Both the position numbers and the translations under genes were made by a program. The notes beneath the pieces are model-generated. The model worked only from the letters and a program-made list of their open reading frames with translations. It ran no database searches and was not told the origin of the DNA. Positions 1 through 64,000 of a stretch of 64,000 bases of DNA are shown here, one piece after another. The DNA lies in IMG/VR virus record IMGVR_UViG_3300030060_006228, positions 1 to 64,000 of that record; one strand, 5' to 3'. The first letter of the stretch is position 1, and each line of letters begins with the position of its first letter. The DNA comes from a virus.

Positions 1-1
1 T

Positions 2-52
2 TCTTACGCATTCGCTAACATAGGACTAGTAGCCGCCGCATGGGAAAAATGA
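2..52 (+). CDS. C-terminal end of a gene cut by the window edge
   Basis: An open frame enters from the left edge and ends at a TGA at 50-52. The last residues (ANIGLVAAAWEK) look like the end of a hydrophobic helix followed by a short polar tail. The TGA overlaps the ATG at 49 of the next gene in the ATGA arrangement seen repeatedly in this window, which is the main reason to think it is coding. Too little is visible to name a function. Confidence 0.4.
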   Translation, partial: SYAFANIGLVAAAWEK

Positions 53-378
53 AAGAAAAATATCACTTTCCAATTGCAACGAAAGTAGTGGACTATTGTT
101 TCGATTACTTTCAGTTGGAAGATGTGAATGTCGATATTGAACTGTACTCTAATTACAAGTCTCTCAAGTGTTGGGGAGACTCAGAACAGATCAGTGATAC
201 TAGGTATCGCATTCGTATCTGTACCGATCAGTCTCTCCGTGATTTTGTCGCTACTGTCTGCCATGAAATGGTTCATGTGAATCAGTGGGTAACAAACAAG
301 TGGAGCGGAGACGGTGAAAGAGAAGCGGAGAAGTTGCAGTATAAAATGGCTAATAAGTTTTGGAAGGAGTGGAAATGA
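49..378 (+). CDS. small HExxH metallopeptidase-like protein
   Basis: A protein of about 109 residues with the motif CHEMVHVNQW, an HExxH zinc-binding helix near residue 73. This resembles small SprT-like or phage-type zinc metallopeptidases. The third zinc ligand is probably in the acidic segment after the helix, but I cannot assign it. I prefer the ATG at 49 over the ATG at 40 because it forms an ATGA overlap with the preceding stop and has GGGA just upstream. The function in infection is unknown. The protein could equally be a catalytically inactive relative. Confidence 0.6.
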   Translation: MKEKYHFPIATKVVDYCFDYFQLEDVNVDIELYSNYKSLKCWGDSEQISDTRYRIRICTDQSLRDFVATVCHEMVHVNQWVTNKWSGDGEREAEKLQYKMANKFWKEWK

Positions 379-644
379 ATCTTCAATTCGTGAAAACGAT
401 GAATGACAATGCGGATCCCCGAACGGGACAAGCATGGCAAACTCTATGGGTGTCGGGTGGTGATTTCTATCTTGCATCATCCCGTCAGTGGAATACTCCT
501 TGGGAAATCCTCGATGAGACGATGGTGTTTCGTTCGGACTCCAGTGGTAACATCCTTGACTACGGGGAACTCGCGGTGACGAAGCCTGCGAAGTGGACTG
601 TGGATGGACATAAGGTTCTAGTGGAGGGGGCTGTGAACTCATGA
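375..644 (+). CDS. conserved-looking phage protein, unknown function
   Basis: About 89 residues with no recognised domain. It is mixed polar and aromatic and looks like a small soluble globular protein. The start is placed at the ATG at 375, which overlaps the previous TGA (ATGA) and has GGAG upstream, rather than an earlier in-frame codon. It overlaps the next small membrane gene by four bases, so the three genes are probably translated as a coupled unit. Confidence 0.6.
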   Translation: MNLQFVKTMNDNADPRTGQAWQTLWVSGGDFYLASSRQWNTPWEILDETMVFRSDSSGNILDYGELAVTKPAKWTVDGHKVLVEGAVNS

Positions 645-805
645 GAACTATTTTCGCTAGTCTGTTCGGATCTGCGATTGGATCTTTGGTTGTAGTTATA
701 GTTTGGTCTAAATACCAAGATCAAATTATGCATTGGGTGAATTCACAAGTTTCAAAGTACGAGGATAAGAAAAATGCCAGAAACCATTCAGTGGGAAGTT
801 CCTGA
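641..805 (+). CDS. 54-residue single-span membrane protein
   Basis: A short ORF starting at ATG 641, which overlaps the preceding TGA, and ending at TGA 803-805. Residues 3-22 (TIFASLFGSAIGSLVVVIVW) form a clear transmembrane segment, followed by a charged, mostly basic tail. It overlaps the next gene by 32 bases in another frame. The role is unknown. Tiny single-span proteins of this kind are common in T4-like early regions. Confidence 0.6.
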   Translation: MRTIFASLFGSAIGSLVVVIVWSKYQDQIMHWVNSQVSKYEDKKNARNHSVGSS

Positions 806-956
806 CGAGGGATATGATAGGGTTGAAAAGTTAGAGAAGATCATCGAAGAGATTCAGAAGATGATTGATGATTCCCATTGGGATTCTCATACTACTGAGT
901 ATCTTGATGAAGAGGACGAAGGTTGGTTTGAAACCTACGATCCGGATGATATGTGA
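774..956 (+). CDS. small acidic protein, unknown function
   Basis: Sixty residues and strongly acidic, with a probable amphipathic helix (KLEKIIEEIQKMIDD) at about residues 19-33 and a Glu/Asp-rich C-terminus. The purine-rich GAGGATAAGAAAA upstream serves as ribosome site. No family is recognised. Its charge would suit a nucleic-acid mimic or a protein-binding inhibitor, but that is only a guess from composition. Confidence 0.55.
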   Translation: MPETIQWEVPDEGYDRVEKLEKIIEEIQKMIDDSHWDSHTTEYLDEEDEGWFETYDPDDM

Positions 957-998
957 AAAAAAAATTTGAAAATCGTTATGGTTTTCGGAGGTGTTGAA

Positions 999-1334
999 AT
1001 GATTCCAGATTTTGATGATGCGTTTAATCACTGGCTCTCTAAATGTAGGGAGATTGTGCAAGCAGACGGAAGGGGTGAAATGGGTTACGATCTAACCTAC
1101 TCCGAAGGACGTAAATATATGAAAGTTATAATGACGGTTCAGCCATCGAATCCGAATCATAATATGCAAAGATCCTCTTGGGCGTTTATTGATAAAACAA
1201 ATGGCGACGTATTAAAGTGTGCCAGTTGGAAAGCGCCAGCCAAACATGCTCGGGGAAATTTGATGGATGAATTTGATGGATTGCAGTTTATTCAGTGGAC
1301 AGGTCCCATGTATCTTGATACAATTAGGAGGTAA
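999..1334 (+). CDS. conserved phage hypothetical protein
   Basis: About 111 residues. The start is set at ATG 999, which has a good GGAGG seven bases upstream. An earlier TTG at 966 is in frame but has no ribosome site. The C-terminal half contains FIDKTNGDVLKCASWKAP followed by AKHARGN, a pattern I associate with small uncharacterised proteins found in many T4-like and other phages. A compact beta-rich domain is likely. The biochemical role is unknown. Confidence 0.65.
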   Translation: MIPDFDDAFNHWLSKCREIVQADGRGEMGYDLTYSEGRKYMKVIMTVQPSNPNHNMQRSSWAFIDKTNGDVLKCASWKAPAKHARGNLMDEFDGLQFIQWTGPMYLDTIRR

Positions 1335-1349
1335 CAAGGAGACACTACC

Positions 1350-1685
1350 ATGATTCAAGTCGATAAACTAGTCCGAGACAACGTGTGCAAGAACCTCGAA
1401 AAGAAGGGGATTGCGAAGACCGTCGAATGTCATACCGTGGAGGGACGCGAGTATCAGACGTATCTCTTCTCAAAGTTGATGGAGGAATGTGCCGAGGTCA
1501 TCGGTGCGAACACCAAGCAACAACGTATGGAAGAGATCGGCGATCTTGAGCAAGTGATCGACGCGATCAAGGAACACTTTGGAATTGACAGAAAGGAATG
1601 CTCGTACAGCCGAGTCGAGAAGTATACCACTCACGGTGGTTTCTATAACGGTGTGGTTATGACGGGGATTGAATACAATGACTGA
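1350..1685 (+). CDS. MazG-like NTP pyrophosphohydrolase
   Basis: 111 residues of the all-alpha NTP pyrophosphatase type. It starts with the KLVRD signature, carries a metal-binding helix LMEECAEVI near residue 45 and a second acidic helix MEEIGDLEQVIDAI near residue 60, and ends with a THGGFYNG segment typical of this house-cleaning subgroup. Family members hydrolyse (d)NTPs to (d)NMP and pyrophosphate. In phages they are thought to reshape nucleotide or alarmone pools. A strong AAGGAGA precedes the ATG. The substrate cannot be read from the sequence. Confidence 0.8.
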   Translation: MIQVDKLVRDNVCKNLEKKGIAKTVECHTVEGREYQTYLFSKLMEECAEVIGANTKQQRMEEIGDLEQVIDAIKEHFGIDRKECSYSRVEKYTTHGGFYNGVVMTGIEYND

Positions 1686-1950
1686 TAGAATTTTTGAAAT
1701 CGAATACAACGAAGATCAGAAGACCACTCGCAAGGAGTACAAGGACAAGAAGTCCGGTCGTACTCAAATGAAAAAGGTTCAGGTAAAGAACCCCAAGTGC
1801 TGGATGATCGTCACCACTACGGGCGACACTCCTCTTCGTCCGGGTATGTGGTTGGATGAGAGACAGTTGAACATTCTTCGTCGGGGAAAGAAGAGCATCG
1901 TTCGTGTTGGACTCCCCGGTCAATTCAGAGTCAATCATCGGGGGTATTGA
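1678..1950 (+). CDS. small basic protein, unknown function
   Basis: About 90 residues, Lys/Arg-rich, with a central segment KKVQVKNPKCWMIVTTTG and a C-terminal KKSIVRVGLPGQF. The ATG at 1678 overlaps the end of the MazG-like gene and has GGGG upstream. A TTG at 1669 would add three residues. No domain is recognised. The basic charge would suit nucleic-acid binding, which is inference only. Confidence 0.55.
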   Translation: MTDRIFEIEYNEDQKTTRKEYKDKKSGRTQMKKVQVKNPKCWMIVTTTGDTPLRPGMWLDERQLNILRRGKKSIVRVGLPGQFRVNHRGY

Positions 1951-1951
1951 T

Positions 1952-2173
1952 ATGCCTCAGATGTGGACGAAAAGAAAATTTTGGGATGGATCAGAGGCGA
2001 TATTCCTTCAGCATAATGGAGGAATGTCGTGTTATGATTTGGACTCTGATGAACTTGATGATATAATTATCAAGAAGAAGAATGAGTTGAATGATCAGAT
2101 GAACCAGTGGAGAGATCTACAGGAAATTCGTGAGGAGTATATCAATGGCGAAAAGAGTAATCGATCAGTTTGA
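1952..2173 (+). CDS. small protein with C-terminal helix, unknown function
   Basis: Seventy-three residues from ATG 1952, preceded by GGGGT. The N-terminal half is aromatic and looks globular (MWTKRKFWDGSEA). The second half, from about residue 30, is a charged helix with coiled-coil potential (DELDDIIIKKKNELNDQMNQ). It overlaps the next gene by 29 bases. Nothing in it identifies a function. Confidence 0.55.
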   Translation: MPQMWTKRKFWDGSEAIFLQHNGGMSCYDLDSDELDDIIIKKKNELNDQMNQWRDLQEIREEYINGEKSNRSV

Positions 2174-2327
2174 TCTTGAAGCGGAGCGGGAAGGTAACGC
2201 AATCAAGGGACATACCGTGATTCGTCGCGGTTGGGGTAAGGGTATCACCAAACAACGTAACATGCACAAGCGTGGTGGTGAGATTCTCACTACTCGTATC
2301 GTCAAGAGAGAAGGGTGGTTGAAATGA
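2145..2327 (+). CDS. small basic protein, unknown function
   Basis: Sixty residues from ATG 2145, which follows a GAGGAG ribosome site. It is highly basic in the second half (RRGWGKGITKQRNMHKRG) and could contact DNA or RNA. It overlaps the preceding gene by 29 bases and the following endonuclease-like gene by an ATGA. No homologue is recognised. Confidence 0.5.
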   Translation: MAKRVIDQFDLEAEREGNAIKGHTVIRRGWGKGITKQRNMHKRGGEILTTRIVKREGWLK

Positions 2328-2812
2328 GAGTTCATCCTTCTGGGATCACAATCAATCACCCCTCCACACTACCAGATGGAAGACACAATCCGGTATGGGA
2401 TCACTGGCAACACAAGAGAAATGATTTCGGTATCAGCGAAGATCTTGAAACTGAATTGCTAGAGTATCAGAATTGCAAGTGTGGAATCTGTAAAATTTCA
2501 TTCAAGGACATCATCATCGAGAAGCATGATACCGGAACCAATATCTTCGGACACTCATGGGAAGTCGATCATGATCCAAAGTTTGGAACGAAGAAAGATA
2601 AACCGGGACTCATTTCTGTTCGTGGTTATCTTTGTTCCGCCTGTAATAATAGACTTGCAAAATTTGAAAAGATGATCCGAGAAGGTTTGATTACTCTGGA
2701 CATTTTGAAGGACGGTGAGTCTGAGTGGATTGATAATATGAAAGAATGGATTACCAATCCACCTGCACAAGTTTATATTAACGAGAGGAGTTTACTTTAT
2801 GCATTGTCTTGA
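2324..2812 (+). CDS. endonuclease VII-like HNH nuclease
   Basis: About 162 residues. The core has a Cys pair (CKCGIC) near residue 50, then the catalytic-type EVDHDPKFG near residue 86, then RGYLCSACNNRLAKF near residue 105. This is the zinc-bound His-Me finger layout of the recombination endonuclease VII family (T4 gp49 fold). Family members cleave branched or mismatched DNA. Many phage relatives are homing-type or nicking HNH enzymes, so the exact substrate is open. ATG 2324 overlaps the previous stop. A second member of the family lies at 4368-4832. Confidence 0.78.
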   Translation: MRVHPSGITINHPSTLPDGRHNPVWDHWQHKRNDFGISEDLETELLEYQNCKCGICKISFKDIIIEKHDTGTNIFGHSWEVDHDPKFGTKKDKPGLISVRGYLCSACNNRLAKFEKMIREGLITLDILKDGESEWIDNMKEWITNPPAQVYINERSLLYALS

Positions 2813-3008
2813 TTGTGGTAACGAGATTCCAGAAGCACGAATGCAAGCGGTTCCTGATACTGAGTATTGTGTGAACTGTGCAGACAAGCATACCGAACCT
2901 ATTATTGGTCGTATGATTTATAATCATAAGACTGCTGGTGAAGTTGTGTTTGCAAGGGGTAAAGAAAATATCCGGAGACTGAACCGGGAGTATGCGAGGG
3001 CACGATGA
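2799..3008 (+). CDS. DksA/TraR-type zinc finger protein
   Basis: Sixty-nine residues. The N-terminal part, CLDCGNEIPEARMQAVP then CVNC, is the four-cysteine zinc finger of the DksA/TraR family with its IPE-R-A-P signature. Full-length DksA also has a long coiled coil that enters the RNA polymerase secondary channel. This protein keeps only the finger plus a short basic tail, as many phage versions do. A role on host RNA polymerase is possible but not shown. It overlaps the HNH gene by 14 bases. Confidence 0.72.
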   Translation: MHCLDCGNEIPEARMQAVPDTEYCVNCADKHTEPIIGRMIYNHKTAGEVVFARGKENIRRLNREYARAR

Positions 3009-3097
3009 TAGATATGTTCTTGATGGGATTTGTTTTGTGGCTTATGGTGATGGTATTGATTCTAGGATTTCTTAAAGTGGGGACATCAGAAGAGTAA
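3005..3097 (+). CDS. 30-residue membrane peptide
   Basis: A tiny ORF starting at ATG 3005, which overlaps the previous TGA, and ending in TAATG shared with the next gene. Residues 4-24 form one hydrophobic span rich in Met, Leu and Val, and the tail is KVGTSEE. The perfect stop-start overlaps on both sides argue that it is really translated. Function unknown. Confidence 0.55.
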   Translation: MIDMFLMGFVLWLMVMVLILGFLKVGTSEE

Positions 3098-3702
3098 TGT
3101 GGATTAATCACGAAAAAGAATTTGTTTTTATCGCTGTCCCGAAGTGCGGTTCAACCTCTATTGCACACTCACTTGGGTTTACTTATTTCGACAATAAACC
3201 AAAAATCTATCATGCGTCTATTAATGATGTGAGAGAATTTGATAATAAGACGACTCATTATTTTAGTTTTGGTTTTGTTAGAAATCCTTTTGATCGTTTG
3301 GTTTCTGTTTTTATGAATGGACACCAAGATAGAGGACATTTACTGGAATGGGGAGGTGGCTTAGAATCCTATGACGGAAACTTTGAGAGGTTCGTAAAAG
3401 ATTTTCCAGATTCAAAATGGGTGAGTTCTACACACTTTTTACCCTGTTCATATTTCGTCACAACAGACGAAAATGTTTCCGTGGATTTTGTGGGGAAATA
3501 CGAAAACCTAAAATCCGATTTTGAAATGATTAGTGAAAGATTCAATATCAATTCAGAATTGGGTATTCATCATAAATCACAGAGAGACCGTGATTATAGA
3601 AAATACTATGATAATGAAATGATAGAGATTGTCTCTACATATTATGCAGACGATCTTGAAAACTTTGGTTATTCATATGATGGGGATTATACCAATGAAT
3701 AA
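3097..3702 (+). CDS. sulfotransferase family protein
   Basis: 201 residues. The N-terminal FIAVPKCGSTSIAHSLG (residues 11-27) is the 5'-phosphosulfate-binding loop of PAPS-dependent sulfotransferases. FGFVRNPFDRLVSVF (residues 58-72) is the 3'-phosphate-binding motif with Arg62 and Ser70. The length and the C-terminal region fit the Sulfotransfer_2-type families, which sulfate carbohydrates. No signal peptide is present, so it would act in the cytoplasm. It is followed directly by a glycosyltransferase-like gene, so sulfation of a sugar on host surface polymer or virion is plausible, but the acceptor is unknown. Confidence 0.82.
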   Translation: MWINHEKEFVFIAVPKCGSTSIAHSLGFTYFDNKPKIYHASINDVREFDNKTTHYFSFGFVRNPFDRLVSVFMNGHQDRGHLLEWGGGLESYDGNFERFVKDFPDSKWVSSTHFLPCSYFVTTDENVSVDFVGKYENLKSDFEMISERFNINSELGIHHKSQRDRDYRKYYDNEMIEIVSTYYADDLENFGYSYDGDYTNE

Positions 3703-4375
3703 AAAATGTCTAATATTATCTCATGTTTGGATCTTGGATAGTCAAAGTTACAAGAAAGATGTTTTAGACTTTACAGTTAATTACTTTAGAAAACATAATC
3801 CAGATTTGTACATAATTCTAACGGGACATGGAGAACCTCCACATAATGAAACCCTTTCTATGTGTGACTATATCCACTGGACTGATTTTGATGAAACTGA
3901 AATCGGAAAGGGACATCCTAAACTTGTTCGTCACGCACTAGAACACGCAAAAGAAAAGGGATTCGATAAAGTTCTCAAACAAAGAGGGGATTGTATAAAC
4001 GCAGAACCAAATATACATGACGCTTTTGATAGTTTGATGGGAGACAAGAAAATGTTGCTTACAAGTGAACATGGAGTTCTTGGTGATCTGTGTATGTACG
4101 GAGATTTGGATCTTTTTCTGGAAGGTTGGAACTTAGAAAAGTGGGATACCTCCCTAGACGGAATGGACAACTTTAATAATACTTTTTCAAATCACGATAA
4201 GATTAAATGGACGAGTATTAATGAAATGAAGTGGGTTTACCTAGATCCATATTGGGAAGAAATAAACACTAGAGAAACTTTATCTAACTTTTTAGATAAT
4301 AATTTCAATTACGAAAATTACATGTGGTGGAGTAGAGTTTCTCATCGCGCCCAGTCTTGGCCTTTCCATGAATAG
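3695..4375 (+). CDS. possible glycosyltransferase-like protein
   Basis: About 226 residues from ATG 3695, which overlaps the stop of the sulfotransferase gene. The N-terminus (KCLILSHVWIL) looks like the first strand of a Rossmann-type domain. The middle FDKVLKQRGDCI resembles the strand plus acidic motif seen in polysaccharide glycosyltransferases of the WavE type. I do not see an unambiguous DxD motif, so the call rests on general resemblance and on the neighbouring sulfotransferase. It could be another nucleotide-sugar or surface-sugar enzyme. Confidence 0.45.
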   Translation: MNKKCLILSHVWILDSQSYKKDVLDFTVNYFRKHNPDLYIILTGHGEPPHNETLSMCDYIHWTDFDETEIGKGHPKLVRHALEHAKEKGFDKVLKQRGDCINAEPNIHDAFDSLMGDKKMLLTSEHGVLGDLCMYGDLDLFLEGWNLEKWDTSLDGMDNFNNTFSNHDKIKWTSINEMKWVYLDPYWEEINTRETLSNFLDNNFNYENYMWWSRVSHRAQSWPFHE

Positions 4376-4832
4376 TTTATTTCCCGAGGTACAAGAGATC
4401 ACGAAAGTATGCAAGATTTGTGGTGAAGAAAAACACATCACAGAGTTTCATAAAAACAATACTTCGTGGAATGGAAAGACCGAAGTAAATGGTGAGCGGT
4501 ATCGGGATCAATGCAAAGAGTGTAGAAAGTCGGGTGCTACGAAAGATTCTGCATCTGCACAAGAAGTTATGAATTATCATAATCTCACTCGTCCGCCACT
4601 TGGGACTCCTTGTGAAAATCCATCTTGCGGGAGAACTGATGTGAAATTGTTTTGCGATCACGATCACACGAAAGACGTATCGAATCCAGAAGTTTTCAGA
4701 GGCTGGTTATGTCATCGATGTAACACTGCTCTAGGAAAATTTGGTGATAATGAAAAAGGTGTTCTAGGAATACTTGAATACCTACGAAGACCTGCTAGAA
4801 TAAACAATCAAACCCTTTACGAACAGGAGTAA
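4368..4832 (+). CDS. endonuclease VII-like HNH nuclease (second copy)
   Basis: 154 residues. An N-terminal four-cysteine segment (CKICGEEK, then CKECRK) precedes the core: CENPSCG, then LFCDHDHT near residue 95, then FRGWLCHRCNTALGKFGDN near residue 112. This is a very clear endonuclease VII family signature, closer to the consensus than the copy at 2324. It overlaps the preceding gene by 8 bases. The two copies differ outside the core, so they are not a recent tandem duplication. Confidence 0.82.
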   Translation: MNSLFPEVQEITKVCKICGEEKHITEFHKNNTSWNGKTEVNGERYRDQCKECRKSGATKDSASAQEVMNYHNLTRPPLGTPCENPSCGRTDVKLFCDHDHTKDVSNPEVFRGWLCHRCNTALGKFGDNEKGVLGILEYLRRPARINNQTLYEQE

Positions 4833-4835
4833 AAA

Positions 4836-4970
4836 ATGGCAAAGAGTTCACAGTATTCGAAGCACGTTAATAACATGATGAAGATTGGGAGTCCCCGAAA
4901 GTCAAAGCCCAAGAAGGGAAATGCTCCCGCACGAACTTCACGAAGTGGCAGTGGTAGAAAGATTCGATAA
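4836..4970 (+). CDS. 44-residue very basic protein
   Basis: A short ORF from ATG 4836 (CAGGAGT six bases upstream) to TAA 4970. More than a third of its residues are Lys, Arg or His, with SPRKSKPKKG and a Ser/Gly/Arg-rich tail, and it is probably disordered. Its good ribosome site and its place between two spaced genes support it. It may bind nucleic acid, by charge only. Confidence 0.5.
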   Translation: MAKSSQYSKHVNNMMKIGSPRKSKPKKGNAPARTSRSGSGRKIR

Positions 4971-4980
4971 GGAGAAAAAT

Positions 4981-5259
4981 ATGCCTATTCCAGCAAGCAG
5001 AGAAGATCTACTAAACGATCTACAGGGAAATCAATGCAGAGTTGTCTTTAAGAAAAAGGACGATACTTTGCGAACTATGATTTGTACTCTACGCGAAGAT
5101 ATGCTACCATCTAGGGAAGCAGAAAGTCTTACAAAGAAGCCTAAGAATGAAAGCGTTGTTCCGGTGTGGGACATTCGTAAGAAGGCTTGGAGAAGTTTTA
5201 GACTCGATAGTATCTTGGATTTTAATGTTCTTTCAGAAGAGGAGACTTCAAGTGATTGA
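4981..5259 (+). CDS. SH3-barrel/WYL_2-like small protein
   Basis: 92 residues from ATG 4981 (GGAG eight bases upstream). The pattern CRVVFKKKDDTLRTMICTL near residue 17 and VVPVWDIRKKAWRSFRLDSI near the end matches the small Sm/SH3-like beta-barrel proteins (DUF2693, WYL_2) widespread in T4-like phages. These often bind nucleic acid or nucleotides, but no phage role is established that I can cite. The next gene begins inside its last codons. Confidence 0.68.
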   Translation: MPIPASREDLLNDLQGNQCRVVFKKKDDTLRTMICTLREDMLPSREAESLTKKPKNESVVPVWDIRKKAWRSFRLDSILDFNVLSEEETSSD

Positions 5260-5548
5260 TCTACAGACGTTGGACGAATTTCGGGGACATCCGGGTGATG
5301 CACTTTCTTATGCAAAGATCGAGGCTCATATTTCAAAGCCTGATGATATGTGGGTGGCTTCTTTGATGGGACTCGATACAGAAGAAGAGATTGATGGTTT
5401 TTCGAAAGAAGAAATAAATGAAATTATTCTTTACCTTCAACATATTAGTAATCGTCTAGATACTATAGAAAAGGAAGAAGAACCAACCCTTTTTGATGGA
5501 GGAGAAGACGATGCCCAAGAAGAAACCAACACAAGAGGAGTGGGTTAA
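5252..5548 (+). CDS. acidic protein, unknown function
   Basis: About 98 residues from GTG 5252, which has AGGAG upstream and overlaps the previous stop by 8 bases. An ATG-initiated frame further upstream lies inside the previous gene and is unlikely. It contains GHPGDALSYAKIEAH, then a helix EEINEIILYLQHISNRLDTI, and ends acidic. No family recognised. Confidence 0.55.
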   Translation: MIDLQTLDEFRGHPGDALSYAKIEAHISKPDDMWVASLMGLDTEEEIDGFSKEEINEIILYLQHISNRLDTIEKEEEPTLFDGGEDDAQEETNTRGVG

Positions 5549-5693
5549 TTCCCTAGTGGATACGGCAGAAGAAGCAGTTTTGGGGTATGAAAAATATTTA
5601 CTAGATAAATTGTCATATCGAGAACTTGCAGTTATAATGAAACGGTTAAGAAATCTTTTACCGATGGATCAGGAGACAAAAATCGATGAGTGA
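5511..5693 (+). CDS. 60-residue helical protein, unknown function
   Basis: Starts at ATG 5511 behind a strong GGAGGAG and overlaps the previous gene by 38 bases in another frame. It is mostly helical: a basic N-terminus (MPKKKPTQEEW) followed by two predicted helices. Function unknown. Confidence 0.55.
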   Translation: MPKKKPTQEEWVNSLVDTAEEAVLGYEKYLLDKLSYRELAVIMKRLRNLLPMDQETKIDE

Positions 5694-5940
5694 ATATAGA
5701 CTACATGTTGACATCCCACTAGGAACGGATGAAAAGACCGCAGCCTTCAAGGCTAATCTTCTTATTCAAGAGTTCTTGGGGACACATGAAATGAACATCA
5801 AGCACCTTGATGAAAAATATAATGTAAGACAATTTAATTATAGACTCGGACACGACGAAGATCGTCAGAAATCAAACTATCTTGATGTGAACGAAAACGG
5901 TCACGCCAGTAATAAAAAGACTCGTATTCAACCGAGTTGA
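5686..5940 (+). CDS. 84-residue hypothetical protein
   Basis: Begins at ATG 5686 inside the end of the previous gene and ends six bases before the tRNA-Ile gene. It contains EYRLHVDIPLGTDEKTA, then a helix (FKANLLIQEFLGTHEM), and a polar tail. It looks like a small alpha/beta domain. No family is recognised. It is the last gene of the first tightly coupled cluster. Confidence 0.55.
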   Translation: MSEYRLHVDIPLGTDEKTAAFKANLLIQEFLGTHEMNIKHLDEKYNVRQFNYRLGHDEDRQKSNYLDVNENGHASNKKTRIQPS

Positions 5941-5946
5941 ATTCAT

Positions 5947-6019
5947 GGGCTTGACGCGGATGGCATTAGCAGCACCGCTTATAACGGTGTCATCGTGGGT
6001 TCGAGTCCCACCAGGCCCA
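5947..6019 (+). tRNA. tRNA-Ile (anticodon UAU)
   Basis: Acceptor GGGCTTG (5947-5953) pairs with CAGGCCC (6012-6018, one G-U). T stem GTGGG/CCCAC encloses TTCGAGT. Anticodon stem CACCG/CGGTG encloses CTTATAA, giving UAU, which reads AUA. The D arm is weak, with only two clear pairs. The discriminator is A and CCA is not encoded. Confidence 0.85.
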
Positions 6020-6041
6020 CTTAATCTTATGGAGAATCATT

Positions 6042-6995
6042 ATGTCAAAATGTCCCTTTTCAGTTTTTCATAGTAAAAAAAATCGATTAGAGGAAGAGAA
6101 ACCCTCAATCATAGAAGACTATACCGACAATCCATATTTGCGGGTTCGTAGGGTACATCCCACACAAGGTTCTCGTATTGTAAAGGCAAACTCTAAACTC
6201 AAAGGCCCAGATGGACAATGTGAAACTCTAGAGTGGCCTAGAAAAGATGCACTGAGTAGATGCGGACCTTATGTACATGCGAACCAAATGGGTTGGTGGT
6301 TGTTCCCCGCTGTGGATATTGATATGACATACCACGGCGATGGTGCATGGGATGTTCATGAATACACAAAGTTCGACGCGGATGCGGAACAGAAACTATA
6401 TGATGATCTTCCAAAGTATGAATACAAAACGGAAGATGGTAAGACTGAAGTTTTCAGATCCCAACCAAGAGCCCATGTTAATGCTGGTTTAGCAGATAAA
6501 AATATTATTCAGATCTGGACTGGTTGTATGTTTAGAACTCCTCCGGGATGGTGTCTTCTTATTAGAAGTCCTGTCAATGCATGTGAAAGTTATAATAGAC
6601 CATATCACATTCAAGAGGGAGTTATTGAATCTGACTGGATGGACTATGACATCTGGATGAATGTGGTGGTAAACAGAACTCATGAAAAAATTTCTCTTCG
6701 GCAGGATATGTGGCCACCCCTTGCACAAATTATTCCCGTCAGGAGAGAAGCATACGAAGCAAATTGGGATGTCGATGATCGAGTAATCACGGCAGATGAT
6801 CCTGAGTGGGCTTCGTGGCAAGATTATAATTTTAAGAAGTGGGAACGTCAAAATGAAAAGGACAGTAAGACCTATTTCAAAGAGCGTTCAGTACAAAAGC
6901 CTAACAAAGATGTCTCTAAGGTTCTGAAGATTCGAGATAAGTATCGAGAACAGCGAGACAATCACCAAACAAAGAAGAATAAGAATGATAGTTGA
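6042..6995 (+). CDS. DUF6065-like protein (copy 1)
   Basis: 317 residues. The central part, NQMGWWLFPAVDIDMTYHG, then IQIWTGCMFRTPPGWCLLIR, then ESDWMDYDIWMNVVVNR, and a later PLAQIIPV follow the layout of DUF6065 proteins, which are found in T4-like phages and bacteria. The 290-residue protein at 12132 has the same order of blocks, so the two are paralogues. The fold is probably beta-rich. The activity is unknown. The C-terminal 60 residues are charged and likely disordered. The next gene starts within its last four codons. Confidence 0.6.
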   Translation: MSKCPFSVFHSKKNRLEEEKPSIIEDYTDNPYLRVRRVHPTQGSRIVKANSKLKGPDGQCETLEWPRKDALSRCGPYVHANQMGWWLFPAVDIDMTYHGDGAWDVHEYTKFDADAEQKLYDDLPKYEYKTEDGKTEVFRSQPRAHVNAGLADKNIIQIWTGCMFRTPPGWCLLIRSPVNACESYNRPYHIQEGVIESDWMDYDIWMNVVVNRTHEKISLRQDMWPPLAQIIPVRREAYEANWDVDDRVITADDPEWASWQDYNFKKWERQNEKDSKTYFKERSVQKPNKDVSKVLKIRDKYREQRDNHQTKKNKNDS

Positions 6996-8127
6996 AGACG
7001 GAATTAAACTAGATTATTCAGATGTCCTGATTCGTCCAAAGAGAAGTTCCCTAGTCAGTAGAAAAGATGTTTCTCTGACTAGAGACTTTTCCTTTCGGTG
7101 GGCAACTTTCATTGATACATGCATTCCACTTTGGTCTGCAAATATGGACACAACCGGAACTCTTGAAACAGCAAAGGCTTTTCAACACAGTATGTTCGGT
7201 GATGACTGGAAAGAAAGTGGAGTTGCAAATGTAGCAGTACATAAGCACTATACTTTAGATGAATGGAAAACGATTTGTTATGGTGGGGACACGAAAGAAG
7301 AAGCACAGTCCCTTCCAGAATATCCACTTCGTGCAGGTAATATGGCATTCAGTTGCGGAATGACAGATAGAGATTTTTCTCTTCTAGAGGAAATCGTAAA
7401 ACTAAATGAAACTACAGATCTTGGTTTGAGATATGTTTGCATCGATGTTGCAAATGGATATACTCAATCATTTATAGAATATATTAAAAAGGTTCGCAAA
7501 TGTGTAGGTACGAACATGGCGATCATCGCGGGGAATGTAGTAACCAGAGAGATGGCTGAAGCACTTCTTCTGGCAGGTGCGGATATTATCAAGGTTGGAA
7601 TCGGTCCGGGATCCGCCTGCACCACACGAAAAGTGGCAGGAGTAGGATATCCACAATTATCGGCAGTAGCAGAATGCGCCGATGCAGCACATGGACTGGA
7701 CGGTCATATCATGGCGGATGGTGGATGCAACTCTCCGGGTGACGTAGCAAAGGCGTTTGCAGCAGGTGCCGATTTCGTGATGATCGGTGGTATGTTCGCA
7801 GGACACGACGAGTCAGGTGGAGATGCGATCTACGATATCGATACCGGAGAATGCACCCACAAGACGTTCTATGGGATGTCTAGCAAGACTGCTATGGAGA
7901 AGCACAGCGGTGGTGTAGCAACGTACAGAGCGTCTGAGGGACGCTCTGTGACGCTCCCGTACCGTGGGAGTATCAACGGAACCCTGAATCATATATTGGG
8001 TGGTGTTCGTTCTGCGTGTACCTATGTCGGTGCAAATCGGCTGAAAGATCTGCCTAAGTGCGCCTCTTTTATTAGGGTAAACAATCAGTATAATACGGTG
8101 TTTGAGAATGTTACCCATAGTGAATAA
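6985..8127 (+). CDS. guaC: GMP reductase
   Basis: 380 residues of the IMP dehydrogenase/GMP reductase family. The substrate loop VGIGPGSACTTRKVAGVGYP places the catalytic Cys at residue 212, followed by QLSAVAECADAAHG, MADGGC and IGGMFAGHDESGG. The C-terminal flap FYGMSSKTAMEKHSGG with YRASEGRSVTLPYRG and ILGGVRSACTYVGA is the GMP reductase pattern (GuaC), not IMP dehydrogenase, and there is no CBS insert. The enzyme converts GMP to IMP and ammonia using NADPH. In the phage it would recycle guanine nucleotides toward IMP and adenine nucleotides. ATG 6985 overlaps the preceding gene. Confidence 0.93.
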   Translation: MIVEDGIKLDYSDVLIRPKRSSLVSRKDVSLTRDFSFRWATFIDTCIPLWSANMDTTGTLETAKAFQHSMFGDDWKESGVANVAVHKHYTLDEWKTICYGGDTKEEAQSLPEYPLRAGNMAFSCGMTDRDFSLLEEIVKLNETTDLGLRYVCIDVANGYTQSFIEYIKKVRKCVGTNMAIIAGNVVTREMAEALLLAGADIIKVGIGPGSACTTRKVAGVGYPQLSAVAECADAAHGLDGHIMADGGCNSPGDVAKAFAAGADFVMIGGMFAGHDESGGDAIYDIDTGECTHKTFYGMSSKTAMEKHSGGVATYRASEGRSVTLPYRGSINGTLNHILGGVRSACTYVGANRLKDLPKCASFIRVNNQYNTVFENVTHSE

Positions 8128-8308
8128 CGAAATGATTTTTGCAGTATCTGCCTGTTTTTTCTTTATCGCCAGTTTATCGATTTGGAATAGTGTAATGCAG
8201 GCAAAAGCCATTTATGAATTTAGAGAACTGGTAGAGGATACCAAAAAGAGAATGGCTAAAATGCAAGAGATCCTATATGAAGAATTAGAAAAGAGAGACG
8301 ATGAATAA
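8108..8308 (+). CDS. small membrane protein with coiled coil
   Basis: About 66 residues from ATG 8108 (a TTG at 8102 is also in frame). Residues 9-28 (EMIFAVSACFFFIASLSIW) form a transmembrane helix. The remaining 35 residues are a charged helix with heptad character (FRELVEDTKKRMAKMQEIL). It overlaps guaC by 20 bases and the next gene by 8. Function unknown. It resembles single-span spanin-like or membrane-anchoring proteins only in general form. Confidence 0.55.
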   Translation: MLPIVNNEMIFAVSACFFFIASLSIWNSVMQAKAIYEFRELVEDTKKRMAKMQEILYEELEKRDDE

Positions 8309-9038
8309 AATTCATTTAATATCTTACTCGGAAGATAGGATGTTTAGTTTCGCAGAATCACGAAAGAGAGTACAGAAAGAGGCTGAAGATTTCGGTGAGT
8401 TTGATAGTATAACTTTGTGCAATGAAAATGATTTGGATGATTCAGTAAAGGAAATTGTAAAACCCACTCTCGAACAACCGAGAGGTGCTGGATACTGGAT
8501 CTGGAAACCATTCATAATACAGAAGAAACTCAAAGAACTGGATGAGGGTGATTTCCTAATTTATATGGATATGGGAATAACTCTCAATAAACACGCAAAG
8601 AAAAACTTTTACGATTTACTTGGTCGGGCACAGAGTTCGAATCACGGGACTATTTGTTTTGAGATAGGACACACGGAAAAACATTGGTGTGTTAAAGAAA
8701 TATTTGAACACCTAGAGTGTTCGGATAACGAAACAATAAAAAATACAGATCAGTACTACGCCGGACTTCTCATTTTCTGTAAGAATAAAAACTTGATTAA
8801 TTTGATAGACGAGTGGTGTGATATTGCATATAATAATCCCATGTTATTCAGTGACGAGTTAGCAGACGATCAGGATTTTGAATTCAAAGAAAACAGACAC
8901 GATCAAGCAGTGTTTAGTGTTCTGAGGAAAACCAAAAATGTTCAACCCATCATTTATGATCCAATCGCTTATGATCAGTGGGAACTTCGAAAATCATATT
9001 ACGAAGCAGCATTTTGGAATTTACATCTAAGGAGTTAA
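8301..9038 (+). CDS. glycosyltransferase-like protein
   Basis: 245 residues. It contains RGAGYWIWKPFIIQKKL near residue 60, then GDFLIYMDMGITL near residue 83 and NRHDQAVFSVLRKT near residue 200. This set recurs in a group of uncharacterised polysaccharide-type glycosyltransferases. The strand ending in YMDMG takes the place of the usual DxD metal site, so catalysis is uncertain. It has no membrane segment. With the sulfotransferase and the protein at 3695 it suggests modification of sugars. Confidence 0.62.
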   Translation: MNKIHLISYSEDRMFSFAESRKRVQKEAEDFGEFDSITLCNENDLDDSVKEIVKPTLEQPRGAGYWIWKPFIIQKKLKELDEGDFLIYMDMGITLNKHAKKNFYDLLGRAQSSNHGTICFEIGHTEKHWCVKEIFEHLECSDNETIKNTDQYYAGLLIFCKNKNLINLIDEWCDIAYNNPMLFSDELADDQDFEFKENRHDQAVFSVLRKTKNVQPIIYDPIAYDQWELRKSYYEAAFWNLHLRS

Positions 9039-9039
9039 T

Positions 9040-9417
9040 ATGAATAGGAAACCTACAATCTATGTTGCAGGACCGATGCGTGGATATGAAAATTATAATT
9101 ATCCCGCATTTGATGAAAGAGCAAAAATTCTAGAGAGATATGGATGGGCTGTAGTGAACCCAGCACAATTAGACCGACAAGAAGGAAAGCCTATGTCGGA
9201 TCCGATGGCGTTTTCTCCGGATACTAATTATGAGGATCATGAATTTATGCGTTCGGCACTTAAGAGAGATATGGACGCACTGTGTGATGAGTGTACTGCC
9301 ATTTATATGATGCGTGAATGGGAAAAGAGCCGTGGTGCAAAGGCAGAGTGGCACTTAGCAAAGGCACTTGGACTTGATATTTACTATGAAGTGCCTCTTC
9401 CGATTTATCCCGAATAA
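9040..9417 (+). CDS. DUF4406 nucleoside deoxyribosyltransferase-like protein
   Basis: 125 residues. It begins TIYVAGPMRGYENYNYPAFD, the hallmark of DUF4406, a family related to nucleoside 2-deoxyribosyltransferases. ERYGWAVVNPAQLDRQ and a late RGAKAEWHLAKALGLDIYY complete the fold. Relatives exchange or cleave the base of deoxynucleosides or their phosphates. The phage versions are not characterised as far as I know. It is the last gene before the RNA-rich segment and lies two bases behind the glycosyltransferase-like gene. Confidence 0.75.
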   Translation: MNRKPTIYVAGPMRGYENYNYPAFDERAKILERYGWAVVNPAQLDRQEGKPMSDPMAFSPDTNYEDHEFMRSALKRDMDALCDECTAIYMMREWEKSRGAKAEWHLAKALGLDIYYEVPLPIYPE

Positions 9418-9431
9418 TTTTGTTTTAGTTG

Positions 9432-9459
9432 TTGCAGTGGCGGTTACGGTTGGTATAAT
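9432..9459 (+). promoter_or_regulatory. sigma70-type promoter
   Basis: TTGCAG (9432-9437), a 16-base spacer and TATAAT (9454-9459) with an extended-like TGG in front. It lies behind the DUF4406 gene and points into the structured segment and tRNA-Lys. The bases after the -10 box resemble those after the promoter at 10338. Confidence 0.65.
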
Positions 9460-9465
9460 TAAAGC

Positions 9466-9721
9466 ATGTCAACGGGACAGCACAACAAACAACACAAGGA
9501 GACACTCAGATGCGAGAGTACTGAGAATATTAAGCATGGATTATATTAAAGGTTATGTTATTATATTGAAGTCTCCTACCGCAGACACGGCCCCGCAAGG
9601 GTAGACTTAAACTAGGGAGAGTTTGACATCGTTTTCCCTCCGAAACAAACGATGTTAACATGGGTTGGGGGAAACCCCAACGCCATGAATTCAGGAGATC
9701 GTTTCTCCGACAATCAGGAAT
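9466..9721 (+). ncRNA. densely structured untranslated RNA ahead of tRNA-Lys
   Basis: About 255 bases without a credible gene. Hairpins follow one another: AAGTCT/AGACTT (9569/9603), ACATCGTTT/AAACGATGT (9626/9647), a 12-pair hairpin CATGG-GTTGGGG capped by GAAA (9659-9687) and GGAGA/TCTCC (9694/9704). A good ribosome site precedes only a four-codon ORF, MREY, at 9510-9524. The segment is either a processed leader of the tRNA transcript or an independent noncoding RNA. I cannot match it to a known family. Confidence 0.5.
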
Positions 9722-9794
9722 GCCTCCGTAACTCAGTTGGTAGAGTAGCGGACTTTTAATCCGCGAGTCGCTGGTTCGAGCCCAGCCGGGGGCA
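9722..9794 (+). tRNA. tRNA-Lys (anticodon UUU)
   Basis: Perfect cloverleaf: acceptor GCCTCCG/CGGGGGC (one T-G), D stem ACTC/GAGT, anticodon stem GCGGA/TCCGC around CTTTTAA, T stem GCTGG/CCAGC around TTCGAGC. Discriminator A, no encoded CCA. Reads AAA (and AAG by wobble). Confidence 0.95.
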
Positions 9795-9828
9795 CTTCTC
9801 ACACGGTTCTTTATTGGAGATTTTTATT

Positions 9829-9999
9829 ATGAAACACAAACTAGCAAATCTTTGCTACGGACTCGGGTTCGCGTCCATCGCTCTTTCCGCTTATGCGTAC
9901 TCCTCTGCTGGAGTCGATCAAGCAACGTATGTGGGACTTTGGGTTCCTTCATTCTTCCTCGTAGGATTCTTCTTTGATAAGTTGCACGCCAATGATTGA
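9829..9999 (+). CDS. 56-residue two-span membrane protein
   Basis: Starts at ATG 9829 with GGAGA eight bases upstream. It has two hydrophobic segments, about residues 8-25 (NLCYGLGFASIALSAYAY) and 33-50 (TYVGLWVPSFFLVGFFF), with a basic N-terminus. It overlaps the next gene by 8 bases, and the next gene also encodes a membrane-associated protein, so the pair may act together. Function unknown. Confidence 0.6.
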   Translation: MKHKLANLCYGLGFASIALSAYAYSSAGVDQATYVGLWVPSFFLVGFFFDKLHAND

Positions 10000-10354
10000 T
10001 AAACAACTACAAAGAAACTCTCTCGGAGTCATTGGACTCGGTGCTTTCTGTGGTTCCATCATGCAAGCAGCCGCAGGTGAATTTGAGAATGCAATTGTTC
10101 TTGGTATGATTGCGCCTAGTATGTTTGCCATTCGTTCAGATATTCCTTCTCTTGAAATGAGTCGTGACATTGATGATCGAGAAAACTCCATCTATCAAAG
10201 TATGGAATACAACGAGCGTGAGTGCGACACTCGCATTACCGATATGGATCGTGAAATTCACAGCCGTATCGATGACGTTGAACGCCAGATGGAAAACGAA
10301 GTTCGAGAAATTTATTCAGAAATGTCCAACAACAATGTTGACATCACTGATTGA
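9992..10354 (+). CDS. membrane-associated protein with long coiled coil
   Basis: 120 residues from ATG 9992. Residues 10-50 are hydrophobic (GVIGLGAFCGSIMQ, then NAIVLGMIAPSMFAI) and may form one or two spans. Residues 60-112 are an acidic and basic heptad region (RITDMDREIHSRIDDVERQM) predicted as coiled coil. It is probably membrane-anchored with a cytoplasmic or periplasmic rod. No homologue is recognised. The promoter at 10338 overlaps its last codons. Confidence 0.58.
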   Translation: MIDKQLQRNSLGVIGLGAFCGSIMQAAAGEFENAIVLGMIAPSMFAIRSDIPSLEMSRDIDDRENSIYQSMEYNERECDTRITDMDREIHSRIDDVERQMENEVREIYSEMSNNNVDITD

Positions 10355-10365
10355 TAGAGTATAAT
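10338..10365 (+). promoter_or_regulatory. sigma70-type promoter
   Basis: Consensus TTGACA (10338-10343), 16-base spacer, consensus TATAAT (10360-10365), inside and just after the end of the coiled-coil gene. It drives the winged-helix gene at 10455 and possibly the tmRNA region behind it. Confidence 0.75.
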
Positions 10366-10454
10366 TAATGCATAGTCGAGACGGGACAGTTAACGGTGAT
10401 GTCCAGAGTTCTCAAGTCTAATTTGTTCACCGTAAGTTTACAGGAGTTTGCATA
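10366..10454 (+). promoter_or_regulatory. structured 5' leader of the winged-helix gene
   Basis: An untranslated leader of about 85 bases in which ACGGTGA (10393-10399) can pair with TCACCGT (10427-10433). The ribosome site CAGGAG follows at 10441. The first 25 bases repeat the sequence that follows the promoter at 9432 (ATTAA-GCAT, then ACGGGACAG). Confidence 0.45.
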
Positions 10455-10727
10455 ATGAACTGCAAGACCATGTCCAAGAAGCGTAAGGTAATCAACTACC
10501 TTTACAACGGTAACGGCCTCACCGCTAACGAAGCCAAGAGTCGGTTTGGTGTTTCAAACCTTCGCGCCACTATCTCTGACATCCGTGATATGGTGGAAGC
10601 CCACGGTAACTGGGAGATCACCAGCGAGACTACCAAGACTGGTAAGACTCGCTACTACATGGAGGACACCCATCCGGGTACTCGTTCCTTCGGTTTCGAC
10701 AGCGAAGGCCGTCGTTTCGCTCTCTGA
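10455..10727 (+). CDS. winged helix-turn-helix protein
   Basis: 90 residues. KKRKVINYLYNGNGLTANEA, then KSRFGVSNLRATISDIRDMV, form a helix-turn-helix with recognition helix near residue 35. A beta wing follows (WEITSETTKTGKTRYYM). Small proteins of this type are common in T4-like phages and probably bind DNA as local regulators. It has its own strong promoter and structured leader and sits directly before the tmRNA region. An autoregulatory role is possible but not shown. Confidence 0.7.
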   Translation: MNCKTMSKKRKVINYLYNGNGLTANEAKSRFGVSNLRATISDIRDMVEAHGNWEITSETTKTGKTRYYMEDTHPGTRSFGFDSEGRRFAL

Positions 10728-10743
10728 GTGAAAACAACTCCGG

Positions 10744-10777
10744 GTACTTTGGGGGTTTCCCCCATCGTACTCTTTTA
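10744..10777 (+). terminator. hairpin after the winged-helix gene, possible terminator
   Basis: GTAC and GGGGG (10744-10755) pair with CCCCC and GTAC (10759-10770) around TTT, followed by TCTTTTAC. It lies 17 bases behind the stop. The T run is interrupted, so it may be a weak terminator or a processing hairpin for the RNA that follows. Confidence 0.45.
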
Positions 10778-10784
10778 CAACTGA

Positions 10785-11049
10785 ATAACATATATGCGGA
10801 AGTCATGAGCCGCGTATAGGACGGTGACTGAATATTGTTCGTCATGTGATAAAAGGTACTGTCTTCCCTGTAGTGGGGTGCTGATGCTCAAATGAGTGAA
10901 GTAGCGAGTAACTAACGCAAGGTAGGTCTGAGTAGGGTACTAATCGCCTAGCGTGAACCCGAAAAGTGGTGGTAAATGGTAATCCACCCCGTCCACGAAT
11001 TACTGTCTGAGGGGAGGCGAAGCGAAAGCATCTCGCCTCCCTTCGAGAC
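10785..11049 (+). ncRNA. structured untranslated segment upstream of the tmRNA
   Basis: About 265 bases with no credible ORF and many self-complementary pieces: TATATGCGG/CCGCGTATA (10791/10810), GGTGG/CCACC (10968/10984), and a strong nine-pair hairpin GGGAGGCGA/TCGCCTCCC (11012/11033) with an outer GTCT/AGAC. I tested it by eye against RNase P RNA, 6S, SRP RNA and group I intron cores and saw no match. It could be a separate noncoding RNA or a long tmRNA precursor leader. Confidence 0.45.
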
Positions 11050-11059
11050 ATATATAAAA

Positions 11060-11355
11060 CTGGTATTGATGAAGACGGAATAAAATCTAAACAAGACGGG
11101 AGTTCGATTCTCCCCGCCTCCACCAGAGTTACCCTTGCATGTAGTATAGAAGCAAGACGTAATAAAACCAAAGAGAAGATTTGTGAGGGTAACTCTGATG
11201 GGGGCGAACGGAATAGATTGGTAGAAAGTAGTGAAGTTGGAGATACCCGAGAAGGCAACCTACTCGCAAATCGCGGTTGTAAAAATTAACTGGCGCAAAC
11301 AATTTTGCCCTTGCTGCCTGAGCAGCGGAGATTCACCCACTTGTCAACAGAACGG
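11060..11355 (+). ncRNA. ssrA: circularly permuted (two-piece) tmRNA
   Basis: The 3' acceptor half is encoded first. T stem GGGAG/CTCCC encloses TTCGATT (11098-11114), then CGCCTCC, discriminator A and an encoded CCA ending at 11125. The 5' half starts with GGGGGCG at 11200, which pairs with CGCCTCC (one G-T). Helix P2 forms between TAGATT (11214-11219) and AATCTA (11084-11089). A pseudoknot, CGAG/CTCG (11248/11263) with CAACC/GGTTG (11256/11275), precedes the tag ORF at 11295-11321, which encodes ANNFALAA and a TGA. A perfect 11-base inverted repeat (AGAGTTACCCT, 11125 and 11186) brackets the discarded linker. The outer ends, 11060 and 11355, are approximate. Confidence 0.93.
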
Positions 11356-11362
11356 GTGATGG

Positions 11363-11393
11363 AAAACGGGGACGAAAGTTCTCGTTTTTCTTT
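11363..11393 (+). terminator. rho-independent terminator of the tmRNA
   Basis: AACGGGGAC (11365-11373), GAAA loop, GTTCTCGTT (11378-11386): nine pairs with two G-T. It runs into TTTTTCTTTA. It lies shortly behind the tag half of the tmRNA. Confidence 0.85.
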
Positions 11394-11435
11394 ATACATA
11401 CTATGTTATTTCATTACTTTTTATGGAGGTGTATA

Positions 11436-11654
11436 ATGGATTTTAATTCTGAGTTATGGGAAAACCTAAAACCATCCGACAGCGTGATTCGAGGGTTGAA
11501 GGCAAGACTTAAATATTGCAGTCAAGACGTAATTTGCACTCCGGCAAATAAATGTGCCTGTGATAAAATGCTTGAAGATCTGGAAGACTCCGAAGAGTGG
11601 ATCAACTCTCTTCCGGGTGAAGCAAGTACTTGCGAAACTTCAGATAGAGATTGA
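11436..11654 (+). CDS. small Cys-containing protein, unknown function
   Basis: 72 residues from ATG 11436 with a strong GGAGGT eight bases upstream. It contains four clustered cysteines (CSQDVICTPANKCACDK, residues 28-44), which could bind a metal, and an acidic C-terminal half. No family recognised. The promoter for the next gene overlaps its stop codon. Confidence 0.55.
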   Translation: MDFNSELWENLKPSDSVIRGLKARLKYCSQDVICTPANKCACDKMLEDLEDSEEWINSLPGEASTCETSDRD

Positions 11655-11679
11655 CAACCTTAAATAACAGAGGTATAAT
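11651..11679 (+). promoter_or_regulatory. sigma70 consensus promoter
   Basis: TTGACA (11651-11656), 17-base spacer, TATAAT (11674-11679): a perfect host-type promoter. The ATG at 11682 is only two bases after the -10 box, so a transcript starting at the usual distance would begin inside that ORF and would serve the gene at 11785. Confidence 0.8.
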
Positions 11680-11681
11680 AC

Positions 11682-11852
11682 ATGGGTGATAAGCATGGTG
11701 CTGGTAAAGGTGATCGTTACCGACCAGTAGATCAAGATCGTTATAGAGAAAACTACGAAAAGATTTTTGGAAAGGCAAACAACAATGGAAAAGATTCAAA
11801 TCGTAAGACTAACAACGGGCGAAGAACTTCTCGCAAAGGCGACAGTAAATGA
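11682..11852 (+). CDS. short conserved protein with KGDRYRPVD motif
   Basis: 56 residues, too short for most gene calls. The part GKGDRYRPVDQDRYRENYEK, followed by IFG, resembles a short protein that recurs in T4-like phages (pattern KG-KYRPV-KEKYD-NY-RIFG). The basic C-terminal 25 residues overlap the next gene by 68 bases and are probably not conserved. It starts two bases after the TATAAT box, so it must be translated from an upstream transcript. Function unknown. Confidence 0.55.
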   Translation: MGDKHGAGKGDRYRPVDQDRYRENYEKIFGKANNNGKDSNRKTNNGRRTSRKGDSK

Positions 11853-12117
11853 AGACAAGACTACAATCACCATCAAGGATGTAGCAATTCTTATCCCTGC
11901 TGGTGAAGGTAAACTTGCATTCGCTCCTTGGTGTCCATACAGTGATGTAGCAGATGGTGTGGAGATTGGTATGGAACATATCATGTTCACTGCTTCTCCT
12001 CAGTCTGAACTTGAACAGCAGTATATCTCCGCTATTAGTGGACTCGCTGTTCCACAGGAAAAGAAGATTGCAACACCCGGAGATTTCATGGCGGGTGATC
12101 TGAAACTTACTAAATGA
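11785..12117 (+). CDS. LSm-like conserved phage protein
   Basis: 110 residues from ATG 11785 (GGAAAGG upstream). An earlier TTG at 11767 is possible. EKIQIVRLTTGEELLAKATV at the start, then IKDVAILIPAGEGKLAFAPW and GMEHIMFTASPQSELEQQYI, are typical of a conserved T4-like cyanophage protein with an Sm-like beta barrel. By fold it may bind RNA, but no function is established that I know of. Confidence 0.6.
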   Translation: MEKIQIVRLTTGEELLAKATVNEDKTTITIKDVAILIPAGEGKLAFAPWCPYSDVADGVEIGMEHIMFTASPQSELEQQYISAISGLAVPQEKKIATPGDFMAGDLKLTK

Positions 12118-12131
12118 TTAGGATGTGAATT

Positions 12132-13004
12132 ATGAATGAAAATGGTGAAGGCGTTTGTCCCGCGTTCAGTATGATTAATGGTGAAACATTTTTCCCTACA
12201 GAACTAAATGATGAATATGATCTTAATGTAATTGCATATGAAATCAATCCCGAAATGAAACTCACCTCTGGATCAGGACAGAGGGAGTGGATTAAAAACA
12301 CGGGTGCTGAATATGACGACGAAGGAAAACTAGTTGGGTTTAGTGGGTATGCAAAGAAATGTCTTCCTCTCATTGCAGCAAATACCCTTGGATGGCAGGT
12401 GCTATCCGATCAGAGATATGAAGTCACATGGAATGGTGGACCTAACATCAATGATATTACTATCGTTTCTGAAGATAACAATCCAAAACTAAGTAGTCAC
12501 TTCGGAACTGGTACAGTAACTTGGCATGTTGGTTATGTATTCTATACAACCAAAGGAAACTTCATGTACTGTAAAGGTCCAACCAATCATTTCAAGCACG
12601 GGATCCAAGCGTGTGAGGGTTTGATCGAAACGGACTGGTTGCCGTTTACATTTACTATGAACTGGATGATAACCAAACCAAATGAAACTATAGTATTTGA
12701 AAAGGGTGAACCCATCTGTCAGTTGTTCCCATATCCAAAGGAATATGTCGAAAACTTTGATGCAAAGATTCGCACTAAAGATAGTATGCCTACTGAGTTG
12801 AAGAAATTGTACGACTATTGGTGTCACTCTAGAGATGTATTCAACAAAGCGAAGAGAGAGCCTGGTGATTGGGAAGGTAATTACTTCAAGGGTGAAGTTC
12901 ACGACAACACCAACTGCGAAGACTTAGGAAGAAAGCATTATACAACAATTAAAATGCCTAAGTTTAAAGTTCAGTCTTCCCTCGATTCATATGAGTCTGA
13001 TTGA
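12132..13004 (+). CDS. DUF6065-like protein (copy 2)
   Basis: 290 residues. The core has LGWQVLSDQRYEVTWNGG, then GTVTWHVGYVFYTTKGN, then IETDWLPFTFTMNWMITKPN and EKGEPICQLFPYP, the most characteristic DUF6065 block. It is a paralogue of the protein at 6042, with the same block order but clearly diverged. It ends six bases before tRNA-Arg. The molecular role is unknown. Confidence 0.68.
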   Translation: MNENGEGVCPAFSMINGETFFPTELNDEYDLNVIAYEINPEMKLTSGSGQREWIKNTGAEYDDEGKLVGFSGYAKKCLPLIAANTLGWQVLSDQRYEVTWNGGPNINDITIVSEDNNPKLSSHFGTGTVTWHVGYVFYTTKGNFMYCKGPTNHFKHGIQACEGLIETDWLPFTFTMNWMITKPNETIVFEKGEPICQLFPYPKEYVENFDAKIRTKDSMPTELKKLYDYWCHSRDVFNKAKREPGDWEGNYFKGEVHDNTNCEDLGRKHYTTIKMPKFKVQSSLDSYESD

Positions 13005-13010
13005 TTTACT

Positions 13011-13084
13011 GCGCCCGTAACTCAATTGGATAGAGTAGCGGCCTTCTAAGCCGCAAGTTGCTGGTTCGAGTCCAGCCGGGCGTG
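13011..13084 (+). tRNA. tRNA-Arg (anticodon UCU)
   Basis: Acceptor GCGCCCG/CGGGCGT (G-T closing pair), D stem ACTC/GAGT, anticodon stem GCGGC/GCCGC around CTTCTAA, T stem GCTGG/CCAGC around TTCGAGT. Reads AGA. No encoded CCA. Confidence 0.95.
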
Positions 13085-13097
13085 TTGGAGTTTAATA

Positions 13098-13346
13098 ATG
13101 CCACATGTAATAACAAAGTCATGCGTAGGAGTAAAGGACGGATCTTGTGTAGATGTCTGTCCAGTTGATTGTATTCATTCTGATGAGGACTCTGATCAAT
13201 TTTACATAGATCCGGACACCTGCATTGATTGCGGACTGTGTGTAGATGAATGTCCAGTCAATGCAATTTATAGTGAAGAAGACCTTACTCCAGATCTTCA
13301 AAAATACATACAAATCAATTTGGATTATTTTGAAAACAAGACTTGA
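13098..13346 (+). CDS. 7Fe-type ferredoxin
   Basis: 82 residues with cysteines at 9, 17, 21, 25, 42, 45, 48 and 52. The spacing C-x7-C-x3-CP-x2-C, then C-x2-C-x2-C-x3-CP, is that of seven-iron bacterial ferredoxins (FdxA/Azotobacter FdI type), which hold one 3Fe-4S and one 4Fe-4S cluster. [20 protein letters not shown] at the N-terminus is highly conserved in that group. It is a cytoplasmic low-potential electron carrier. No partner enzyme is evident beside it, so a host oxidoreductase is the likely partner. It has a good GGAG ribosome site behind tRNA-Arg. Confidence 0.9.
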
Positions 13347-13714
13347 TGGAATCTAGAATAATAAAAACTATAGATTTTGCTAGGGACATTACTATTCAAA
13401 ACCCCCGTCCAAAAAAGCATACTTCAATCATTCTCAGAAAGAATGAAATAGTTTCGGTTGGAACAAACCTAAATAGAACGCATCCTCTTGCTAAAAAGTA
13501 TGGTTATCTTTTTGATGAAGTGCATTCTGAGTTAGACGCTCTTCTGCGATATAAAGGACCGAAAGATAATCTGATTCTCATAAATTATAGGTTTAACAGG
13601 TTTGGTGATATGAGGATGTCCAAGCCTTGCAGAAAATGTACCCCTTGGTGTGTGGGTGTATTTGATAAAATTTGGTATACTACTAATCAAGGTATGAACG
13701 AACTAGAATTTTAA
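13346..13714 (+). CDS. cytidine/deoxycytidylate deaminase-like protein
   Basis: 122 residues from ATG 13346 (TGATG overlap with the ferredoxin gene). EVHSELDALLRY carries the zinc ligand His and catalytic Glu of the HxE motif, and KPCRKCTPW carries the PCxxC pair of the cytidine deaminase superfamily. The family deaminates C or dCMP, tRNA adenosine or related bases. The substrate cannot be told from these motifs, but the short length and phage context favour nucleotide metabolism. Confidence 0.72.
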   Translation: MESRIIKTIDFARDITIQNPRPKKHTSIILRKNEIVSVGTNLNRTHPLAKKYGYLFDEVHSELDALLRYKGPKDNLILINYRFNRFGDMRMSKPCRKCTPWCVGVFDKIWYTTNQGMNELEF

Positions 13715-13725
13715 GGAGAAGTTCA

Positions 13726-13944
13726 ATGTATTCACTCGGAGAGTCTGTAATAAATAAAAATAACCATAAGATGGCTACTGTAATATGTACAGATTCGCCT
13801 ATTGATGAAAATGTTGATAGCAGTGAACAAACTGTTCGCATTCGTTATGAAGAAAGTGGACTAGAGGAATGGGTTCCTGTTTCATCAGTGGCAAACTTTC
13901 TCCTCGAAGTTGAGCCGGGTGAGGGAAATTACCTTGCAGAGTAA
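13726..13944 (+). CDS. small protein, unknown function
   Basis: 72 residues, starting ATG 13726 behind AAGGAG. The sequence (SLGESVINKNNHKMATVICT, then RIRYEESGLEEWVPVSS) looks like a small beta-barrel of the SH3 or Tudor kind. No family is assigned. It lies in the same run of plus-strand genes as the ferredoxin and deaminase. Confidence 0.55.
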   Translation: MYSLGESVINKNNHKMATVICTDSPIDENVDSSEQTVRIRYEESGLEEWVPVSSVANFLLEVEPGEGNYLAE

Positions 13945-13951
13945 ATGTCCT

Positions 13952-14092
13952 ATGGTAAAATACAAGTCGCATATGATATGCGGGGTGCTTGCGATCTTGT
14001 GCCCTTTCTCTTTGATTGTGACAATACCGGCATTTTTTGGTGCTAAAAAGTTGAGGAAAAGAAATGAACATCAACGAACAGAAGTGGATTGA
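13952..14092 (+). CDS. 46-residue membrane protein
   Basis: From ATG 13952. It is basic at both ends with one hydrophobic span (MICGVLAILCPFSLIVTIPA) at about residues 8-27. The ribosome site is weak, so translation may be coupled to the previous stop eight bases upstream. A second small frame from ATG 13945 is possible in the same place but has less protein-like character. Confidence 0.45.
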   Translation: MVKYKSHMICGVLAILCPFSLIVTIPAFFGAKKLRKRNEHQRTEVD

Positions 14093-14462
14093 CAGTATGA
14101 CGGATAAAGCAGAAAAAGGCTTTAGTTATTACGTTTGGGAAAACAGAATGCCTGTTTCTCCCAATGATGTCATTCGTGTTTCTGGTAATCATGAATGTTT
14201 CGTCACAGGGGACACAATCAAACCACAGGATGATGCACATTGGACAGACGAGTTTGACGCATGGGTTTCTATCCGTGGATATCAAATGATTCAGAACGCT
14301 CAGTCTACAGGTGAACTCTCTAATAATAGAGAATGGGAACTTATGTTCGCAGAGTGGTACGCGAAGGATGAATCTATCGCGGGACTAGAAGAAGCGTGGC
14401 ACAGTGAACGCATGGCAAAGTCTGCTGATGACGCAGGATGTTTCGACGCAATAGACGATTAA
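14064..14462 (+). CDS. 132-residue hypothetical protein
   Basis: Starts at ATG 14064 behind GAGGAAAAG and overlaps the previous small gene by 29 bases. It is soluble, acidic and rich in Trp (SYYVWENRMPVSPNDVIRVS, then MFAEWYAKDESIAGLEEAWH). No recognised domain. It ends five bases before tRNA-Leu and is the last plus-strand protein gene before the converging structural genes. Confidence 0.55.
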   Translation: MNINEQKWIDSMTDKAEKGFSYYVWENRMPVSPNDVIRVSGNHECFVTGDTIKPQDDAHWTDEFDAWVSIRGYQMIQNAQSTGELSNNREWELMFAEWYAKDESIAGLEEAWHSERMAKSADDAGCFDAIDD

Positions 14463-14467
14463 TCTAA

Positions 14468-14551
14468 GCGGTCGTGGCGGAATGGCAGACGCAACGGACT
14501 TAAAATCCGTCGAGGGTTAACCTCATGTGGGTTCGAGTCCCACCGACCGTA
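14468..14551 (+). tRNA. tRNA-Leu (anticodon UAA)
   Basis: Class II tRNA with a long variable arm. Acceptor GCGGTCG/CGACCGT, anticodon stem ACGGA/TCCGT around CTTAAAA, variable arm with GAGG/CCTC, T stem GTGGG/CCCAC around TTCGAGT. Reads UUA. No encoded CCA. Confidence 0.95.
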
Positions 14552-14555
14552 TTTA

Positions 14556-14629
14556 CAGAGTGTAGCACAGTTTGGTAGTGCGTTGCGTTTGGGACGCAAA
14601 GGTCGTAGGTTCAAATCCTATCACTCTGA
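14556..14629 (+). tRNA. tRNA-Pro (anticodon UGG)
   Basis: Acceptor CAGAGTG/CACTCTG perfect, D stem GCAC/GTGC, anticodon stem TTGCG/CGCAA around TTTGGGA, T stem GTAGG/CCTAT (four pairs plus one mismatch) around TTCAAAT. Reads CCA. It ends two bases before the stop of the convergent minus-strand gene. Confidence 0.93.
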
Positions 14630-14630
14630 T

Positions 14631-16112
14631 TTAATAGCCTCCGCCTCCACCGTATCCTCCGCCACCGCCCATCGGGGGACTGGGGGGATTGAGGGGATCG
14701 ATTAAATCTTCAAATGGATCTTCCATGTCTTGGAATTCAGGCGTAGATTGAAGATTTGGATCGCTATCTTGTTGGGGAGTATCTCTCGTTGGAGGTGGCT
14801 TTGGAGGTGCTTCACCGACTTCCGCTGCAATACCCTGCTGACCGGGGTTACATCCGGCTCTCGTCATACACGCGGACACATTTCTCCAATAACCATCGGT
14901 CGATGACGACCGATGACCGCAAGGTCCCCCGTTGTGCATTCTTGCAAGATCCTCGCAAGTGCAGCATCGTAGACGTTCTATCTCACCATTTGATTTTGTA
15001 TACTCATGAATTGTTTTGCCGGTGCAGTGACAGTCCTTGCTCTTGAAGTTTCTTGTATATCTTCTTCTCCAACAGTCTATAAGTTTTTCACTTTTTCGTT
15101 TCTTCTCTGCACAACACGCAGAATCACCTTTAACACATTCTCTACACAATGTCGCAGCATAATCGGGCTGGCAAACTTCACAACAATTTGCTGTGTCGTA
15201 GCCTGGCCTCGTTCCACCCGGTCCATCTCCTCCTTGAGAGTCTCCGCCTCTACATGGTCTGGTTCCCCCGCCGGATGTTCCACAAATATCTTCGATATAA
15301 GCACGCCATGATATTTGATATGGACCACAATCACAACTATTAAATGTCCCAAATTTATCACACGGATCTCCGGGGAGACAATCGTCAATACCATCACAGT
15401 TACTGTCGAATCTTTCTCTCATGGGAACGTCTTGCGGATTCCGATCCCCATCGCGGGGAACGTCGGTGTCACAATCTCCACAATCGGTTGCTTGTGCGTT
15501 ACAACCTTCGTTTGGGTAGCCCCTAGATTCTTCTTCACGAATACATCCCATAAGGCAGTCAAAATTAGCACCTGTGCAGCATATATTAAGTCTAGGTCCG
15601 GGACGAACATTAACAATAGTTACTGGTTTATCGGGACCTTCTTCTAGATCTGGTGGTTGGTATATGTCAAAACCAGATGTGTCTGGGGGTTCAACGCTAC
15701 CTCTAGGTGGTTCTGGGCGACTACCAAGTCCTCCCCCATCACTTCTAAAGGTGGCTTCTATTTGAATTATTAGTTCTCCACCCATTCCACTATGGTTAGA
15801 ACAGAAATAGTAGAGTTTTGGTGGTGTGTTTAATGTTGGGGTTAGTTCAACTCTGGGGTTTGCTTCTGGATCAAAATCATTGTTCATAAAATCAACGTAT
15901 CTTTCATATGATACTTGAATATTATTAATGATATAAGAAATTTCATCCCCATTATAAATGGAACCACCAGCGTGAGTCCCGTTCGGTGTAGTTGAGAACA
16001 AAATTGGATGTCCAGCATTTCTAAAATCGTCTAGATTAAATGAATAAGTTTCACCCACAAGAATGGTAGGTGTTGCTTGTCTTTCATCGTTTAAATAATA
16101 TTTATTTGCCAT
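14631..16112 (-). CDS. virion protein with invertebrate-type lysozyme (destabilase) domain
   Basis: 493 residues. Residues 1-122 form a beta domain ending in YYFCSNHSGMGGELIIQI, a cupredoxin-like module seen in marine phage virion proteins. Residues 186-421 carry a destabilase (i-type lysozyme) signature: CLMGCIREEES with the likely catalytic Glu195, DCGPYQISWRAYIED, then CEDLARMHNGGPCGH and STDGYWRNVSAC. A Gly/Cys-rich insertion of about 70 residues splits the domain. The second catalytic Asp cannot be placed surely. The tail is Pro/Gly-rich, ending GGGGGYGGGGGY. It probably cuts peptidoglycan from the virion during entry. Confidence 0.72.
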   Translation of the reverse strand: MANKYYLNDERQATPTILVGETYSFNLDDFRNAGHPILFSTTPNGTHAGGSIYNGDEISYIINNIQVSYERYVDFMNNDFDPEANPRVELTPTLNTPPKLYYFCSNHSGMGGELIIQIEATFRSDGGGLGSRPEPPRGSVEPPDTSGFDIYQPPDLEEGPDKPVTIVNVRPGPRLNICCTGANFDCLMGCIREEESRGYPNEGCNAQATDCGDCDTDVPRDGDRNPQDVPMRERFDSNCDGIDDCLPGDPCDKFGTFNSCDCGPYQISWRAYIEDICGTSGGGTRPCRGGDSQGGDGPGGTRPGYDTANCCEVCQPDYAATLCRECVKGDSACCAEKKRKSEKLIDCWRRRYTRNFKSKDCHCTGKTIHEYTKSNGEIERLRCCTCEDLARMHNGGPCGHRSSSTDGYWRNVSACMTRAGCNPGQQGIAAEVGEAPPKPPPTRDTPQQDSDPNLQSTPEFQDMEDPFEDLIDPLNPPSPPMGGGGGYGGGGGY

Positions 16113-16157
16113 TTAATCAACCTTTTCTAGTTTACACTATGTATTTCTGTTTGAGTT

Positions 16158-18263
16158 TTACCTGTAGCAACAAGGTCCTTTTATCCTATACAATTTACCT
16201 GTATCATTGTGTCTTACAACGAAGATATTTGCTGTCTGACCTTTAGTCGGCGACGATCCCTTTGGACATTTTCCTGCTTCCTGTCCAATAGCCCTCAGAT
16301 CGAGACAGTCTCCACCGTTATTATCTGGTACAGGACCGTTGTATGGAATTGCGGAATAGGGGGATCCATCTTCATTGTCTGTAAAATCTGCTCTACAACC
16401 AGATAGAATTATATTACATTCGGGTTTTGTTGGTATAGTTACTTGGAATAGGTTTCCTGCTGCTGCTATTTGATCCTCAACTGCCTTTGATTCTGAACCA
16501 TCTTCTTTTCTAACCACAATATTGAATTCTGTTTTTTCTTGTACAGCACCAACAGAGATATTAAATTGATTTGGTGGTTTGGGATATGAGTATTCTGTGG
16601 TAGTAGGTGTATCTGTGGTAACACTTCTTCTTGCAGATTTCTTCGGGGGTGTCAGTTCATATACGCGGGGAGAATAGTTTCCAACTTGTAGTTCTCCTCC
16701 CATATTTCTGTCAGCAGAGTTATAATAATAAAGAGTGGAATTTGCATCACCCTTGTTTATCTTTAGGAAAGTATATGCACCGGGAGTTCCGGGTGTTCCA
16801 ATCAGTATCCTATTTGTATAGTTCTGAACTCCTCTTGCGAGACTGTCCACTGTTTTCTTAAACGCAATATAAACGCCTCGGTTACTGGGATGTGACTGAT
16901 TGAATCTGTAGGTTCTTCCAGCGACAAGAACTGGTTTAGAACTTAAAACAATTTCACCATTTTCTATAGTTACATCTATTGTTCTATCTAAATCTCTTTC
17001 GTAATTTCTTTCCAGAGGAACTTCTATTTGAGAATTAGAAACAGCCGCGGATTGAATGTTTCTTACTTCAAGCCTATCACCAAGACCATCTACTATCACA
17101 TTTTGAGGTCGTGCTGTTAATGCTTCCGGTGTGTTTATTGTTGTTGGATCAGAAACTACAGTTCTAGACGTTTCATCTGGTAAAATTGATGTTGTAGATC
17201 TCGGAGGACAACACGCACATCTTACATTTGAATCGTCATCGGGAGAATCCGGGAATGTAGCAAAGCCAGAACAAGAAGAGTCATATCTTTCATCACAAAA
17301 GTTTCGACTCTGATAATTAAAAAGATAATCCATGTTCATAGATCTTGCTAATGATATACACTCCCAATCATCTTTACATCCACAAGAATACACTTCATTT
17401 TGTGTAAATACATTTCCGGTTTCATCATCTTCGATTCTTTGGTTTTCTTTTAGATAAAGACAACACGTTCCTCGTCCTCCGTTGGAATTATTTTGTCTTC
17501 TTAGACTACGAACTTCTCTCAATGTGGTTTTGTCTAGTTGGTTTTCTGAGTAACCATTTCTGTATAATCTAACCGGAGTCACAGTCCCCATTAAGTCTTC
17601 TTCTTCAAGTCTGTTATTTAGTGTTATGATCTCAACACCATTTTCTACTTTATAAGAATCAACTTCGAATCTGCCTTTATTTAAGGTAGTATTTATTTCC
17701 AGTAAATCGCCCCGCAGAATAGGTCTTGCATTTCTGAATGAATACTTCGAGTCTGGACCTGTTTGGTTTCTTATCTCAAATAAACTTTTAGACTCTACTG
17801 AGGCGTTTGTTGTTGACAGTCTAGGAACTGTAGTAAAATACTTTGATTCGTATACTTCAGTTTTAGAATCTTTATTGGTTACACTTGTTACATTTGCTGT
17901 TACGGTGTTTCCGTTAAAAGATATAAGTGTAAAGGAACCACTTAAATCAGATTCTACTTTTGCTCCTCTTTCTTTTATAAAAGAGGCAGTTTCAGAGTCT
18001 ATGGTAAAAGAATCTCCGGTGGACATTTTCCCAAAGAAAATTTTCAGAGTTTCTAAATCATGATCGGAGGCATGACTATAATCAAAAATTACCTCAGTGT
18101 TTGAGTTGTAAAACACCACAGTGGGTATGGTGTCTAGTGGATCATTTTTTGATATGACATCATCGGTGCTATCGGCAATAACCATACCAATAATCTCACC
18201 AGAAAAATAAATGGTGGGTTTAAAGGTACTCTTTGATCTTCTTATAGATCTTCTTTTTGCCAT
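16158..18263 (-). CDS. large virion structural protein with Cys-rich module
   Basis: 701 residues. The basic N-terminus (AKRRSIRRSKST) is followed by beta-rich domains. A Cys-rich module at about 265-350 (RGTCCLYLKENQ, then CGCKDDWECISLARSMNMDY) closely resembles one in the baseplate protein at 34313. Residues 430-530 repeat the YYYNSADRNMGGEL type of domain seen in the neighbouring lysozyme gene, here without the Cys and His of that motif. It is probably a tail or baseplate appendage. No catalytic motif seen. The gene is spaced 45 bases from the lysozyme gene. Confidence 0.6.
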   Translation of the reverse strand: MAKRRSIRRSKSTFKPTIYFSGEIIGMVIADSTDDVISKNDPLDTIPTVVFYNSNTEVIFDYSHASDHDLETLKIFFGKMSTGDSFTIDSETASFIKERGAKVESDLSGSFTLISFNGNTVTANVTSVTNKDSKTEVYESKYFTTVPRLSTTNASVESKSLFEIRNQTGPDSKYSFRNARPILRGDLLEINTTLNKGRFEVDSYKVENGVEIITLNNRLEEEDLMGTVTPVRLYRNGYSENQLDKTTLREVRSLRRQNNSNGGRGTCCLYLKENQRIEDDETGNVFTQNEVYSCGCKDDWECISLARSMNMDYLFNYQSRNFCDERYDSSCSGFATFPDSPDDDSNVRCACCPPRSTTSILPDETSRTVVSDPTTINTPEALTARPQNVIVDGLGDRLEVRNIQSAAVSNSQIEVPLERNYERDLDRTIDVTIENGEIVLSSKPVLVAGRTYRFNQSHPSNRGVYIAFKKTVDSLARGVQNYTNRILIGTPGTPGAYTFLKINKGDANSTLYYYNSADRNMGGELQVGNYSPRVYELTPPKKSARRSVTTDTPTTTEYSYPKPPNQFNISVGAVQEKTEFNIVVRKEDGSESKAVEDQIAAAGNLFQVTIPTKPECNIILSGCRADFTDNEDGSPYSAIPYNGPVPDNNGGDCLDLRAIGQEAGKCPKGSSPTKGQTANIFVVRHNDTGKLYRIKGPCCYR

Positions 18264-18283
18264 GATAGATCCCTATTTAATTA

Positions 18284-19762
18284 TCAAGATCCAACATAAA
18301 CAACTCTTGTCCCCGAATTACCACCGGGGGCGAGTGGTGCTGGTCCTCCGGGTGGTGGGGAAACTCCGCCACCTCCGCCACCGGCGAATGTTCTGACGAA
18401 GATTTGATTTAGATTACTAACTTCAATGAAAATCGATTCTCCGGGTTCAAGGATATATCCGTTGTTTGGACTTTGACTTACATTTCTACCACCGATAACG
18501 ACATCTTGAGTAGAACTTGGAGAGTTCTTAACATTCACACCACTTCGTAGAGTCGTGTTATTTCCAAGCACCTGAGTAGAACCCGATGGTATGACTGATC
18601 CGGAAATACAAGTTTTGGGTGGATCTGATGTTACCTTCGCACGGACTTTTCCTGATCCGAGATCTATTCGAATATTATCAATATCAGAGGTGTTTGCCTT
18701 TATGGACTCTAGATTATCAACAATCCCACCATCTCTATCGGTGAGGGCAGACACAATAGCGGCATCGTTAATTTCTACGGTGTTGTTAACATTAGTGTTT
18801 AGATTGCCATCAGAGTATACTTCAACTGCTCCGTCGTTTTCACCTCGAATGATAACCGGATCATGTCCTGCACCGGCAGTAAATCCTTGAACTCTGAGTG
18901 GGGAGAATGCTGGAGCGCCGTTTGTTACCCCGACAGTGGACGATACGTTGACGGTAGCATTAATGTCCGCTCCACCGATCCAGGCTTTAAGATAACCACC
19001 AGAGAATCCTAAAGTCTCTCCTGCGGCACTTACAATTTCACTGATAACGGAGGTTCCGCCATCGGAACCATAGACTTTAACCGAATCTGTGGATGAAGTA
19101 AGAACTCTACCACCACTAATGTCAATTGAACCTGTTACTTCAACACTGTCTGTTGTATAGTTTAATGGTCTACCACCAGTAACTGCCACAGGCCAGTATT
19201 GTGCGTTTGTGGTTCCTCCAGCCGGAGGTAACGCAATATCGTCGAACGGGCTAAACTGCTTTCCGACATACAAGCCAGATGTAACACCAACCATCTGGAT
19301 AGCAGAAGTTGCTAAGGTTCCCGGAGTAGCGGTGGATGAGAGACGCACATCACCCGTCACAGCGATTGCTGTCGCTCCGGGGAGTCCGAACGCAACGACT
19401 TCTAGGTTGCTCCCGTAGGTGCTTCCTGCGACTGCTAGGTATTCGATTGAACTGTTTGCAGTTAATCCAATAAGTGCCTCTGGGTTTCCTTCTTCCGCCC
19501 ATGAGTAGTTTCTGTTTAACTGATATGTGATTCCGGGTGAAGTAACCACACTAACGTCAAGTGCGCCAGTTCCACCCTGAATTTGAACAGGAAGAGGTCT
19601 ATTTGCAGAGACTCTTTCTGTGACGGTGGAGTCTCCCCACGCCATCTTCATGATTTGTGCATGTGCGTTTGTTAAACCGACTCCCGCAGCATGGTAGTCG
19701 GTGCCCATTGACGCTGTATTTCCACTGATGTCAATAGTGATGTTTGGATCTGTATCTGCCAT
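18284..19762 (-). CDS. virion structural protein (fibre-like)
   Basis: 492 residues, rich in Gly, Ser, Thr and Val with few charged residues, as in beta-structured trimeric fibre or capsid decoration proteins. It starts MADTDPNITIDISGNTASM and has repeated short strands, then ends with a long Gly/Pro tail (FAGGGGGGVSPPPGGPAPLA). No specific family is recognised. It heads the minus-strand trio, 127 bases from the divergent gp33 start. The space between holds an AT-rich TATATATTAG that may be its late promoter. Confidence 0.6.
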   Translation of the reverse strand: MADTDPNITIDISGNTASMGTDYHAAGVGLTNAHAQIMKMAWGDSTVTERVSANRPLPVQIQGGTGALDVSVVTSPGITYQLNRNYSWAEEGNPEALIGLTANSSIEYLAVAGSTYGSNLEVVAFGLPGATAIAVTGDVRLSSTATPGTLATSAIQMVGVTSGLYVGKQFSPFDDIALPPAGGTTNAQYWPVAVTGGRPLNYTTDSVEVTGSIDISGGRVLTSSTDSVKVYGSDGGTSVISEIVSAAGETLGFSGGYLKAWIGGADINATVNVSSTVGVTNGAPAFSPLRVQGFTAGAGHDPVIIRGENDGAVEVYSDGNLNTNVNNTVEINDAAIVSALTDRDGGIVDNLESIKANTSDIDNIRIDLGSGKVRAKVTSDPPKTCISGSVIPSGSTQVLGNNTTLRSGVNVKNSPSSTQDVVIGGRNVSQSPNNGYILEPGESIFIEVSNLNQIFVRTFAGGGGGGVSPPPGGPAPLAPGGNSGTRVVYVGS

Positions 19763-19835
19763 TTTGGTTTAACTCCCCTGTTGGGCATATCTTCTAAAAG
19801 AGTGATTTACTAATATATATAATCCAATTTTTATC

Positions 19836-19864
19836 TTGAGGCCTAAAACAATGTGTTATATAAT
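19836..19864 (+). promoter_or_regulatory. sigma70-like promoter for gp33
   Basis: TTGAGG (19836-19841), 17-base spacer, TATAAT (19859-19864), then a GGAGG ribosome site at 19878. It lies in the divergent region between the minus-strand structural genes and gp33. Confidence 0.65.
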
Positions 19865-19889
19865 TGTGAACAGAAAGGAGGAATTATGT

Positions 19890-20126
19890 ATGGTTGTAAG
19901 ATTAGATTTTAAGAGTAAATTTTCACGGGAAGTAGAAACCTATGTTCAAGAAAACGGAGGAACTTACATCGAGGCAGTTTTAGAAATCGGTGAAAAGTTT
20001 GAGATAGAACCAGATGTTGCTGGTAAGAACTTAACAAAGCCGATTATAGAAAAGATACAAATAGAAGGCGGAGATATGAATTTGCTGCCTAGGAAAAAAA
20101 GCAAAGAATTACCTTTTAATGGTTGA
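19890..20126 (+). CDS. 33: late transcription coactivator gp33
   Basis: 78 residues from ATG 19890, which has AAGGAGG eight bases upstream. Longer in-frame starts lack a ribosome site. SREVETYVQENGGTYIEAVL, then IGEKFEIEPDVAGKNL and a C-terminal NLLPRKKSKELPF, match the T4-type late-transcription coactivator. In T4, gp33 binds the beta-flap of RNA polymerase and the sliding clamp, together with sigma gp55, to fire TATAAATA promoters. The C-terminal hydrophobic LPF is in the place of the clamp-binding tip. Such promoters occur in this window. It ends 101 bases before gp32. Confidence 0.85.
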   Translation: MVVRLDFKSKFSREVETYVQENGGTYIEAVLEIGEKFEIEPDVAGKNLTKPIIEKIQIEGGDMNLLPRKKSKELPFNG

Positions 20127-20164
20127 TTACTTTTGTTTTTACTGTACTATATACTACATCGAAG

Positions 20165-20208
20165 CGGGGAGTTCCCGTTAGTATTCATTTGAACGGGGTA
20201 GTTCCCCG
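20165..20208 (+). promoter_or_regulatory. twin hairpins in the gp32 leader
   Basis: Two similar small hairpins: CGGG-GAGTT-CCCG (20165-20177) and CGGGG-TAGTT-CCCCG (20194-20208). They lie just before the AAAGGA ribosome site and ATG at 20228. T4 gp32 represses its own mRNA through a leader pseudoknot and flanking unstructured tract. These hairpins could play that part, but this is inference. Confidence 0.45.
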
Positions 20209-20227
20209 GAACATAAAGGAAAAGCGT

Positions 20228-21100
20228 ATGTCATTTTCAGATTTTAAAAAGCGTTCACAGAACAGCATCGAAGATCTCCAAAAGAAATTGGAGTCAACAG
20301 AAAAGAAGGAATCGTATAAGGATGATCGTTTCTGGCGTCCAGAACTGGACAGTGCTTCAAACGGTTATGCAGTAATTAGATTCCTGCCAAGTGCGGAGAA
20401 TGAAGATCTCCCTTGGGCAAAGTATTACTCTCATGGTTTCCAAGGTAAGGGTGGTTGGTTCATTGAGAACTGTCCCACTACTATCGGTGGAAAGTGTCCT
20501 CTATGTGAGGTAAACAATGACCTTTGGAACAGTGGTTTGGAGTCCGACAAGGACATCGCACGACAGCGTAAGCGCCGTCTGCACTATGTTTCAAACATCT
20601 TGGTTGTTAGTGATCCTGCTAATCCTCAGAATGAGGGTAAGATCTTCCTCTACAAGTACGGTAAGAAGATCTTTGACAAGATCCAAGCCTCCATGCAACC
20701 AGAATTCCCTGATGAGGAACCAGTAAATCCCTTTGATTTCTGGGGTGGTGCAGATTTCCGACTCAAGGTTCGTAAGGTTGCAGGATTTATCAACTATGAT
20801 AAGTCTGAATTCTCTGCTCCTAGTGCAGTCCTTGATGGTGATGATGCTAAGTTGGAAGAACTCTGGAAGAAGCAGTATGCACTCGCTGAATTCACAGATC
20901 CTTCAAACTTCAAGTCTTATGATGAATTGAAGAAGCGTCTTAATGACGTTCTTGGTGGAGAGGTTCGTGCCACTGAAATGGAAAACCAGAAGACAGCAGA
21001 AGATGTTGTTGATACGGTAGAAACACAAACAACCGAAAATGTAGGTGAGAGTGAAGAGTCTGATGCTCTTTCATATTTTGAAAAACTTGCAGGTGAATGA
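20228..21100 (+). CDS. 32: single-strand DNA-binding protein gp32
   Basis: 290 residues from ATG 20228 (MSFSDFKKRSQNSIEDL). An earlier TTG in frame has no support. The basic N-terminal cooperativity region is followed by an OB-fold core with the zinc ligands in YYSHGFQGKGG and NCPTTIGGKCPLCEV (His, then three Cys) near residues 65-95, and YVSNILVVSDPANPQNEGK. The acidic C-terminus (SEESDALSYFEKLAGE) recruits replication partners. T4 gp32 is 301 residues. It coats single-stranded DNA in replication and recombination. It is followed by a strong terminator. Confidence 0.95.
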   Translation: MSFSDFKKRSQNSIEDLQKKLESTEKKESYKDDRFWRPELDSASNGYAVIRFLPSAENEDLPWAKYYSHGFQGKGGWFIENCPTTIGGKCPLCEVNNDLWNSGLESDKDIARQRKRRLHYVSNILVVSDPANPQNEGKIFLYKYGKKIFDKIQASMQPEFPDEEPVNPFDFWGGADFRLKVRKVAGFINYDKSEFSAPSAVLDGDDAKLEELWKKQYALAEFTDPSNFKSYDELKKRLNDVLGGEVRATEMENQKTAEDVVDTVETQTTENVGESEESDALSYFEKLAGE

Positions 21101-21123
21101 AGTTATGTGACTTCGGTTGTTTT

Positions 21124-21160
21124 AGGGGGGAGCAGAAATGCTCCCCCCTTTTCTTTTTAT
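21124..21160 (+). terminator. strong rho-independent terminator after gp32
   Basis: Perfect 11-pair stem AGGGGGGAGCA/TGCTCCCCCCT with a GAAA loop (21124-21149), followed by TTTTCTTTTT. It ends the gp33-gp32 unit and separates it from the convergent tape-measure-like gene, whose stop lies within the T tract. Confidence 0.95.
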
Positions 21161-22467
21161 CCTAGTTTTTGACGCCACGTTGGAATCGTGTGTATCTCTC
21201 TTAATGAATCATTTATTCTTGTTGCAGAACTTGCTGATCCCATAGAATTAGGACTATCTACTTTTGGATTGGGTGGGGTTGTTATTGGTAACGGAAGCAT
21301 AGACGGTGGATTTTCTTGTCTAGAGTTTGCTGCTTCAGTTTTTATTGATTGGTTTTCCATCGCACTCATTGTGGCATTTTTAGAAAGATTAGCATTTGCT
21401 TTTTCTATGGTATTTGCTTCTGCTAAAATTTGAGGAACTTTATCTAGAGGGGTTACAATTTCAGGTCCTGCTTCACCGACAATTGCTTTTGTTGCACTAT
21501 CGACATAACCACCCTCTGCAAAAAAGGTGTATTCCTCTTTAGCCTGGTTGTTGATTATTCTTTCGATTTCTCTCTTCGGAACTTTCATTATGTTTGTGAT
21601 GAAAGTTTTATTATTTGTTGGTGACTCAGAATCTATAAAATCTGTGTCTGAGTATGTCGTGAGAGGAGAGTAATTTACACTAGTATCATTCCGGTTTAAA
21701 ACTTTGGTGTTTTTGTTTTCAAAGTTTTTGAACGATGTTTTTGCAGAGTTTACTTTATCCATACTGCTTACGTTTTTAATATTAGATACAGATCGATCTA
21801 TATTATTTTTATAAAATTCGTTCTTATGCTCTCTATTTTCATTTAAGATACTATTAACTCTGTTTTGGTTACTATTGTTTGTGTTTGAAAATGAGATAGG
21901 CGAGTCGTGTTCTTGTGTAAATGTGTCGCCTGAAATCTTGTTTAAAGTGTTTGAATTCAAAGACTTCTCGAATTCCATAAAACTATTTTCGATAGATTCG
22001 ACGGGATTCAGAACATCTTTAGTTTTTACTTCTGGAATATTCACCGGAGTATCTAAAAACAAGTTTACTGATTTTGATATATCTTCCTTGGTAAACGAGG
22101 GAGAGTACTCTCTCATAGAATAGTTCTTGTCAGCCTCTCTTGTGTTTCTTATAGTGTCGTATTTTTCATTCGTAATAAAATTATTTACTACCTCAGTGTT
22201 GTTGATACTATCAAGTCTTTTATTTATTTTCTCAATTGAAGTCGTGAGTGCATCAAGAGAAAATAAATCTCCATTGAAGGGAGTTACTTTACTTTCGCTG
22301 GTGGATACGAAACTGTTTTCTTCTGGCGAATCTAGTTCGGGTATCTCTATTTCTCTAGAAGGGTGAAACATATTCTCAGAAGATATAGAGGTAGAGAAGT
22401 CGAGAGAAGTTGGATTCTCCTTTATGAAGTTAGATATTTCTTCTAGTTTAGAAGTTCTATTGTCCAC
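21157..22467 (-). CDS. tape-measure-like tail protein (gp29 position)
   Basis: 436 residues from GTG 22467. The long N-terminal part is polar, Asn/Ser-rich and probably helical. The C-terminal third contains FAEGGYVDSATKAIVGEAGP followed by EIVTPLDKV, a motif at the end of many phage tape-measure proteins. Its place right behind a gp26-type gene with a -1 frameshift matches the chaperone-then-tape-measure order of long-tailed phages. T4 gp29 has 590 residues. If this is the ruler, the tail should be shorter than that of T4. Its GTG overlaps the end of the frameshifted ORF by 11 bases. Confidence 0.6.
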   Translation of the reverse strand: MDNRTSKLEEISNFIKENPTSLDFSTSISSENMFHPSREIEIPELDSPEENSFVSTSESKVTPFNGDLFSLDALTTSIEKINKRLDSINNTEVVNNFITNEKYDTIRNTREADKNYSMREYSPSFTKEDISKSVNLFLDTPVNIPEVKTKDVLNPVESIENSFMEFEKSLNSNTLNKISGDTFTQEHDSPISFSNTNNSNQNRVNSILNENREHKNEFYKNNIDRSVSNIKNVSSMDKVNSAKTSFKNFENKNTKVLNRNDTSVNYSPLTTYSDTDFIDSESPTNNKTFITNIMKVPKREIERIINNQAKEEYTFFAEGGYVDSATKAIVGEAGPEIVTPLDKVPQILAEANTIEKANANLSKNATMSAMENQSIKTEAANSRQENPPSMLPLPITTPPNPKVDSPNSMGSASSATRINDSLREIHTIPTWRQKLG

Positions 22468-22654
22468 GGTTTCTATTTCCTGTCTTTATCTTTAGGTTTT
22501 CTTCTTCGATATAACCGATTAGCATCGATAAGTATATATCTCTTTCCCACGGAATAAGTGTTTCTAATTCATGCAGACTATATTTGTAGTGATGTGTTAA
22601 GTTCCAGCAAACGGAGTAAAATTCCCCCAGTCCTAGATGACTGAGGGTTAGCCG
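22457..22654 (-). CDS. gp51-like ORF read by -1 frameshift from gp26
   Basis: An open frame of 65 codons beginning at CGG (22654) and ending TAG (22459-22457). It has no ATG, GTG or TTG before its conserved part. THHYKYSLHELETLIPWERD, then IYLSMLIGYIEEEN, resembles the small tail-assembly chaperone domain encoded behind gp26-type genes in T4-like phages. It lies in the -1 frame of gp26 and joins it at a slippery T-TTT-TTC. The fusion would be 303 residues. By analogy with lambda gpG-gpGT, the extension would contact the tape measure. An independent start at a CTG cannot be excluded. Confidence 0.75.
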   Translation of the reverse strand, partial: RLTLSHLGLGEFYSVCWNLTHHYKYSLHELETLIPWERDIYLSMLIGYIEEENLKIKTGNRNRGQ

Positions 22655-22660
22655 AAAAAA
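22624..22660 (-). promoter_or_regulatory. -1 ribosomal frameshift signal
   Basis: Read on the minus strand: slippery heptamer T-TTT-TTC (22660-22654) in the correct X-XXY-YYZ phase of gp26, a six-base spacer that includes the gp26 stop TAA, then a nine-pair stem CCCTCAGTC/GACTGGGGG (22647-22639 and 22632-22624) with a six-base loop. AGGAG lies just upstream of the heptamer. All parts of a classical signal are present. Confidence 0.85.
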
Positions 22661-23367
22661 TCTCCTAACCCCGACAGCACTATTTCTCTGTCAACCCCAT
22701 CATTTGTTGTATAGTTTACTTTATGTTCCAGTCTGGGTGAAGTAACAAAGAAGTTTAAAATGGCGTCAAATTGTTTTTTAGTCATAGCATCCACGAACTT
22801 ACTTAACTCTTCTGTTCCTATTTCGTCTGCACTTTCCTTTGCTTCCTTTGTCTCTACTGAATCTATGCAATGTAGAATCATGTCGTAGAAGTCAGATGAA
22901 TTTGTGGTGTCTATATCACCACCAAATTTTTCAAGTATTCTTATAGAGGGATATTTCATGTTTACAATAACATCATCGCTTATTTTTATCGAATTGGTGT
23001 GACTTTCTGTTCTCTTCAGTTCTATTTCTTCTAGGTTAACAGAACATTCGATCTTTTCACCCGTATGTGGACAGATGATGATGGGATCCACTACTTCACC
23101 AACCGATTTTGATCGTATTTGGACAAACAGATACTCTATATCGAAAATAGGAAGAACAGAAGCATCGTTTACAGATTCAACACATGATTCTATGATGTCT
23201 TTGATTGCAAGCATGATATCATTCTTGGATTGGGTATTCTGTGCAATCAATAATATTTTTTCTTCTTTCACCAAGAATGGTCTAAATCGAGTCTTCTCCC
23301 CGGTGGAGGGAATCGTCACATCATACTTGGGAGTTTTTTCTAACAATAAAGATGATATAGTGTTCAT
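22648..23367 (-). CDS. 26: baseplate hub assembly protein gp26
   Basis: 239 residues. IPSTGEKTRFRPFLVKEEKI near residue 20, then IIESCVE and FDIEYLFVQIRSKSVGEVVD near residue 85, are the gp26 signature (T4 gp26, 208 residues). The later half is acidic and ends DFFG. The protein acts in hub or tape-measure assembly and may be a chaperone absent from the final virion. It ends in a -1 frameshift signal leading into the ORF at 22457. Ribosome site AGGAG precedes its ATG. Confidence 0.88.
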   Translation of the reverse strand: MNTISSLLLEKTPKYDVTIPSTGEKTRFRPFLVKEEKILLIAQNTQSKNDIMLAIKDIIESCVESVNDASVLPIFDIEYLFVQIRSKSVGEVVDPIIICPHTGEKIECSVNLEEIELKRTESHTNSIKISDDVIVNMKYPSIRILEKFGGDIDTTNSSDFYDMILHCIDSVETKEAKESADEIGTEELSKFVDAMTKKQFDAILNFFVTSPRLEHKVNYTTNDGVDREIVLSGLGDFFG

Positions 23368-23381
23368 AATTTAAAAATCTC

Positions 23382-23975
23382 CTAAATGGTTTCGTAAATA
23401 TATTCTTTGTACCCCATTTTAACTTCGAGACGACTAAAGTCATTTTGTGAAGCAGAAGTCAATGAGATTGGCAGTAATGCAGATGGATATGGTTCAATAA
23501 GAGTAAATTTTGCTACTGGTTCTCCGTTTACATTTAACGGTTTTATAACAACAGAAGAATCCTTTGCATAGTCAGCATATTCCCTCATGGAGTCTGGTCT
23601 ACTATTATAGGTTGAAATGAAATTACCCAAAATACCACCAAAAGATCCAGGCGTTAGTTTGTTAAACATTGTGTTCATCCATGCTTCAAAGAAAGTTCTC
23701 TCTCTAAAGTCATCAGATAATCCAAGGGTTAGAACGAAATCATCATTGTTATATTGCCTAGCAATTGGGATATTTCTTTCTAACCCCCAAAGGAATTCAT
23801 TTTGAGTCTTTACACCTCTACCGGGAACAATTACTGAGACGATGTATGGTTTATCCAGAGATCCATTTGGACCGAAAATTTCTACATGAAACTTATTTGG
23901 TGAATGTAACTTACCAGAAAGAATTTCATTCTTTAAGTTACTAATTGAATTTGATTCTGGACCGATTGATGGCAT
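23382..23975 (-). CDS. 54: baseplate tail-tube initiator (gp54-like)
   Basis: 197 residues. The C-terminal YPSALLPISLTSASQNDFSR followed by LEVKMGYKEY is the tail-tube fold ending seen in T4 gp54 and gp19. The middle WGLERNIPIARQYNNDDFVL and FFEAWMN fit the tube-type beta barrel as well. In T4, gp54 (320 residues) caps the baseplate and starts tube polymerisation. The gene sits with gp26 and the tape-measure-like gene, as expected for gp54 or gp48. AGGAG precedes the ATG, and a weak late-promoter-like GATAAATAA lies upstream. Confidence 0.72.
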   Translation of the reverse strand: MPSIGPESNSISNLKNEILSGKLHSPNKFHVEIFGPNGSLDKPYIVSVIVPGRGVKTQNEFLWGLERNIPIARQYNNDDFVLTLGLSDDFRERTFFEAWMNTMFNKLTPGSFGGILGNFISTYNSRPDSMREYADYAKDSSVVIKPLNVNGEPVAKFTLIEPYPSALLPISLTSASQNDFSRLEVKMGYKEYIYETI

Positions 23976-23998
23976 GTGTAGTCTCCTCGATTATTTAT

Positions 23999-24433
23999 CT
24001 ATATTAGAAGATGTTCTTCTGTTAAAATAACGAATCTCCAGCCATTTTTGTGACACACTTCTTTAGCCGCTTTCCACTTTGCCTCGTTTATTGAATAACG
24101 AAGACACTCTTTTATATACACTCTTTTTTGTTTCTTTCCTCGTTCCGGAAGTTCTGTTTGTTTTTTCGGTTTCACTTCTATCATTACAGTTTCTACCGTA
24201 TTGTCCGGATTTCTCTTTTCGACTAGAAAATCTGGGTAGTATCTGTGCATCTTTTTGTCTACGGGGGAATAATATGGAACTGCTAACTCTTCGCTTCCCC
24301 ATCGAATAATATTTTTATTTTCGTCTAAATACTTACACATTCTTCTTTCCCACAACGAACGACATACTATGGAAGAAATGTCACCCATATACTTCGATTT
24401 ATTTTTTGGATTGAAGCGTGATTTGTAAGCCAT
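23999..24433 (-). CDS. 4: head completion protein gp4
   Basis: 144 residues. SRFNPKNKSKYMGDISSIVC, then RSLWERRMCKYLDEN, SPVDKKMHRYYPDF and VMIEVKPKKQ are those of T4 gp4 (150 residues), which has a TnsA-like nuclease fold with the Asp and Glu-x-Lys catalytic residues visible here (PDF, then EVKPK). The protein is needed to finish DNA-filled heads before tail joining. It is the first gene of the minus-strand unit that diverges from gp48. Confidence 0.9.
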   Translation of the reverse strand: MAYKSRFNPKNKSKYMGDISSIVCRSLWERRMCKYLDENKNIIRWGSEELAVPYYSPVDKKMHRYYPDFLVEKRNPDNTVETVMIEVKPKKQTELPERGKKQKRVYIKECLRYSINEAKWKAAKEVCHKNGWRFVILTEEHLLI

Positions 24434-24489
24434 ATGTATCCTTTAAACCTCATATATATTTAGTAACCACAAACTAGGAGAGTTAAAAG
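24434..24489. promoter_or_regulatory. divergent late promoter region
   Basis: A 56-base space between gp4 (minus) and the gp48-like gene (plus). It holds CATATATATTTAGTAA, which reads as TATATATTTAG on plus and TAAATATATATG on minus. Both resemble but do not equal the T4 late box TATAAATA. Ribosome sites lie on each side. Confidence 0.45.
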
Positions 24490-25317
24490 ATGGCAGGAAT
24501 AGATTCAGGAATTGCACTAGGTGACTCTATTGCTAAATACCCTCTTAATGCTGATGAGCAACAAGAGATCGAATTGTGGTTGAATATCCGTGCGTTTTCA
24601 TTTACCAGACTCAAAGCATTGCGTGCTTTGGAAATTGGAAATCAAAAATGTAATATGTGGCTTCCGATGCCTACCAAAATGGAAACTGGGACATCGATTA
24701 GTTACAACATGGGACCGGCGGAAGAAGGGACTTTAACAAAAGCAATCAACTCAGTTGCAAGCATAGGATCTATTGGAGATCTTTTCACGGGTGTTCTTGG
24801 TTGGTTTGAGAGTGTCACGGGTGTTGCAAATGCTGTCGGAAAACGAGACATGGATCAAAGAGAATCAGTTTTCAATGGTGCGGGACTTAGATCACATAAA
24901 TTTGATTGGACTCTTGTTCCCAAAGACGCTGAATCATCGGCAAGAATATTTTCTATGGCTTATAGGTTAAACGCTTTAGCCTACCCCGGTGCAGCGGCTC
25001 AAACATCCAGTATGTACCACCCACCTCTATTCACGTTGGGTGTTTTCCAAGGAGCAGCGGGTAGTAATGGGAAAGGTAGAACAGAATGGTCTATGGATCC
25101 TCAGTTGTGCGTCCTGAAAAGTTGTTCTATCGATAGGAGTGGAGCGGGTGCGGCCTATTCCGTTGGATCTAGTGATTTCCTCCCAGCAGTTTGGAAAATT
25201 TCTTTAGAGTTTACTGAATTCGAACCTCTTGTCAGATCTATGGTAAATGATCGACTGGTTTCAAGGTCTGTTTCCGATACCGTAGGTCTCGCAGATGCCT
25301 TTATCAATTCAATTTGA
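24490..25317 (+). CDS. 48: baseplate tail-tube cap (gp48-like)
   Basis: 275 residues. NGAGLRSHKFDWTLVPKDAE, then SARIFSMAYRLNALAYP, and a late SSDFLPAVWKISLEFTEFEP follow the tube-like fold of T4 gp48 (364 residues), the cap between baseplate and tail tube. It starts the large plus-strand baseplate unit and is followed 12 bases later by gp53. GGAG precedes the ATG. Assignment to gp48 rather than gp54 rests on order and on the EFEP ending, so the two could be interchanged. Confidence 0.7.
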   Translation: MAGIDSGIALGDSIAKYPLNADEQQEIELWLNIRAFSFTRLKALRALEIGNQKCNMWLPMPTKMETGTSISYNMGPAEEGTLTKAINSVASIGSIGDLFTGVLGWFESVTGVANAVGKRDMDQRESVFNGAGLRSHKFDWTLVPKDAESSARIFSMAYRLNALAYPGAAAQTSSMYHPPLFTLGVFQGAAGSNGKGRTEWSMDPQLCVLKSCSIDRSGAGAAYSVGSSDFLPAVWKISLEFTEFEPLVRSMVNDRLVSRSVSDTVGLADAFINSI

Positions 25318-25329
25318 GAGTTATTAAAT

Positions 25330-26388
25330 ATGTACTTCAATAAATTACCAAAAACAGAACATACCTTTGTCTATGAGAGTGAAGGTAAAACTAAAAATAT
25401 AACACTTCCTGTTGTTGATATTTTTAGAAGAGTCTCATTCACTAAAAGTTCTAAAAACAATGCGGATAATTATGAACTCTATACTATAGCAAACGGAGAA
25501 AAACCAGAAGATGTCGCTGCGAATGTCTACGGAGATCCTAGTCTGTGGTGGTTGATTCTTCTTTTCAATGATGTTTTGGATCCTTTCAATGAATGGGTTT
25601 TTGATTCGTCCTCTTTGAATGATAGGTTGGATTCTTATTATGGCGGATCTAGTTTTTATTTTACCGAACAACTAGGCGTTAATACAGATGATATTATGGT
25701 AAAGCGAGACACCTCAATAGAGGGTGGTATTGACATAGAAAAGTATGGATTTATTGGTGAATATGATCCAATCACTCATAGAGTTGATATTCGAACAAGC
25801 AAGAGTGTTGGTACTTTGAACGAGGGTGATGAGGTTTACATTTTTAGGAAAAAATCAGATGGTGGATATGCGTCTGTTGGATCATGGGGATCGACTGGTT
25901 GCTATCCCTCTTTCGCAGGGAACACATTCTGCAATGAAATTTTAGGTCCCACATCCGGAACTAATGCAACTCCATATTCCGCGCCTCTTTGTGCTACTGC
26001 CGGATCTACATTTGGTATTATACGAAAGAAAGTAGACATCTTAGAGTCTGCTGATGAATTTTTAGATTCTGTCGGGAATCCAATCAGTCCTTATTCTGGA
26101 ATAACAGGAATTGCTTCTGGTGTGAACCAACCACAAGGAGATTTTTACAGAATTGGTAATATATGTGGATTAACATCATCTGTACTATATCGGTATATCG
26201 ATGACAATCTCCCATCTACAATTAAAGTAAAAAATAAAGCGGCTGGAATTATAGAAGAAAATGATGCAAGAAGATCTATAAAAGTGTTGAAGATATCAGC
26301 AATTTCTCGCGTGCTTTCTGAAATAACTGCGATGTTGCGTGGCACGACCGTTCCGAGAGGAACCGTAGAGTTTATAGAGTATAACTAA
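25330..26388 (+). CDS. 53: baseplate wedge protein gp53 (enlarged)
   Basis: 352 residues against 196 in T4. The N-terminal half has ITLPVVDIFRRVSF, then IANGEKPEDVAANVYGDPSL followed by WWLILLFNDVLDPFNEW, the LysM-like gp53 core that closes the wedge onto the hub. The extra length is a Ser/Gly/Cys-containing insertion at about residues 175-270, before a C-terminal helix region. It lies between the gp48-like gene and the hub gene, as expected. In T4 gp53 joins wedges into the hexagonal baseplate. Confidence 0.87.
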   Translation: MYFNKLPKTEHTFVYESEGKTKNITLPVVDIFRRVSFTKSSKNNADNYELYTIANGEKPEDVAANVYGDPSLWWLILLFNDVLDPFNEWVFDSSSLNDRLDSYYGGSSFYFTEQLGVNTDDIMVKRDTSIEGGIDIEKYGFIGEYDPITHRVDIRTSKSVGTLNEGDEVYIFRKKSDGGYASVGSWGSTGCYPSFAGNTFCNEILGPTSGTNATPYSAPLCATAGSTFGIIRKKVDILESADEFLDSVGNPISPYSGITGIASGVNQPQGDFYRIGNICGLTSSVLYRYIDDNLPSTIKVKNKAAGIIEENDARRSIKVLKISAISRVLSEITAMLRGTTVPRGTVEFIEYN

Positions 26389-26403
26389 ACCAAGGAATTT
26401 GTA

Positions 26404-29400
26404 ATGTCTGAAACCGGAAGAGCAACACCACAAGAGTTTAAGTTAGAGTCTGTCATTCTCGAACGATTGAACGGAGACTCTATAACAATTTTTCCTCCAC
26501 CAAAAGACGATGGTGCAACCCAACAAATTTTTCAGGGAATGAATATAACCGAAGGTATTTTCGAACCAACTACAAAAGGTTCGATTACTATTCGAGATGC
26601 TTTCGATGCGTTTGAGGGATTCAATCCAATAGGAGGAGAAACCTTAAGGATAAGGGCTTTCACCCCAGACATTGAAATGCAATTACCCTCAGAAAAACAT
26701 GAGATTGATTGTGTGTTTATTGTTTATGATTGTACAAAGATATCAAATGAGGCGGGTGAACAAATATCTGGACCATCGACTGGACAGGTGTTTTGGAAAT
26801 TAGACTTCTGTACCCCGGAGTACTTTCTTTACAAACAAGAAGAAGGTTACTTGGAGGACGACTTCATAGGTCCAATTTCAGGAGAGGATGGATTAGTTCA
26901 ACAGTTAAGAGAAAAATATTTCAATAATGAAGATGGTAAAAACAGGCAGATGCCTGAAGAAAATATAGAGGATACCGCTAACTCTATTTGGTTGAAGAAA
27001 AATAACCTGATGTACCCGTGGGGAAAGAGTAGAAGCAATCCCAGTCTGTTTAATATGATGGATAGTCTTGCTGAAAATTCAATCTCCTCAAATAATCCAA
27101 ACGCAGCAAACTATCTTTTCTATAATACGACAAAAGGATATTCGTTCAGATCTGTGAACGACATGATTCTCAGTGCAGAAGAAGAACCAAGAGAATTTAA
27201 GGTAGATGTCCAGAAACCGGATGATGATACTTCGGTAGAACATGCGATAAGTATTTCTGAATTTGATCATTTATCATTGTGGAAAAATGGAGGATATAGT
27301 TCGTATTATACACTCACACGACCTTCTTTTGAGGATCCATATTTTGATCATGTAGACTTTAATGCATCACACGATAGAGTGGTTGTCGATTATCAATATC
27401 ATAGAGACTTCGATAACATTGAACATATCGAAGAGTATAAATTGTTACCCGAAGATGTAAAAACTGAGAAGGAAAATGGAACTGAACTCCATGATAATAT
27501 TTACGGTTATTTTGGTGAGTATCATAATAATGCAAACAGACACACAGATGTTACTAATTTAAATTACGAAGATGGATATGGAAATGTATATGGGAAGTCG
27601 GACAAGAAAACTTGGCAAACAATGTTTGACATTAATTCACTTCCTGTTTCTGATCTAAAAACGATACAGGATATAAAAGAAGAATTAGTAGAAAACAAAA
27701 AAGAGTATGCTAGAATTCGTAACTTAAGAAATAGATTTGACACCTATGAATGTAGTGTTTGTTGTTTACAGTCCCCGCCTGGTGTTACGGGATCTATAGA
27801 TGAATATAAAATAGTATCGGCGGGTTCTTTTTCTGATGTTGTTAATTATGAAAGAAAAGAAGATGAAGAGGGTATCCGATTTAGAACCAGTTATGAATTT
27901 GGTGAAGGTGGAACCGGACCTTGGAATGAGACGTTAGGTGAATTTTATTATCTAAAGGACGAGGTTCCGGATTATCAGGAATATGTTCTGAATGCAGAAA
28001 TAGTCCGACTAGAAATAGCACTACAGGCGAATCAACTGTTTTTAAGTAACTGCGAGGCTGGAATCGGAGGTGCGGATACCTCGGATGGTTGTCCTGATTG
28101 TGATTATGTACGAACATTAAGATGTAATGCCTGTGCCTCGGGTGATGATTTTGATTATTCTGGCACTGACGGTTGTAGTGCCACGAAACAAGAAACTCTA
28201 GCAAGAATAGATAGAATCACCAGACGATTGGATGAGTGGTATGCATACCGAGAAGAATTCCCAGAGTCGTATAGCAGAAACTGGAATAAGAAGGCTTACT
28301 TCATATCAAAACAACCAGAGAATAATAAGTTAAATAACACGATAGTTCCGGATAGTCTATTCAATGTTAAAAGTATAAAAAGAATACCTCTTCGGAATAG
28401 TAGATACGAACAGTTTGCAAGAAAATATAATGTTAAAGATGGTGAGTTGGGTGAATGGATTTATAACGCTTACTTGGGAAATAATACAGACATAGATCCT
28501 ACTCAGCCGGGTGGACACCCAATATATGATCAAAAGTATATGCCCTTTGAGATGGCAGGTCCGGGTGCATATAGAGATGCTTCACAGAGGTGGTGGGGAA
28601 TTGCTCAAACTGATTATGTAAATCAGTTCTGTGACATAGACTATAGGCAAGCAGGGGACGAGTTCGTCGCGGACTACAACGTATGTAGTGCCTGTTTCTC
28701 TCCGACTGCTGGATTTTATGGTGGTGTGAATGTAGATCTAACGGAAGTTGATCAATTTACATGGAGAGTTGGGACTGATTATGATCCGAGTCCATGTGGT
28801 GTCGAAAATGAAAATGGAGGTAGGGAGTACGAATCAGAAGCAGTATATCAAACCACGGATCACGGTCCTCCGTGGGGAGTAGTTGCACCTCCTTGGCATC
28901 CAAATGCTGGAGAAATTTTATTACCGGGCGGAGAGTTTGATCCATTCGTATACTCACAGAGATGGAATTTTTATCTAGACGATATTGCAGATTATACCCC
29001 CGTATCAATAAAAAGAAAAGAGGTTCAAAGTTTTGTCCGAGTTGAATTCGAACAACCAATCGGACTAGAAACATTGAATGAATTTCCAAGTGGATTCATC
29101 CGAGACGCTGGTTACGAATATTTTCTTCCGTATCTTGTGATGCTTACACCCGGACCTTATGGTAAACAAGGCGCAAGAAAAAATATTGCCGTTATTGGGA
29201 TTGATCCTTATGGATTTGATGTTGCCGTGGAACCAGAAGATCCAGACTACGGTGACAACACAGACGATGAGGGAATGAACCTATATCCATCGGAAGAATG
29301 GGAAACAGAAACTCCCTACTATACCACAAGTGGAGGTAGAGGATATGATTACTATTCTGGTGGAAGATACGGACGATATGGTAGAGCATATTCAAGTAGA

Positions 29401-30783
29401 TCGTGGAACAGAAAAGGTCATGCGTATGACACACTATATCATTCTAGTGTAAATGTATCTTCAGGCGCTCCGAACAGTTATTATCATTTCGACTACACCC
29501 CTCCACTCCCGGCATACCACAAATACAGTGGTTACTATTATGGTAACTATGGATATGGTTATAATTACTTCTATAACTGGGAATGGAACTACAACGGATA
29601 TTATTATAATTACTTTACCAATTACTACTATGATGTTTGGGATTACCAAGAACCCACTCTTTCAGATACCGACTCGTTTGGTGCGGGTAACTGGTGGAGT
29701 TGGAGATGGTTCTATGGTTATAATTGGGTTTGGGGAACTGAAGCCGAATATAGAGCAGGAACCCCAGAGGAGGAAATATGGAAATATGATGCGAGCGGAA
29801 ATACCGAATATGGTATGATTGAACCTCCGCAGGGACATGCTTTCTATTACCAAAGATCAAATGAGAAAAACGAATTTGGAAGAAACTTCGCTGCTCAGTT
29901 TGTAGTATTCTCTAGAAGAAATGTTAACAGTTGTGCCCAAGACGGATATAGATGTGCAAATCCCAATGGACCTGTTAGTAGTTTTGGATGTCCAGAGGAT
30001 GATCCATACTGCAATTGTCCAGAAAAGTATTTGATCCCCAGAAATGAAAGGGTTGTTTCTAGAGCAGAACTTATTGATTCTGGTGTAGATGTTCCTAGTA
30101 CGGGATTCCTAAATCCTCTTGAATATATTTACTTTGCAGTAGATCAAGAAAACAACATATTAGAATCCTTTGAAGGGCTGCCTGGATCCACGATTGATCA
30201 GGTTTTTGCTGGTGGATTGTTTGGGTTTACTAGTGTTCAGGAATGGTTGGATGAAAATGGATCAATTTCTGAAAAACCAACCGACGAAGATATAGAGGAA
30301 GCAAAAAGATTAACAAGAGAATGTGAACTGATAGAAGAAAATCTAGGAGATACTTGGTTAGGATGTCTTTGGAGTAATCTAGACGATCCTATAAGTTGTG
30401 GTTGTCCGGGTAGAGGAGAAGACTTCAAGAAGTATATTGAGTACACAAGATCACAATCTACTTTCTGGGACACTCCAGAAAACGTCCCTCTATTGAGAAA
30501 CGCACAGATGCTTCAGTTAAACTCACAGAAGGCACTGGTGGTTGTCAATGGTGATTTTTCTCTCCAGCCGGGTGATATAATTTCTCTCCGAATTCCTCTT
30601 TCGGTAGACGCGGATAGGGAAAACACAAGAGCGTCTGGTAGATGGTTAGTTTCTCAAATCAATCACACATTCTCAACACAACAGACTCATAGAATGGTTT
30701 TATCTTTAATACGAGATACCTCTAGCGTCCCTGTTGATGAAGCATCGTGGGTTAATTGGTTTAACCCAATTATTAGTTCCTAG
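26404..30783 (+). CDS. very large gp27-like baseplate hub protein
   Basis: 1459 residues, against 391 in T4 gp27. The N-terminus (IFQGMNITEGIFEPTTKGSI) and VFWKLDFCTPEYF plus NYLFYNTTKGYSF fit the tube-like domains of gp27. The C-terminal PGDIISLRIPLSV, then GRWLVSQINHTFSTQQTHRM, is the usual hub ending. Between them lie large insertions: coiled-coil and Cys clusters (CSVCC; CPDCDYVRTLRCNAC) near residues 440-600 and an extreme Tyr/Gly/Trp-rich tract near 965-1125. It probably forms the hub plus a long external or lumen structure. Confidence 0.68.
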   Translation: MSETGRATPQEFKLESVILERLNGDSITIFPPPKDDGATQQIFQGMNITEGIFEPTTKGSITIRDAFDAFEGFNPIGGETLRIRAFTPDIEMQLPSEKHEIDCVFIVYDCTKISNEAGEQISGPSTGQVFWKLDFCTPEYFLYKQEEGYLEDDFIGPISGEDGLVQQLREKYFNNEDGKNRQMPEENIEDTANSIWLKKNNLMYPWGKSRSNPSLFNMMDSLAENSISSNNPNAANYLFYNTTKGYSFRSVNDMILSAEEEPREFKVDVQKPDDDTSVEHAISISEFDHLSLWKNGGYSSYYTLTRPSFEDPYFDHVDFNASHDRVVVDYQYHRDFDNIEHIEEYKLLPEDVKTEKENGTELHDNIYGYFGEYHNNANRHTDVTNLNYEDGYGNVYGKSDKKTWQTMFDINSLPVSDLKTIQDIKEELVENKKEYARIRNLRNRFDTYECSVCCLQSPPGVTGSIDEYKIVSAGSFSDVVNYERKEDEEGIRFRTSYEFGEGGTGPWNETLGEFYYLKDEVPDYQEYVLNAEIVRLEIALQANQLFLSNCEAGIGGADTSDGCPDCDYVRTLRCNACASGDDFDYSGTDGCSATKQETLARIDRITRRLDEWYAYREEFPESYSRNWNKKAYFISKQPENNKLNNTIVPDSLFNVKSIKRIPLRNSRYEQFARKYNVKDGELGEWIYNAYLGNNTDIDPTQPGGHPIYDQKYMPFEMAGPGAYRDASQRWWGIAQTDYVNQFCDIDYRQAGDEFVADYNVCSACFSPTAGFYGGVNVDLTEVDQFTWRVGTDYDPSPCGVENENGGREYESEAVYQTTDHGPPWGVVAPPWHPNAGEILLPGGEFDPFVYSQRWNFYLDDIADYTPVSIKRKEVQSFVRVEFEQPIGLETLNEFPSGFIRDAGYEYFLPYLVMLTPGPYGKQGARKNIAVIGIDPYGFDVAVEPEDPDYGDNTDDEGMNLYPSEEWETETPYYTTSGGRGYDYYSGGRYGRYGRAYSSRSWNRKGHAYDTLYHSSVNVSSGAPNSYYHFDYTPPLPAYHKYSGYYYGNYGYGYNYFYNWEWNYNGYYYNYFTNYYYDVWDYQEPTLSDTDSFGAGNWWSWRWFYGYNWVWGTEAEYRAGTPEEEIWKYDASGNTEYGMIEPPQGHAFYYQRSNEKNEFGRNFAAQFVVFSRRNVNSCAQDGYRCANPNGPVSSFGCPEDDPYCNCPEKYLIPRNERVVSRAELIDSGVDVPSTGFLNPLEYIYFAVDQENNILESFEGLPGSTIDQVFAGGLFGFTSVQEWLDENGSISEKPTDEDIEEAKRLTRECELIEENLGDTWLGCLWSNLDDPISCGCPGRGEDFKKYIEYTRSQSTFWDTPENVPLLRNAQMLQLNSQKALVVVNGDFSLQPGDIISLRIPLSVDADRENTRASGRWLVSQINHTFSTQQTHRMVLSLIRDTSSVPVDEASWVNWFNPIISS

Positions 30784-30797
30784 TCAAAGGCTTTTAG

Positions 30798-30805
30798 TAT
30801 AAATA
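30798..30805 (+). promoter_or_regulatory. T4-type late promoter
   Basis: Exact TATAAATA 22 bases before the gp25 ATG, in the only gap of this unit, just behind the hub gene. Confidence 0.75.
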
Positions 30806-30826
30806 TTCGAAAGGAGAATTGTATAA

Positions 30827-31234
30827 ATGTCAGTAAAATATTCAGACTATGATATCGATTTTTCTTCGAATGCCTTCACTGGTGATATTTCGTTGAAAAA
30901 AGAGGCTGCTGCTATAAGGCAGTCTGTCCAAAATATCATCATGACAAAAAAAGGAGAAAAGCCTTTTAATCGAGGGTTTGGTGTCGGTATAAGAGATTAT
31001 TTGTTTGAAAATATCTCCTCTAGTGAATTGGACATTGCAGTTCTCAGATCTGAAATACAAACTCAACTAATTAACTTTGAACCCAGAGTTGTGCTTGACG
31101 AAATTATTATTGATGATTCTTTGATTGATAGAAATGAATTAGGTATACAGATAACTTACAAGATTTTAAAAGAGTCAGACATATCATCCTCCCCATCCGA
31201 TAGACTTAGCATATCAATAACAAAGGTAAGATAA
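30827..31234 (+). CDS. 25: baseplate wedge protein gp25
   Basis: 135 residues (T4 gp25, 132). ISLKKEAAAIRQSVQNIIMT, then KKGEKPFNRGFGVGIRDYLF, is the gp25/GpW signature. The middle LRSEIQTQLINFEPRVVLDE completes the small alpha/beta domain. gp25 is the most conserved wedge protein and primes sheath assembly. It has its own late promoter and an AAAGGAG ribosome site, and ends one base before gp6. Confidence 0.95.
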   Translation: MSVKYSDYDIDFSSNAFTGDISLKKEAAAIRQSVQNIIMTKKGEKPFNRGFGVGIRDYLFENISSSELDIAVLRSEIQTQLINFEPRVVLDEIIIDDSLIDRNELGIQITYKILKESDISSSPSDRLSISITKVR

Positions 31235-31235
31235 A

Positions 31236-32960
31236 ATGGCAGACACACCATTCATACAAATAGGAAATCTGGAATTTGAAGAGATAAAATCTTCACTGAT
31301 TGATTACCTTAAAACACAAGAGATCATAAAAGACTATGAATTTGAAGGATCTGCTATACAGGTGTTGCTAGACATTTTAGCATATAACACAATGTATCAG
31401 GCTTTTTATATGAATATGGTTGCTAACGAATCATTCCTTGATACAGCACAGAGGTTGCAATCCGTTATATCACTCGTAAAGCCTCTTGGTTATGTTGTTC
31501 CGGGTAAAGTATCTGCGACAGCAACAGTAAAGGTTAGACAGGGTGGACTTGATACAGTTATTCCAAGGTACTCAAGATTCATAGGAAAAAATGAACAAGG
31601 AATTGCTTACAATTTTTATAGCAACGAATCCGTCGTTCTTGATACTGATGGTGAGGCAGATATAGATGTTTATGAAGCAAAACGTCTTGTCGCTGAAGTC
31701 CCAGTATCAATAGATCTTGGTACACAAAAGGGTTTTCTGTCCGGAATTGATATTGATCTAAGAACCCTGAAAGTTGAAGTAAAGAAAGTCGAAGATGAGG
31801 AATATGAAGAGTACTCTTACTCTTCGAACATCAATACAAATATAACAGATGAATCCAAAGTATTTTTCTTGGAAAGATCCGAATTAGGATATTTCTTAGT
31901 TTTTGCGGGAAGGCAACCAACAGGTTCTGAAGAACAGGTAGGTGTTCGGATTGGTGAGAATGATTTAGTCCGGGTTTCTTATTTAGTGAGCAGCGGAAGT
32001 GTTGGAAATAGGTGTTCTGGATTCTCTGGTGTTTCAATTCCGGGGACTGTAGAGACAGTGACAATATCATCAGGCGGATTAGATGAACCTGATCTAGAAG
32101 AAATAAAATTCTTCGCACCCAAGTGGTTTGCTGCACAAGACAGAGCAGTCACAGTTAACGACTGTAAGGCAGTTTTATCTAAAGAACTTGGACTGACAAG
32201 AGATCAGTTTAATGTATTTGGTGGTGAAGAAATAGATCCACCCTATTATGGTAGAGTCTTCTTTACTCTTGCAGGAGATCCAAACCAAAGTCTAGTTTCC
32301 GCTGCACAAGAAGCAACAAAGGTTCTTAAAGATAGATGTGTTGTTAGTATTTTACCAGAATTTATTCCTCCGTATGACATAGTAGGTTCAATTAGGGGAT
32401 CGATTGAAGTTGATCAATCAAAAACAAATCTAAATGAAATTCAATTGAGATCACAGATAGTAGACTACTTTAACAAAAAATATGCATCTACAAACTTCAA
32501 CACAACTTTTAGATTCTCCGACTTTAGTAATGAAATAACTTCATTAAACGAAGCATTTGTTGTGGATCCATCAAAATTATACATGGAAATTCAAGGTTTT
32601 GTTACTCCAAACAGAGTGAATTATTCTGTGAGACAGACATGCAGAGCAAGTTCTTTTAGCATGGTAAATGTAAGCACTACACTTTCCGATGATCCTGTGA
32701 ACTTTGAATCTTATGGAAGTTTAAATTCTAACGGTGAGCAAAGAATAAGAGCATACAGGTACGATGATATTACAAATTTAAAAATTGTTCTCAGATCAAA
32801 TGTTGGATTTTTTAATCCTTCTTCTGGATCGTTTACAATAGATCCTGTGGTTAATTCAAATGCTTTGTTTAGAGTTTACCCCCAACTGGCACAAGTACAA
32901 TCAAAGTATGATTTACGATTAGGTGTAAATTTAAGCGATATTGAAGTAATTTCAATCTAA
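31236..32960 (+). CDS. 6: baseplate wedge protein gp6
   Basis: 574 residues (T4 gp6, 660). EGSAIQVLLDILAYNTMYQA then MNMVANESFLDTAQRLQSVI near the N-terminus and KPLGYVVPGKVSATA are the J-like gp6 signature. The central domain FFAPKWFAAQDRAVTVNDCK also matches. gp6 dimers form the inner iris of the baseplate, which opens on contraction. It is translationally coupled to gp25. Confidence 0.95.
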   Translation: MADTPFIQIGNLEFEEIKSSLIDYLKTQEIIKDYEFEGSAIQVLLDILAYNTMYQAFYMNMVANESFLDTAQRLQSVISLVKPLGYVVPGKVSATATVKVRQGGLDTVIPRYSRFIGKNEQGIAYNFYSNESVVLDTDGEADIDVYEAKRLVAEVPVSIDLGTQKGFLSGIDIDLRTLKVEVKKVEDEEYEEYSYSSNINTNITDESKVFFLERSELGYFLVFAGRQPTGSEEQVGVRIGENDLVRVSYLVSSGSVGNRCSGFSGVSIPGTVETVTISSGGLDEPDLEEIKFFAPKWFAAQDRAVTVNDCKAVLSKELGLTRDQFNVFGGEEIDPPYYGRVFFTLAGDPNQSLVSAAQEATKVLKDRCVVSILPEFIPPYDIVGSIRGSIEVDQSKTNLNEIQLRSQIVDYFNKKYASTNFNTTFRFSDFSNEITSLNEAFVVDPSKLYMEIQGFVTPNRVNYSVRQTCRASSFSMVNVSTTLSDDPVNFESYGSLNSNGEQRIRAYRYDDITNLKIVLRSNVGFFNPSSGSFTIDPVVNSNALFRVYPQLAQVQSKYDLRLGVNLSDIEVISI

Positions 32961-32969
32961 GGGTTTTCC

Positions 32970-34301
32970 ATGCTAAGTTTAATTCTCAACAAGACGGCAA
33001 AAAATATTGCTTACAAGATGCTTAATCTTGAAGAGCAGTTATCTGGTAATTTCCACCCCCAGATAAAAAGCGAGCCTTCTGTTATTGATATTAAACATCT
33101 ATTCCCACAGTGGATCATGGACAGGTACTCTACTGCATCTAATGTAAATTCTTTTATGGTAAACTTTGTTCAGTCATACTATGACTGGCTTTACAGTTCT
33201 CAAGGTTATGGTTTTGGAGAGTATCAAGTAGGTTCTGTCCCGTTTCTTCAGTTATTGGACATCGACGAAACTCCAAAGGAATTTCTAAAGCATTATGTGT
33301 ATTCGTATGCTCCGGGTTTTCCTGATAGTTTATTTGAATTTAGTAAAACTTCCACAAATGAAAATATTGAGTTCGTTCGTAATTTCATAAGAGGAGTTAG
33401 AAATGATTTTTATCAGAAAAAGGGAACAGAGGAGTCTTACGAATATTTCTTTAGAACATTATATGGTGTTGAAAAATTCGACGGAAATTGGATCGAGTAT
33501 CCCAAAAAATATATTCTTCGATTAAACGGTGGGGTTCCTTATGGAATGCAAAGCGGTATCTTCGAGGATCTTTCTCCCACATGGGAGGCTGGACTTGGTT
33601 GGAGGGATCCGTTTGGTAGTCCTGACGAAATTGGATCCGGACTAGATTATGATTACATAGGAAACTTAAACTATAGTGCTTTGAATGTTCATGTCATTCA
33701 GGATAGTTACTGGTATCAGGATTTTTCTTATATCATAAAAACCGATGACAGTGGAAATACAACAGACGAAAATGGAAATCCAATTTATGTAGATACTCTG
33801 AAAGAGTTGCTGCATCCGGCAGGTCTACAGCCTTTTTATGAAGTAACTTTGGATGATTATACTCCCCCCGAGGACTATGACGAAGATTTCAATATATGCG
33901 AAGAGCCATTTTTAGGTAATTATTTTCCTTATAGATTGTCCTCAACGGAATCTGTAGGATTTACGTCATGTGTGGGGTGTAGTGGAAGTCCATATGCATA
34001 TGATGGTTTAGGATATGAACACGCAGTGGAAGATGGAATTTCTGGGTTTAGTGGAGCAACCTTCAATATGCCTACACACTTCTTCCCCAACTGGTCTAGA
34101 GGAATAAGTTGCGAGAGAATTGGGAACGTAGAAGATCCATATTGTGTAGGCGTTCGTGAGTTTGGAAACATATATATTGGTGACCTTGTTTTCTTATGTA
34201 ATGCGGACGAGAGTCCAAACTTCGGAAGAACTGGTTGTACCGGACCTAGACCTGAAGAGGTCACTAACGATTGTAACGCAGGACAATGTTGGCACTGCTA
34301 A
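32970..34301 (+). CDS. baseplate structural protein behind gp6 (gp7 position)
   Basis: 443 residues. NFIRGVRNDFYQKKGTEESY followed by EYFFRTLYGVEKFDGNWIEY near residue 145 is a block that recurs in T4-like phage virion proteins encoded after gp6. KKYILRLNGG follows it. The C-terminal part is Cys/Gly/Pro-rich (CVGCSGSPYAYDGLGY, then CNAGQCWHC at the end). Position suggests the counterpart of gp7, the wedge initiator, although gp7 of T4 is more than twice as long. I see no closer assignment. Confidence 0.55.
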   Translation: MLSLILNKTAKNIAYKMLNLEEQLSGNFHPQIKSEPSVIDIKHLFPQWIMDRYSTASNVNSFMVNFVQSYYDWLYSSQGYGFGEYQVGSVPFLQLLDIDETPKEFLKHYVYSYAPGFPDSLFEFSKTSTNENIEFVRNFIRGVRNDFYQKKGTEESYEYFFRTLYGVEKFDGNWIEYPKKYILRLNGGVPYGMQSGIFEDLSPTWEAGLGWRDPFGSPDEIGSGLDYDYIGNLNYSALNVHVIQDSYWYQDFSYIIKTDDSGNTTDENGNPIYVDTLKELLHPAGLQPFYEVTLDDYTPPEDYDEDFNICEEPFLGNYFPYRLSSTESVGFTSCVGCSGSPYAYDGLGYEHAVEDGISGFSGATFNMPTHFFPNWSRGISCERIGNVEDPYCVGVREFGNIYIGDLVFLCNADESPNFGRTGCTGPRPEEVTNDCNAGQCWHC

Positions 34302-34312
34302 AGGATAAATAG

Positions 34313-36217
34313 ATGTCTAGATATGCTTCTTCAAAAAATTCACCTAACAATTTCTCGGCAGATAAAGCCAGAAGAACCTTTGAACAAATTGCATTGGATA
34401 ACAATGAACAGTTTGGGTTCGTTATTGCGGGTGATGTAGCAGAGACTTCAACGACTAACACCCAAGAAGATGCATCTACTATTTTAGAAAAATTAGCATT
34501 CTACTCTAAGATCCGAGAATCAGATGTAAGTATGGTGGGTGAACGAAATGATTTTAAAATAGGAAATGTTTATAATCACTGGTCATCTGTTTTAGAAAAT
34601 AACAGAACACACTATGCACTAAATACAGCAAACGATACAGTATATTTGTGTATACGAGGAGCCAATAATCCTTTCTGGAGATTGGATCTTGAATCAAAGT
34701 CTTCTTTCACATCTACTCCATCAGATTTATGCACCACTCAATATCCAGATGATTCCATATGGAGAGGATTGTACAAAATTAATTCTAACCAGATGCTTTC
34801 CCATCTAGGTAAGAGTCTACCGTTTCGAACCATTACAGACGAGGAAAGAAGCACTCGGTATTTTGATACATCAGATCCAGCAACAGAGGCTGCACAAATA
34901 TGCGGAACAGGTAGAGAAAAGGTTAGTGGAACGTGTTGCTTGTTTCACAAACGGGGACACATAGACGCGGTTACTGGTGTTACTTTTTCTCCCGGAGACT
35001 TCTTCAAGTGCGATTGCACTAAATGTTATAAATGTTTAGACATGGCAAAAAGATTAGACATGAACTATATCTTTAACAGCATGGGGGTATCAGGAGCAAC
35101 GCAGGATAGATGTCTTGGTTGTGACACAGAAACTTTCCCAACAAATTGCGGTGCCTGTCCATGCACATACTCACAGCAGACAGATAGACAGAAGATTGTA
35201 GATAATGCAAAGTTAAATCCAAACACATCAATAGGAACATTCAGTAAGATAATAAATGAATGTGATGATGTGGGTGGTCAAATCATTTCTATGTTTATTG
35301 ATTTTAGTAACATGACAAAGAACCAACTAAAACTCAAAGGGACTGGACCTGGTTTAAGTTGGCCTCTTACCATAACAAGTGAAAGTGGATCCGAAGCACA
35401 ATGGGAAGTTGTGGGATACACAGAAGATCAGGGGAGAAACTGGTATGCATCTGGACTGAAAAAAGTTTCAGAGGGATTTAATTATGTAAATGCTTCTGTA
35501 ACAAACTTAAATGATATTTTTGAAAATGGATTCTCTGCAAGTAGATTACAGGTAAACATTAGTCCACTTGGTGGGTTTATCGAAAACATTGAAAATATTA
35601 TTTCTAATGTCCGGGTTCAAATTTCAAAATCATTCAGAAGCAGTTATCTTCGAGAAACTCTAGGTAGTGACATAACATCTTTGGGTAGAGTTGGGGTTGT
35701 TAAAAACGTGACTGTTGACGGAGGACGAAGAGTTCTTGGTTATGGAACAAATGCAAACGAAACTGTAGACAAAAGACTCACCACAAAAGTAACTGCAACA
35801 CCATCAACAACTACTGCTAGTTCTGGAAAGGGTTCTAAGTTTACTTTACAGAAGGGGACTACGGTTACTCTACAAACACAAACAGTTTCATCTTCCACAA
35901 AGGCTTCATCCTATTCAGCCACTCAATTTGCTACATCTAAGACAAACGCATCGGACTCTTCGAAGGTTGACCTAGAACTACATGTTACACAGCCTGAAAC
36001 TATATTAGACACAACCACTATAACGGACAAAACTGCAAACATAACTTATACTTTAGACAAAGACAGTATTTCTGTTCCGAGAGATAATAGTGGTGGTGTT
36101 ATTGATGTTGGTAGTGGAGCATTCTTAACAACTAAGAATGTTGGATGGAATATTCCTCCCGAAAGAGGAACAGGTCAAAGTGCAGAAAGAAGTTTCAGAG
36201 TTGTGATTACTCTCTAG
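34313..36217 (+). CDS. baseplate wedge protein, gp8-like, with Cys-rich insert
   Basis: 634 residues, against 334 in T4 gp8. The N-terminal part, NDTVYLCIRGANNPFWRLDL, then YPDDSIWRGLYKINSNQMLS, follows the gp8 layout. A Cys-rich insert at about 200-285 (GTCCLFHKRGH, then CDCTKCYKCLDMAKRLDMNY) matches a module in the minus-strand virion protein at 16158. The rest is Ser/Thr-rich beta structure with repeats of T, S and K near 490-560. It probably sits at the wedge periphery. Confidence 0.55.
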   Translation: MSRYASSKNSPNNFSADKARRTFEQIALDNNEQFGFVIAGDVAETSTTNTQEDASTILEKLAFYSKIRESDVSMVGERNDFKIGNVYNHWSSVLENNRTHYALNTANDTVYLCIRGANNPFWRLDLESKSSFTSTPSDLCTTQYPDDSIWRGLYKINSNQMLSHLGKSLPFRTITDEERSTRYFDTSDPATEAAQICGTGREKVSGTCCLFHKRGHIDAVTGVTFSPGDFFKCDCTKCYKCLDMAKRLDMNYIFNSMGVSGATQDRCLGCDTETFPTNCGACPCTYSQQTDRQKIVDNAKLNPNTSIGTFSKIINECDDVGGQIISMFIDFSNMTKNQLKLKGTGPGLSWPLTITSESGSEAQWEVVGYTEDQGRNWYASGLKKVSEGFNYVNASVTNLNDIFENGFSASRLQVNISPLGGFIENIENIISNVRVQISKSFRSSYLRETLGSDITSLGRVGVVKNVTVDGGRRVLGYGTNANETVDKRLTTKVTATPSTTTASSGKGSKFTLQKGTTVTLQTQTVSSSTKASSYSATQFATSKTNASDSSKVDLELHVTQPETILDTTTITDKTANITYTLDKDSISVPRDNSGGVIDVGSGAFLTTKNVGWNIPPERGTGQSAERSFRVVITL

Positions 36218-36236
36218 ATAACAAGGAAATATTAAA

Positions 36237-37091
36237 ATGCCAACAGATAGAATAATAGAACCGTTAAGTGAAGACTTACCTCTCACCCCCCCTCCTCATC
36301 TCAGCAGAGTTACACAACACGAACTCTCTGCGGATCTGTCCGATGGTGGATCAAAAAACTATAAGCATGTAGCGTTTAGACCTGGATACGCTTTACAGGC
36401 AGCAGAGTTAAATGAATTGCAGGAGCAGTTTCAACTGCAAATGACTCTTACGATGAACATGTATCATAACTGGATCACATCTTCACGACCTGCTCTTTGG
36501 AATACTTCATCAGAACTAACCACTGGTTTGGGTAATACTCCTTTTGATGGAACTGGAGAATACACACTTTCTGCTCCGGGATGGAAGGGAACATGTCCAC
36601 TGTTTCCTTTTGATTCTCCCTACACTCCCGGAGGATCAACTAATCTTGTAGACGTAGAACCAGATGCAGCGGGTGGAATATCCATATCATTTAGACCTGG
36701 TTGGTTTTTGACTGAACTTCAAGCACAAGAAGATCCCGGTGAAGATATTTCTGCAATCAGTGGTTTAAAGTATTGGGTTTATAACAATATACCAATAACA
36801 GATTCATCTCTGATTTTTCCTGCACCCCCATCTCTTACATACGTTGGATTTCGCGTAAGTTCTTCTTATGTTTGTCCCGACGAAGATTCTAGTCTGTATG
36901 ATAACGCGGGACCGTACTCTACCGGAAATCCTGCAACTGGTGGTGCATGTAGATATCAACTGAGACTTGATTCTACCACATTCGCCGAAGAGGGTGATCC
37001 ACTGGAAGGAAATGTAAGTAAAGTTCTTAAGATAGATCCATCAGATAGAAGTATTCGGTACATGAATAATTTACTCATAACAACGTATTGA
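36237..37091 (+). CDS. baseplate or fibre-attachment protein
   Basis: 284 residues. KHVAFRPGYALQAAELNELQ near residue 45 resembles the DUF4815-type N-terminal block (pattern FRPG-LQA-EL--LQ) of cyanophage baseplate proteins in the gp9/gp10 position. The rest is a beta-rich domain with many Pro, Gly and Ser. It lies between the gp8-like gene and the first fibre gene, which fits a connector between baseplate and fibres. Confidence 0.55.
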   Translation: MPTDRIIEPLSEDLPLTPPPHLSRVTQHELSADLSDGGSKNYKHVAFRPGYALQAAELNELQEQFQLQMTLTMNMYHNWITSSRPALWNTSSELTTGLGNTPFDGTGEYTLSAPGWKGTCPLFPFDSPYTPGGSTNLVDVEPDAAGGISISFRPGWFLTELQAQEDPGEDISAISGLKYWVYNNIPITDSSLIFPAPPSLTYVGFRVSSSYVCPDEDSSLYDNAGPYSTGNPATGGACRYQLRLDSTTFAEEGDPLEGNVSKVLKIDPSDRSIRYMNNLLITTY

Positions 37092-37102
37092 CGGTAAATG
37101 AG

Positions 37103-37110
37103 TATAAATA
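37103..37110 (+). promoter_or_regulatory. T4-type late promoter
   Basis: Exact TATAAATA followed by C, 20 bases before the ATG of the fibre gene at 37131, in a 39-base gap. Confidence 0.75.
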
Positions 37111-37130
37111 CACATAAAGAGGCTAACTAA

Positions 37131-39551
37131 ATGGCAAATGTAGACGACAACAATTACCAAATAACAAATCTGACTTCCACCACTACCTTCTATGATTGGG
37201 TTAATCATTATAACCAAAACATAGTCGGGAAGTTGAACAACATCAAAGTCTTTGATGGGCTATCTGGTGATGGTGTCGATTTTACATTGGGCACAGTTGC
37301 ATCCAATGATCCAGTTGGAGGTGCTACAACAGGGAATGACTTAGCCGCAGGTATATTCAGAGCCAGTATATCAGACACAATTCCTAAAGGCGTAACCTTC
37401 GAAGGTGATATGTCTGTTCTTGGGGAACTTAAGTTTCGTCCTGATAAAACGGAAATACCTAATACAAGATTCCGAATGTATGGACAAACTGCTGGATTTA
37501 CTTTTGGTATGGTTGTTCGAGTTGGTGGAACAGCAGGAATTACATATGCAAGAGCAAACGGAAAGGCTGCATCCGAAGCAATCGGAATTGTTGCTGGAGT
37601 TACGTTTGACGGAACTGATAATCCAAATACAAACTATATTGAAATTGCAACCTCTGGTGTTATCGAAGGATCGTTTAATCGTGTTGATGCGAGACAATCC
37701 TCTTCGGGTGAGGGCGACAACACCGAAGGTATTACCTACCATCCGGGATGTGCTTACTTCCTAGATGTTGAAACTGGTGGTGGACTTACATCAGGAGAAC
37801 CGATTGTATCTGGACAAGTATCGAAACCAATGATTGTTGGTATCACATACGACGACAGGGGATCAAACGAAGACAATCCAACTTCGAAGATTGCAATAGT
37901 AAACTATAGAGGACAATATTTATCCACGGGATTATCTGGTTCTGTTGCTGGTGCTACTGCAAACAGTAATATGTTTACCGTCCTTCTTGAAGGTGCAGAT
38001 GCTTCACATACGTTAACCGAAGGTAAGGTGGTAGGATACAAGCCTGGAATTGAAACCGGATTCGGTGGATGGTTTGAATATACAAACAACTACGCAGATC
38101 TAGAGTATGCAATAGGTATCGTAGCAAATAGTTTTGCTGTAGGATCAACTCAGTACATTCAAGTCATTGGTGGTGGATTACTCGACGGTTACAACAACTT
38201 AAATTCCTCGTATGGACTTCAGTATATTGGTTTGGACGGAAAATTAACTGGAGTTCCACCCGGCGGTGTGGTTAAACCGTTCGCCTTCTCTTGGAAGTCT
38301 GGTGGAGATGATAAAGCATTCGTTATAAACCAACAATCATATGGTGAGTATGACGAAGAGGGTGGTTTCTTAAGATCTGGTGGAGGCGGCGGATTCGGTG
38401 GTAATTATAGACTTGGTAACAACCGGGGCGCCACTTATGGACAAGCAATTCAGCCTAATGTTCTAATCAATGGTGGGTTTGATATCTGGCAAAGAGGTGT
38501 GGGTATCAATCCTTATGGAGTTACCGGAACAAAATTCCTCGCAGATAGATGGGTTCGAGTAGACGGTATCACTGCAAAGGAAGGCTCATCGAAACAAGCA
38601 GGAACATATACAGATGGTGTTCCAACCATTCAGAGAATGACTTTCGATAAACCAGAAACAAACATTGAGGGCGATCCCACATACTATCTTCGAACTAAAC
38701 ATAGAGTTAGTGGATCCAGTGGACCTGCCGGTGATCATGTTTATCTTGTAAACAGAATTGAAAATAATGAAACTCTTTCCGGTGAAGATGTTACACTTTC
38801 CTTCTATGCGAAATGTGGTGTTACAGGTTCTACTTTAGGATTTGTGGTATCCCAGTATGATGGAACGGACAAAACAGTAACATCCATTGGAAAGTGGACT
38901 CAAGGATTTACTTATGATGATGGACTAGTTCGAGTAGGAACTCAGTGGCAAAAATTCTCAATTGGATTTACCGTGCCTCCTATTAGCACAACATCTGATG
39001 AGAGTTTTGTGGATATCGGATTTGATGTTACTAACACCAATTCACAACTAGATCTTGCTCAGGTTAAATTAGAGAGAGGATATGTTCCAACCATATTCGA
39101 ACCTGTTAACCTGAGACTAGAGTACGATGGATGTAAGAGATACTATCAGAGAACATATTCTGCTCAACAAGAAACACATAGTAGAACAATGCATCCAGAT
39201 GGAGTTTCGCCACTACCAACAGTTCTTGATATTCTAACAACTCCAAGTATGACGAACTATCATAGATTCCCGATTCAAATGAGAAACACTCCTTTGGTAA
39301 CTTTCTTCTCACCGGAATCTGGACGTACAGGCGATGCTTATAATAGAACCGTTGCCAAGGATCTTCGACTAACATCGGGAACTGGTAGAGATGGAAATTA
39401 CAGATCAGCACCGACAGGAGCAGATACTATTCGATCAGAATTTGCCACCGAGGATGGAATGAAAATATTCTTGAATGGTGGGATTGTGTTGTGGGATGAT
39501 GTGTCAATTCACTACACTGCCGATGCAGACTTCAACCACGATACACAATAA
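37131..39551 (+). CDS. tail fibre protein with C-terminal binding domain
   Basis: 806 residues of Gly/Thr/Val-rich beta repeats. The last 350 begin NVLINGGFDIWQRGVGINPY with ADRWV, then DVTLSFYAKC and a final LEYDGCKRYYQRTYS. This is a receptor-binding jelly-roll module found at the tips of many phage fibres and fibre-like proteins, sometimes carbohydrate-binding. The N-terminal part should form the trimeric shaft. It has its own late promoter. Confidence 0.75.
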   Translation: MANVDDNNYQITNLTSTTTFYDWVNHYNQNIVGKLNNIKVFDGLSGDGVDFTLGTVASNDPVGGATTGNDLAAGIFRASISDTIPKGVTFEGDMSVLGELKFRPDKTEIPNTRFRMYGQTAGFTFGMVVRVGGTAGITYARANGKAASEAIGIVAGVTFDGTDNPNTNYIEIATSGVIEGSFNRVDARQSSSGEGDNTEGITYHPGCAYFLDVETGGGLTSGEPIVSGQVSKPMIVGITYDDRGSNEDNPTSKIAIVNYRGQYLSTGLSGSVAGATANSNMFTVLLEGADASHTLTEGKVVGYKPGIETGFGGWFEYTNNYADLEYAIGIVANSFAVGSTQYIQVIGGGLLDGYNNLNSSYGLQYIGLDGKLTGVPPGGVVKPFAFSWKSGGDDKAFVINQQSYGEYDEEGGFLRSGGGGGFGGNYRLGNNRGATYGQAIQPNVLINGGFDIWQRGVGINPYGVTGTKFLADRWVRVDGITAKEGSSKQAGTYTDGVPTIQRMTFDKPETNIEGDPTYYLRTKHRVSGSSGPAGDHVYLVNRIENNETLSGEDVTLSFYAKCGVTGSTLGFVVSQYDGTDKTVTSIGKWTQGFTYDDGLVRVGTQWQKFSIGFTVPPISTTSDESFVDIGFDVTNTNSQLDLAQVKLERGYVPTIFEPVNLRLEYDGCKRYYQRTYSAQQETHSRTMHPDGVSPLPTVLDILTTPSMTNYHRFPIQMRNTPLVTFFSPESGRTGDAYNRTVAKDLRLTSGTGRDGNYRSAPTGADTIRSEFATEDGMKIFLNGGIVLWDDVSIHYTADADFNHDTQ

Positions 39552-39565
39552 TCCGGAGATAATAT

Positions 39566-40819
39566 ATGTCATCTTGTAATAATAGTTCAAACATAGCAGG
39601 TAACTTAACAATCAACAGCCTTCAGGCTGTTGGTAGTAGGTTAATAACCGTTATTCCAAACACAAATACTATCAAGGGTGGTGTTCAAAGTGGCGTTACC
39701 GCAGGTGACGTACTTCGGTATGATGTTATCACGGAACCTAATATATATGTTAAGGCTCAAGCAAATGATCCTGCAACATCTGAAGTCGTGGGTGTAGTTG
39801 AAAGTGTAAATGATAATGATGTTTATCTTGTTCTTTCCGGACAGATGAAATTTCCAACAGGGGCGTTTGCAAAAATAGATCCAGATGGACCAGAAGGACC
39901 GCAAGGTTCAACTGGTGGTGCCGGTGGAAATGATATTTATTTCTTGAGTTCTGCCACTGGAGGACTGCTTCAAAATATTGCTCCCAATCAACCCACTGAA
40001 ATTGTTAAACCTGTACTACAGATGGCAGACAATGGTGACTATAACGCAGTAGTACAAAACTACATTGGTTATCAAGTTGGTGGAAATGTTGTAGCAAGTG
40101 AAGAGGATGGATCTGGTAATGATGACACTCTCAAAATCGCATCCTTCATCGATAACGGAAGTGAGTTTCTTGGTGGTGGATTCATTCGAGCAGATAAATC
40201 TCATGTTTTAGATCCTTTCACATACTCTAACTTTTATAAGAAGGTTGGGATTCAGTATGGACATGTTGTTAGAATAAAAATAGATAATCAGAAAAATAGC
40301 AGTGTAAGTGCTTCAGTTTCTAATAGACAAGCAGCATATCAGATGAAGACTGGAAATGTAACTATCTCCGGGAACATTAGATATATTTCACCAGATGAAA
40401 TAGAAGTAGATGTTAAAGATCATGGAAATGATACATTCTCGACAGATTCGAAACTTTATATCAGCGGAAAGTCATACGGAAACCCAGTTTCGGTTGAACT
40501 GATTGGAATCAGAACTCCAATCATAACCAATCCATCGAATGGGTTCGTACTGAAAACTGATAATGGTCAAATTGTACCCAACAGTGTGATTTACGGACTG
40601 AAGATATCAAGCACAATTGGAGTAACAATTCCAGACACAGTATCAGTGACAAATCTTGAGGTTACGAATAAACTATCTGCTGTGTCCACGGATAAAGGAA
40701 AAACAATAACCGATGTGGTTGCTTTGATAGATAATTTGAATACCGACAACAAGGACAGCAGAAGTAAATTAAACACTTCGGCGACTGACAATACTGCATA
40801 CATATCTACAACTAGTTGA
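39566..40819 (+). CDS. fibre-like virion protein
   Basis: 417 residues with a short collagen-like stretch GPEGPQGSTGGAGG near residue 108 between two beta-rich parts. The C-terminal end is helical and polar (TVSVTNLEVTNKLSAVSTDK). It is similar in make-up to its neighbours, lacks enzymatic motifs and probably forms part of the adhesion apparatus. It starts 14 bases behind the fibre gene and has a GGAG ribosome site. Confidence 0.55.
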   Translation: MSSCNNSSNIAGNLTINSLQAVGSRLITVIPNTNTIKGGVQSGVTAGDVLRYDVITEPNIYVKAQANDPATSEVVGVVESVNDNDVYLVLSGQMKFPTGAFAKIDPDGPEGPQGSTGGAGGNDIYFLSSATGGLLQNIAPNQPTEIVKPVLQMADNGDYNAVVQNYIGYQVGGNVVASEEDGSGNDDTLKIASFIDNGSEFLGGGFIRADKSHVLDPFTYSNFYKKVGIQYGHVVRIKIDNQKNSSVSASVSNRQAAYQMKTGNVTISGNIRYISPDEIEVDVKDHGNDTFSTDSKLYISGKSYGNPVSVELIGIRTPIITNPSNGFVLKTDNGQIVPNSVIYGLKISSTIGVTIPDTVSVTNLEVTNKLSAVSTDKGKTITDVVALIDNLNTDNKDSRSKLNTSATDNTAYISTTS

Positions 40820-40830
40820 GGTAATAACAC

Positions 40831-43800
40831 ATGCCATTATTTGTAGGTAGCAGTCATTTCAAGATAATAGGTGCGACTGGTCCAACCGGAGCGACTGGAG
40901 CAACAGGTCCAACCGGACCTACAGGTCCTACTGGTAATGGTTATACTGGTGCTGATGGTTATACCGGATATGGCATGACTGGTTTTGGTGGTATAGTTCT
41001 TGGAACAAAACTGGTTGACGGATTCCTATACCAAGAGTTTTTCACTGACTCTGAAAATAAAGGTGTCACCTCCTCATATACAACACCAAATGTTCTTAGA
41101 GGTCCTACTGGAAATGTGCAAACCATAGTAGGTGGTGGTAATACATTCGATGAACATATAGGTGAGGGTGTAGGGGCATATTTCGACAACCCAACTACAA
41201 CAAGTCTTGATCTGAGAACCGTAAAGGTAATAGGTAGGAATATTTCTGGTGAACTCAGTGATGATCTCATAGAAATTAATGTTGATAGAGGACAGGGTGG
41301 ATATCTAAATGCTAAGAGTGGTTCAGGAACAACCCTTGGACAACTTCTAGTTGCAACCAAAAGAACAAATACTGGCAGCGGAAATAATATTTTAACAGTT
41401 GTTGATCTAGAAGGTGCAACTGGAAGTGAATATAACGAAGAAACAAATTCTACTTCTATGAGAATGAAGAATCTTCGTGGGGGACAGGAAAGACTACTTG
41501 CCCAGAGTGGTAGTTATTCTGGTTATTGTAGAGAATTATGCATAGAGGGACAGGCTGGATTTAGTTGTGATATTCATAGAAGAACGGGAACTACCGCAGA
41601 AGGTTTAATTGTAATTGATGCGATTCAATTGGGAACAACCTACGAAGACTCAACCCCCGTAGCAGCCCCTGTTATGATTAATATATCACCACCCAAAGAT
41701 ATATCAGTATCATCTACATTTAAATTACTAGTTACTGGTGCAACGGGAACCACCAGTTTAGTTCCACGATGGTCTAATAACATTAAGTGGCCTTTTACTC
41801 AGAGTCCATGTTTCAGTGGTGCATCTGATTTGTTTGAATTCTTCAACATAGAAGATGTGTGGTATGGGAGAATTACTAAATGGGGAATTGAGACTGGTAC
41901 AGATCAGCAGGAACTTCGAATTGGTGAGACTAATGCGGGGACAGTCAGAAGAGAGTATATATCCGCGTTAGATAGTGATTCACCTTATCCAGAACTCACC
42001 GAGCCCATTACATATTCGGATAATAAAATTGTTAGAGATAAATCTGAGTGTTTTGCGTGTAACGATTTAGATCCAACAGGATATTTAACTGCTTGTGGTG
42101 ATGGACCATTTGAAGGTTCTCTTTCGGGTATAACTGGATCTTGCTGTAGTGGAGATAATTGTTCCATAGTTTCTCCTGACATATGCACGTTTATTGGAGG
42201 TTATTTTAGAGGACAGGGAACCACCTGTGAAAATGGTGCATGTGGATATGTCGGATCGTGTTGCTTCAGTGAAGATATCGGTGAAGGATCTGAAGTCATA
42301 GAATGCAAAGAACCATATAGTTTAGAGAATTGTCTAGAAGCGGGAGAGGAAAGTGCTTTTGTAAATACTACATGGAGACCTTTTGGTTGTGACGATCAAC
42401 CTTGCTGCATCACTGCTCCAGAGGATCCATGTGGATCGTGCTGTGTTCATCCAGAACTTTCCGAAGTTGGGTACTGTGTTGATACAACTGCTTCTGGTTG
42501 TGACGAACTGGGTGGAAACTTCTCTATAAATTCCACATGCGATAGCACAATACCCGAAGGACAAACTCCGATATTTGAAGGACAGGAAAATTGTAATTTA
42601 TGTGATTCTGTTTCCGTTTGGTGCTGTCGTCAAACATTCGGACCTTCTCAAGTTTGTGAAGGTTATAATGAAGACACTCGCTGCGGAAAAAACATATTTA
42701 GTGCAAGTGAATTAACTCCAGAACTGATTGCTTCATTGCAAGAAGAATGTAGTGCATGTGTTTGTGGTGATCCCGATCAACAGCAGTGTGGTGAAGGAAC
42801 TGAAACTATTTCTGCTGTTCTCAAATATAGACCTATAAATCAGTGCAACAATTTTGGTGAAGCGGAAAATGATCCGGAGTGTCCGGGAAACACAACAGGA
42901 TGTTGTGATCTAACTGATCCAAACTGTGTCGCATATTCTTTAACAAGTGGATACGTTCCTCCCGAAGGTCCCCCTCCACCTCCTCCATCGGAAGAAACAA
43001 ATTGTAGTTGTGTTTGTGACGGTGGAACAAGATATCTTGCTCCCGACACGGAGGTTTACTCCCGAGCAGATGTATGTGCAGGTTGGCAGCCTGGTGATGA
43101 ACAACCATGTGGTTTTACCTGTTATGAAGCATGTGATGGTTCAGGATATTGTGGTGTACCAACAAATAATTGCACAGTGGAGGAGTGTCAGCCTGAATAC
43201 GGAGAGAATAGGTGCGAAGCAGCAGACGGCACTATTTTGGATTGTGTTCCTATGCATCCCGAAAGCGAAGCAGTGGATATAGATGGATTCCCCTGTAGAT
43301 GTAAGGGTTGTTGTGAAGGAACTTGTGGTACTCTAAACACACCATCCGGAGGTGGTTTTTTCACACCCGATGGTGATTGTAGTGGTGGAAGTACTCCCGC
43401 TGGTTTCAGAAGACAGAACGAAAATGAGTGTAGCGGTGTTGCATCCGGAACAAACATTAATTACATAGAAGTCCCGTGTGATACAGACGAGTGGCCTGCT
43501 CCATCTAGTTTTGCTTATCATGGACTCTGTTCTTCTTCTGAGGATAGAGAACGTGGATATGAATATGTGTGTGGTACTTACGAAGTCTATCCCGAGTGTA
43601 TAGATGGAGAATGTCCAGAAGAATATCCTGAAGGGTATACGGTATATACCAAAGTAAACGACTGCTCTGATGTAGAAGATAATATGGATGATCCAGCGTG
43701 GCCTAGGATTGAGGACGGAGAGTCTGCTTGTTTCTGTAATGATCATAGCAGTATCGGTTCACCTTGCTGTAGATCTTGTATATGTAAAAAGGACAAATGG

Positions 43801-45348
43801 AAAGATCATCCCAAGTGTCAGCCTGGCGGAAAACTAGACATTCACTGTAATAATATTTACTGTGGTTTTCCGGAGAATGATCCGAACTCGATGTGTTGTT
43901 CTAATTACGATGACGAGTCAAGAATAAATCTTAAATTGTCTCACGAAGATATAGTCAAGAGAAGTGTTCTTAATGAAAGAAACAGAAACCTTGCAGTCGA
44001 TCTAAGAGATCCTAATCTAAAGTTCAGGACATCTTCAAGGCCTAAGGGTGGTGGTAAAGAAAACCCATACCAAAGAAGAAGCACACGCGATTCCGATTCT
44101 TCTAAGAGATTAGTTTCTCTGAATTACGGAGATCTATACGCCGGTGGTATTGTTGCAGGGGTATTCCGACCTGGACTAAGTACAATCTTGGGATATAAAC
44201 CAAGTTTCGATGGATCAAAACAACTCCCTAGTAAAATAATGTCAGGTTCTACTGGTAGTGAAGATAATTCCAAGACATATAAAGCACAACTATATCCATC
44301 AGTGCAAGACTGGCACGCAGGAGGATTTCCTAATATTGGACTTCCATGCAACGAAAGGCAGAATGATTATCTCATAATTGTTTCTCTCGATCCAGTCGCT
44401 GTTACAGGAGACAGAGAATTAGTAAAACTATCTGAAGTAGGAAACGGAGCGACACACGAATTCTTCTGGGGAGGAACTGGTAGTTCTTGGGGACCTTTGT
44501 ATAGTGATCTTCAGCAGTATAGAGATCTAAATGATGAATACTCGTCAAGAATTCTTAACTACTCAGAAGGTATTTGGTATGATGCTAAAAATCCAAAATC
44601 TGGGTTTAACCTTTATAGAAATACATATCCTTCATGTGAAAATGCAAACATCAATGGGGGACATAGAGATCCAATTCAAAGACTGTTGAATAAACCTCTA
44701 CAGACAGCACATGGTTTGTGGCATAGAAACTGGGGATTGTATAACACAATCCGTGCTGTTAGTGCAGATAACGCAAACTTCATGGGATACACGGGAAGTG
44801 GTTTTGAATCATCCAATTTCTCCGGAATCACGGAAGGTTTTATCAATGCATATAGAGCGACTCAGTTATTGCCATATGGTATGACATCCGATATACAAGG
44901 AAACACAGGAAATCCAAAATCAGTTTCTAGTTGGTACTTACCAAGTCACGATGAACTTGCTTTTGTCGCAGAGAAAGTCGCTAAGGAAAACTTTAATGAA
45001 TTAATAATTGACGCAGGGGGGACTCCAATTGAAGGATGGAACTGGTCGTCCACAGGTGCGTTTAGTGCATTAGAAGGAATCACTGGAGGGGTGGACGGAG
45101 TTCTAGTTCCCAACGGGAGTACAGCAGAGCCGGGTTCCGAGGCATGGTCAATCTACTTCGATCCTGCTGGTAGTAAAAATGATTTTTATGTAGGGAAAAA
45201 AGATCGTTCCACTAATAAATATCAAGTAAGGCCTATACGAATGATCCGTACAGATGGAGTATGGGCGCATCGAGGACTTACAGGAGAATCAGAATATGCT
45301 AAACTTTGGTATATGCCCCAAGTAAAAAGAGATAAGGACTTGAACTAA
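40831..45348 (+). CDS. giant Cys-rich adhesin with collagen-like neck (paralogue 1)
   Basis: 1505 residues. PLFVGSSHFKIIG at the N-terminus is followed by G-x-T/P collagen-like repeats (residues 14-47). A beta-rich region and many Cys-rich repeats (CC-x-C-C-GG-F/Y-C-C pattern) occupy about 390-1030. The C-terminal 400 residues have SSWYLPSHDELAFVAEKVAK, then NWSSTGAFSA, AWSIYFDPAG and QVRPIRMIR, the DUF1566/FISUMP-type C-type-lectin-like layout common in surface binding proteins. It probably binds the host receptor. The next paralogue begins one base after its stop. Confidence 0.65.
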   Translation: MPLFVGSSHFKIIGATGPTGATGATGPTGPTGPTGNGYTGADGYTGYGMTGFGGIVLGTKLVDGFLYQEFFTDSENKGVTSSYTTPNVLRGPTGNVQTIVGGGNTFDEHIGEGVGAYFDNPTTTSLDLRTVKVIGRNISGELSDDLIEINVDRGQGGYLNAKSGSGTTLGQLLVATKRTNTGSGNNILTVVDLEGATGSEYNEETNSTSMRMKNLRGGQERLLAQSGSYSGYCRELCIEGQAGFSCDIHRRTGTTAEGLIVIDAIQLGTTYEDSTPVAAPVMINISPPKDISVSSTFKLLVTGATGTTSLVPRWSNNIKWPFTQSPCFSGASDLFEFFNIEDVWYGRITKWGIETGTDQQELRIGETNAGTVRREYISALDSDSPYPELTEPITYSDNKIVRDKSECFACNDLDPTGYLTACGDGPFEGSLSGITGSCCSGDNCSIVSPDICTFIGGYFRGQGTTCENGACGYVGSCCFSEDIGEGSEVIECKEPYSLENCLEAGEESAFVNTTWRPFGCDDQPCCITAPEDPCGSCCVHPELSEVGYCVDTTASGCDELGGNFSINSTCDSTIPEGQTPIFEGQENCNLCDSVSVWCCRQTFGPSQVCEGYNEDTRCGKNIFSASELTPELIASLQEECSACVCGDPDQQQCGEGTETISAVLKYRPINQCNNFGEAENDPECPGNTTGCCDLTDPNCVAYSLTSGYVPPEGPPPPPPSEETNCSCVCDGGTRYLAPDTEVYSRADVCAGWQPGDEQPCGFTCYEACDGSGYCGVPTNNCTVEECQPEYGENRCEAADGTILDCVPMHPESEAVDIDGFPCRCKGCCEGTCGTLNTPSGGGFFTPDGDCSGGSTPAGFRRQNENECSGVASGTNINYIEVPCDTDEWPAPSSFAYHGLCSSSEDRERGYEYVCGTYEVYPECIDGECPEEYPEGYTVYTKVNDCSDVEDNMDDPAWPRIEDGESACFCNDHSSIGSPCCRSCICKKDKWKDHPKCQPGGKLDIHCNNIYCGFPENDPNSMCCSNYDDESRINLKLSHEDIVKRSVLNERNRNLAVDLRDPNLKFRTSSRPKGGGKENPYQRRSTRDSDSSKRLVSLNYGDLYAGGIVAGVFRPGLSTILGYKPSFDGSKQLPSKIMSGSTGSEDNSKTYKAQLYPSVQDWHAGGFPNIGLPCNERQNDYLIIVSLDPVAVTGDRELVKLSEVGNGATHEFFWGGTGSSWGPLYSDLQQYRDLNDEYSSRILNYSEGIWYDAKNPKSGFNLYRNTYPSCENANINGGHRDPIQRLLNKPLQTAHGLWHRNWGLYNTIRAVSADNANFMGYTGSGFESSNFSGITEGFINAYRATQLLPYGMTSDIQGNTGNPKSVSSWYLPSHDELAFVAEKVAKENFNELIIDAGGTPIEGWNWSSTGAFSALEGITGGVDGVLVPNGSTAEPGSEAWSIYFDPAGSKNDFYVGKKDRSTNKYQVRPIRMIRTDGVWAHRGLTGESEYAKLWYMPQVKRDKDLN

Positions 45349-45349
45349 G

Positions 45350-48300
45350 ATGCCCTCTATTATTGGTAGCAGTAGGATAGTTGTAACTGGAACAGTAGGA
45401 CGAACTGGTCCTACTGGTCCTATCGGTCCTACTGGTGCTACGGGTAATACTGGTGAAATGGGTTCTGCTGGTATTACAGGAATTACTGGTATAGGAATTA
45501 CTGGTGGTTTCTATGAGAATGGTGTTTTTCTTGGAGGCACTGGAGTAACTTTATCCAGTTCAGATAATAATGTTTTAATTTTAAAACTAGATCAAAATGG
45601 TGATACGATTGAAGTATCTGGAATTTTAGGTGCTGGTGGAGACGAAGGACTTACTTCAGATAACTTATTTTACGACATAAACAATACAATCGAGGGTGAT
45701 GGATTTTATCCAATCTTCAAAGAGAGAAATGGATACACTGCCACTTTCCGAACAATCACTATATCAGGTCCGGACGTTCAGTCAGTAGTAGGAACAGATT
45801 CAATTGTAATTGCAGGTGAAACCGCAGAGCGTGCAGGTGAAACTGGAGCATTATTTTATCTCAAGGAATCTGAAGGTGGTGGTTTAACTGCCTTTGCGGC
45901 GAAAAACACCTTCTTTGTTGGGGGAACATATAATAGATTTTATACCAGGTCTCACACCAATAGACAGTTTATAACACGCGACGAAGGTAATGGTCAATTC
46001 TCCCCTTTAAGTAGTATAAATGTTTCCGGAATAGGTGGAGAGCCTTTAACATTTGCTTATATATTCACGAATGTTGCTAACGCCCTATCAAACGATTACA
46101 TTCCTTTTTCTACCACACCGCAAGGAATTACACATAGCAGTTATGTTGATATAAATTCCATTCACATATTGCGGCAGAATATAAATGCAATAAGTGTTCC
46201 TACCTTCGAAGATGGTGTAGGTATGGAAGATCCTAAGAGATATGCAGTTCAAAGACCTGTTCTTCTTTTAGGATTATCCGGGGCTCAAGGTTTATTTACA
46301 TCCACCAATCAGATAGCAGATGACAGGTTTGTAGTCGGTCATTCCATTGCAGGGGAACCTTCTGTTTATGGGGTTGTTGCTGGTGCAACACTATCTAATC
46401 AGGAGATTGGTTCTTGTTGTTGGTGTGAGCGTGATGAGGCTGCCTTGAGCCAATATGATTCTGGTTGTGGTGATTATGCAACTAAACTGTATTGTGATAG
46501 TGTTGGAGGGGTGTGGAAAAAAAATATATCATGTCTAGAAAGAGTTAGCGAACCAAGATGCGGATCTAATTTGGGAGTATGTTGTGTAAACAATAAATGT
46601 GTGACTGCATCTAGAGAAAGATGTGAAGATGTTTTTGCTGGTTATTTTGTTGAAGATTATACATGCGAAGAAATAAATTCTGAATTTGGTGGTTGTCCCA
46701 ACTACTGTGATATTGCTGGAGCATGTTGTGTAGCAGGAGAATGTTTATCTTTAACAGAGGGTGAATGTGCATTAATTGAAAATTCAGTATACACACCCAC
46801 TTCATGTGATAATGTAAACTGTTGTACACAAGCAAACTTCGTGGGTGCTTGTTGCGTTGATGAATTTTGTTACGATGAAGTAACTCCATCGACATGTTCA
46901 CAGATAACATCGGCAGATGGATCCCCCGGAGTGTTTCATGGTATCGGTTCCTCTTGTATAGTCGCACCAAATAGACCGGACGGACAATGTACCCGGATCG
47001 GTGATGGAATGGACTCTTTCCTTCCCGGATGTTACTTCGAAGAATTTGGACATGGATTAGTAAATACCGGAACTGATATTATTGGTTGTTGCACCGATCC
47101 AAACTATAGACAAGTTACTTATGGGGTAGCAGGAGATTCAGAAGAGGAAGGATTATTACGTTCTGGGGAAGGAAGAACACCAGGCGATGGTAATAGAAAT
47201 AACAATTCTCCTTCAGTAATATATGGGAATGTTTCTGCTGGAACTGAAGATGGGTGTAATGTCAACCCATTGGTTTCTGGAATTAAGCCTGGAGATAAAC
47301 TTGGAGGAGGAACATTTGTTGGATATGTTGGATATCCTGGTCCTGCAAGTGAATATACTGGAATGATGGGTACAGGAATAACACCCAAATGCATAGAGGG
47401 TTCTTGTGTCTTTGGAGATGGAAGGACTCCGTTCTCATACTATATCTCTAGTGGACTTTATCAGAACGAATCCTGTTGGTGTGATCACACATTACCGATG
47501 TATGCAACCGATTATACGACAGAAAAAGATTACAGAACAGATCTAATAACCGGAGACATGTTAACAAACGCCTCCGGTAATTATGGTGGTAATTTAGGTA
47601 ACAGAGATCAAGCAGATCATTACATGAGACAATCCATTTATGGAACTCATATGATTAAAAATAGTTCCGGTGTAGAACTGATTTATTCTGGTGATTGTGG
47701 AAATAAAAATATAAAAATTCACAGAAGATGGGCTCTTATCGTTTCTGATCACGATTCAAGTAAAAATGAAATAGAGTGGGGGATGCCTCAGAGTGCTGGG
47801 TATAGTACAGAAGAGGGAACTAGACCGCACTTAGTTGTTGGAACTTGTCCTGTCGATGGTTTACTGAACACAAGAATGTTTGATGAAACCAGTATTAACA
47901 GAGCAAACTGGTTCCAGTCTATTAACTGGACAGATGACGAGACTGTTTCATATGATTCTCTTGGTTCTATAAATGATATTGTCTTTGATACATTTAATCA
48001 TACTAATTCAGAATCCAATATTACAGATATTGGTTGGGATAGTAGTGTTTCTCCTGATAATTGGAAAAAATCAGACGGTAGTTATGATATTGAAAAATGG
48101 AGAGTTGATTACAAAAACATGTGGGAGTCAAACAATCCATCAACTACAGCAGTAAGACAAGTATCTAATATAAACAATAACCAAGAAATTGATGGACATA
48201 ATACGGATTATTCTGATTGGTATATTCCAAGTTCTACTGAATTGAACATTTTATATAAAGCCGTACAGGAAGGTTTAAATTCAAGCATACTGTTTAACGG

Positions 48301-48640
48301 AGGAACTCCAATTGTAGGAAAGCGATACTGGAGTTCTACCACAGCAAATCGATACGATAAGGTTGAAAACCAATACAAAGGAATTGATAATAACTTGGAG
48401 AAGGCGAATGGGTGGGAAAATTTACCGGGAGACTCTATCAGAACTGCCGGACATGCTCATAGTATGATATATCAAGATTTTGAAAGTGGTGAAAACACAA
48501 CCACTTTCAGAAGAAATGGAGAATTATGTTCTCTTAGAGTTTGTAGAAGGATACCTGTCTATACAATGGAAATAAATACATATATAAGAAGTGATATGGG
48601 CGATTGTGATTCATGTAATTCAGAAGATTGTAACTGTTAG
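45350..48640 (+). CDS. giant Cys-rich adhesin with collagen-like neck (paralogue 2)
   Basis: 1096 residues with the same plan as the previous gene: PSIIGSSRIVVTG, collagen-like repeats (residues 17-53), beta region, four or more Cys-rich repeats (GVCCVNNKCVTASRERCED; GACCVAGECLSLTEGECAL) near 345-560, and a C-terminal DUF1566-like domain with SDWYIPSSTELNILYKAV, then YWSSTTANR and LCSLRVCRRI. The lectin-like domain differs in sequence from that of paralogue 1, as expected for different receptors. No enzymatic motif. Confidence 0.65.
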   Translation: MPSIIGSSRIVVTGTVGRTGPTGPIGPTGATGNTGEMGSAGITGITGIGITGGFYENGVFLGGTGVTLSSSDNNVLILKLDQNGDTIEVSGILGAGGDEGLTSDNLFYDINNTIEGDGFYPIFKERNGYTATFRTITISGPDVQSVVGTDSIVIAGETAERAGETGALFYLKESEGGGLTAFAAKNTFFVGGTYNRFYTRSHTNRQFITRDEGNGQFSPLSSINVSGIGGEPLTFAYIFTNVANALSNDYIPFSTTPQGITHSSYVDINSIHILRQNINAISVPTFEDGVGMEDPKRYAVQRPVLLLGLSGAQGLFTSTNQIADDRFVVGHSIAGEPSVYGVVAGATLSNQEIGSCCWCERDEAALSQYDSGCGDYATKLYCDSVGGVWKKNISCLERVSEPRCGSNLGVCCVNNKCVTASRERCEDVFAGYFVEDYTCEEINSEFGGCPNYCDIAGACCVAGECLSLTEGECALIENSVYTPTSCDNVNCCTQANFVGACCVDEFCYDEVTPSTCSQITSADGSPGVFHGIGSSCIVAPNRPDGQCTRIGDGMDSFLPGCYFEEFGHGLVNTGTDIIGCCTDPNYRQVTYGVAGDSEEEGLLRSGEGRTPGDGNRNNNSPSVIYGNVSAGTEDGCNVNPLVSGIKPGDKLGGGTFVGYVGYPGPASEYTGMMGTGITPKCIEGSCVFGDGRTPFSYYISSGLYQNESCWCDHTLPMYATDYTTEKDYRTDLITGDMLTNASGNYGGNLGNRDQADHYMRQSIYGTHMIKNSSGVELIYSGDCGNKNIKIHRRWALIVSDHDSSKNEIEWGMPQSAGYSTEEGTRPHLVVGTCPVDGLLNTRMFDETSINRANWFQSINWTDDETVSYDSLGSINDIVFDTFNHTNSESNITDIGWDSSVSPDNWKKSDGSYDIEKWRVDYKNMWESNNPSTTAVRQVSNINNNQEIDGHNTDYSDWYIPSSTELNILYKAVQEGLNSSILFNGGTPIVGKRYWSSTTANRYDKVENQYKGIDNNLEKANGWENLPGDSIRTAGHAHSMIYQDFESGENTTTFRRNGELCSLRVCRRIPVYTMEINTYIRSDMGDCDSCNSEDCNC

Positions 48641-48652
48641 AACTAAGGGAAT

Positions 48653-51600
48653 ATGATGGTTATAAGAGGAAGTAGCACAATAAGACCACCCGGATCTATT
48701 GCCGGACTTAGCGGACCTACCGGTCCTACTGGTCCCGCAGGTCCGTTAGGTAACACTGGTGCTACTGGTCCCACCGGAGCAACGGGAGCAACAGGTAGAC
48801 ATATCTTCGATGCTATATCTGACTATGTTATTGATAATAAAGAGTATCTACGAATTGTAATGTCGGACGGTACTTTTTATGATATTCCAAATGCTGATAT
48901 TAGAGGATCAACTGGATCTGATGGAATAGTAGATGGTGTAACTGTCGGTACTGGTGATAACAATTTCTTCAAAACAATAAATGGTCCATCTTTTGTTTTT
49001 CGGGGACTTAGTGCCTACGGTTCAATTCAGATAGTACTAAGCGATGATGGAAAAACAATTGGTATTAGTTCCGATACCGAACCGCTGGGAATTAGTTTCC
49101 AAGGTGGTGATGGATTCTACAATGAATCAGATAAAGCAGGATCTGTATTTCTAAAATCAGGAAACTTATCCAGAAGTCAAGATGATAATGTTGCACTTGT
49201 CTATGAAGATTTTGATTCTTCTTTTGAATTGGGAAGCACAACCACGATTGGAATGCAAGGTGTTGGTGCAACTGGACATTACAACACAGATACTCCTGTA
49301 ACATTTATTCGATCAATAGAGCCGGGAGAAACCGTAGGTATAACAGGTTCATACCTACCGGCAGATGTTATTGCTCCAGAAGGTGGTATATTCTTAGACA
49401 CCAGATATTCACCCCTCTTTGAGATACAAACACCAATAGGTATCACTGGATTTACTGGTGACTGGCAAGATAACGAGGAATTTACTTTCACTGCAACATT
49501 CATAGGAAATGATATTTGGTCATTTCCAAATAATGTTTATTTTGATCCTGCACAGTCATTCCTAGCGTGCGGTTCAAATATTGTAACCTTCAAGACGAGA
49601 GATGCTGGAACAAGTTGGTTTGCTAGTGTTTTGGCTAGAGGGTATGATGCAGAGCGTTGTTTGGGAACTACAGACACAGGATCATGTTGCTATGTTTCAA
49701 GTGATGGTATTCCGGGTTGTATAGATTATTCTACGCAATCACAATGTGATGAGTTGAATGGATTTTTTGCTCCCCTCGAAACCTGCGAAGCAAATTGTGG
49801 ATTAGAGGGTGGTGTGTGTTGTTCCGAGGGTGTGTGCATTGAAGACGTAAGCGTTCAAGAATGTGCATATTTTGGTGGATCCTACTACAATCTATTTTAC
49901 TATGGTCCAAACAATACGGGAAATCCTGAAATAGATTCAACCACCGTGATTCCATTGGATGAACCTCTTCCCATTGAATGTTTAGGAACTCTACCAGATG
50001 GTTCTGGTGCTAACGGACAATTGTGTGTTGATTCATGTACAGAAGTTCATTCCTGTTGTAGAGATGGTAAGTGTATTGGTGACAGTCAAGGCTCAACAGA
50101 ATTGGGTGCTATATCTAAAGCAGTTTGTAAATACGTCTACGGAGGAACACCAGTAGACGGTGCAATATGTGGTGGTGTAGACTGTTGTGATCATATCGTA
50201 TACAGAGGTGCGTGTTGCGAGGACAATGCAGACGGTTTCTGTGAAGACAACGTAACACATTCAACCTGCGTTGGAACCGGAAGAACATTCATGGGTAATG
50301 GGACTTCCTGTAGTACAACTAAATGTTGTGAAAAACCGGGAAGATGTTGTGTTACTGTTAGTGTAAATCCCGATGATTGTCAAGGAAATTCCACTGCATC
50401 TCGTTGTCAAGCACTCACATTTTCCGAATGTGGTAGTGTCGGTGGTGTTTGGCTTGGATACGGAGAATGTTCCGGAGAAGAAGATTTCAATTGTGACAGT
50501 GTAGAATGTCAGGAAGGAACTCCCGGTGCTTGTTGTAAATGTATCGGTGGTCCTGCTGGTTCTTGTGCATGTGCAATATGTGTGAATTCAACTAGTACCG
50601 GATGTTCAGCAGTTAATGGATCCTTCAAGGCTGACATTCCATGTGATAATTATGGATGTCCGAGTCAAGTATGTGCGAGTGAATGTTGTACTTGTTGCAA
50701 TCCTCCTCCGTTCACACCCCCAACATCACCTGCACCGGCTCCTTCGCCCGCTCCTGCACCTGCTCCTGCACCTGCTCCTGCACCGGCTCCTTCGCCCGCT
50801 CCTGCACCTGCACCTGCACCTTCGCCAGGTCCAGAGTCACCAAACTCTCCCGGACCTGGTCCCGGTCCCGGTCCCGGACCTGGTCCTGGTCCCGGACCTA
50901 GTCCCAGTTCACCCCCATCACCCTCATCACCTTCATCGCCTTCATCGCCGAGTTCACCATCACCATCGCCAGGTCCGCAACCACCTGCACCTCCACCAGA
51001 ATGCAACACATGTTCATGTTGTGCTGAATGGGAGCCACAAATTTTCAATTCTCCTGGCGCTGGTCCGGCATACGATGCACCAAACTACAGCCCAAGCAAT
51101 TCGGCTATCGATAATTGTTTTGGAAGTGGGGCCCCGAACTATTCCACCAACCCACCGTGGATAGGTCCTGATGGTAGTGGTTGTGATACGCCTTCTCCAT
51201 CAGACTGGTTCCCACCACCATCTGTCGCTCCGATGCCTCCACAGTATCATATGACACGAACATGTAGTTCATGTGCAGCAGATATTTCAAGGGAATCTTG
51301 TGAGGGAACTACCACAATTCCAACCGCTGGTTGTAAATGTTCACCTCCGGATCCACCGGCAGCACCTGATGATGTCGTTGTGAGTCAGAGTTGTAAATTT
51401 TCGTGCGAAAGTTGTGGGGGTACAAATTATTCTCCGTTCATGGGACCGCTGGGTGTGGATCCACCCCCAATGAATCCCGGAGAAGGTGCGCCGGGTGGTC
51501 CTCCGGATGGATATCCACCCTCGTCGTCTGGACCGGGTACAATAAATCCAGCAGGATGTTATGTGCCGTGTAATTGCGCCCGAGATAACAACGCACCAAT

Positions 51601-52693
51601 CGGTTCTCCTCAGTGGGCTCCTTCTACCGCTCCAAGTGTTTGGAACCCATCACCATTCGCTCCATTCTTAGGTCCACCTCGCAATGCACCCCATCCAAAT
51701 CAACCTCCGGGTATTCCAGGTCCGGGAGATTGTATTTGCGAACCTAACGGAAACGGAATAGGTAAGATGTGTTGTGTTAACTCTTGCGGTAACTGTATAA
51801 ATACACCTTCTCCACTATATGGCGATCCCGGTGGTGGTGGTGGTGGTGGTAGTCTGCCGGGACCATGTTACAATCTAATCAGTTCGGCTTTTTGTACCGG
51901 CGGAGGTCTTGATAGTAAAGTAGTAATCTCTACTAGACCACAGAAATGTATGAAATTTTCACCGAGTTCTAATAGATGTTTTTGTAACGCTTGTGGATGT
52001 AACCCAGACGGATCTGAAACTTGTAAAAATGGGGATGAAGAATGCGAAACTCAATACTGTTTCACTACTGGATCAGGATCACCGGCCGGTTCCGGACCGG
52101 GGGGACCATGTTTTGATCCCTCGGGTGGAGATGGTGTAGGTAAAGGTGGTAATCCCGGAGTGTTCGGGGAAAGAGGTCCATGCTGTCCTCCCCTCGCATA
52201 TCCAGATGATGATTGGTGTACGGGTGTAATCTCCATCGATCTTGGTTCTTGTGCCCCATATGAGTGTCCTCCTTACCCCAGTCCGACGGCGGCTCAACAA
52301 GCACAGCAGGATCGGAAAGATTGTGAATTAGTGTATCAACCCCCTCCACCCGGTCCAGGTCCCGGAGGTCCTACACCAGGTCCGGGACCAGGCTTCGGTG
52401 GAGGTGGTTTCCCCATGGTCCCCCTGACTGGACCTGGTTCCGATGGAGGCGATCAATTCTTCTTTAGTCCGGACTATGCACTCGGTTCTGCTGAATTTAA
52501 TACAACTTTTGAGTTATCAGATCCCATGAGCAGAAATATTAGCACTGAAGATAAGATAGATAATTCTACAGTGTCGGAAGTAAAATGTGTAAGAATTCCT
52601 ACGGGTAAAAATACCTATGAAAACACATTTGTTCAATGCACAGGAACAGACGATGATCCATGTGTTAAGTATGACGCATGTGACGGAGATTAA
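48653..52693 (+). CDS. giant Cys- and Pro-rich adhesin with collagen-like neck (paralogue 3)
   Basis: 1346 residues. MVIRGSSTIRPPG leads into collagen-like repeats (residues 18-48), then a beta region and at least six Cys-rich repeats (GACCEDNADGFCEDNVTHSTC) near 340-680. A low-complexity tract of Pro with Ala, Ser and Gly covers about 690-780 (PAPAPAPAP, GPGPGPGPG, SPSSPSSP). A second Cys/Pro/Gly-rich part follows, but no DUF1566-like domain, so binding may be delegated to the next protein. The repeats resemble hydroxyproline-rich wall proteins only by composition. Confidence 0.6.
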   Translation: MMVIRGSSTIRPPGSIAGLSGPTGPTGPAGPLGNTGATGPTGATGATGRHIFDAISDYVIDNKEYLRIVMSDGTFYDIPNADIRGSTGSDGIVDGVTVGTGDNNFFKTINGPSFVFRGLSAYGSIQIVLSDDGKTIGISSDTEPLGISFQGGDGFYNESDKAGSVFLKSGNLSRSQDDNVALVYEDFDSSFELGSTTTIGMQGVGATGHYNTDTPVTFIRSIEPGETVGITGSYLPADVIAPEGGIFLDTRYSPLFEIQTPIGITGFTGDWQDNEEFTFTATFIGNDIWSFPNNVYFDPAQSFLACGSNIVTFKTRDAGTSWFASVLARGYDAERCLGTTDTGSCCYVSSDGIPGCIDYSTQSQCDELNGFFAPLETCEANCGLEGGVCCSEGVCIEDVSVQECAYFGGSYYNLFYYGPNNTGNPEIDSTTVIPLDEPLPIECLGTLPDGSGANGQLCVDSCTEVHSCCRDGKCIGDSQGSTELGAISKAVCKYVYGGTPVDGAICGGVDCCDHIVYRGACCEDNADGFCEDNVTHSTCVGTGRTFMGNGTSCSTTKCCEKPGRCCVTVSVNPDDCQGNSTASRCQALTFSECGSVGGVWLGYGECSGEEDFNCDSVECQEGTPGACCKCIGGPAGSCACAICVNSTSTGCSAVNGSFKADIPCDNYGCPSQVCASECCTCCNPPPFTPPTSPAPAPSPAPAPAPAPAPAPAPSPAPAPAPAPSPGPESPNSPGPGPGPGPGPGPGPGPSPSSPPSPSSPSSPSSPSSPSPSPGPQPPAPPPECNTCSCCAEWEPQIFNSPGAGPAYDAPNYSPSNSAIDNCFGSGAPNYSTNPPWIGPDGSGCDTPSPSDWFPPPSVAPMPPQYHMTRTCSSCAADISRESCEGTTTIPTAGCKCSPPDPPAAPDDVVVSQSCKFSCESCGGTNYSPFMGPLGVDPPPMNPGEGAPGGPPDGYPPSSSGPGTINPAGCYVPCNCARDNNAPIGSPQWAPSTAPSVWNPSPFAPFLGPPRNAPHPNQPPGIPGPGDCICEPNGNGIGKMCCVNSCGNCINTPSPLYGDPGGGGGGGSLPGPCYNLISSAFCTGGGLDSKVVISTRPQKCMKFSPSSNRCFCNACGCNPDGSETCKNGDEECETQYCFTTGSGSPAGSGPGGPCFDPSGGDGVGKGGNPGVFGERGPCCPPLAYPDDDWCTGVISIDLGSCAPYECPPYPSPTAAQQAQQDRKDCELVYQPPPPGPGPGGPTPGPGPGFGGGGFPMVPLTGPGSDGGDQFFFSPDYALGSAEFNTTFELSDPMSRNISTEDKIDNSTVSEVKCVRIPTGKNTYENTFVQCTGTDDDPCVKYDACDGD

Positions 52694-52696
52694 TTT

Positions 52697-54250
52697 ATGT
52701 TTAGATCCACTATTGAATACACTGACAGACTAGCGTCCTCTGGTTGCTGCTGTGTTCCTGGCGATGATGCGTTCAAAACAACATATACAAACTGCGTTTC
52801 TTTGGGTGGTTATTTTTCACCGGCAGATGACGATGATGATTGTTCGGGTTTCGTATGTCCTGATAATGATACGAAAGGATGCTGTTGTTCGTGTTCTGCT
52901 TTAACCGCAGAACAAAGAATTGAGTGGTTAGAGGATCAAAATCAACCAAATTTTGGGCCGGTAGATGGTATCTCTCCATGTGAATGCACCCGTCTGGGTG
53001 GAAATTGGACTCCGGATGATTGTTCTGCACTCGGCGGCTCTCCATTTGGTGAACAGACACTTTGTTTCGCCCTCGGTGGTGTCGCCCCGGGCGATCCAGA
53101 AGACGTTCGATGGCCTAATGCGTGTTGTGTATACCAAGATGATGGTAGTGTTACATGCGAAAATACATGTTCACCAGAAGAATGCTCTCTAGCCGGACAA
53201 CTTTCAATATACTACGACGATGGAACAGTCTGCGGATATGTTGGTCCTGATGGTCAAGCACCCAGATACTGTGAGTCTGATTCTTTTGCTCGTCTTGGTG
53301 GAACTGAAGAAGAAACTGAAAGAAGATCTGGATCATTAAGAGATCAGATTGCTGAATCCCAATCAGCATGTGTATTCATAAATAACGTCACTGGGAAAAC
53401 AGAATGTACTAGAGTAAACAAATCACAGTGTGATTCTTTAGGTGGATTCTTTTCTGGTTCTGATCAGGACATGAATCCAATACAGTGTGGAGAGTTTCCT
53501 TCCAATATAAAAACAAAAAAATTAAACATATCAAAAATAACCGAAGAACAAGCAAATAGCATTCCTATCGGTGGTGACTTTTATGGACTGGGTATTTATT
53601 GTGGCATATATGAACCAGGCGTATCAGTTATTCAAGGAACAGATACCAATACAGGGATAACATCATCTTTAACATCTCCCGCAACAACAAATATTCCATC
53701 TGAAAGTAATAAGCATAAGAATGCTATTATAATTTCATACCGTGATTTTGGTTGGGGTAATTTTGGAGAGTCGAAAAATAGAACAGTAACATCATCATGG
53801 TCGGGAAAACATAACATCTATTCTTCAACCGGACTTAAAGGTGAACTTGCAAACGCTGTTAAAGACTTTCAAATAAATGGAATAGGTGGATGGACAGTTC
53901 CTTCAATTGAAGAATGTGGATTCATTCAAGAATCTTTAATGTCGGATCCAGAAACTTATTTGACGTTAACAATGGAATACATGAGAGGTAAACTGCTAAC
54001 AAGTACAATAAATGATTTTAATGTCCCTTCTTTTTATACCACACTATCATCTACCATTATAAATATTGGTGGAGTTTATTATAGTAAAGGATATGCCTTT
54101 GTTCAGAGTGGTGAATATGATTCGGATAAAAAACCCAACGGTTATAGGGCCCTTGACGTTTACCCATTCGATCAGCCTAATATAATACTTGGTGGTTTAA
54201 ATCAACCTATGTCAGTAAGGTTAATTAAAACAATTAAAGTTGTTAATTAA
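52697..54250 (+). CDS. Cys-rich adhesin tip protein with lectin-like domain
   Basis: 517 residues without collagen-like repeats. The N-terminal 275 residues carry the same Cys-rich repeats (CCCVPGDDAFKTTYTNCVSL; SQCDSLGGFFSG). The C-terminal 240 have IGGWTVPSIEECGFIQESLM, a YYSKGYAF strand and QPMSVRLIKTIK, again a DUF1566-like ending. It starts three bases behind paralogue 3, which lacks this domain, so the two may act as shaft and tip. No signal peptide; it would be virion-located. Confidence 0.55.
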   Translation: MFRSTIEYTDRLASSGCCCVPGDDAFKTTYTNCVSLGGYFSPADDDDDCSGFVCPDNDTKGCCCSCSALTAEQRIEWLEDQNQPNFGPVDGISPCECTRLGGNWTPDDCSALGGSPFGEQTLCFALGGVAPGDPEDVRWPNACCVYQDDGSVTCENTCSPEECSLAGQLSIYYDDGTVCGYVGPDGQAPRYCESDSFARLGGTEEETERRSGSLRDQIAESQSACVFINNVTGKTECTRVNKSQCDSLGGFFSGSDQDMNPIQCGEFPSNIKTKKLNISKITEEQANSIPIGGDFYGLGIYCGIYEPGVSVIQGTDTNTGITSSLTSPATTNIPSESNKHKNAIIISYRDFGWGNFGESKNRTVTSSWSGKHNIYSSTGLKGELANAVKDFQINGIGGWTVPSIEECGFIQESLMSDPETYLTLTMEYMRGKLLTSTINDFNVPSFYTTLSSTIINIGGVYYSKGYAFVQSGEYDSDKKPNGYRALDVYPFDQPNIILGGLNQPMSVRLIKTIKVVN

Positions 54251-54267
54251 GAAGTGGAGATAGTATT

Positions 54268-54783
54268 ATGACAGAATTCAGAAAAGAAAAAGAAGCGGAA
54301 TCCACAAAGGGAATCTCTAAGAAAATAGGAATGGTTCAAAGTTTTGCCATGGCTTTAGCGTCTAGAGGATTAAATAGCAAAAAGATAAACACGGCAACAA
54401 AGCAACTTCGAGTTCTTAGTTGTTTTGGAAACAAAGATTCTGGTGGAATTCTTCCTCCGTGCGATCACCTACGAAATAGCGAAACTGAAGGTAAACACTT
54501 TTGCGGAGCGTGTGGTTGTGGGGACAGAGAACAAACTTGGTTAATTTCTGAAAGTGACAAGTACAGTAAACTAGATTACCCCAAAGTGGCATGTCCTTTG
54601 CATATGCCTGGATTTACAAATTACACAACAAGTCAACCAGATGAATCTGAATCTCCAATTACTAGAAAGTATTATATTGAACAAATTGACTATTCTATTC
54701 TAGAAAAGGTAAAGGTTGTTGTGTCAGAAGCACCCCCAGAGCCTCCGAAAGAAGAAGCGTCTGAAGAAGAACAACCAAAGTAG
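54268..54783 (+). CDS. Cys-rich soluble protein, unknown function
   Basis: 171 residues. Cysteines lie in LSCFGNKDSGGILPPCDHLR, HFCGACGCGDREQTWL and KVACPLHMPGFTNY (residues 50-115), a spacing that suggests a metal site rather than disulfides. The C-terminal 45 residues are acidic and Pro-rich. The basic N-terminus has a helix. The family is not recognised. It closes the fibre region, ahead of a long hairpin. Confidence 0.5.
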   Translation: MTEFRKEKEAESTKGISKKIGMVQSFAMALASRGLNSKKINTATKQLRVLSCFGNKDSGGILPPCDHLRNSETEGKHFCGACGCGDREQTWLISESDKYSKLDYPKVACPLHMPGFTNYTTSQPDESESPITRKYYIEQIDYSILEKVKVVVSEAPPEPPKEEASEEEQPK

Positions 54784-54805
54784 AAGCCTATTTTAGCACT
54801 AAGAT

Positions 54806-54843
54806 CTCCCCTGTGTTTATACATACTATAAACTACAGGGGAG
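54806..54843 (+). promoter_or_regulatory. long hairpin over the gp13 ribosome site
   Basis: CTCCCCTGT-GTTTATA (54806-54821) pairs with TATAAAC-T-ACAGGGGAG (54827-54843): 16 pairs with one bulged T and a five-base loop, followed by TTTCTT and the ATG of gp13 at 54850. The 3' arm contains the only good ribosome site, GGGGAG, and a late-box-like TATAAACT. It may act as terminator for the fibre unit and as translational control of gp13. Confidence 0.6.
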
Positions 54844-54849
54844 TTTCTT

Positions 54850-55659
54850 ATGGCTAACAAACTACAATCTAGAGATGATATAATCGATTATGCTCTGAGG
54901 AAATTAGGTAGTCCTGTAACAGAGATCAATGTCGATAGACAACAATGTGAAGACAGACTAGATGATGCACTTGAGTTATTCAGAGAAAGACACTTCGATG
55001 GTGCTGAAAAGGCATTCTTTTCTCATAAGATAACAAGTGATGATATATCGAACGGGTATGTTGATACAGATGCTCTTGGAGCAATCAACGGACCGTCGGG
55101 AGATGCTCCAACAGGAAAAGACATTCTCTCCGTTGTTAGTGTTTTCCAGTTCGGTGATTTTGCAAACATAAATATGTTTGATGTCCGTTATCAAATGGCA
55201 CTCACCGATTACTTTGGAATTAATCGTGGACTTGGTTCCAATGCAAGTTTGGGACTTGCTTCATATGATAGTACTAAAAGACATATAGGACTGATTCAAG
55301 ATTTCTTTCAGCCACAAAAAAGAATAAGATTCAATAAAGTAACAAACAGATTACATCTTGACATGGACTGGGATCAGGAAGTTACCACATCACAGTATTT
55401 GGTAATAGAAGCATATGTGGCATTGAACCCAGATGTGTTCACTCAAATTTTTGATGATCGTTTATTAAAAGAATATATAACAGCATTAATAAAACAACAG
55501 TGGGGACAGAATCTTTCTAAGTTCGATGGAGTTCAACTTCCGGGTGGTGTATCTCTTAGGGGTAGTGATATAATGAATGAAGCCAGAGAAGAGATTCAAC
55601 GTATAGAAGAAAAATTCCAATTAGAATATGAAGAACCAATAGACTTCATGACAGGATAA
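54850..55659 (+). CDS. 13: neck protein gp13
   Basis: 269 residues (T4 gp13, 309). SRDDIIDYALRKLGSPVTEI, then QQCEDRLDDALELFRERHFD, and later DVRYQMALTDYFGI match gp13, which forms the collar joining head to tail with gp14. It opens the head-tail joining and packaging block gp13-14-15-16-17. Its ribosome site lies in the hairpin at 54806. Confidence 0.93.
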   Translation: MANKLQSRDDIIDYALRKLGSPVTEINVDRQQCEDRLDDALELFRERHFDGAEKAFFSHKITSDDISNGYVDTDALGAINGPSGDAPTGKDILSVVSVFQFGDFANINMFDVRYQMALTDYFGINRGLGSNASLGLASYDSTKRHIGLIQDFFQPQKRIRFNKVTNRLHLDMDWDQEVTTSQYLVIEAYVALNPDVFTQIFDDRLLKEYITALIKQQWGQNLSKFDGVQLPGGVSLRGSDIMNEAREEIQRIEEKFQLEYEEPIDFMTG

Positions 55660-55662
55660 TTC

Positions 55663-56331
55663 ATGGCTAGAAATCCACACTTTCGAGAAAATGTTTCTAG
55701 TGAACAGAAACTCATAGAAGACCTTTCCGTTGAAATAATAAAAACAATGGGAAAGGATATGATCTATATTCCTAGAACACTGGTTAGAAAAGATGATTTA
55801 TTTGGTGAAGATACCACCTCTAAATTTTCTAATGGCTATCCTATCGAAATGTATATTCAATCAGTAGATGGGTTTGAGGGTGAAGGAGACATACTCGGTA
55901 AGTTCGGTATAGAAATTAAAGATCGAGTGAGTCTAGTTGTTGCAAAGAGAAGATTCAACGAATCCGTAGGATCATATGCTAGTTTAGAAAGACCGAAAGA
56001 GGGAGACTTAATATATTTTCCCCTGAGTGACGGTTTATTCGAAATCAATTTTGTCGAACACGAAAATCCATTTTATCAACTAGGTAAGTTATATGGATAC
56101 AGATTAGATTGTGAGTTGTTCACATATAGTCATGAAGACTTTGAAACTGGAGACAGTGAAATAGATGACACTGAAACTGAAAGACAGAAGGACATCGGAG
56201 AATATATTGTTCCACTCGATCCGTCTACGGGTGCTACAGCAGGAGATAATGATTCATACGAAGACTTTAAGAATGTAGACAACATATTCGACTTTACTGA
56301 TAAAGATCCATTCTCGGAGGGTAATTACTGA
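55663..56331 (+). CDS. 14: neck protein gp14
   Basis: 222 residues (T4 gp14, 256). ARNPHFRENVSSEQKLIEDL, then GKDMIYIPRTLVRKDDLFGE, is the gp14 start, and IEMYIQSVDGFEGEGDILGK follows. It forms the neck with gp13 and binds the portal side of the filled head. The C-terminal 50 residues are acidic. Its stop overlaps the ATG of gp15 by one base. Confidence 0.93.
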   Translation: MARNPHFRENVSSEQKLIEDLSVEIIKTMGKDMIYIPRTLVRKDDLFGEDTTSKFSNGYPIEMYIQSVDGFEGEGDILGKFGIEIKDRVSLVVAKRRFNESVGSYASLERPKEGDLIYFPLSDGLFEINFVEHENPFYQLGKLYGYRLDCELFTYSHEDFETGDSEIDDTETERQKDIGEYIVPLDPSTGATAGDNDSYEDFKNVDNIFDFTDKDPFSEGNY

Positions 56332-57084
56332 TGTTCACACCATTCTATAACGAATCCCTTCGAAAACTAGTCATTGCATTTGGATCCTTATTTAACGACC
56401 TTAGAGTCACGCGAGATGATTCAAAGGTAATACGAGTTCCTTTAGCATATGGTGCTAAGGAAAAATTCATACGAAGAATAGAAGAAGCCAGTTCGATCTC
56501 AGACAATACCGATGTTTCTATCACACTACCACGATTAGGATTTGATATTACTGCTATGTCATATGATCCTCAGAGGAAGGGAAACAAACTCAGAAAAAGA
56601 ACCATGAGAGATTCTGAGACTGGGTTGTCATATTCATATGCAGAGGTTCCCTACAATGTATCATTTGGTTTGTATGCATTCAGTAGATCTATGGATGATA
56701 ATCTGCAAATGATAGAACAAATACTGCCATACTTTACACCAGAGTTCAATGTAACTATAAACATGAACTCATTAAATGAAAAAGTAGATGTTCCTATTAT
56801 TATGAACAGTGTACAAACCACTGAAGATTATGAAGGAGACTTTTCGGGGAGAAGAACTATTGTCACTTCTTTTGATCTTACTGCAAAATCCTATATCTAT
56901 AATAGGATAAAGACTGGTAAAGTTATTCTCCAATCCACAATTGATATATTTGGTAGTCATGAAAAGTTTTATGCAGACACAGATTCAGAACAAGATATTA
57001 GAATTACAGCGACAGGTGCCTATGTGGGTGCTACCGGGACGCAGGGATATACAGCAGGTAATCGTATTTATGGACCTATAAGTT

Positions 57085-57092
<8 letters not shown>
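56331..57092 (+). CDS. 15: tail completion and sheath stabiliser gp15
   Basis: 253 residues (T4 gp15, 272). FTPFYNESLRKLVIAFGSLF, then RVPLAYGAKEKFIRRIEEAS and LPRLGFDITAMSYDPQRKGN are typical. gp15 forms the hexameric terminator that locks the top of tube and sheath and docks to the neck. The C-terminus (GATGTQGYTAGNRIYGPISY) carries two collagen-like turns, which is unusual. It overlaps gp16 by 8 bases. Confidence 0.93.
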
Positions 57093-59263
<2,171 letters not shown>

Positions 59264-59382
59264 TACGCATACAACTAAAAAAGAGAATTCTATACATATA
59301 CTGAGACAAAAGGCTCAAAATAACAATTATTTTAGTGCTAATGTGCTAATCAGATGCATCTGAACTCAAGGAGAAGACAAAA
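59264..59382 (+). other. 119-base gap before the sheath gene, little content
   Basis: AT-rich, no ORF of note. It contains TATACATATACTGAG, a distant late-promoter-like sequence, and an AAGGAGA ribosome site for gp18. I see no terminator hairpin. Confidence 0.35.
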
Positions 59383-60705
59383 ATGGCCAGACCAAATGTC
59401 ACAGTAATAATAGACGATCAAAGTTTTGTAATCGCAGGTACTGAAGCGGGATCAGTAACCAGAGGCGGTTTAGTAAGCGCCCACGGTCTTGTCCAGGCGG
59501 TAGGATTTACCGGAGAACGCAAAACTGGTTTGATGACAATCGGTAGTATTTCAGACTGGGTAAATAGACTTAAGGTTAACGAACCAACTGGTGTTCAAGG
59601 CGAGGCTGATGGGTTTTCTGGTGTAGTTACTCCCGGAGGAACTGCACAGAGATGGCCTGCTGGACCTACCGGAGCATGGGCAGGTGAGTGGTGGGCAGTC
59701 CACAACTTCCTCCAGTACGGTGGAGTAGCAGTTGTTGGTGGATCTGGTGATGCCACTGCGGTATCATCTTCGACTCCAACATCTACAAACTCTCCTCTAC
59801 ACAGCACAGACATTCCTTTAGATGTTGTCTTCTGTGGTAATACCTACAATAGCGGTGTCGCTTCTAACTCCGCAGCCACCCGAGGTGGACTTGAATTCTT
59901 CGGAACCCCGTCCGCACTTCAGGTTAACACTGCAATTAATATCGCAACCACAAGAGGCGATTGTATTGCATTCGTTCCAATGGGTGTTACGAAAGCAGAT
60001 AAAGCAACTGCTGCAACGATTTCTACTTGGGACAACGGAGCAATCACTCCACCCGCATCCGAGTTCGTAAGTGTTGTCTTCGGTAACAAAAAGCACCTTG
60101 GTGTTAGTAGAGACACTACAGAAGGTACTGAGGGACTAGTAACCACAAACTGTTCAGCAGATGCTGCCGGTTGTGCTGCTAGAACAGACAGAGACGCCGC
60201 TCCTTGGTTCTCTCCTGCTGGTACACGAAGAGGACAGATCCTTGACGTTGTTCGAATGCAGGATACACCAACCGATGCAGAGATGGATGTCATGTATGAC
60301 AATGGTATTAATCCAATCATGTCTTTCCCCGGCGAAGGAACCATGTTGTTCGGAGACAAGACAAAGAAAGTAGGAACGAGTACACTCAGTCGAATTAATG
60401 TTTCTCGACTGTTCATTTTCCTTAAGAAAACGGTTGGTGCTGCTGCAAGATCCAAACTCTTTGAGTTCAATGACGAAGACACAAGAGCGTCGTTCGTCAA
60501 CGCAGTAACCCCTCTAATGGAAAATATTCGTGCAAGAAGAGGTATATTTGACTTCCGAGTTGTTTGTGACGAATCAAACAACAACGCTGCTGTTATTGAT
60601 TCAAACCAATTCGTTGCTGATGTATTCATCAAACCAAGCAAGTCGATTAACTTCATCAAACTTACCTTTACTAACAAGAACACGGGGGATGACCTGGGAA
60701 ACTAA
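59383..60705 (+). CDS. 18: tail sheath protein gp18 (compact)
   Basis: 440 residues, much shorter than T4 gp18 (659). RDAAPWFSPAGTRRGQILDV, then PTDAEMDVMYDNGINPIMSF, PGEGTMLFGDKT and LSRINVSRLFIFLKKTVGAA are the conserved C-terminal core that forms the contracting sheath. The reduced N-terminal outer domains account for the length. The last sense codons, CTG GGA AAC TAA, contain a slippery G-GGA-AAC directly at the stop, which would lead into a 32-codon extension (next entry). Confidence 0.95.
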   Translation: MARPNVTVIIDDQSFVIAGTEAGSVTRGGLVSAHGLVQAVGFTGERKTGLMTIGSISDWVNRLKVNEPTGVQGEADGFSGVVTPGGTAQRWPAGPTGAWAGEWWAVHNFLQYGGVAVVGGSGDATAVSSSTPTSTNSPLHSTDIPLDVVFCGNTYNSGVASNSAATRGGLEFFGTPSALQVNTAINIATTRGDCIAFVPMGVTKADKATAATISTWDNGAITPPASEFVSVVFGNKKHLGVSRDTTEGTEGLVTTNCSADAAGCAARTDRDAAPWFSPAGTRRGQILDVVRMQDTPTDAEMDVMYDNGINPIMSFPGEGTMLFGDKTKKVGTSTLSRINVSRLFIFLKKTVGAAARSKLFEFNDEDTRASFVNAVTPLMENIRARRGIFDFRVVCDESNNNAAVIDSNQFVADVFIKPSKSINFIKLTFTNKNTGDDLGN

Positions 60706-60800
60706 GTAGTGGAGGAGGGGCAACAACGCCTGGAGGAACTCAATTGAATTTCTTTACACAAGGTCCTAACTTCACACCACCAAATACTAGTACACCATAG
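60702..60800 (+). CDS. -1 frame C-terminal extension of the sheath, possible programmed frameshift
   Basis: An open frame of 32 codons in the -1 frame of gp18 that starts at CTA (60702) and ends TAG (60798-60800), filling nearly all of the gap to gp19. It has no own start. The slippery heptamer G-GGA-AAC (60696-60702) is in exact X-XXY-YYZ phase, and a purine-rich GGGGGA lies eight bases upstream like the dnaX stimulator. The peptide starts LSSGGGATTPGGTQ and ends TPPNTSTP, a linker-like sequence. The result would be a 472-residue sheath. No stable downstream stem is obvious. Confidence 0.55.
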   Translation, partial: LSSGGGATTPGGTQLNFFTQGPNFTPPNTSTP

Positions 60801-60819
60801 TCCTTAAGGAGAAAAAAAC

Positions 60820-61389
60820 ATGGCAGACATGAATATTAATAAATTCAAGGCAGCACTCGACGGAAAGATGCGTCCGAATAGATACCTCGTTTCGGGTGAA
60901 GTCCCCGGATTCGGTCCTATCGATCCCGTTTTAGTCAAAGCCGCTCAGTATCCAGCAGCAAGTATTGGTATTATTCAGTTACCATATAGAGGAAGAATTG
61001 CAAAGATGCCTGGAGATAGAGCGTATCCAGAATGGACATTCAGTGTCTATGATACTAAACCAACAGAGAACAACGCGACTGGTGATCTGCGGCAGGCGTT
61101 TGAAACATGGAATAAAAGATTCAACGATCACACAACAAACTTAGCAGAGATATCAAACTTTGGTGGTGGTGCTGGTGATGGTGATGCGGATGCTAATTTC
61201 CCAGACTGGACTGTTACTCTACTAGACACCCAAGGGGTAGAAGTAAGAACTATCAGACTCAAGAGTTGTTGGCCTGTAGAAGTTGGTGCGATTGATCTTA
61301 CCTACGATGCAGCAGACACTCTTACCGAGTACACTGTTACTCTTGCGTTCGATTACCTTGAAGTTGGTGCAACTAGAGGTTCTGCTTAA
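60820..61389 (+). CDS. 19: tail tube protein gp19
   Basis: 189 residues (T4 gp19, 163). NKFKAALDGKMRPNRYLVSG, then AAQYPAASIGIIQLPYRGRI, PGDRAYPEWTFSVYD and the ending YTVTLAFDYLEV are the tube-protein signature. It polymerises into the inner tube through which DNA passes. An insertion with Gly/Asp repeats (GGGAGDGDADANF) near residue 118 is not in T4. AAGGAG precedes the ATG. Confidence 0.94.
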   Translation: MADMNINKFKAALDGKMRPNRYLVSGEVPGFGPIDPVLVKAAQYPAASIGIIQLPYRGRIAKMPGDRAYPEWTFSVYDTKPTENNATGDLRQAFETWNKRFNDHTTNLAEISNFGGGAGDGDADANFPDWTVTLLDTQGVEVRTIRLKSCWPVEVGAIDLTYDAADTLTEYTVTLAFDYLEVGATRGSA

Positions 61390-61406
61390 TAGTTCATAAA
61401 AAGTGA

Positions 61407-61414
61407 TATAAATA
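61407..61414 (+). promoter_or_regulatory. T4-type late promoter
   Basis: Exact TATAAATA followed by CTAG, 30 bases before the portal ATG, in a 55-base gap. AATACT/AGTATT just behind can form a small hairpin. Confidence 0.78.
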
Positions 61415-61444
61415 CTAGTAGTAGTATTTCACGAAAGGATTATT

Positions 61445-62953
61445 ATGCCCATTGAACTATTTGGATTTACGATTGGGAAACGAAAAGAGGAAGAGTTAGA
61501 ACCAAAAACTCAAAGGTCTTTCGTTGCGCCTGATGAATATGATGGTACTACAACCATCGACGCCGGTGGAGTCTTCGGAACATTCGTAGACTTCGCTGGT
61601 CATATTAGAGATGAAAATCAACTCATTAATCAATACAGAGGTATGTCCTTGTTCCCAGAAGTGGATCAGGCTATCTCTGATATTGTTAGTGATTCTATTG
61701 TTCACACAGGAACTGGTAAACTTCCGGTATCAATTAACACAGACGCTTTAAATATACCAGAATCGATTAAAGGTAAAATCAATTTAGAATTTAATGAGTT
61801 GATGAGACTGTTGGAGTTCAATAAAAAGGGAACTGATATTTTTAGGCGATGGTATATTGATAGTAAATTATACTATCATATAGTCATTGACGAAAAGAAT
61901 CCCACTAAGGGAATACAGGAACTTCGTGCAATTGATCCGTCTAAGATCAAAAAACTAAGAAAAATTGAAAGAGATATGGAAAAGGTTGGTATAAATCAAC
62001 TACCAACTATTAAAAAGGTAGAGGAATTTTATCTTTATACAAATCAAGATAAAGACTCTAAGTACTACACTCCATCTGCTGGTATCAAGATAGCACCTGA
62101 TTCGATTTGCTATGTACACTCAGGTATGGTGGATACGGGAACTAAACGTGTAGTTGGATATTTGCAGAAAGCAATTCGACCTGTAAACATGCTTCGACAG
62201 ATAGAAGATGCTGTAGTAATCTATAGAATCTCCCGTGCCCCAGAAAGAAGAATCTTCTATATTGACGTTGGTAACTTACCTAAACAAAAAGCAGAACAAT
62301 ACATCAAAACTTTGATGAATCGGTATAGAAACAAACTAACATATGATGCCACTAGTGGTGAAGTAAGAGATGACAGAAAGCATCTGCATATGCTTGAAGA
62401 TTACTGGCTTCCCCGAAGAGAAGGTGGTAGAGGCACAGAGATTTCTACTTTAGATGGTGGACAGAACTTAGGAGAAATGGAAGATGTAAATTATCTTCTA
62501 AAGAAAGTGTATCACGCACTGAATGTCCCTTCTTCTAGAATGGAAACTGAAAATGGTTTTAACATGGGAAGATCTACAGAGATCACCCGAGATGAAGTAA
62601 AATTTAGTAAATTTGTTGAACGACTCCGAAATAAATTTGCAGAGTTGTTTATGAATCTTCTTCGTGTCCAGTTAGTCTTGAAGGGTGTGATGACGGAGGA
62701 TGATTGGAATAGGATTTCTTCATTCATAACTTTTGATTATGAAACTGATTCTTATTTTACGGAACTCAAGCAAACGGAAATTCTTAGAGAAAGACTAGAG
62801 ATTCTTCAGTCTTTGGATGAATATATTGGAAAGTACTACTCACATGATTGGGTAAGAAGAAATATTCTTAAACAAACAGATGATGAAATAAAAATGATCG
62901 ACGATCAAATACGTCAGGAACAACCAGAAGAGGGTGAAGGAGAAGAACTATGA
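61445..62953 (+). CDS. 20: portal protein gp20
   Basis: 502 residues (T4 gp20, 524). INQYRGMSLFPEVDQAISDI, then FRRWYIDSKLYYHIVID, RISRAPERRIFYIDVGNLP and EMEDVNYLLKKVYHALNVPS followed by SRMETENGFNMGRSTEITRD are the marker-gene core of T4-like portals. It forms the dodecameric ring for DNA entry and the start of head assembly. It has its own late promoter and overlaps the next gene by four bases. Confidence 0.97.
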   Translation: MPIELFGFTIGKRKEEELEPKTQRSFVAPDEYDGTTTIDAGGVFGTFVDFAGHIRDENQLINQYRGMSLFPEVDQAISDIVSDSIVHTGTGKLPVSINTDALNIPESIKGKINLEFNELMRLLEFNKKGTDIFRRWYIDSKLYYHIVIDEKNPTKGIQELRAIDPSKIKKLRKIERDMEKVGINQLPTIKKVEEFYLYTNQDKDSKYYTPSAGIKIAPDSICYVHSGMVDTGTKRVVGYLQKAIRPVNMLRQIEDAVVIYRISRAPERRIFYIDVGNLPKQKAEQYIKTLMNRYRNKLTYDATSGEVRDDRKHLHMLEDYWLPRREGGRGTEISTLDGGQNLGEMEDVNYLLKKVYHALNVPSSRMETENGFNMGRSTEITRDEVKFSKFVERLRNKFAELFMNLLRVQLVLKGVMTEDDWNRISSFITFDYETDSYFTELKQTEILRERLEILQSLDEYIGKYYSHDWVRRNILKQTDDEIKMIDDQIRQEQPEEGEGEEL

Positions 62954-63156
62954 GCATGGAAAAAATGATGACATCGTTAATCAACAACGATCAAGAACAA
63001 TTTAATTCGGCGTTTGATGCTGAAGTAAAAACTAGAATTTCAAGTAAAATGCCTGATTTTGCATATAACATTACATCAGGATTAGTTTCGAGCGAAAAAG
63101 GCACACCAGAACCAGAGCCTGAAAGTATTGATACTATAAATACTACAGAACAATAA
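62950..63156 (+). CDS. 67: prohead core protein gp67-like
   Basis: 68 residues (T4 gp67, 80). SLINNDQEQFNSAFDAEVKT, a helical N-terminal half, and an acidic Pro/Glu tail (TPEPEPESIDTIN) resemble the short internal core proteins placed directly after the portal in T4-like phages. In T4, gp67 is part of the scaffold core and is degraded by the prohead protease. The call rests on place, length and composition more than on motifs. A late promoter lies in its last codons. Confidence 0.65.
   Translation: MSMEKMMTSLINNDQEQFNSAFDAEVKTRISSKMPDFAYNITSGLVSSEKGTPEPEPESIDTINTTEQ
63135..63142 (+). promoter_or_regulatory. T4-type late promoter
   Basis: Exact TATAAATA followed by CTAC inside the end of the gp67-like gene, 36 bases before the ATG at 63178. 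Confidence 0.7.
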
Positions 63157-63177
63157 ATTAGAAAAGGAATATCTCCA

Positions 63178-64000
63178 ATGGACACAAGATTAATAGTCGC
63201 AGATATATTAGAAGGAAACCTTGGTGATGCTAAGGTAAAAACAGAATCTCTTCTCTATCAAAAGAGTGGTGAAATCCTAGAAGGTTTTTCTACTGCTGTA
63301 CTAGAAGATGTTTATGGTCTATCATTGGAGTCCAAGAAGAAAGCCAAAGTCACCGACAAGGATGATGATGGTGAGGGAATGGATCCCGTTGGTGCAGAAG
63401 ATGATGATATTGATAACGATGGTGACTCCGATGATTCTGATGAGTATCTAAAGAATAGACGAAAGACTGTCAAGAAAGCCATCGCAAAAGACAATGGTGA
63501 TGAAGAGGAAGCAACCGAGGGATACGGTAAGAAGATGAAGAAGGAAAGTGATAATCCTGTTGATCGGATTCAAGGAAACCCATATGGGGACCTCCGTCCA
63601 AAGGGACTTGGATCCGGTAAGAAGATGAAGAAGGAAGAGGAAGAGGGAAAGAAAAAGAAGAAGGGTTCTCATAACTGTGCAAACCATGTAGAACATGCAG
63701 AGTGGGGACAAGGTATTCCTGTACACGGTGAACACGCTCCACCAGACGAAGATGGTTACATCCAGTGGTACAACGTAGAGTTTGAACATGGTATTGAAGA
63801 GCATGTGTTTACTGAAGATTTAACTATTCTAGGTGAAGGAATGCATGAAGATCACGATCACCATGACGGTGAGCAGATTGATGAAATCGCTCCTCTTGTT
63901 GGTTTAGCCGCAAAAGCACTCACAAGTAAAGCAGGACTTGCGACTGCTGGTTACATGATGGGTAAAAGTGCAGGGAAAAAGGACTGGGAGAGAAAACAAA
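63178..64000 (+). CDS. prohead core/head-associated protein, cut by window end
   Basis: At least 274 residues, open to the right edge. The N-terminal helix region TRLIVADILEGNLGDAKVKT is followed by highly charged acidic and Lys-rich stretches (KDDDGEGMDP; GSGKKMKKEEEEGKKKKKG). A small domain then has NCANHVEHAEWGQGIPVHGE, EWYNVEF-like EHGIEEHV and HEDHDHHDG. This layout occurs in head-region proteins of T4-like cyanophages encoded between portal and protease. It is probably a scaffold or internal head protein. The His cluster may bind metal. Ribosome site GGAAT is weak. Confidence 0.6.
   Translation, partial: MDTRLIVADILEGNLGDAKVKTESLLYQKSGEILEGFSTAVLEDVYGLSLESKKKAKVTDKDDDGEGMDPVGAEDDDIDNDGDSDDSDEYLKNRRKTVKKAIAKDNGDEEEATEGYGKKMKKESDNPVDRIQGNPYGDLRPKGLGSGKKMKKEEEEGKKKKKGSHNCANHVEHAEWGQGIPVHGEHAPPDEDGYIQWYNVEFEHGIEEHVFTEDLTILGEGMHEDHDHHDGEQIDEIAPLVGLAAKALTSKAGLATAGYMMGKSAGKKDWERKQ

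Follow-up and report, generated by a model that had tools for sequence, protein, structure and literature searches.

We found that a stretch of DNA of 64,000 nucleotides (the window) from a 67-kb IMG/VR virus contig carries a complete circularly permuted (two-piece) tmRNA gene at 11062-11393 on the plus strand, including its terminator. We assign a probability of about 0.88 to the reading that it is a functional phage-encoded tmRNA, made as one precursor that possibly has a manA RNA at its head. This assignment is based on the full-length match to the covariance model, the intact elements and the base pairs that are changed on both sides in relatives, on the permuted homologues that Pelagibacter phage Mosig and related viral contigs carry, together with the T4-like genes around the window gene, and on the terminator being kept in the nearest relative. 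The manA RNA directly before the tmRNA gene is the only unusual part of the locus.

Using cmscan and the whole 64-kb window against Rfam, we obtained a match to RF04321 (tmRNA_permuted) at 11062-11321 on the plus strand, covering positions 1-213 of 213 of the model with 73.8 bits (cut-off 47, E 2.8e-12 for the 64-kb window), which confirms the permuted tmRNA that an earlier sequence-only reading had proposed at this place. For the Infernal check this reading had named RF01849, RF01850 and RF01851. These three are not listed among the matches, but RF04321 is their published merger, joining the alpha, beta and cyano permuted models in this order (PMC11915505). ARAGORN reported five tRNAs in the window and missed the tmRNA gene. 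As this program was used for the published phage counts, phage tmRNAs are probably under-counted. The elements of the locus are as follows.

10793-10998, plus strand: manA RNA (RF01745), a candidate cis-regulatory leader immediately before the tmRNA
11005-11049, plus strand: very stable hairpin between manA and tmRNA (-32.2 kcal/mol, z -6.4)
11062-11067 with 11242-11247, plus strand: distal helix joining the two pieces, GGUAUU/GAUACC (RF04321 alignment)
11086-11092, plus strand: P2, strand of the acceptor half (UCUA-AA-CAA region; covariance-model register)
11098-11114, plus strand: T arm, GGGAG-UUCGAUU-CUCCC (RF04321 alignment and comparison with relatives)
11115-11125, plus strand: acceptor 3' strand CGCCUCC, discriminator A and encoded CCA, end of the acceptor piece
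11126-11199, plus strand: linker of 74 nt separating the pieces, for which removal is expected, its ends paired in a 16-bp helix
11200-11206, plus strand: acceptor 5' strand GGGGGCG, start of the coding piece, with the RNase P site expected before it
11218-11224, plus strand: P2, strand of the coding half (UUG-G-UAG; covariance-model register)
11248-11280, plus strand: pseudoknot 1, CGAG/CUCG (11248-11251/11263-11266) and GCAACC/GGUUGU (11255-11260/11275-11280)
11292-11321, plus strand: probable tag frame GGC GCA AAC AAT TTT GCC CTT GCT GCC TGA, GANNFALAA, 9 aa
11313-11326, plus strand: hairpin GCUGC-CUGA-GCAGC with the tag stop codon in its loop (sequence and fold)
11366-11393, plus strand: intrinsic terminator ACGGGGAC-GAAA-GUUCUCGU followed by a U-run (fold -16.6 kcal/mol, z -5.6)

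The acceptor half with its encoded CCA lies upstream of the tag half, as had been described, and the acceptor stem is fully paired, all seven of its seven pairs (11115-11121 with 11200-11206) forming across the linker. The G3:U70 wobble, which is the alanine identity pair of AlaRS, is kept in the window gene and the encoded ACCA follows the acceptor strand. In the relative L090 the acceptor and T stems have pairs with both partners changed, the T stem reading UGGGG/CCCCA, and the distal helix becomes GUCAUC/GAUGAC in the contigs L002 and L003 with two pairs changed on both sides. For P2 the pairing of TAGATT with AATCTA had been suggested. Both strands are indeed complementary and this AATCTA (11084-11089) overlaps the P2 strand of the covariance model, but the model prefers the other register, 11218-11224 with 11086-11092. 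The inverted repeat enclosing the linker is present as well, although it is 16 bp long (11124-11139 with 11182-11197) and not 11, a length reached by none of 20,000 shuffles; the linker folds with -24.2 kcal/mol (z -4.3). Three of four relatives keep the linker helix with a different sequence (19 bp in L003, 18 bp in L002 and 12 bp in Mosig), and it is absent at the corresponding place in L090. The conserved helix would indirectly support processing into two mature pieces.

Pseudoknot 1 was found before the resume codon, in agreement with the sequence-only reading, and all of its pairs form in the window as well as in L002 and L003, among which one pair per stem differs in both bases. The LAA-ending frames of L002, L003 and Mosig follow UUAACU or UUAAAU without a gap, begin with GGC or GAC and lead to the tags GNSFKLAA, DNSYSLAA and GEDNFALAA, respectively, as read from the DNA and not taken from annotations. 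All three and the window possess a UA at -5/-4 before the resume codon, which has been tied to the choice of frame (PMC4236655), and the window context UUAACU is the one of L002/L003. Since the alignment with these relatives favours GGC 11292, this is quite probably the resume codon of the window gene and GANNFALAA its tag. The alternative GCA 11295, from which the tag ANNFALAA had been read, has the E. coli resume and second codons (GCA AAC) and agrees with a known bias towards adenosines at the second codon (PMC4236655), but the alignment makes GANNFALAA more likely. Thus the tag is short as claimed, though probably of nine residues and not eight, and short tags have precedent as two-residue tags have been reported (PMC11915505). 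A hairpin similar to that around the stop codon is found at the tag end in L002 and L003.

Decoys resembling tmRNA are known from phages (PMC11915505), and another marine viral contig (L007/L092) has a form of about 80 nt that lacks the CDS. The window gene might be a decoy as well. However, its tag frame is complete and ends in LAA, it has kept pseudoknot 1 as well as the UA in front of the resume codon, and tag frames of 8-9 codons are also kept in L002, L003 and Mosig. With tag frame and pseudoknot kept a decoy becomes less likely, and we consider it very improbable.

The contig belongs to a T4-like marine phage, carrying T4-like portal, terminase, sheath and baseplate genes and gp32. Its portal is ~53-54% identical to the portals of cyanophages and of Pelagibacter phage Mosig (54%) and shares 88% identity with the portal of contig G004, the nearest relative. 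G004 (contig of L009) begins just inside the tmRNA 3' region, so that the 5' part of the tmRNA and the place where manA might be lie off the contig. The tmRNA 3' end and the downstream gene recur in it, and its terminator (G004/L377) differs by two one-sided U-to-C changes with all pairs preserved. A contamination by a host contig could therefore be rejected, given the T4-like phage genes around the tmRNA gene and this recurrence in a contig of a related phage. The T4-like genes and the homologous permuted tmRNAs in related viral contigs also bear out that the gene is phage-encoded, as had been proposed.

The RF04321 cut-off was exceeded in three of 50 viral records, namely L002 and L003, both selected by acceptor sequence, and G011, the only one among 47 portal relatives, most of them fragments. 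The Mosig tmRNA, annotated as SsrA, matches the model with 93.6 bits, and in pattern scans of IMG/VR permuted tmRNA-like genes came up frequently in viral contigs, some of which may be host or prophage DNA. The patchy distribution among the portal relatives would fit a host tmRNA that was recently captured and has no function in the phage. Against this, all elements are intact, the helices are kept via changes on both sides among the phage copies, terminator and downstream gene are kept in the nearest relative, and no bacterial genome contig matched the window arrangement when searched with two exact DNA patterns. Such a capture appears very improbable, and a functional phage tmRNA is the reading that we follow.

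Several other observations were made on this phage and on the contigs searched. One match to the resume-codon pattern (L389) turned out to be a one-piece bacterial-type tmRNA. The CDS-less RNA of ~80 nt from the marine contig (L007, 3558-3637, minus strand; L092, IMGVR_UViG_3300025128_000948) is tmRNA-like with the standard order, matches RF00023 with 65.6 bits, has acceptor and T arm identical to those of the window and resembles the decoy tmRNA of mycobacteriophage DS6A. The window phage also encodes two DUF6065 proteins (6042-6995 and 12132-13004), an IMP dehydrogenase/GMP reductase-domain gene (6985-8127) and, as judged from its sequence, a small ferredoxin-like protein with two Cys clusters (13098-13346). 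Neither SmpB nor a psbA-type gene was found in the 67-kb record, the latter being a check for a cyanophage host in what is a fragment.

While the anatomy of the gene and its conservation in related phages can be read directly, we infer the biochemical steps (processing, charging and tagging) from established tmRNA biology. Most likely the window encodes an ordinary two-piece tmRNA that would use RNase P, AlaRS, SmpB and proteases of the host. A single precursor would be made in which the halves are held by the acceptor stem, the linker helix, P2 and a further helix, and the linker would be removed by a host RNase P cut before GGGGGCG and 3' processing to the encoded CCA. Host AlaRS would then charge the tmRNA via G3:U70, and together with host SmpB it could enter stalled ribosomes, resume translation at GGC 11292 and add GANNFALAA. 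The LAA end of this tag is the usual protease signal. As possible roles of the tag, the sequence-only reading had put forward control of proteolysis and rescue after decay of host RNA. The likeliest benefit to the phage would be that ribosomes are kept free during infection, when mRNA decay might produce non-stop messages. The transcript may start upstream of manA, which could act on transcription or processing.

The manA RNA, missed by the sequence-only reading, was detected by cmscan with 54.1 bits over the complete model (1-192/192, E 2.2e-13 on 281 nt), which is 1.1 bits under the cut-off of 55.2, and it possesses the conserved GGUGACUGAAUA and GGUAAAUGGUAAUCC. It is not located in the 5' UTR of a protein gene here, a position that is usual for manA but not universal, as the next gene is the tmRNA and a terminator precedes the next ORF. 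The hairpin between both RNAs repeats the acceptor 3' strand (CGCCTCC, 11034-11040) and also holds the complementary GGGAGGCG; it is no intrinsic terminator on the plus strand, the U-run being absent after it. It could mispair with the tmRNA acceptor. RF00023 matches 11013-11125 with 36.5 bits, under its cut-off. A consensus scan of 10600-11500 found no sigma-70-like promoter. L002 and L003 lack manA and have a consensus promoter, TTGACA-TATAAT, immediately in front of the tmRNA, whereas the window has the hairpin there. With manA directly upstream and no sigma-70-like promoter in 10600-11500, the locus would fit transcription from upstream through manA.

Among other phages, a pattern scan identified 46 viral contigs with manA (L331-L376). 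In 37 of the 46 contigs the next ORF, located 47-97 nt after manA, has a gp32-like start, and in two the start is transaldolase-like, as assigned by N-terminal sequence and not by a family search. This suggests that manA is a gp32 leader in T4-like marine phages. RF04321 was found in none of the 46 contigs. The combined manA-CTCCACCA pattern gave no match either, and records very near the genome of the window were possibly left out of both scans. Among the records searched only the window shows direct adjacency with manA first, and in the open-licence literature we found no paper linking manA with a tmRNA arrangement or with gp32.

From this, two readings of manA at the locus can be drawn. It could be a leader controlling the output of the phage tmRNA via transcription or precursor processing, possibly through the hairpin, which we regard as rather doubtful. 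There is an even chance that manA is unrelated to the tmRNA, either as an RNA of its own or as a leader left behind by a protein gene that was displaced, and that the tmRNA has its own promoter near 11050. The lack of direct adjacency in the other records points in this direction, as do Mosig, G102 and G116, in which the tmRNA comes first and manA follows 1.5-3.2 kb downstream on the same strand, and a TATAAA element at 11053-11058 near the place of TATAAT in L002/L003. On the other hand, this TATAAA is without a -35 element in the consensus scan, and manA lies on the same strand at close to the usual distance between manA and a gene. If manA acts on the tmRNA transcript, it would do so via transcription or processing and not translation. 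Should the leader reading be true, the role of manA would go beyond switching translation, and the phage would adjust its ribosome rescue according to a signal in the infected cell. The arrangement thus offers a clean test of manA, since a leader cannot act through translation initiation on a gene that has no translation from a start codon of its own.

Two-piece tmRNAs in marine phages are already known and the window adds another one. That of Methylophilales phage Melnitz was published in 2022 along with 53 phage two-piece tmRNAs predicted by ARAGORN, of which 50 are marine or aquatic (PMC9004378). With these, the annotated Mosig gene and the frequent matches in IMG/VR, such phage tmRNAs are less of a rarity than the sequence-only reading suggested. 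The window gene shares with the permuted tmRNAs of RF04321 the gene order, the tRNA-like domain, G3:U70, CCA, pseudoknot 1, an LAA tag and a removable linker, and differs in being located in a phage and in its short tag of probably 9 aa. The ssrA of Mosig (MT647606, 111467-111805, minus strand), also from a T4-like marine phage, is likewise permuted with an inverted repeat closing the linker and has a similar tag (GEDNFALAA vs GANNFALAA), but it is next to a gp33-like gene and its manA is located 3.2 kb further downstream, in front of rubrerythrin and gp32. Melnitz, again marine and T4-like, has a two-piece tmRNA with an adjoining riboswitch-like RNA, which in contrast to the upstream manA of the window is a glnA-type riboswitch at the 3' part of the tmRNA gene (PMC9004378). 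Finally, the window manA matches the full-length model of manA RF01745 (PMC2864571) in a T4-like marine phage, but it precedes a non-coding RNA gene and not a protein gene.

Follow-up and report, generated by a model that had tools for sequence, protein, structure and literature searches.

The gp26 locus of this T4-like phage raises the question of whether the reading frame behind the gp26 stop codon, which corresponds to gp51, is a gene of its own or a second ending of gp26 that is reached by a shift of the ribosome into the -1 frame. The window (the whole stretch of DNA that was analysed, 64 kb of a 67-kb virus record) carries the gp26/gp51 locus on the minus strand. Sequence comparison and a structure model suggest, with a probability of roughly 93%, that gp26 and the -1-frame gp51 are the short and long forms of a tail-assembly chaperone (TAC-N and TAC-NC) made by -1 frameshifting according to the G/GT logic.

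Layout of the gp26/gp51 locus

Read on the minus strand, the 3' end of gp26 and the sequence behind it are GGA GAT TTT TTC GGC TAA, CCCTCAGTC, ATCTAG and GACTGGGGG. The features of the locus are as follows.

22648..23367, minus strand: gp26 (short form, TAC-N), 239 aa, 0 frame
22661..22674, minus strand: SD-like stretch TCGGGGTTAGGAGA, possible upstream stimulator, from anti-SD pairing energy
22654..22660, minus strand: slippery heptamer T TTT TTC, in phase with gp26
22648..22653, minus strand: 6-nt spacer GGCTAA with the gp26 stop inside
22624..22647, minus strand: stem-loop CCCTCAGTC / ATCTAG / GACTGGGGG, likely downstream stimulator, from the predicted fold
22457..22653, minus strand: -1-frame extension (gp51 domain), 65 codons plus TAG (at 22457), matching phrog_634
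21157..22467, minus strand: downstream gene, tape-measure candidate by position, 436 aa, GTG start, 11-nt overlap with the -1 ORF

The sequence-only reading had described an in-phase T TTT TTC, a six-base spacer containing the stop, a nine-pair stem and a 65-codon -1 ORF lacking a standard start, and all four were recovered: the heptamer lies at 22660-22654 and is followed by GGCTAA, the predicted fold places nine base pairs within 22647-22624, and the -1 ORF has the described length, with no ATG, GTG or TTG in the window's -1 frame upstream of codon 46. This first possible start falls within a conserved block. The combination used as the criterion for -1 frameshifting, an in-phase heptamer with a stem about 5-9 nt downstream, was thus found at the gp26 end. 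The main ORFs of the window contain 77 in-phase X_XXY_YYZ heptamers in 17,625 codons, and the T TTT TTC of gp26 is the only one among them with an extension of more than 60 codons past the 0-frame stop. The expected product is a gp26-gp51 fusion (TAC-NC) of about 303 aa. Elsewhere in the window, five tRNA genes (Ile-TAT, Lys-TTT, Arg-TCT, Leu-TAA and Pro-TGG) are located on the plus strand at 5947-14629.

Protein families and predicted fold

gp26 matched the PF12322 T4_baseplate profile with an E value of 5.5e-58 (196.7 bits, against a curated cut-off of 24.5) and the phrog_150 baseplate hub profile with an E value of 6.6e-60. The -1 extension aligned with positions 60-118 of the 121-position profile phrog_634, 'baseplate hub assembly catalyst', at an E value of 1.6e-18. 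A tblastn search with the extension at a permissive cut-off matched more than 600 phage records, the best matches being annotated gp51 proteins of cyanophages and a pelagiphage.

gp26 was modelled with AlphaFold2 (pLDDT 91) and the model compared with solved structures by VIA-align, in which the N-terminal part of gp26 matched 2OB9, the HK97 tail-assembly chaperone (HK97 gp13), at Z 8.0 and 3FGX at Z 7.0, with the third match at 3.1. 3FGX has been described as a phage tail-assembly chaperone (PMC9603447). A Foldseek search of the model against the PDB gave no significant match (E 0.5-0.9), and the assignment to the TAC fold therefore rests on VIA-align; a PDB sequence search found no relative of gp26 and matched no solved TAC. 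The predicted model supports a TAC fold for the gp26 short form, resembling that of the HK97 chaperone.

Comparison with T4 provided a second line of evidence. T4 gp26, like gp26 of the window, belongs to PF12322 and corresponds to the short form, and the C terminus of T4 gp51 is homologous to the -1 extension. A single T4 gene, gp51, carries both a PF12322 domain (3.9e-52) and the C domain of phrog_634 (1.2e-23), and is therefore the short form plus the extension, a genetically fused N+C version. T4 gp26 and gp51 are separate genes that are divergently transcribed. Given the TAC-like gp26 model and the correspondence with T4 gp26 and gp51, the window's two frames most likely encode a TAC-N/TAC-NC pair related by a -1 frameshift.

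Conservation of the heptamer and of the -1 frame

Loci from named phages and 80 viral contigs, 97 in all, were compared. A single-sequence scan of the viral contigs with gp26 retrieved no relative, whereas an alignment query did. The search for the heptamer required a preceding codon ending in T and TTT as the first Phe codon. In 95 of the 97 loci (92 of them distinct), T TTT TTN lies in phase close to the stop codon of gp26. Its last base was C in 85 of the distinct loci, T in four, A in two and G in one, and no arrangement other than T TTT TTN occurred among them. The heptamer-bearing lineages include the Kyanoviridae cyanophages and the pelagi- and methylophages, as well as Straboviridae (Cronobacter phage S13, Aeh1, VH7D), Menderavirus, Emdodecavirus phiM7 and Pootjesviridae.

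The heptamer was absent in two loci, those of Serratia phage Kevin (Ackermannviridae) and Vibrio phage K469, the latter having TAATGATG. In phage Kevin (locus L098, about 3640-3870), gp26 ends in GTT TTC ATC TAA with no T TTT TTN, and a gp51-like stretch lies in the -1 frame with no early ATG. Phage Kevin may have a shift site of another type.

Within the gp26 body, only 69% of Phe codons are TTT. A synonymous-codon null gave a log10 P of -34 for the heptamer, a value that ignores shared ancestry and is inflated by the relatedness of the loci. A conserved FF at the gp26 C terminus also accounts for part of the T run.

In the relatives, the -1 frame encodes the protein-conserved motif FFR[ILV].[ML].H..L from the slip site onwards. 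Arg follows the slip directly in 80 of the 92 distinct loci and is encoded by both CGN and AGA codons; it is followed by I, L or V and, further on, by conserved M/L and His. Conservation of the -1 frame thus begins at the first post-slip codon, upstream of most possible starts. These data bear on the possibility that the -1 ORF is untranslated, or that a sequencing error has interrupted what is one in-frame gene. Although the window derives from one metagenomic record, the identical break and heptamer are present in 92 distinct relatives, including isolate genomes, and the extension is conserved as protein, so that this explanation is effectively refuted by conservation.

Does gp51 start on its own?

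An alternative is that gp51 is a separate small protein, translated by coupling or reinitiation near the gp26 stop, with the -1 phase being a by-product of the stop/start overlap. In many GenBank records gp51 is given its own CDS beginning just past gp26, about half of the relatives have an ATG at post-slip codon 5, and Vibrio phage K469 lacks the heptamer. However, the early ATGs in 73 relatives are essentially without an SD (mean best energy -0.24 kcal/mol at proper spacing), protein conservation runs from the slip codon on, ahead of these ATGs, and the first ATG, GTG or TTG of the window lies well inside the extension. The existing annotations of gp51 also speak against an independent gene: in S-RS29, Mosig and Melnitz-2 they fall mid-domain, and in S-WAM1, S13 and Aeh1 gp51 was left unannotated, while T4 gp51 has the N domain fused on. 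Relatives whose second ORF has its own start and ribosome site had been named as the observation that would speak against frameshifting; an in-frame early ATG proved frequent in the relatives, but a well-spaced ribosome-binding site almost never accompanies it, and the window has neither. Independent translation of gp51 is therefore considered improbable.

Putative stimulatory elements

Among the 92 relatives, the mean anti-SD pairing energy reaches about -6.3 kcal/mol at a position centred 8 nt 5' of the heptamer, compared with +0.5 in the gp26 body. The window showed energies of -5.9 to -6.2 at 5-7 nt and of -7.3 directly beside the heptamer; SD-like pairing that directly adjoins the heptamer is closer than is usual for stimulation of a -1 shift. 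Conserved Glu-Gly codons coincide with the SD-like element, and the signal may therefore in part be coding.

The predicted stem consists of 9 bp, including one G-U pair, with a 6-nt loop, and begins 6 nt downstream of the heptamer. Its predicted energy is -18.3 to -20.3 kcal/mol (z about -3), and against a codon-preserving null the downstream fold of the window gave a z of -4.4. Downstream segments of 57 nt from 91 relatives had a mean z of -2.24 against codon-preserving shuffles, with 65% below -1.64, whereas a control stretch further downstream had a mean z of -0.49. Strength varies among the relatives (the stems of loci L015 and L016 and of phages S13 and RHph_I1_9 are weak), and the stem sequence differs from lineage to lineage. 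RNAalifold found no single consensus structure in the ungapped relative set, and an Rfam search gave no match. The proposed conservation of the stem therefore holds for its position and strength, and not for a shared fold or covariation.

The frames could also be joined by slippage of RNA polymerase on the six-T run, which would yield mixed mRNAs. A homopolymer run does lie at the frame junction; however, six Ts make a short run for polymerase slippage, and the run is exactly six in most relatives. The seventh base varies (C, T, A or G) while the X_XXY_YYZ phase is retained, and the SD-like element and a downstream fold beyond that expected from coding are features directed at the ribosome. 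Polymerase slippage is thus regarded as very unlikely, and a shift of the ribosome remains the preferred reading.

The downstream gene

The gene pair had been placed directly before the tape-measure gene. A large gene does follow gp51, in the window and in the relatives alike, but it matched phrog_23574 (a tape-measure C-terminal stretch) only weakly (E 0.033). The downstream gene is accordingly a tape-measure candidate by position only. For phiM7 the match was better, its large gene behind gp51 resembling tape-measure families (phrog_305, E 1.8e-5).

In the window and in loci L014-L017, the gene after gp51 is rich in Asn, Ser and Thr, and it is repetitive in close relatives, for example with NDSIASTNNFSSSS repeats in L016; tape measures do not usually have this make-up. 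A tape-measure-like GEAGPEIVTPL / PDPEIVTPM motif closes the gene in the window and in L014.

Proposed mechanism and relation to known systems

The signal, its conservation, the coding character of the -1 frame, the homology and the predicted fold were established by sequence analysis. The sequence-only reading had concluded that the locus encodes a G/GT-type pair, and this is supported by the conservation of the heptamer, the start-less extension, the SD-like element and the downstream structure, by the HK97-like predicted fold, and by the fused gp51 of T4.

We infer that slippage occurs, together with its efficiency and the binding roles of both domains, as follows. The majority of ribosomes translating gp26 would stop at the TAA one codon past TTT TTC, yielding the short TAC-N. 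A minority would pause at the heptamer, assisted by the stem-loop that begins 6 nt downstream and by an upstream SD-like pairing at about 8 nt, and would exchange their pairing with T TTT TTC for one with TTT TTT in the -1 frame. Translation of 65 further codons would then attach the gp51 domain and give TAC-NC. If the pair works like lambda gpG/gpGT, the tape-measure protein would be coated by a large number of short copies and a few long ones, and recruitment of tail-tube subunits or organisation of the hub would fall to the gp51 domain, after which both would leave.

The slippery site of lambda, G GGA AAG, differs from that of the window, and gp26 resembles HK97 gp13 in predicted fold only, not in sequence. 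The gpG/gpGT system of lambda and its relatives was described by Xu, Hendrix and Duda (2004, 2014), as reviewed in PMC5009743, in whose model the short form coats the tape-measure protein and the long form links it to tail subunits. The same review (2016) considered G-T frameshifting to be widely conserved 'except T4'. A link between T4-type hub assembly and the siphovirus mechanism, as had been proposed for this locus, is supported but is not new, since T4-like tail-assembly chaperone genes were identified by Vladimirov, Gautam and Davidson (2022, Virology 566:9), according to PMC12846349 and PMC10274946. As cited in PMC12846349, the TAC-N genes of that study have poly-T slippery sites, and as far as these accounts go the T4-like TACs share with the window a gp26-type short form, a gp51-type C domain and the poly-T site. 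In place of frameshifting, some T4-like phages have one gene for the short form and another, fused one for the long form (Vladimirov 2022, via PMC10274946), and T4 itself has this layout, unlike the window. The type of chaperone pair was therefore already known from that work, as it is cited, and the present analysis adds its breadth and the SD-like element. In phage Adele (Vandenendeviridae), a -1 shift at a T-rich motif giving TAC-N/TAC-NC has also been proposed, although the motif is GTTTTT and the phage family differs from that of the window (PMC12846349).

We somewhat favour the view that phages of the T4 superfamily other than the T4 branch produce their hub chaperone by means of a frameshift signal with three parts (an SD-like element, T TTT TTN and a stem-loop), and that the two separate genes of T4, gp26 and gp51, are a derived state that replaced it, the frameshift having become fixed in the form of a duplicated and fused gene. 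Frameshifted chaperones would account for T4 having both gp26 and gp51. The GenBank entry 'gp51, baseplate hub assembly catalyst' in cyanophages and relatives most likely represents the C-terminal part of a frameshifted chaperone and not a free small protein; annotators could use the conserved frameshift signal to correct hundreds of records. The results also support a common logic of assembly for tails that contract and tails that do not.

A slippery heptamer at the end of the tail-sheath gene

The tail-sheath gene (59383-60705, plus strand) ends in G GGA AAC TAA, also an in-phase heptamer, with a Gly/Pro-rich -1 extension of 31 codons (site 60696-60800). Among the relatives examined, those with about 53% identity or lower had no such sheath heptamer and extension. 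Both the heptamer and an open extension are retained in L100 (97% sheath identity), L101 (82%) and L102 (81%), the extension sequence differing in the latter two. This site possibly gives rise to a C-terminally extended minor form of the sheath.
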